Below are positions 1 through 19,042 of a stretch of 19,042 bases of DNA, one piece after another. The stretch lies in assembly GCA_014380965.1 (NCBI GenBank), contig JACMIV010000328.1, positions 1 to 19,042 of the forward strand. Direction: 5' to 3'. Source of the DNA: Rhizobiaceae bacterium. GTDB lineage: Bacteria > Pseudomonadota > Alphaproteobacteria > Rhizobiales > Rhizobiaceae. The notes beneath the pieces are model-generated. The model did no database searches. It was not told where the DNA came from and saw only the letters and a program-made list of their open reading frames with translations. Within the stretch, counting starts at the first letter, position 1; each line of letters opens with the position of its first letter. The position numbers and the translations under genes were made by a program.

Positions 1-1
1 C

Positions 2-76
2 GCGAGCCCGGCGACGCCGACACCCACACCAACGGCGCCCGCGCCTGCACCGCAGAGCCCCGACCCAGCCGGCTGA
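2..76 (+). CDS. 3' end of an Ala/Pro-rich protein (5' part outside window)
   Basis: Frame 2 is open from the window edge to a TGA at 74-76. It encodes 24 residues of Ala/Pro/Thr-rich low-complexity sequence (a PTPTPTAPAPAPQ-like run), typical of the disordered tail of an envelope or TPR-type protein in GC-rich alphaproteobacteria. The other two forward frames here read as Arg/His-rich or mixed sequence and are less protein-like. In related genomes a TPR or other envelope protein often lies upstream of der, but nothing in these residues identifies the family. A terminator-like hairpin 90 bp downstream fits a gene ending here. Function is unknown. Confidence 0.4.
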   Translation, partial: ASPATPTPTPTAPAPAPQSPDPAG

Positions 77-135
77 CGCGTCATTGTCGGATTTCGCCGC
101 TGACGCGTCATTGCCGGATTTCGCCGCTGACGCGG
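72..135. repeat. 27-bp tandem direct repeat, two full copies plus 10 bp
   Basis: The unit runs 72-98 and again 99-125, differing at a single base (T/C within CATTGTCGG / CATTGCCGG). A third copy starts at 126 and breaks off after GCTGACGCGG. Each copy begins GCTGACGCG, so the stop codon of the upstream reading frame (TGA 74-76) lies inside the first unit and is repeated as an out-of-use TGA in the later ones. The copies look like a recent local slippage duplication in a spacer. Confidence 0.9.
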
Positions 136-162
136 CGGCCCGGTCACCGCCGTCCGTTTCAC

Positions 163-211
163 GCCGCCCGGCAGGCCTTCCGACAAGGAAGGCTGCCGCG
201 GCGGCGCTTTT
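163..211 (+). terminator. strong hairpin, likely terminator of the upstream gene
   Basis: The left arm 163-181 pairs with the right arm 187-205 around the loop GACAA. Allowing one bulged base per arm (G175, C199) the stem has about 18 pairs, with CCTTCC/GGAAGG next to the loop. A short T run (208-211) follows. The T tract is only four bases, so this is a moderate Rho-independent terminator on sequence grounds. Its position between an upstream stop codon and der supports the call. Confidence 0.6.
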
Positions 212-242
212 GCCGTATGATCACGGCCTTGAAGTTCCGGCG

Positions 243-282
243 CCGGTCCGGGACGCCTCGATCTTTTCATCGTCCGGACCGG
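243..282 (+). promoter_or_regulatory. perfect 9-bp inverted repeat just upstream of der
   Basis: CCGGTCCGG (243-251) and CCGGACCGG (274-282) are exact reverse complements separated by 22 bases. The right arm ends 10 bases before the der start codon and occupies the only purine-containing stretch where a ribosome-binding site could sit (GGACCGGA). It could be a leader hairpin affecting der translation or a protein-binding site. No known regulator is recognised; chance occurrence in GC-rich DNA is possible. Confidence 0.35.
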
Positions 283-292
283 ATTTCATCCC

Positions 293-1723
293 ATGGTCAC
301 CATCGCCATCATCGGCCGCCCGAATGTCGGCAAGTCGACCCTCTTCAATCGTCTCGTCGGCAAGAAGCTCGCGCTCGTCGACGACCGGCCGGGCGTCACG
401 CGCGACCGGCGCAACGGCGACGCGCGCCTCCTCGACCTCGAATTCGAGATCATCGACACTGCCGGGCTCGAGGAGACGATCGGCGACACGCTGGAAGCCC
501 GGATGCGCGCCCAGACGGAGCTCGCGATGGATCTCGCCGACCTCTCCCTGTTCATGGTGGACGCGAAATCCGGGCTGACGCCGCAGGACAAGGTCTTCGG
601 CGAAGTTCTGCGCCGCCGCGGCAAGCCGGTCATCCTCGTCGCCAACAAGGCCGAGGCCAAGAACTCCTCGGAGGGCTTCTACGATGCCTTCACGCTGGGC
701 CTCGGCGAACCGGTCGCCATCTCGGCCGAACACGGCGAGGGCATGGGGGATCTGCGCGACGCGATCGTCGCTGCGCTCGGGCAGAACGCCTTCTACGAGG
801 AAGAGGACGACGAGGACGATTTCGGCGCCGAGGTGACGATACTTCCCGCCGGCGAGATCGACGGTGAGGAAGAGCCCGTCGAAGCTTACGACGCGACGAA
901 GCCGCTCCGCATCGCCATCGTCGGCCGCCCCAACGCCGGCAAGTCGACGCTTATCAACCGCTTCCTCGGCCAGGACCGTTTGCTGACCGGACCCGAGGCG
1001 GGAATCACCCGCGATTCCATCTCGGTCGAGTGGGAATGGCGCGGCCGGCGGATCAAGATGTTCGACACTGCCGGCATGCGCCGCAGGGCGAAGGTGCAGG
1101 AGAAGCTCGAGAAGCTCTCGGTCGCCGACGGCCTACGCGCCATCAAGTTCGCCGAGGTCGTCGTCGTCGTGTTCGACGCGACCATCCCCTTCGAACGTCA
1201 GGATCTGTCGATCTCCGACCTCATCATGCGCGAAGGTCGTGCGCCGGTGATCGCCTTCAACAAATGGGACCTCGTCGAGGACCGGCAGGCGGTGCTCGCG
1301 GACCTGCGCGAGAAGACCGAGCGCCTGCTGCCCCAGGCACGCGGCATCAAGGCCGTGCCCGTCTCGGGCGAGACCGGCGACGGGCTGGACCGGCTGATGC
1401 AGGCGATCACGGAGACCCACGAGACCTGGAACAAACGCATCTCGACGGCGAAGCTCAACCAGTGGCTGGAGCGCGTGGTCGGCCATCACCCGCCGCCGGC
1501 CGTCGCGGGGCGCCGCGTCACCATCAAGTACATGACGCAGGTGAAGAGCCGCCCGCCGACCTTCATGCTCTCGACGACACGGCCGGAGGCGCTGAATGCC
1601 GCCTATACCCGATACCTCGTAAACGGCCTTCGCGAGAGCTTCGGGCTTGCCGGCGTTCCAATCCGGCTCGGGCTTCGCAAGCCCGACAACCCCTTCGCGT
1701 CGCGGGCGAAGAAATACACCTGA
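293..1723 (+). CDS. der: ribosome biogenesis GTPase Der (EngA)
   Basis: Double-GTPase that acts in late 50S subunit assembly in the cytoplasm. The 476-residue product has the full Der architecture. The first G domain has GRPNVGKS at residues 8-15, DTAG at 55-58 and NKAE at 118-121. The second has GRPNAGKS at 211-218, DTAG at 258-261 and NKWD at 323-326. A C-terminal KH-like domain spans roughly residues 380-465. An acidic linker (about 169-198, rich in Glu/Asp) separates the G domains, as is common in this family. The ATG at 293 gives the canonical start right at the first P-loop strand; the Shine-Dalgarno is weak. No terminator is evident between der and the next co-directional gene. Identification is secure. 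Confidence 0.97.
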
Positions 1724-1779
1724 GCGTCGGCGCCAGGCGGTCCCAAAAGTTTTCGGAATTCTTCTGCAAATTCAAAGGC

Positions 1780-1804
1780 CGTTAACCAAGAAACAAGGTT
1801 AACG
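1780..1804. promoter_or_regulatory. 8-bp inverted repeat with two TTAAC cores upstream of the cell wall hydrolase gene
   Basis: CGTTAACC (1780-1787) and GGTTAACG (1797-1804) are perfect inverted repeats with a 9-base A-rich spacer, 44 bp before the downstream ATG. TTAACC resembles the half-site of the alphaproteobacterial cell-cycle regulator CtrA (consensus TTAA-N7-TTAA). Here, however, the two TTAA cores are 13 bp apart and the outer bases form a dyad. CtrA control is therefore only a suggestion. The AT-rich island stands out from the GC-rich surroundings. Confidence 0.4.
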
Positions 1805-1847
1805 AACGATGCTGGCTTCGTTGGGGTGACGAGGCGGGTGTCTGAGT

Positions 1848-3068
1848 ATGACGGAGCGTGTGGGCCGGTTGGGCCGAACGGCAGACAAGCGGCGGCCTCG
1901 CATCGGCTCGCGCATCCTTGGAATCCTTGTCTGCGGGGTTGTCCTCGTGCCGGTCTTTTCCAAACCCGTCGCCTTCCAGGACATGACGAGCCTTCTCGAA
2001 GGCGACCGCGCGGAGACGCGGTGGCAGTCCTATTTCCGCCCCTCCCCTGCCGGCGCGATCGAGACGGCGACCGTCGCTTTCGCCGGAGACGCGACGCGCG
2101 ATCGGCTTCCGAAAGGCGCCGGCATCGGCACGGCCGGCGGCGTGTATACGATGGACACCCCGCGGCCTGCCTTCGAAAGCCCTGACGAGGCACGCGTCAC
2201 GCGCGCCCAAAAGACCGGACGCGTCATCGCGGTCGAAGCGCAGGCGCCGCCGAAGGCCTTTACCGCAGGCTCGATCCTGGAGCGCCAAAGCCTCCTGCGG
2301 CCGGCATTGTCGATCGGCACTCTGGATGCCCCCAGCACGGGCTTCGAAAAGCCGGAGGCCGCCGATCGGGCCATTGCGGTGGCCATGATGTTCGAGGGCA
2401 AGTCTCCGCGGATTGCCGCGCCTGAAGAGAGGATCATGGTCGCCTCGCTCGAACCGTCCAAGTCCACGCCCCGCCCGGCGGAGTCGGATGTCGCAGCGAC
2501 GCAGGCGCTGGGCTATGCCGCAACGCCGCTACCAGGCGAAAGCCGAGCGGCGAGTCTGTTCGGCTCGATCCTTCGCGGCAGCGGCAAAGCTTTCGTACCG
2601 CCGATCGGCAAGAACGATCACGCCTGGGCGGCGACGCCGTTGCCGAAAAGCGCCTTCTCCGCAAAAGAGCAGACCTGCCTTGCGAACGGAATCTACTTCG
2701 AGGCGCGCGGCGAGAATGAGACGGGACAGGCAGCGGTAGCACAGGTGATCCTCAACCGCGTCCGCAACCCGACCTATCCGAACACGATCTGCGGCGTCGT
2801 CTACCAGAACAAGCACTGGACGAATCGCTGCCAGTTCTCTTTCGCCTGCGACGGGATCAAGGACCGCATCACCAACAAGCGCGCCTTCGCCACCGCCAAG
2901 CGCATCGCCGGCGAGGTGACGCGTGGCGAGACCTGGCTTGCCGACGTCGGCTCCGCGACCCACTACCACGCGACCTATGTCAAACCGCGCTGGGCCCGCG
3001 CGATGAAGAAGGTCGACAAGATCGGCCTGCACATCTTCTACCGCACCTATGGCGGCGGCTGGAACTGA
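1848..3068 (+). CDS. SleB-type cell wall hydrolase, membrane-anchored or exported
   Basis: Predicted peptidoglycan hydrolase of the SleB / Hydrolase_2 family (lytic transglycosylase-like or amidase-like), acting on the cell wall in the periplasm. The 406-residue product has a positively charged N-terminus, then a hydrophobic segment at about residues 21-40 (signal anchor). A long low-complexity Ala/Pro/Glu-rich linker (about 45-265) follows, then the C-terminal catalytic domain (about 270-406). That domain contains the family hallmark YFEARGE (residues 283-289, probable catalytic Glu285), the NRV motif near 303 and a Cys-rich middle. The start at 1848 precedes the basic/hydrophobic leader, although the ribosome-binding site is poor. 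A TTAAC inverted repeat lies just upstream. Exact cleavage specificity cannot be read from sequence. Confidence 0.88.
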   Translation: MTERVGRLGRTADKRRPRIGSRILGILVCGVVLVPVFSKPVAFQDMTSLLEGDRAETRWQSYFRPSPAGAIETATVAFAGDATRDRLPKGAGIGTAGGVYTMDTPRPAFESPDEARVTRAQKTGRVIAVEAQAPPKAFTAGSILERQSLLRPALSIGTLDAPSTGFEKPEAADRAIAVAMMFEGKSPRIAAPEERIMVASLEPSKSTPRPAESDVAATQALGYAATPLPGESRAASLFGSILRGSGKAFVPPIGKNDHAWAATPLPKSAFSAKEQTCLANGIYFEARGENETGQAAVAQVILNRVRNPTYPNTICGVVYQNKHWTNRCQFSFACDGIKDRITNKRAFATAKRIAGEVTRGETWLADVGSATHYHATYVKPRWARAMKKVDKIGLHIFYRTYGGGWN

Positions 3069-3254
3069 GCACGTCCAAGCGCCGCGACGCACTCCGGACG
3101 GCCGACAAAGCTCACGAAACAGGTCGATTCAAGGGCTCGTCGGTATGAGGGGCGGGCCCCGCTTCCCGCGCGAGCGGCAAGCCGAAGCCCCGGCGCTTGC
3201 AAGGTCTCGCCGGCTGGGCTCTGGTGCCGCACGAAGCGCGACGGAGCGAGGCGA

Positions 3255-3650
3255 ATGGCTGAACGGGAGCACGGGGAAGGCAGCAATGGCCTGCCCGATG
3301 CCGATCTGACGAAACGGCGGGAGGCCCTGGCCCAAAGGCTTGCGACCCAACGCGCGCGGCTCGATCCGCCCAAAGCCTTCTCCGGCGGCGGCGGCATGAG
3401 GGGCGCTGCCGACGGCATGAAGCTTGCCAGCGAATTCGTGGGCGGCGTGCTCGTCGGTGCCGGAATCGGCTATCTCCTCGACCTCTTCGCGGGCACCTCC
3501 CCGTTCGGCCTCATCGTGTTCCTCGTCCTTGGTTTCGTCGCCGGCGTGCTGAACGTCTTGCGCTCGATCGGGAAGACGTCTGCTTCCCCGAGCGCCTCCC
3601 CGGCCGTCGGACCCGAAGATGCCGAGAAGGGCGAGAACGAGATCCGATAA
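3255..3650 (+). CDS. atpI: ATP synthase accessory protein AtpI
   Basis: First gene of the F0 operon. AtpI-type proteins are small membrane proteins that assist c-ring assembly and/or Mg2+ supply; they are not a stoichiometric part of the enzyme. The 131-residue product has a charged cytoplasmic N-terminus (1-45), a Gly-rich stretch, and two hydrophobic segments at about residues 60-77 and 83-102 joined by a short loop (LFAGTSPFG). This is the usual AtpI/AtpZ two-helix hairpin. It ends in a polar Ser/Ala/Glu-rich tail. GGAG lies 8 bases before the ATG. The 186 bp between the preceding stop codon and this start contain no recognisable gene or clear terminator and probably hold the operon promoter. 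Confidence 0.85.
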
Positions 3651-3730
3651 ACTGTTGCGATCCGCAATTTCAGACGTTATGGCATGGCGCATCCGCCAAG
3701 AGGGCGACGGATGTTGAAGGGCTACAGAGT

Positions 3731-4480
3731 TTGGCGAACGATCCGCTCCACCAATTCGTGCTTCAGCCGATCCTGCCGATCGAGGCAGCCGGGCTGAATT
3801 TCTCGTTCACCAACTCCTCGCTGTTCATGGTCGCGACCGTCGCGGTCGCCTCCGCGTTCCTCTACTGGTCGACGTCGAGCGGCAGGCTCGTGCCAAGCCG
3901 CGCCCAGTCGATCGCGGAAATGTCCTACGAGTTCATCGCGAACATGCTTCGCGATTCGGCGGGCAAGAGCGGGATGCACTTCTTTCCGCTGGTCTTTTCG
4001 CTGTTCATGTTCGTGCTGGTCGCCAACCTTCTCGGCATGTTTCCGTACTTCTTCACCGTGACGAGCCACATCATCGTGACCTTCGCGCTGTCGCTGGTCG
4101 TCATCGGCACGGTCGTCGTCTACGGCATCTTCAAGCACGGCCTGTCTTGGTTCAAGCTGTTCGTGCCGGCAGGCGTGCCGATGGTGATCCTGCCCTTCGT
4201 CGTGCTCATCGAGGTCATCTCTTTCCTCTCGCGACCGATCTCGCTCTCGGTTCGTCTCTTTGCCAACATGCTCGCGGGCCACATCACCCTGAAGGTCTTC
4301 GCTGGCTTCGTGGTGTCGCTCGGAGCGCTCGGCGCGGTCGGCATCGGCGGGGCGATACTGCCGCTGATCATGACCGTCGCGCTGACCGGGCTTGAATTCC
4401 TGGTCGCCTTCCTGCAGGCCTACGTCTTCGCGGTCCTGACCTGCATGTACCTCAACGATGCGGTCCATCCCCATCATTGA
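3731..4480 (+). CDS. atpB: F0F1 ATP synthase subunit a
   Basis: Membrane subunit that forms the proton half-channels against the c-ring. The 249-residue product matches the alphaproteobacterial subunit a in length and motifs. These include the TLKVFAGFV helix and the [17 protein letters not shown] segment carrying the essential arginine (Arg175 here, equivalent to E. coli aArg210). Five to six transmembrane segments are visible. The start is a TTG at 3731: the translated N-terminus MANDPLHQF matches the family start, no in-frame ATG serves better, and GAAGG lies about 10 bases upstream. It is 80 bp after atpI and precedes atpE by 70 bp. Confidence 0.96.
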
Positions 4481-4550
4481 TCGAACCACGAACGTCGCGT
4501 CCATGTCGGTCGCGAATTCCAACCGCACGTTCCAGACAAAGGAGATCTTC

Positions 4551-4778
4551 ATGGACGCGGAAGCTGCACGTTACATCGGCGCCGGACTCGCTTGCTTCGG
4601 CATGGCCGGAACCGCCATCGGTCTCGGCAACATGTTCGCCCAGTACCTCGCCGGCGCGCTGCGCAACCCCTCGGCCGCCGACGGCCAGTTCGGTCGCCTG
4701 ATCTTCGGCTTCGCGGTCACGGAAGCGCTCGGCATCTTCTCGCTGCTCGTCGCGCTGCTCCTTCTCTTCGCGGTCTAA
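4551..4778 (+). CDS. atpE: F0F1 ATP synthase subunit c
   Basis: Forms the rotating proteolipid ring of F0. The 75-residue product is a two-helix hairpin. Helix 1 is Gly/Ala-rich (about 8-33), the polar loop contains the conserved RNP (residues 38-40), and helix 2 (about 48-75) carries the proton-binding carboxylate Glu58 in the TEALGIFSL context. The expected partners of a Na+-type site are not evident, so a proton ring is likely. An excellent ribosome-binding site (AAAGGAG, 6 bases before the ATG) fits the high copy number needed. An upstream in-frame ATG at 4458 would add 31 residues overlapping atpB and is rejected. A perfect hairpin lies 28 bp after the stop. Confidence 0.97.
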
Positions 4779-4805
4779 GACCCGCTTCGAGTTCAGACCG
4801 TTACG

Positions 4806-4842
4806 CCAGCCGCCCGATCGAGAGGGCGGCTGGTTTCCCTTT
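4806..4842 (+). terminator. intra-operon hairpin between atpE and atpF' (attenuator or mRNA stabiliser)
   Basis: CCAGCCGCCC (4806-4815) and GGGCGGCTGG (4824-4833) are perfect 10-bp complements around an 8-base loop, followed by TTTCCCTTT. The T tract is interrupted, so the element looks like a partial terminator or an mRNA 3'-end stabiliser rather than a full stop. It sits exactly where more c-subunit than b/b' message is needed. The role is inferred from position. Confidence 0.65.
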
Positions 4843-4856
4843 CGCCGGAGAGACAG

Positions 4857-5471
4857 ATGTTCGTCACCGTAGCCCGCGCACAGACACACGAGCCTGCGGC
4901 GGCGCCGGCACATGGCAGCGCCCCTGATACGGGCGCCGTCGCACATGGCGAACTCGTCGCCATCGAGGGCGAACACGCGACCGGCGTCTTTCCGCCGATG
5001 GACACCAACTATTTCCCATCGCAGCTCCTCTGGCTCGCGATCTCCTTCGGCGTCTTCTACATCGTGCTGCAGCGGATCATCCTGCCGCGGATCGGCGCGA
5101 TCATCGAGAACCGCCGCGACAAGATCGCGCTGGACCTCAACGCCGCCGAGAAGATGAAGACCGACGCAGACGCGGCGCTCGCATCCTATGAACAGGAGCT
5201 CGCGAGCGCCCGCGACCGTTCGAACAAGATCGCTCTCTCCGCCCGCGACTCCGCCAAGGCGGACGCGGATGCCGAGCGTGCCAAGGTCGAAGCCTCGCTC
5301 GACGAGAAGCTCGAGTCGGCGCAGGCCCGCATCGCGGAGATCAAGACGAAGGCGCTGGCCGATGTCGGCGTCATCGCCGAAGACGCTACCGAGACGATCC
5401 TCAAGGCCGTCGCCGGTCTAGACGTATCGCGCGACGACGTGGCGGGCGCCGTGCGCTCCGTCCGTTCCTAG
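4857..5471 (+). CDS. atpF2: F0F1 ATP synthase subunit b'
   Basis: Second type of peripheral-stalk subunit, forming a b/b' heterodimer that links F0 to F1. The 204-residue product has an Ala/His/Glu-rich N-terminal extension (1-48), characteristic of alphaproteobacterial b'. One membrane helix follows (about 53-73, FPSQLLWLAISFGVFYIVL), then a long charged, Ala-rich coiled coil (about 85-190). The ribosome-binding site GGAGAG is 5 bases before the ATG. It is separated from atpE by a hairpin and from atpF by only 11 bp, its stop codon overlapping the atpF ribosome-binding site. Sometimes named atpG in related genomes. Confidence 0.93.
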   Translation: MFVTVARAQTHEPAAAPAHGSAPDTGAVAHGELVAIEGEHATGVFPPMDTNYFPSQLLWLAISFGVFYIVLQRIILPRIGAIIENRRDKIALDLNAAEKMKTDADAALASYEQELASARDRSNKIALSARDSAKADADAERAKVEASLDEKLESAQARIAEIKTKALADVGVIAEDATETILKAVAGLDVSRDDVAGAVRSVRS

Positions 5472-5482
5472 GAGATTCTTCG

Positions 5483-5968
5483 ATGGCGTTCGACAACTCG
5501 TTCTGGGCCCTCGTCGGGCTCATCCTGTTCCTCGCGTTGATGCTATACTTCAAGGTGCCTGGCATGATCGCAAAGGCGCTCGACGCCCGCGCTGTCCAGA
5601 TCCGAAAGGAGCTCGACGAAGCGCGCGAGCTGAAGGAAGAAGCCAAGCAGCAGCTCGCCGAATATCAGCGTCGGCGCCGCGAGGCGGAGGTGGAAGCCTC
5701 CCAGATCGTCGCGGCAGCTGAGCGCGAGGCGGCATCCATGCTGGATGAGGCCCGAATCAAGACCGAGCAATACGTGACCCGTCGCACCGCGATGGCCGAG
5801 ACCAAGATCGCGCAGGCCGAGAGCGAGGCGATCGCCGAGGTCCGTTCCTCCGCCGTCGAGATCGCGATCGCGGCCGCATCGAAAATTCTCTCCGAGCGCG
5901 GCTCGTCAGGAGAAGGCAACCGACTGATCGATCAGTCGATTTCGGAAGTCCGAACTCGACTGAACTGA
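5483..5968 (+). CDS. atpF: F0F1 ATP synthase subunit b
   Basis: Peripheral-stalk subunit of the ATP synthase and last gene of this F0 operon. The 161-residue product has a short N-terminal membrane helix (about 6-23, FWALVGLILFLALMLYF). A long amphipathic, Arg/Glu/Ala-rich coiled-coil stalk follows (about 30-140), and the C-terminal SKILSERG region is typical of subunit b. AGGAG lies 7 bases before the ATG and overlaps the stop of the b' gene, suggesting translational coupling. F1 genes (atpHAGDC) do not follow. This is the normal split arrangement in alphaproteobacteria, and a Rho-independent terminator ends the unit. Confidence 0.95.
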   Translation: MAFDNSFWALVGLILFLALMLYFKVPGMIAKALDARAVQIRKELDEARELKEEAKQQLAEYQRRRREAEVEASQIVAAAEREAASMLDEARIKTEQYVTRRTAMAETKIAQAESEAIAEVRSSAVEIAIAAASKILSERGSSGEGNRLIDQSISEVRTRLN

Positions 5969-5993
5969 ATTGCCTGGCACCCGTATCGATGAC

Positions 5994-6020
5994 GGCCGCG
6001 GCTTCAGCTGCGGCCTTTTT
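5994..6020 (+). terminator. Rho-independent terminator of the atp F0 operon
   Basis: GGCCGC (5994-5999) pairs with GCGGCC (6010-6015), with further pairing inside the arms (G-GC/GC-T), and five T residues follow at once (6016-6020). It lies 26 bases after the atpF stop and before the convergent rnhB stop, oriented for the plus-strand transcript. Confidence 0.85.
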
Positions 6021-6039
6021 CGTTACAACGATCCGCGAC

Positions 6040-6729
6040 TTAAGTGAGCGCCAAGACTCTTTGTCGGATCGGGCTGAAGCTCTGCCGGTGAAACCGGCAA
6101 GGCCCGTGCCTTGCGAGGGCGTCGAGGTGTTGGGGTGTGCCGTAGCCCATGTGTCGTCCAAAGCCATAGGCCGGAAATGCCGCGCAGAGACGCCGCATCA
6201 GCGCGTCGCGTGCAACTTTCGCGACGATCGAGGCCGCCGCGATCGAAAGGGAAAGGCCATCTCCACCGACAACGGCCGTGCCTTTACAGGCAAGGCCGGG
6301 TGCTATGTCGTGACCGTCGATCAGAACATGGCATGGACGCGCGGCAAGCCCGGCGACGGCGCGGCGCATTGCGAGGAGCGTGGCGCCACGGATGTTCAGG
6401 CGGTCGACCTCGTCGGCACTCGCGGAGGCTATAGACACCATGGCGGTTCGAAGGATCTCCCCGTTGAGGCGCTCCCTCTCGGCAGCGCTCAACGTCTTGG
6501 AATCGGCTAGACCTACAGGTATCGCGCCGCGGTCGAGGATCACGGCCGCAGCGAAGACGGGGCCCGCGAGAGGACCCCGCCCCACCTCGTCGACGCCCGC
6601 AACCAGACGGTCACCGATCCGATGACGGGCCGCCTCCAGCCCGAAATCGGGAGCCGGGCGGCGCATGTCGCGCGGAACTGAGGGAGAATCGGAGGAACGG
6701 CAAGCCATCGTGCGGCGACGCTGATCCAT
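6040..6729 (-). CDS. rnhB: ribonuclease HII
   Basis: Cytoplasmic endonuclease that cuts the RNA strand of RNA-DNA hybrids and single ribonucleotides in DNA. The motifs are complete: VDEVGRGPLAGPV with the first Asp/Glu pair, DSKTL, the DGHD strand, AAASIVAKVARD, and the C-terminal GYGTPQHLDAL. The start at 6729 (229 residues) was chosen because GCGGAG lies about 8 bases upstream. The alternatives are 6708, whose product begins at the SSDSP stretch I recall near the start of rhizobial homologues but has no ribosome-binding site, and 6666. It lies 97 bp downstream of the radical SAM gene on the same strand and may be co-transcribed. It converges on the atp operon. Confidence 0.93.
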   Translation of the reverse strand: MDQRRRTMACRSSDSPSVPRDMRRPAPDFGLEAARHRIGDRLVAGVDEVGRGPLAGPVFAAAVILDRGAIPVGLADSKTLSAAERERLNGEILRTAMVSIASASADEVDRLNIRGATLLAMRRAVAGLAARPCHVLIDGHDIAPGLACKGTAVVGGDGLSLSIAAASIVAKVARDALMRRLCAAFPAYGFGRHMGYGTPQHLDALARHGPCRFHRQSFSPIRQRVLALT

Positions 6730-6826
6730 TCTCCGATTCTCCGCAAGGCCCGGCCGCCCCGCGGGGACGGGATGGCCGAACCGCACCGGCCCGATGGGAC
6801 AGCCGGCGATGATAATAGTGCCCGTT

Positions 6827-7984
6827 TCAGAGCAGTGAAAGCTGGACGCCTGCAGCCTTCGGCGCCCTGAAGAGATCCGCCCGCAACGCCGTCCGGCTCT
6901 CGTTCAGCCCGAGTCGCGTCGCAGCCATCTCGAAGCGTCGCTTGATCTGGAAGGCGTAAGGCCCGGTGCCGCGCATGCGCTTCCCCCATTCCGCGTCGTA
7001 GTCCTTGCCGTCGCGCATCGACCGCAGGAGCTGCAGGACGTGGCGGTAGCGGTTCGGGTAGTGGCGGAGGAGCCAGTCCTTGAAGATCGGGCTGACTTCG
7101 AGCGGCAGCCGCAGGAGGACGTAGCCCGCCTCCTTCGCGCCCGCCGTCACGGCCGCTTCCAGCAGCCGCTCGATCTCGTGGTCCGTGAGGCCCGGAATGA
7201 TCGGCGCCGTCATGACCATGGTGGGAATGCCGGCCTCGCTCAGCGCCTTCACCGCGTCGAGCCGCTTGGCGGGAGTCGCCGCCCGCGGCTCCATGGCCCG
7301 TGCAAGCGTCCGATCGAGTGTCGTCACCGACAGCGCGACCTTGACGAGCCCCTTGGCGGCCATGCGCGACAGGATGTCGATGTCGCGCGTCACCAGCGAC
7401 GACTTCGTGACGATGCCGACGGGATGGTCGGCCGCCTCCAGCACTTCGAGGACCTCGCGCATGATGCGCCAGCTCTTCTCGATCGGCTGATAGGGATCGG
7501 TGTTGGTCCCGATCGCGATCGTGCGCGGCTCGTAGCCCGGTTTTGCGATCTCCCGCTCCAGCAGCTCGGCGGCGTTCGGCTTGGCGAACAGCTTCGCCTC
7601 GAAGTCGAGGCCAGGCGACAGTCCCATATAGGCGTGGCTCGGCCGGGCGAAGCAATAGACGCAGCCGTGTTCGCAGCCGCGATAGGGATTGACCGAGCGG
7701 TCGAAGGAGATGTCCGGAGACGTGTTCTTCGAGATGATCGACTTCGGCTTCTCGACCGTCACGTCGGTCTTGAAGGCCGGAAGTTCCTCCAGCGAGTTCC
7801 AGCCGTCGTCGTAGGCGCTGCGGGCAAATGGCTCGAAACGCCCGGTCGGGTTGACGCCCGCCCCCCTGCCGCGTCGGCGTTCGAAGCCGACGCGAAGGCC
7901 CGCTTCCGTGATGATGTGCTGCGCGATGTCGATGCCGTTCGGCGCGGAGAAAGCAGCGCGGTCGGCGGCAATGATGTCCTGCAT
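6827..7984 (-). CDS. PA0069 / Rv2578c family radical SAM protein
   Basis: Radical SAM protein of the SplB-like group known as the PA0069 or Rv2578c family; the reaction is not established. The 385-residue product has the cluster-binding motif CEHGCVYC (Cys104, Cys108, Cys111) in the diagnostic context NPYRGC...FARPSH. It also has the GTNTDPYQP and TKSSL strands of the SAM barrel. GGAAGG is 8 bases before the ATG. A LexA-like box (8043-8057) lies 58 bp upstream of the start codon, in the position of a promoter. As I recall, PA0069 belongs to the LexA regulon of Pseudomonas aeruginosa, so a DNA-damage role is plausible but not shown. rnhB follows on the same strand. Confidence 0.9.
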   Translation of the reverse strand: MQDIIAADRAAFSAPNGIDIAQHIITEAGLRVGFERRRGRGAGVNPTGRFEPFARSAYDDGWNSLEELPAFKTDVTVEKPKSIISKNTSPDISFDRSVNPYRGCEHGCVYCFARPSHAYMGLSPGLDFEAKLFAKPNAAELLEREIAKPGYEPRTIAIGTNTDPYQPIEKSWRIMREVLEVLEAADHPVGIVTKSSLVTRDIDILSRMAAKGLVKVALSVTTLDRTLARAMEPRAATPAKRLDAVKALSEAGIPTMVMTAPIIPGLTDHEIERLLEAAVTAGAKEAGYVLLRLPLEVSPIFKDWLLRHYPNRYRHVLQLLRSMRDGKDYDAEWGKRMRGTGPYAFQIKRRFEMAATRLGLNESRTALRADLFRAPKAAGVQLSLL

Positions 7985-8042
7985 GGGATAACCTTCCGGT
8001 CATGTCGCCCTGTCTATGAATGAAGTCCTAACCTACGAATGA

Positions 8043-8057
8043 GAACAAGACAAGAAC
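8043..8057 (-). promoter_or_regulatory. LexA-like SOS box upstream of the radical SAM gene
   Basis: On the minus strand the sequence reads GTTC-TTGTCTT-GTTC, an exact match to the GTTC-N7-GTTC direct repeat bound by LexA in alphaproteobacteria. On the plus strand it reads GAAC-N7-GAAC. A possible -35 (TTGTCT, 8053-8048) lies inside the box, with a weak -10 (TAGGAC, 8030-8025) 17 bases later, so a bound repressor would block this promoter. The flanks are AT-richer than the surroundings. The match is eight fixed bases, so chance must be considered. The family context raises confidence. Confidence 0.6.
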
Positions 8058-8112
8058 AAAATGAGCGGCCGCGTGGGGTGGCTCTTCGTGCGGCCCTCGG
8101 CTAAATCGTGTC

Positions 8113-8646
8113 ATGCTCACTGTAATGATCGAAGCAGGTGCCGATCAGGGCCCTCTGGTAGCCAGCCTCGCCACCCTCATCCCCGGCGCCGTCGAGGGCC
8201 TCGTGCGCGAGGTCGTGGTGATCGACCGTGGTCTCGACCCCGCAACGCGCAAGGTCGCTGACCATGCGGGGTGCCGGATTGTCGATGCCGCCGGGCTTGC
8301 CGCAGTGGTCTCCGGCGCAAGGGGGGACTGGCTGCTGCTGCTCGAGGCCGGCGCGCGCCTTGCGCCCGACTGGATCGACGCGGTTACGAGCCATCTCGTC
8401 GACGTCGAGGAGGCCAACGTGACGCCGCGCGCTGCGCGGTTCTCGCGGTCTCGGCGAGACATGCCGGGCTTCCTCAGCCGCTTCCTGTCCCGGCGGACGG
8501 CGCTTGCGGAAGGCCTCCTCCTGCCGAAGGCTCAGGCCATAGGCCTCGTCAGGCGCAGCAGGACGCTTGAGGACATGGCGAAGGGCCTTGCCTCCCGCCG
8601 CCTCGACGCGAGCATCCGGCCACGGCTTTTGACACAGCGGGCATAG
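8113..8646 (+). CDS. degenerate GT2-like (glycosyltransferase family 2-related) protein of the Rhizobiales
   Basis: The 177-residue product follows the first half of a GT-A fold: LTVMIEAG...LVASLATLIPGAVEGLVREVVVIDRG, then AGCRIV, then GDWLLLLEAGARLAPDWID. The usual nucleotide-binding and metal-binding acidic motifs are eroded: IDRGLD stands where VDGGSxD is typical, and LEAGARL where LDADxxL is expected. It is also much shorter than active GT2 enzymes. Similar short proteins are, to my recollection, a conserved Rhizobiales family annotated as glycosyltransferase, so this is probably a non-catalytic homologue rather than a fresh pseudogene. The C-terminal part (about 120-177) is basic. It is divergent from the radical SAM gene, sharing the 128-bp spacer with the LexA-like box, and converges on guaA with an 18-bp gap. 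Confidence 0.7.
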   Translation: MLTVMIEAGADQGPLVASLATLIPGAVEGLVREVVVIDRGLDPATRKVADHAGCRIVDAAGLAAVVSGARGDWLLLLEAGARLAPDWIDAVTSHLVDVEEANVTPRAARFSRSRRDMPGFLSRFLSRRTALAEGLLLPKAQAIGLVRRSRTLEDMAKGLASRRLDASIRPRLLTQRA

Positions 8647-8664
8647 CGGGCGGCCGCAGGAGGG

Positions 8665-10221
8665 TCATTCCCACTCTATCGTACCGGGGGGCTTCGACGT
8701 CACGTCGTAGACGACGCGATTGATGCCCTTCACCTCGTTGATGATCCGCGTTGCGGTGTTGCCGAGGAAGTCCATATCGAAGGAGTAGAAGTCCGCCGTC
8801 ATGCCGTCGACGGAGGTGACTGCCCTCAGCGCGCAGACGAATTCGTATGTGCGCCCGTCGCCCATGACGCCAACGGTCTGGACAGGCAGAAGCACGGCGA
8901 AGGCCTGCCAGATCGCGTCGTAGAGGCCGGCCTTGCGGATCTCGTCGAGATAGATCGCGTCGGCCTGGCGCAGGATCGCGAGCTTTTCGCGCGTGATGCC
9001 GCCGGGACAGCGGATGGCGAGGCCTGGTCCTGGAAAGGGCTGGCGGCCGACGAAGCTTTCGGGCAAGCCGAGTTCGCGGCCGAGGACGCGGACCTCGTCC
9101 TTGAAGAGCTCGCGCAGGGGCTCGACGAGCTGCATGTTCATGCGCTCGGGCAGGCCGCCGACATTGTGGTGGGACTTGATCGTGACCGAGGGGCCCCCGG
9201 TGAAGGATACGCTCTCGATGACGTCGGGATAGAGCGTGCCCTGTGCAAGGAAATCGGCACCGCCGAGCCTCGATGCCTCGGCCTCGAAGGTTTCGATGAA
9301 GAGGCGGCCGATCGTCTTGCGCTTCACCTCGGGGTCGAGTTCGCCTTCGAGCGCGTCGATGAAGAGATCCTGCGCTTCGACGTGGACGAGGGGGATGTTG
9401 TAATGGTCGCGGAACATGGTCACGACCTGTTCGGCCTCGTTCATCCGCATCAGGCCGTGATCGACGAAGATGCAGGTGAGCTGCTCGCCGATCGCCTCGT
9501 AGATGAGGACCGCCGCGACGGAGGAATCGACGCCGCCCGACAGGCCGCAGATGACACGTCCCGTGCCGACCTTGGCGCGGATCTCCGCGATCGCCTGATC
9601 CTTGAAGGCAGCCATGGTCCAATCGCCGGACAGCCCTGCGACCTTGTGGACGAAATTGTGAATGAGTTTTGCGCCCTCGGTCGTGTGGACGACCTCCGGG
9701 TGGAACATCATGCCGTAGAAGCTGCGGCTCTCGTCGCCGAAGACCGCGTAGGGCGCGCCCGGGGACTTGGCGAAGATCTCGAAGCCCGGCGGCATGTCCA
9801 TGACTCGGTCGCCATGGCTCATCCAGACCTGATGGCGCGTTCCCTCCGGCCATACGCCGTGGAACAGCGCGCAGTCCTTCTGCACCTCGACGAAGGCCCG
9901 GCCGAACTCGCGATGCGGAGAGCTTTCCGCACGGCCGCCGAGCTGAACGCACATCGTCATCTGACCGTAGCAGATGCCGAGCACGGGAATGCCGGCGTCG
10001 AATACGACCTGCGGCGCGCGGGGCGAGCCGATGTCGCCGGTCGAGGCCGGGGAGCCGGACAGGATCACGGCCTTCGGCTTGAGCCGGCGGAAACCTTCGT
10101 CGGCGGACTGGAAGGGCACGATCTCGGAATAGACCCCGGCCTCGCGGACGCGGCGCGCGATCAGCTGCGTGACCTGGGAGCCGAAGTCGACGATGAGGAC
10201 GGTGTCTGGATGAGCGGTCAT
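8665..10221 (-). CDS. guaA: GMP synthase (glutamine-hydrolysing)
   Basis: Amidates XMP to GMP using glutamine and ATP, the last step of guanine nucleotide synthesis. The 518-residue product is full length. The N-terminal class I glutamine amidotransferase domain has the nucleophile Cys84 in GICYGQ and the His174/Glu176 pair in FHPEVVHT. The ATP pyrophosphatase domain has the P-loop GLSGGVDSS (226-234). The C-terminal dimerisation domain ends in the family's PPGTIEWE. The start [16 protein letters not shown] is canonical. It is last in a co-directional run (RsmB family, tspO, mtnN, guaA), with a 119-bp gap after mtnN that could hold its own promoter. guaB, the preceding pathway step, lies at the right edge on the same strand. 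Confidence 0.97.
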
Positions 10222-10340
10222 TGCGAGGCTTTAGGGCAAGCCGGGGGCAGAAGGCAAGATGACGTTTCCAGGCCGCATGGGCACGTCCACGCCAGTCGAC
10301 TTGCGGGGCACCGCGGGCGAGCCGGCATTCAGGGCCCGCC

Positions 10341-11000
10341 TTATCGCAGAGGCAAATTCTCCAGCGAAGGAGCAAGCCTGTCGATCGTCTGAGCCAGCCG
10401 CTCGTCGAGGACGTGGAGGAGGCTCGTCCAGTCGTCGTAGCGATGGAGATCGGCGGCGCCGTCCGAAATGCCGCGCAGGCCGACGAGAGGGATGTCGAAG
10501 CGCTGGCAGGCACGAAGGACGGCAAAGGTTTCCATGTCTACCATGTCGGCATCGATCCGACCGTAATCCTCGCCGGTGACAATGTCCGCGCCGGTGGACA
10601 GACGAACGGCTGGAACGTCGGCGATCGGCGTCGCCAGAGGCGTGTCGATCGGGTGGTCGAGGAAGGGCGTGACGCCCTTGGTGAAACCGAGAGGCGAGGC
10701 GTCGATGTCCCGCCAGGAGACGGAGGCGACCTGGTAGATCGCACCCTGCTCCAGCGTCCGCGACCCGGCCGACCCCAGCGAGACGACGAGGTCCGGCAGG
10801 GTTCCGGCGCGATGCAAGCCGCCGAGCGCGATCCCCGCGGCGAGCGCGGCCTCGATGGGTCCGATGCCCGTCATCAGCGGCCGGATGCGTTGGCGCAGAT
10901 GCGGGCCGTATTCCGCCGACGCCGCCATGACGAAGAGGACGCGCCGGCCGGAGATAATCTCGATCGAGGGCTCAGGCGTAGGCCGGACGGGTTCGATCAT
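10341..11000 (-). CDS. mtnN: 5'-methylthioadenosine / S-adenosylhomocysteine nucleosidase
   Basis: Hydrolyses MTA and SAH to adenine plus the thioribose or ribosyl-homocysteine, clearing inhibitory by-products of SAM-dependent reactions. The 219-residue product shows the PNP/UDP phosphorylase fold landmarks. These are VMAASAEYG near the N-terminus (Glu30, likely the water-activating acid), the TGIGPIEAA strand, SLGSAGS (74-80), VDMETFAV (Met156-Glu157, ribose contacts) and GISDGA with the catalytic-type Asp180. GGGAG lies 7 bases before the ATG. It is 43 bp downstream of tspO and near an SAM-dependent methyltransferase gene, which would produce SAH. A narrower specificity within the family cannot be excluded. 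Confidence 0.87.
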   Translation of the reverse strand: MIEPVRPTPEPSIEIISGRRVLFVMAASAEYGPHLRQRIRPLMTGIGPIEAALAAGIALGGLHRAGTLPDLVVSLGSAGSRTLEQGAIYQVASVSWRDIDASPLGFTKGVTPFLDHPIDTPLATPIADVPAVRLSTGADIVTGEDYGRIDADMVDMETFAVLRACQRFDIPLVGLRGISDGAADLHRYDDWTSLLHVLDERLAQTIDRLAPSLENLPLR

Positions 11001-11043
11001 GACGTGCTCCCGAGCGGACGCGGCTTTCGCGCCCGGCTCCCCG

Positions 11044-11508
11044 TCAGTTCAACCACCAGATCGCGCCGTTGAGAAGCCCGGCAAACGTCACCCACGCAGC
11101 GTAAGGCATGAAGAGGAGCGCTGCGGTTCGGTCTTTCGTCCAGGTCTCGAAGATGAAGGCAATGATGGAAGCCAGCATCGCGATGAGAACCACGAGCCCC
11201 AACCCGGTGAGGTGCGCGCCGAAGAATACCGGCGACCAGGAGAAATTGAGCGCCATCTGGATGATCCAGAGGAGCAGACAACGCGCCAGCCCGCGCTGCC
11301 AGACGCGCCAGCCTGCCGTGCCAATCAGGATATAAAGAAGCGTCCATGCAGGACCGAACAACCAGTTCGGCGGGCTGAACCAGGGCTTCGTCAAGCCGGC
11401 ATACCATTCTCCGGCAGAGAATGAGATTCCCATCAAAGTGCCGCCGCCGAACGCGAGGCCAATGAAAAGCAGGAGCGTGAGGAGAGAGGGAAGAGATGCG
11501 GGCTTCAT
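11044..11508 (-). CDS. tspO: TspO/MBR family tryptophan-rich sensory protein
   Basis: Small integral membrane protein of the TspO / peripheral benzodiazepine receptor family, which binds porphyrins and, in some alphaproteobacteria, tunes stress or photosynthesis gene expression. The 154-residue product has five hydrophobic segments (about 8-28, 47-68, 77-97, 102-122, 129-150). It carries the characteristic aromatic motifs WYAGLTKPWFSPP, FGPAWTLLYILIG and NFSWSPVFFG. The start ATG at 11508 overlaps the stop of the upstream methyltransferase gene by four bases (ATGA), implying translational coupling. A longer in-frame reading exists upstream but would lie inside that gene and is rejected. Ligand and physiological role are not determinable here. 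Confidence 0.93.
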   Translation of the reverse strand: MKPASLPSLLTLLLFIGLAFGGGTLMGISFSAGEWYAGLTKPWFSPPNWLFGPAWTLLYILIGTAGWRVWQRGLARCLLLWIIQMALNFSWSPVFFGAHLTGLGLVVLIAMLASIIAFIFETWTKDRTAALLFMPYAAWVTFAGLLNGAIWWLN

Positions 11509-12797
11509 GTCCTGACGAGGCTCGCGAAGAAGAAGCCATCCGTTCCCGTCAGCCGCGGCGTCAGCGTCAAGGCTTGACCTGCGCCGGCAGCAGTCGCGCG
11601 GTATGCGGGCTCTGCGCCGGGAAGCGCCGTCGTCCAGAGCGCCGTCGCATCCGCGGCGATGAAGTCTTTGTGGCGGGAGAGGAAGGAGGCGACGCGGTCG
11701 CTGTTCTCGCGGGCGAGAAGCGAGCAGGTGATATAGGCGAGCGTGCCGCCGGGTTTGACGAAGCGGGCGGCGGCATCGAGGACAGCGTCCTGCTCGGCGA
11801 TGCGTTTCTCGACGGCACTTGCCGAAAGCCGCCACTTGGCGTCCGGCCGACGCCGCCATGTGCCGGCGCCGGTGCAGGGCGCATCGACCACGACACGGTC
11901 CATGAGGCCGAGAGCGGCCAGATCGTCGCGCGGCCCGTGGACGTCGACATTTCCGGCCTCGGCACGTTTCAGGCGCTCGTAGATCGGGGCGAGGCGCTGT
12001 TTGTCGGCGTCGAAGGCGTGGAGACGCCCCTCCCCCTTCATTGCGGCGGCAAGCGCGAGCGTCTTACCGCCGGCGCCTGCGCAGAAGTCGAGGATGTCCT
12101 CTCCGGGCAGAGCGCCGACGAGATGGGCCGCGATCTGAGAGCCCTCGTCCTGGACCTCGAACAAGCCCTTCTGGAAACCCGACTCGACCTGGACGTTCGG
12201 ATGGCGTCCGGCGCCTTCGATCGGCGGGATGCGAAGGCCGTTCGGGGCGATCGCGGTTGGTGCGGCGGAGAAAGGCGCAAGGTCCGCCTCCGTCGCATCG
12301 CGAGTCGCCAGAAGCGTATTGACGCGAAGGTCGAGCGGCGGCCGAGCGGCAAGCGCCACCGCCTCCGCGATCCAGTCGTCGCCGAGCGAGGCGGCGAACT
12401 CGGCCGCTAGCCAATCCGGAAGATCCGCCTGCACGGCGGCGGGGGCGGCGGCAAGATCGGCGGCGGAAAAGCGTTGGAGGGTCGCTTCGTTCGGCATTCC
12501 CGGTGCGTGGCGGTCGCCTTCCAGCGCTTCAAGGATCGCCGCGGCATCCAGCCCCTGCGCTTCCATCAACGCTGCAAAGACGAGCGCGCGCGGGCTGTCG
12601 TCGCCCATTCGCCAGCCGAGCGAGCGGCGTCTGCGCAGGACATCGTAGACGATGTTGCCGATGGCGGCCCGGTCGCCCGAGCCGGCGAAGCGATGGGCAA
12701 GGCCCCAGTCCTTCAGCGCGTCGGCGACGGGACGGCGGCGCTTGGCCGTATCGTCCAGGACCTCGATCGCGGCGGCGATCCGCCCCCCTAGACGCAT
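11505..12797 (-). CDS. RsmB/NOP family SAM-dependent rRNA cytosine-5 methyltransferase
   Basis: Predicted cytosine-C5 methyltransferase acting on rRNA. The 430-residue product has an N-terminal helical RNA-binding part (about 1-140) and a Rossmann methyltransferase domain. That domain includes the SAM loop DFCAGAGGKT (237-246), motif IV DAPCTGAG with Cys308, and motif VI ITCSLL with Cys358. In this family the motif VI Cys attacks C6 of the base and the motif IV Cys releases the product, so both catalytic cysteines are present. Alphaproteobacteria often carry two such paralogues, so the exact target (C967 in E. coli RsmB) is uncertain and I give no symbol. Its 3' end overlaps tspO by four bases. 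Upstream the order is interrupted by the accessory block. Confidence 0.9.
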   Translation of the reverse strand: MRLGGRIAAAIEVLDDTAKRRRPVADALKDWGLAHRFAGSGDRAAIGNIVYDVLRRRRSLGWRMGDDSPRALVFAALMEAQGLDAAAILEALEGDRHAPGMPNEATLQRFSAADLAAAPAAVQADLPDWLAAEFAASLGDDWIAEAVALAARPPLDLRVNTLLATRDATEADLAPFSAAPTAIAPNGLRIPPIEGAGRHPNVQVESGFQKGLFEVQDEGSQIAAHLVGALPGEDILDFCAGAGGKTLALAAAMKGEGRLHAFDADKQRLAPIYERLKRAEAGNVDVHGPRDDLAALGLMDRVVVDAPCTGAGTWRRRPDAKWRLSASAVEKRIAEQDAVLDAAARFVKPGGTLAYITCSLLARENSDRVASFLSRHKDFIAADATALWTTALPGAEPAYRATAAGAGQALTLTPRLTGTDGFFFASLVRT

Positions 12798-12857
12798 GGG
12801 AAGATCGCGAGAATGCGGTAGGCGAAGGGCGTGTGGTTTAAAAAATCGGTCAAAGGC

Positions 12858-13313
12858 TCACGTTTCGTATGGGTTCAGGAGTTTCACGCCGGTCGGCTCG
12901 ATGTGACGCACATTGCGCGTAACGATGGTCAAGTCGTGTTCGAGCGCGGTCGCAGCAATGAGAAGGTCCGGATTGGTGTTCCTCAGATCGTGGCTGAGTT
13001 GACCCCAACGTCGGGCAGTACCGATGGTCAGCGGCAAGACACGTTTGTCATATACGACGACAGTGGCCTCCAGCCAGTCGATGTACCTGTCGGGGCGACG
13101 CTTTTCGGTCATCTCAAGTCTTCGAACGCCGCGAGCCACCTCTCCAATCGTGATGACGCTGAGATATGCCGTGTCCTGATGCCGATATGCGTTGAGCCAT
13201 CGATACGCCGCAGGATCGGGTCTGACTTTAAAGCCTTCCGACAGGACCATAGTGTCGAGGAGGAATGGTCCTCTATCCAAGGTCGATGTCACGATATTCG
13301 GACGGGTGGGCAT
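12858..13313 (-). CDS. PIN-domain toxin, FitB/VapC type, probably decaying
   Basis: Type II toxin of the PIN RNase family. Numbered from the ATG at 13313, the 151-residue product has FLLDTMVLSE (first acid Asp20), YLSVITIGEVARG (Glu58), NPDLLIAATAL (Asp116) and the C-terminal TRNVRHIEPTGVKLLNPYE block typical of FitB-like toxins. Two positions differ from my recollection of the family. The usual DTN is DTM, and the fourth acidic residue expected in TRNVxDF is His (VRHIE). No ATG immediately precedes FLLDT, where these toxins normally begin; in-frame choices are ATG 13361, ATG 13313, GTG 13292 or TTG 13280. It overlaps the antitoxin gene, which is itself frameshifted. The toxin is probably weak or inactive. 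Confidence 0.75.
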   Translation of the reverse strand: MPTRPNIVTSTLDRGPFLLDTMVLSEGFKVRPDPAAYRWLNAYRHQDTAYLSVITIGEVARGVRRLEMTEKRRPDRYIDWLEATVVVYDKRVLPLTIGTARRWGQLSHDLRNTNPDLLIAATALEHDLTIVTRNVRHIEPTGVKLLNPYET

Positions 13314-13553
13314 GACGATCGTCGAAGATGTCGTCCAATCCTTCGGGCAGCTTGGGCGCATTCATGATTTGATCGATGAGCGTTCTTTTCGGCGCTGTAT
13401 CCAATGCGGTCAACCTCTCGAATTCCGCCGCGGACATTACCACCACGGCGTAGACGCCGCGCTTCGTCACATGTTGCGGTTCTCCATTTTCGGCAGCTTC
13501 GACCACTGCGGAGAACTTGTCTTCGCGTCCTGAAGCGTCCAGACCTTCCCCAT
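13273..13553 (-). pseudogene. Phd/YefM-type antitoxin with a single-base frameshift
   Basis: A strong ribosome-binding site (GGGAGG, 7 bases upstream) and an ATG at 13553-13551 begin MGKVWTLQDAK, the canonical Phd/YefM N-terminus, but this frame runs into a stop at 13467-13469. The continuation FSAVVEAAENGEPQHVTKRG...VVVMSAAEFERL is in another frame and ends at 13273. The break lies at about 13516-13523: GCG-AAG-ACA-AG-TTC, where family members read AAG-AAC-AAG-TTC, that is, one base missing. No slippery heptamer is present, so programmed frameshifting is unlikely. Re-initiation at GTG 13506 could still make a 77-residue C-terminal piece holding the toxin-binding part but without the complete DNA-binding N-terminus. 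A sequencing error is the main alternative. Confidence 0.8.
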
Positions 13554-13618
13554 ACCTTTGCCTCCCTTGATCTGGCTAGATGCCAGGCTCCCCGCATGGA
13601 GAAGCAGGATGGCCTGAA

Positions 13619-13658
13619 ATACGAATGGCCGAGACGTCTCCGTCCCGGCCATTCGTAT
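13619..13658 (-). terminator. 12-bp perfect hairpin downstream of the mini-catalase gene
   Basis: ATACGAATGGCC (13619-13630) and GGCCATTCGTAT (13647-13658) are exact inverted repeats around a 16-base loop that itself contains the palindrome GAGACGTCTC. On the minus strand the hairpin is followed by TTTC, 25 bases after the mini-catalase stop. It looks like that gene's transcription terminator, although the T tract is short. Confidence 0.65.
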
Positions 13659-13683
13659 CATGTCATGTATACGCTGCGACGCT

Positions 13684-14043
13684 TTATTCCGCCGCCTGCT
13701 GCGGCGTTTCCTGCATCAGCGAAATCGCTGGCCGCTCGGCACCCGAGGCTGCCGCCAGCGCGCGGCGCACGCCGTTTCCGTAAATGGGGCGGACGTGGTC
13801 GAAATGGACGAGCTGGCGATCCTCGATCTCCTTCGGGATGCCGCCCATGGCAGCGGCGATGTTCGAGAAGAGACGCTGCCTCTTGCCATCGTCTGGAATG
13901 CGCTCGCGATTCTGATGCGCCAGCTTCTCGATGAACTGGTATTCCGATAGGAGGATCGGGCCGCGCTCGCCGGCGGTCCAGGAATTCCGATTGTCCGGCA
14001 CGGGCGCGCCGGTTGTCGTCGTCAGCGTCTTCGTGTCCGTCAT
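13684..14043 (-). pseudogene. in-frame internally deleted catalase ('mini-catalase', 119 codons)
   Basis: Residues 1-50 read as the N-terminus of a monofunctional haem catalase: [21 protein letters not shown], then [21 protein letters not shown]. Residue 51 onward reads as the extreme C-terminus of the same family: [29 protein letters not shown], [11 protein letters not shown] normal small-subunit catalase has about 480-490 residues, so roughly 370 residues are missing at about 13893/13894. The missing part includes the catalytic His just after NRERIPxxVVHAKG, the distal Asn and the haem-ligand Tyr. It cannot be a haem catalase. The frame is intact, AAGGAG lies 7 bases before the ATG, a hairpin follows the stop, and oxyR is divergent. 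This suggests a clean deletion of katA, or a retained small protein. Confidence 0.85.
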
Positions 14044-14131
14044 GTCGGTCTCCTTCGGTCTCCGCCACCGGCTCGACTGGCGACTTTTGGAACTCTTCCA
14101 GAAGATGATGACAAGGTTTTGCCGATCAGTA

Positions 14132-14144
14132 CAAAGCGTCTTTG
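14132..14144. promoter_or_regulatory. CAAAG-N3-CTTTG inverted repeat in the oxyR / mini-catalase spacer
   Basis: CAAAG (14132-14136) and CTTTG (14140-14144) form a perfect 5-bp dyad around CGT, within the 132-bp spacer between the divergent genes. It may be a regulator half-site or part of the promoter for the minus-strand gene. No matching regulator is recognised. Confidence 0.3.
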
Positions 14145-14154
14145 CAAGTACGCC

Positions 14155-14173
14155 CGATCGGTTTATCCTATCG
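14155..14173. promoter_or_regulatory. LysR-type operator candidate upstream of oxyR
   Basis: CGAT-N11-ATCG (14155-14173) is a dyad that satisfies the T-N11-A rule of LysR-type regulators; the E. coli OxyR half-site ATAG-N7-CTAT has the same T-N11-A geometry. It ends two bases before the oxyR start codon, in the spacer shared with the divergent catalase remnant. That position is consistent with autoregulation and control of the catalase promoter. Confidence 0.45.
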
Positions 14174-14175
14174 CA

Positions 14176-15099
14176 ATGCTCACGATCCGACAGCTCCGCT
14201 ATTTCGAGGCCCTCGCCGAAGCGCTCCATTTCGGCAGGGCTGCGCGGGCCCTCAACATCAGCCAACCGGCTTTGTCGGCGCAGATCGCCGCGATGGAGGA
14301 GGTGTTCGGCGGGCCGTTGTTCGAGCGGCGCGCGTCGGGCGTGCTCCTGACGAGCGATGGCATCTTGGTGAATGGCCGCGTACGACGGATTCTGACCGAT
14401 ATTCGGGACCTCGAAGGCCTCGGCACGTCGAAGGGCGAGGTGCTCGCGGGGCGGATGCGTCTCGGCCTGATCGCGACCGTCGCGCCCTACCTCCTTCCCA
14501 GGCTCCTGCCGCGCCTGGCGCGGGATCATGCGCGCCTCGACTGCGAGATTCGCGAGAGCGTCACGCAGACGCTGCTGCGCGACGTCCTTCACGGGGAACT
14601 CGATTGCGCGGTCGTGGCTATTCCCCTCGAAAGAGCCGAACTTCAGACCATCACCCTCTTTGAAGATCGCTTCCATCTCGCCGTTCCCGAATGCGAAGAG
14701 CATCGCTTTCGGGGCGCGGTCTCCGTTCATGCGCTCGCCATGGAGCGGCTGATCCTCCTCGAGGAAGGCCACTGCTTGCGGGATCAAGCCCTCAAGATCT
14801 GCCAGCTTGTCGAGGCGAACGAGCTCGCCAGCCTCGGAGCGACGAGCCTGACGACCATTCTCAGGATGGTGGCGGGTGGTCTCGGCGCGACCTTGATTCC
14901 CGATCTCGCGGTCGAGGCGGAAAGCCGCGGCGGCGGCATCCGCATCCTGCCGTTCCAGGAGCCCGCTCCGTCGCGGACACTTGCTCTTGCCTTCCGCCCC
15001 TCGACCGCGCGGCGCAGGGACTTCGAGGCCCTTGCCCTCCTCATCCGAGAAACCGCGCGTGAGAGCACAGCGCAATTCATGGAACTTACTTCCACCTAG
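14176..15099 (+). CDS. oxyR: hydrogen-peroxide-sensing LysR-type regulator OxyR
   Basis: Cytoplasmic transcription factor that senses H2O2 by a disulphide switch and activates catalase and related genes. The 307-residue product has an N-terminal LysR helix-turn-helix (about 1-60; [19 protein letters not shown]) and a C-terminal effector domain. The OxyR signature [15 protein letters not shown] is present, with Cys200 and Cys209 at the same 9-residue spacing as E. coli Cys199/Cys208. Length also matches (305 in E. coli). The ATG at 14176 aligns with the family start; an upstream TTG at 14119 would add 19 residues and is less likely. It is divergent from the catalase remnant, the usual oxyR-katA arrangement. 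Its redox residues are intact although the adjacent target gene is gutted. Confidence 0.92.
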
Positions 15100-15151
15100 C
15101 AAAATTATCCCATGGCTTCGAAAGCGATGTGAACGTCCACGGGAGGAAACG

Positions 15152-16942
15152 ATGGCGATCTTCGACTACAAGGGAAGCGACGCGCGGGCGGACGTGGCGG
15201 AAGCGTTCCGGCTGGCGCGCTATTCGCAGATCGAGGCTTTCGGCGCGTTGGGAGACGCGCTCGGGATAGTGACCCGAAGCGGTGACGATCTCGGCATTCC
15301 AGCGGGCTGGAGGGAGCTGACGGCCGCGGAACTCGGCGTTTCGGCAGCCAAAGTGGACGCCGACGGCTTCTTCACCGGAGCGACATCTCCCGCGGCGCAG
15401 ACGAAAGTTCTCGGCTTCGTCGGCGCGAACGGGCAGATCGAGCGCGTGTCGATCGCGTTCGCGGGGACCAACAATCTCAACGATCTTCCCGATTATCTCG
15501 CCCTTGCCGAGGGGCGATATATCGAGGAGTTCCGGTATCTCCTCGATGCCGCGGCAGCATATTCGGCAGGCAAGGGCCTCGCCGGAGGTGATGTCGTCGT
15601 CTCCGGCTACAGCCTCGGCGGCGCGGCCGTGAACATCTTTGCAGAACGCGCCGGCGAGATCGCGGGCGGCTTCTACGCGACCTCGGATTTCTTCGGCTTC
15701 TCCTCGCCCACCATCTTCGACGACGAGACCGTCTTCAACTACGGCGCCGAGAACGACGTGGTCTACCGGGTGATCGGCGATTCCGACGGCTCGGTTTCCG
15801 AAGGTCTCCTGGAAGCGCTGATCAACGAGGACAACGAATTCCTCAGCTCGGCCGACAACATCGTCTTCTTCAACGATCTCTACGCCAGTCCGCTGTCGCC
15901 CTATGGCCCTTTCGGCATCCTCAACCTTTTCGGGGGGTGGAACGCGCACATCACCGGGATCTTCGAGGAGACAGCCGAGACGATCGGGCGGTCGAGCTTC
16001 TACGACCTCATCGAACGCGACAGCGCCGTCGTCATCTCCCAGCTCAGCGAAGGGCTGCGGGGCACGGTCTGGGTGGAGGACGCTTTCCGCACGACGTCCA
16101 GCCATTTCGGCGACCCGGCCTTCCTTCTCGGCACCGACAGCGGGGATCGTCTGCGCGACGGCGAGGAGGGCAACTATCTCGACGGATTTGCCGGCAACGA
16201 CAGGTTCGACCTATCCACGGGCAACGACAGCGTCGCCGGCGGCACGGGGACCGACACGGTCCTCCTAGACGGCCGGGCCTCGCAATACGAGGCGATCCGG
16301 CTCTCCGACGGGACGGTCTATCTCGACGGCGCGGCCGGCGGATATGGGCTGAAGGAACTGGTCTCGGTCGAGAGCGTCGCCTTCGGTCTTGCCTCGTACA
16401 CGGTCCGCAGCTCGGCTCTCGACAGCACGCTCTTCTTATCGCCCGACATCCGATACGCTTCCCACCGCGAAGGTGGCGAAGGCGGCGACCGGCTGACGGG
16501 CGGGTCCGGCGTGGACCGGCTGTTCGGCCGGGACGGGAACGACCAACTCTTCGGAGGATCGGGCAACGACCTCGTGCACGGCGGCGCGGGAGACGACAGG
16601 CTGTTCGGGCAGGCGGGGAACGACCGACTCTTCGGCGCGGCGGGCGACGACGTCCTCGTCGACGGGCTCGGCAACGACCGGCTTTCGGGCGGCGCGGGCG
16701 ACGACCGTTTCGATTTCTCCTCCGGCTTCGGCGGCCGCGACGTCGTCACGGACTTCGACGCGGGCGCCGAGGGCGACGACATGCTGATCCTCGCCGCGCA
16801 ACTCTTCCGAACCGCCGATGCCGCCCTCGCACGCTTCCAGCAGACGGGCTTCGACGCCCTGTTGTCGTGGAGCGGCGGATCGGTCGTGCTCGAAGACGTG
16901 ACGATCGCCGATCTCGGCGTCGACGACATCCTCCTCGCCTGA
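15152..16942 (+). CDS. RTX lipase-like hydrolase, family I.3 type, type I secreted
   Basis: Predicted extracellular Ca2+-dependent lipase or polyurethanase-like esterase. The 596-residue product starts MAIFDYKG, resembling the MGVFDYK start of Pseudomonas family I.3 lipases, behind a strong ribosome-binding site (GGGAGG). The nucleophile elbow is GYSLGG (Ser154). Asp202 (ENDVVYR) and His266 (WNAHITG) complete a plausible triad; the Ser-Asp gap of 48 equals that of the Pseudomonas MIS38 lipase (Ser207/Asp255) as I recall it. Two RTX blocks follow: a short one at about 328-372 and a longer one at about 441-522. The C-terminus ends in DDILLA, acidic-then-hydrophobic as in type I secretion signals. 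There is no N-terminal signal peptide and no transporter genes in the window, so export must use a system elsewhere. Substrate is unproven. Confidence 0.82.
16472..16717 (+). repeat. RTX calcium-binding nonapeptide repeats within the lipase gene
   Basis: Residues 441-522 hold about nine tandem GGxGxDxLx-type units, for example [18 protein letters not shown] and GGAGDDRFD, forming a parallel beta-roll that folds on Ca2+ outside the cell. At the DNA level they appear as imperfect 27-base repeats rich in GGCG/GACGA. Confidence 0.88.
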
Positions 16943-16952
16943 GGCACCTTCG

Positions 16953-17009
16953 TTGAGACGCCCCGCCCCGGATGGTACGATCGGCAAGATTTCCACAATC
17001 CGGGGCGGG
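16953..17009 (+). promoter_or_regulatory. vapBC promoter with 12-bp inverted-repeat operator
   Basis: TTGAGA (16953-16958), a 17-base spacer and TACGAT (16976-16981) form a good sigma-70 type promoter. CCCGCCCCGGAT (16962-16973) fills the spacer, and its exact reverse complement ATCCGGGGCGGG (16998-17009) lies just before the vapB ATG at 17012. The dyad suits autorepression by the VapBC complex. As RNA, only the right arm would be transcribed from this promoter. Read-through transcripts from the upstream lipase gene would form a hairpin that hides the vapB ribosome-binding region and could act as the lipase terminator. Confidence 0.6.
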
Positions 17010-17011
17010 AC

Positions 17012-17266
17012 ATGCATCTCACCATCCGCAACGACGATGCCCATCGGCTCGCGACCGAGCTGGCGGCGCTGAAGGGCGAGAGCCTCACCCAGGCGGTCAC
17101 CACTGCGTTGGAGGAGCGGCTGGAGCGGGAGCTGACAAAGCGCGACAGAAGCGGAATCGCGGAACGTGCGATGGAACTCGGTCGCCGTTATTCGGCGCTC
17201 CCAGATAGGGATACGCGGACGGCAGACGAGATCCTTGGATATGACGAGAACGGCCTGCCGACGTGA
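17012..17266 (+). CDS. vapB: VapB-type antitoxin
   Basis: Antitoxin of the Rv0623/PSK-like VapB family, expected to bind DNA with its N-terminal half and neutralise the toxin with its C-terminal half. The 84-residue product starts MHLTIRNDDAHRLATELAAL, then GESLTQAVTTALEERLERE. This is the pattern of this family (short beta strand, helix-turn-helix-like core), followed by a charged tail ending in DEILGYDENGLPT, close to the DxILGYDExGLP tail I know from such antitoxins. Its TGA overlaps the GTG start of vapC by four bases (GTGA), the classic coupled arrangement. Promoter and operator lie immediately upstream. No defects are visible. Confidence 0.87.
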   Translation: MHLTIRNDDAHRLATELAALKGESLTQAVTTALEERLERELTKRDRSGIAERAMELGRRYSALPDRDTRTADEILGYDENGLPT

Positions 17267-17667
17267 TCATGGTCGATACGTCTTCGCCCATGGCCATCTT
17301 TCTTCAGGAAACTGATGCGAGCACTCATGCGGAAAGGATCGAGCACGATGATCAGCCCCTTATGTCGGCGGCCTCGGTTTTGGAGGCGTCCATCGTGATC
17401 AGGAATGCCAAAACGCTTAGCATCGCTCATGCGGAAGCGTGGCTCGACGAGATGATTCTCGTGTTCGACATTAAAATAGAAGCCGTCACGGTCGAGCAGA
17501 TGCGGATTGCGCGCATAGCCCACATGACCTTCGGCAAGGGTACTGGGCATCCCGCACAGCTCACCTTCGGAGACTGCTTCGCCCACGCGCTTGCAAAGGC
17601 GTCAAGCGCACCGCTCCCGTTCAAGGGCGACGATTTCGGAAGGACTGACATCGAGCGGACGCTCTAG
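17263..17667 (+). CDS. vapC: VapC-type PIN-domain ribonuclease toxin
   Basis: Toxin RNase of the VapC family, probably cutting tRNA or rRNA when free of VapB. The 134-residue product keeps all expected acidic residues: Asp5 in MVDTSS, Glu41 in SAASVLEASIV, Asp104 in FGDCFAHALA and Asp123/124 in FKGDDFGRTDI. FGKGTGHPAQLTFGDC is the usual block before the third acid. Start is the GTG at 17263 overlapping the vapB stop; an ATG at 17269 would remove only two residues. Unlike the left-hand PIN toxin it appears intact. It ends 11 bp from the convergent MAPEG gene. Its base composition is less GC-rich than the flanking housekeeping genes, hinting at transfer. Confidence 0.88.
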   Translation: MIMVDTSSPMAIFLQETDASTHAERIEHDDQPLMSAASVLEASIVIRNAKTLSIAHAEAWLDEMILVFDIKIEAVTVEQMRIARIAHMTFGKGTGHPAQLTFGDCFAHALAKASSAPLPFKGDDFGRTDIERTL

Positions 17668-17678
17668 CGAGCCTGCCG

Positions 17679-18128
17679 TCAGAACGGTCCGCCGACCGCC
17701 GAGAGAATGCTTCCCTTTGCGATGTGAATCGCGAGGATCACCCAAAGCAGGAAAACCGCGATAACGCCGCCGAAAAAGACGGGGATTCGCAGGCGCAGGT
17801 CGTTAGAGCCGAGGTGGACATAGGCGTGGACGAGGCGCAGCACGACGAAGATCCAGGCGAGCACGACGGCCAACCAGTCCGCGCCGTTGGTGACGTAGAG
17901 CGAGAGGCAGACGACGTAGAAGAGGACCGGCAGTTCGTACTGGTTCGAGAGGTTGCGGACCGCCGCGGCGCTCTTGGCGGGCTCGTTCGTCGGAACGCGG
18001 AAGGTGCCGAAATTAGCCTCTCCGGCCTTCACGGCAGCCTTGCGCCGGTTGAAGACGAGACCGTAGATACCAAGCGTCAGGAAAGCCTGGACGATCATCG
18101 GCCAGAAGATGGCGATGTTGCCGGTCAT
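17679..18128 (-). CDS. MAPEG family membrane protein
   Basis: Member of the MAPEG superfamily (membrane-associated proteins in eicosanoid and glutathione metabolism). Bacterial members are small four-helix membrane proteins, often of unknown substrate and sometimes glutathione-dependent. The 149-residue product has hydrophobic segments at about 7-26, 66-80, 84-103 and 116-137. The motif RNLSNQYELPVLFY (58-71), with Asn, Glu and Pro in the expected pattern, and LRLVHAYVHLG (97-107) are typical. TAGGAGAG lies 4 bases before the ATG. It starts 25 bp after the guaB stop on the same strand, so it is probably co-transcribed with guaB. The two genes share no obvious pathway. Confidence 0.88.
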   Translation of the reverse strand: MTGNIAIFWPMIVQAFLTLGIYGLVFNRRKAAVKAGEANFGTFRVPTNEPAKSAAAVRNLSNQYELPVLFYVVCLSLYVTNGADWLAVVLAWIFVVLRLVHAYVHLGSNDLRLRIPVFFGGVIAVFLLWVILAIHIAKGSILSAVGGPF

Positions 18129-18153
18129 GTCACTCTCCTAAAAGTCCGGCTCC

Positions 18154-19042
<889 letters not shown>

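Follow-up and report, generated by a model that had tools for sequence, protein, structure and literature searches.

The window, by which we mean the whole 19,042-nucleotide stretch of DNA analysed here, belongs to a draft genome of the genus Aureimonas (2.57 Mb in 401 contigs, estimated to be 65.9% complete). Its minus strand carries an open frame of 119 amino acids, with an ATG at 14043 and a stop codon that ends at 13684, in which the two ends of a catalase, KatA, are joined beside a divergent oxyR gene. The features of the locus are the following.

12858..13361, minus strand: PIN-domain gene, downstream of katA and syntenic in relatives (Pfam, gene order)
13279..13553, minus strand: Phd/YefM-like antitoxin gene, in two frames near its start (comparison with intact homologues)
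13619..13658, minus strand: 3' hairpin with 18-nt arms (folding, z -6.1)
13684..14043, minus strand: katA remnant, 119-aa open frame (translation, Pfam PF00199 and PF06628, alignment)
13684..13893, minus strand: retained C-terminal helical part, codons 51-119 and the stop, at most 75% identical to full-length catalases (Pfam, alignment)
13893..13894, minus strand: deletion junction, where 382 codons (1,146 nt) are absent relative to seven relatives (motif-placed ends)
13894..14043, minus strand: retained N-terminal arm, codons 1-50, at most 84% identical to full-length catalases (Pfam, alignment)
14044..14175, no strand assigned: katA-oxyR intergenic region (comparison with relatives)
14176..15099, plus strand: oxyR, LysR-type regulator, intact and strongly constrained (Pfam, alignment, codon model)

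Residues 8-51 of the remnant match positions 1-44 of the 383 positions of PF00199 (E 4.8e-11), and residues 51-96 match positions 19-65 of the 65 positions of PF06628 (E 6.7e-9). Both matches score above the curated Pfam cut-offs, which excludes chance similarity to catalase. When the remnant is aligned with eight full-length alphaproteobacterial catalases, its sole large gap is the missing middle. This stretch measures 382 codons in all seven relatives compared, with NRER(I/L/V)P and RLF as the motifs that define its ends. The β-barrel is absent, with the distal histidine that relatives carry in VVHAKG or a similar sequence, and so is the wrapping region with the proximal tyrosine, the haem ligand. 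The PF00199 match stops at position 44, so that nothing of the haem-binding barrel is kept, and positions 1-18 of PF06628 are lost. Translation, Pfam and alignment thus bear out the original prediction that a catalase arm and C-terminus are joined in frame at 13894/13893 and that the whole haem core is missing between them.

Remnant residues 5-51 align with residues 4-50 of 1si8, which we take to be the KatA of Enterococcus faecalis. Structure prediction from nine aligned sequences yields a mean pLDDT of 54, with residues 1-35 below 50, and four helices of at best moderate confidence; the model of the 119-residue product therefore has no confident fold. The available part of one account of E. 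faecalis KatA (PMC4192493) divides the protein into an arm (4-50), a barrel (51-300), a wrapping region (301-415) and a helical region (416-477). By these limits, the loss in the remnant begins at the arm/barrel boundary and ends within the helical region. The frame of the remnant is also open far upstream, antisense to oxyR, as a 472-codon ORF at 13684-15102 on the minus strand. This long antisense frame is probably a by-product of high GC.

The order guaA-mtnN-tspO-rsmB-PIN-katA-oxyR is the same in the window and in the five other Aureimonas genomes examined (G001-G005). In all five, a full-length katA that covers positions 1-382 of PF00199 occupies the syntenic site, divergent from oxyR. 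Shared gene order and full-length katA in every congener together identify the locus in the window as the orthologue of these katA loci, minus the central part of the gene. Beyond oxyR, three of the five congener stretches (L117, L119 and L120) carry guaB and a MAPEG gene. Since MAPEG lies directly beside oxyR in these three, the part of the window between oxyR and MAPEG, at about 15100-17670, looks like an insertion; it holds a gene for an RTX-repeat protein (PF00353) and a second toxin-antitoxin pair, of PSK_trans_fac and PIN type (17012-17667).

At the corresponding position, relatives carry intact homologues of the antitoxin gene that lies between katA and the PIN gene; compared with these, the gene in the window is frame-split. 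The homologue in L118 matches PF02604 weakly, below the cut-off. The PIN gene that follows the split antitoxin in the window looks intact. In G005, it is the PIN gene at the katA locus that is split over two frames (8097-8501 of L119). Taken together, these two cases suggest that decay of the toxin-antitoxin genes next to katA is not confined to one species.

A ribosome-binding-like AAGGAG lies 6 nt upstream of the remnant ATG, and no stop or frameshift is found within the gene. Eight relatives likewise have a hairpin that folds after katA, and in several of them its core is GGCCGGGA/TCCCGGCC. The divergent OxyR has both redox-type cysteines. The ribosome-binding site, the stop, the 3' hairpin and the divergent oxyR, which had been reported as preserved, are thus all present. 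The accompanying claim that no other disabling mutation is visible holds for katA itself but not for its surroundings, since the adjoining antitoxin is frame-split; moreover, the retained katA codons are relaxed, as described below. Decay of the intergenic region was considered and rejected as a distinctive feature: the window has changed 2 of the 23 positions that are invariant in the other eight sequences, and L047 likewise has changed 2 of 23.

A dN/dS comparison had been suggested as a check of the pseudogene reading. In a codon branch test with seven taxa, the remnant shows an ω of 0.217 on the window branch versus 0.051 elsewhere (LRT 9.6). It must be noted that this test was run with a custom script and a simple optimiser, on the tree of the neighbouring genes, and that L120 and L121, whose katA arms are divergent, were left out together with L123. 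Both retained parts behave alike when taken alone in the same seven taxa: ω is 0.285 versus 0.030 for the N-terminal arm (LRT 6.8) and 0.245 versus 0.077 for the C-terminal tail (LRT 4.4). The value of the arm, the higher of the two, is not distinguishable from 1. On the same tree, oxyR has an ω of 0.037 on the window branch versus 0.10 elsewhere (LRT 10.6, in the direction of a lower ω), and rsmB has 0.05 versus 0.075. Other single tips reach LRT values of 5.2 (L117) downwards. With 17 tips, Bosea and Hyphomicrobium types included, the remnant has the highest value of all (0.18 versus 0.05, LRT 6.7), and other single tips reach 3.9 (L044) downwards; some branches are long in this larger test, so that synonymous change is near saturation.

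Pairwise comparisons were expressed as the ratio of amino-acid change in the remnant to that in oxyR. Paired with L117, L119, L118, L046 and L122, the window gives five ratios of 0.66-1.22; the ten pairs that these relatives form with one another give 0.18-0.68, and the two ranges just overlap (L047 and L123 were aligned but are absent from the ratio table). High ratios are not unique to the window. When L120 or L121 is one member of the pair, the ratio is 0.96-1.36 with the window and with the other five alike, and the L120-L121 pair gives 0.25. The katA arms of these two congeners (G003 and G001, respectively) have diverged far beyond what oxyR or rsmB would lead one to expect; the pattern looks as though one Aureimonas branch had acquired a replacement katA.

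Site conservation was scored against 91 distinct relatives of 111 extracted, a set that was found with the remnant protein and is therefore biased towards similar sequences. At a conservation threshold of 80%, 4 of 59 sites in the remnant differ from the consensus, an unremarkable count that 29 of the 91 relatives equal or exceed. At 90%, it departs at 4 of 48 sites, all of them in the arm, as compared with a mean of 1.4; 10 of the 91 have as many or more.

The feature is most probably an ordinary loss-of-function remnant of katA, produced by an in-frame deletion and now decaying, in one draft genome. The pairing of an intact orthologue at the same site in every congener with relaxed constraint that is seen in katA, and not in oxyR or rsmB, backs the original reading of a pseudogene by in-frame deletion. 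Its ancestor would have been the ordinary katA of an Aureimonas-type bacterium, a clade-3 catalase gene divergent from oxyR and presumably controlled by OxyR. Two sites with about 2 nt in common would have been the ends of an illegitimate 1,146-nt deletion, most likely a single event and one that took place in cells rather than in the assembly. It would have removed the β-barrel and the wrapping region together with the start of the C-terminal helical domain, and with them both residues that hold the haem, the distal histidine and the proximal tyrosine. The reading frame would have survived by luck, as it does in one of three deletions. If translated, the 119-residue product would have no catalase activity and probably no stable fold; it presumably does nothing. 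The remnant would have been drifting ever since, while the divergent oxyR is still under selection, presumably for its other targets.

Several observations speak against decay. The frame, the start signal, the stop and the hairpin are intact, and the intergenic region has not decayed. The site count at the 80% threshold and the high oxyR ratios outside the window, both given above, point the same way. Finally, the ω of the whole remnant on the window branch is significantly below 1 (LRT 7.7). If the neutral value is taken as 1, an average ω of about 0.2 would be expected of a gene that was functional along most of the branch and has been drifting for roughly the last sixth of it. Partial drift of this kind explains an ω below 1, and selection on a product would explain it too. 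In simulated drift with 22 substitutions (substitutions only), 53-59% of trials produced no stop, so that a clean frame is compatible with drift to this extent.

The junction itself is rare. As had been recommended at the outset, the same junction was sought in related genomes, alongside full-length katA next to oxyR. While the latter is present in 5/5 congeners, the exact junction pattern was found in only one of 394 family genomes, the remnant's own. A looser pattern, applied to 397 genomes of the order, matched 12 genomes including the remnant's own. The 11 others contain 12 matching places, and none of the 10 places inspected is a catalase. Both patterns target this one junction and not other internal deletions of catalase. 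In a protein search of 60 genomes (own included), 32 had a match, and only in the remnant's own genome do arm and tail lie at one place; in the others they match at separate places. Among the 98 plasmid records matched, none covers 80% of the remnant protein in one place, and the ten stretches of viral contigs that matched the peptide pattern include no relative of the remnant. No description of an arm-plus-tail catalase remnant was found in the accessible parts of the literature among the matches listed.

A junction found in no other genome searched is also what could be seen if the organism had a full-length katA whose middle was skipped by the draft assembly, through an assembly or binning artefact. 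We consider this unlikely, although the draft is fragmentary, with its 401 contigs, 2.57 Mb and completeness of 65.9%, and the neighbouring antitoxin is also frame-broken. The latter could reflect either true decay or base-level errors and keeps the artefact alive as an alternative. However, in seven relatives the ±30-nt zones around the two breakpoints share words of 5-7 nt at the longest, and the breakpoint itself has about 2 nt common to both sides. Such words are too short to make collapse at a repeat or k-mer likely. The contig also has its neighbours in the expected order on both sides. Moreover, constraint is relaxed in the retained katA codons and in neither oxyR nor rsmB, which argues against a working full-length gene hidden by misassembly.

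A quite improbable alternative is that two katA genes recombined, an N-terminal arm of Aureimonas type being joined to a C-terminal tail of Bosea/Hyphomicrobium type, and that the fusion then decayed. This idea stems from the nearest matches of the two parts: the arm is closest to catalases of Aureimonas and its kin (82-84%, best five), and the tail to those of Hyphomicrobium, Bosea and similar types (74-75%, best six). Separate trees of arm and tail agree with this, with supports of 0.74 and 0.72-0.80. Nevertheless, segments of 50 and 69 residues make for weak trees, and arm and tail taken together fall beside the Aureimonas-type clade (support 0.74). Both flanks are of Aureimonas type, with genes in order, and a different katA allele in this lineage would explain the pattern too.

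The original prediction had also speculated that an arm-plus-tail protein might aid or hinder the assembly of another catalase. We find it hard to credit that the 119 residues form a functional protein, be it a modulator of catalase assembly or one with some other role under OxyR. The open frame, the ribosome-binding-like site, the intergenic region and the hairpin are kept, ω is below 1 over the whole remnant, and the N-side cut coincides with the arm/barrel boundary described for E. faecalis KatA in the available part of PMC4192493. On the other hand, the C-side cut falls inside the helical domain, with the loss of PF06628 positions 1-18, and the predicted fold is of low confidence (mean pLDDT 54). 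The arm, at 0.285, has the higher ω and cannot be told from 1, and none of the other genomes searched has the junction.

Nor did a partner come to light. The search for a second catalase that had been advised returned no other haem catalase (PF00199), no katG-type peroxidase and no Mn-catalase in the remnant's own genome, at 65.9% completeness. The katG-type peroxidase is likewise missing from all six Aureimonas genomes, this incomplete one included, and Mn-catalase is present in 5/5 congeners. These absences are weak, as about a third of the genome is estimated to be absent from the draft, and an arm-plus-tail protein made under OxyR might still modulate, in a dominant-negative or chaperone-like manner, a catalase encoded in the unassembled part; we regard this as highly implausible. 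Nine AhpC/TSA-family places occur in the genome at E ≤0.001, eight of them above the cut-off. In one congener, a second, diverged PF00199 match (L129, G003:C3:105561-106391) covers positions 44-338 without the arm and is possibly a catalase-related peroxidase.

The katA remnant, read as a decaying deletion product, can be set beside several known systems. With KatA, the clade-3 small-subunit monofunctional haem catalase, it shares the locus, the two termini, the divergent regulator and the neighbours; it differs in lacking 382 codons, those for the distal histidine and the proximal tyrosine among them. Like bacterial in-frame-deletion pseudogenes, it has intact syntenic orthologues in sister species, a lost active site and relaxed constraint, but it has as yet no further disabling mutation within the gene. 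Mini-catalases and catalase-related peroxidases are also shortened members of the catalase family. In these, however, it is the tails that are lost and the haem barrel that stays; the remnant is the reverse, with tails and no barrel. The kind of event is well known, and the remnant is a new example of it, with its junction in one genome only.

If the small protein did have a function, catalase would have given rise to a regulator without haem; on balance, the evidence speaks against this. As a remnant, the locus is of little consequence except for annotation, where its 119-aa "catalase" match should not be counted as a catalase. The principal haem enzyme for removing peroxide may be missing from the lineage, in which OxyR stays under constraint.
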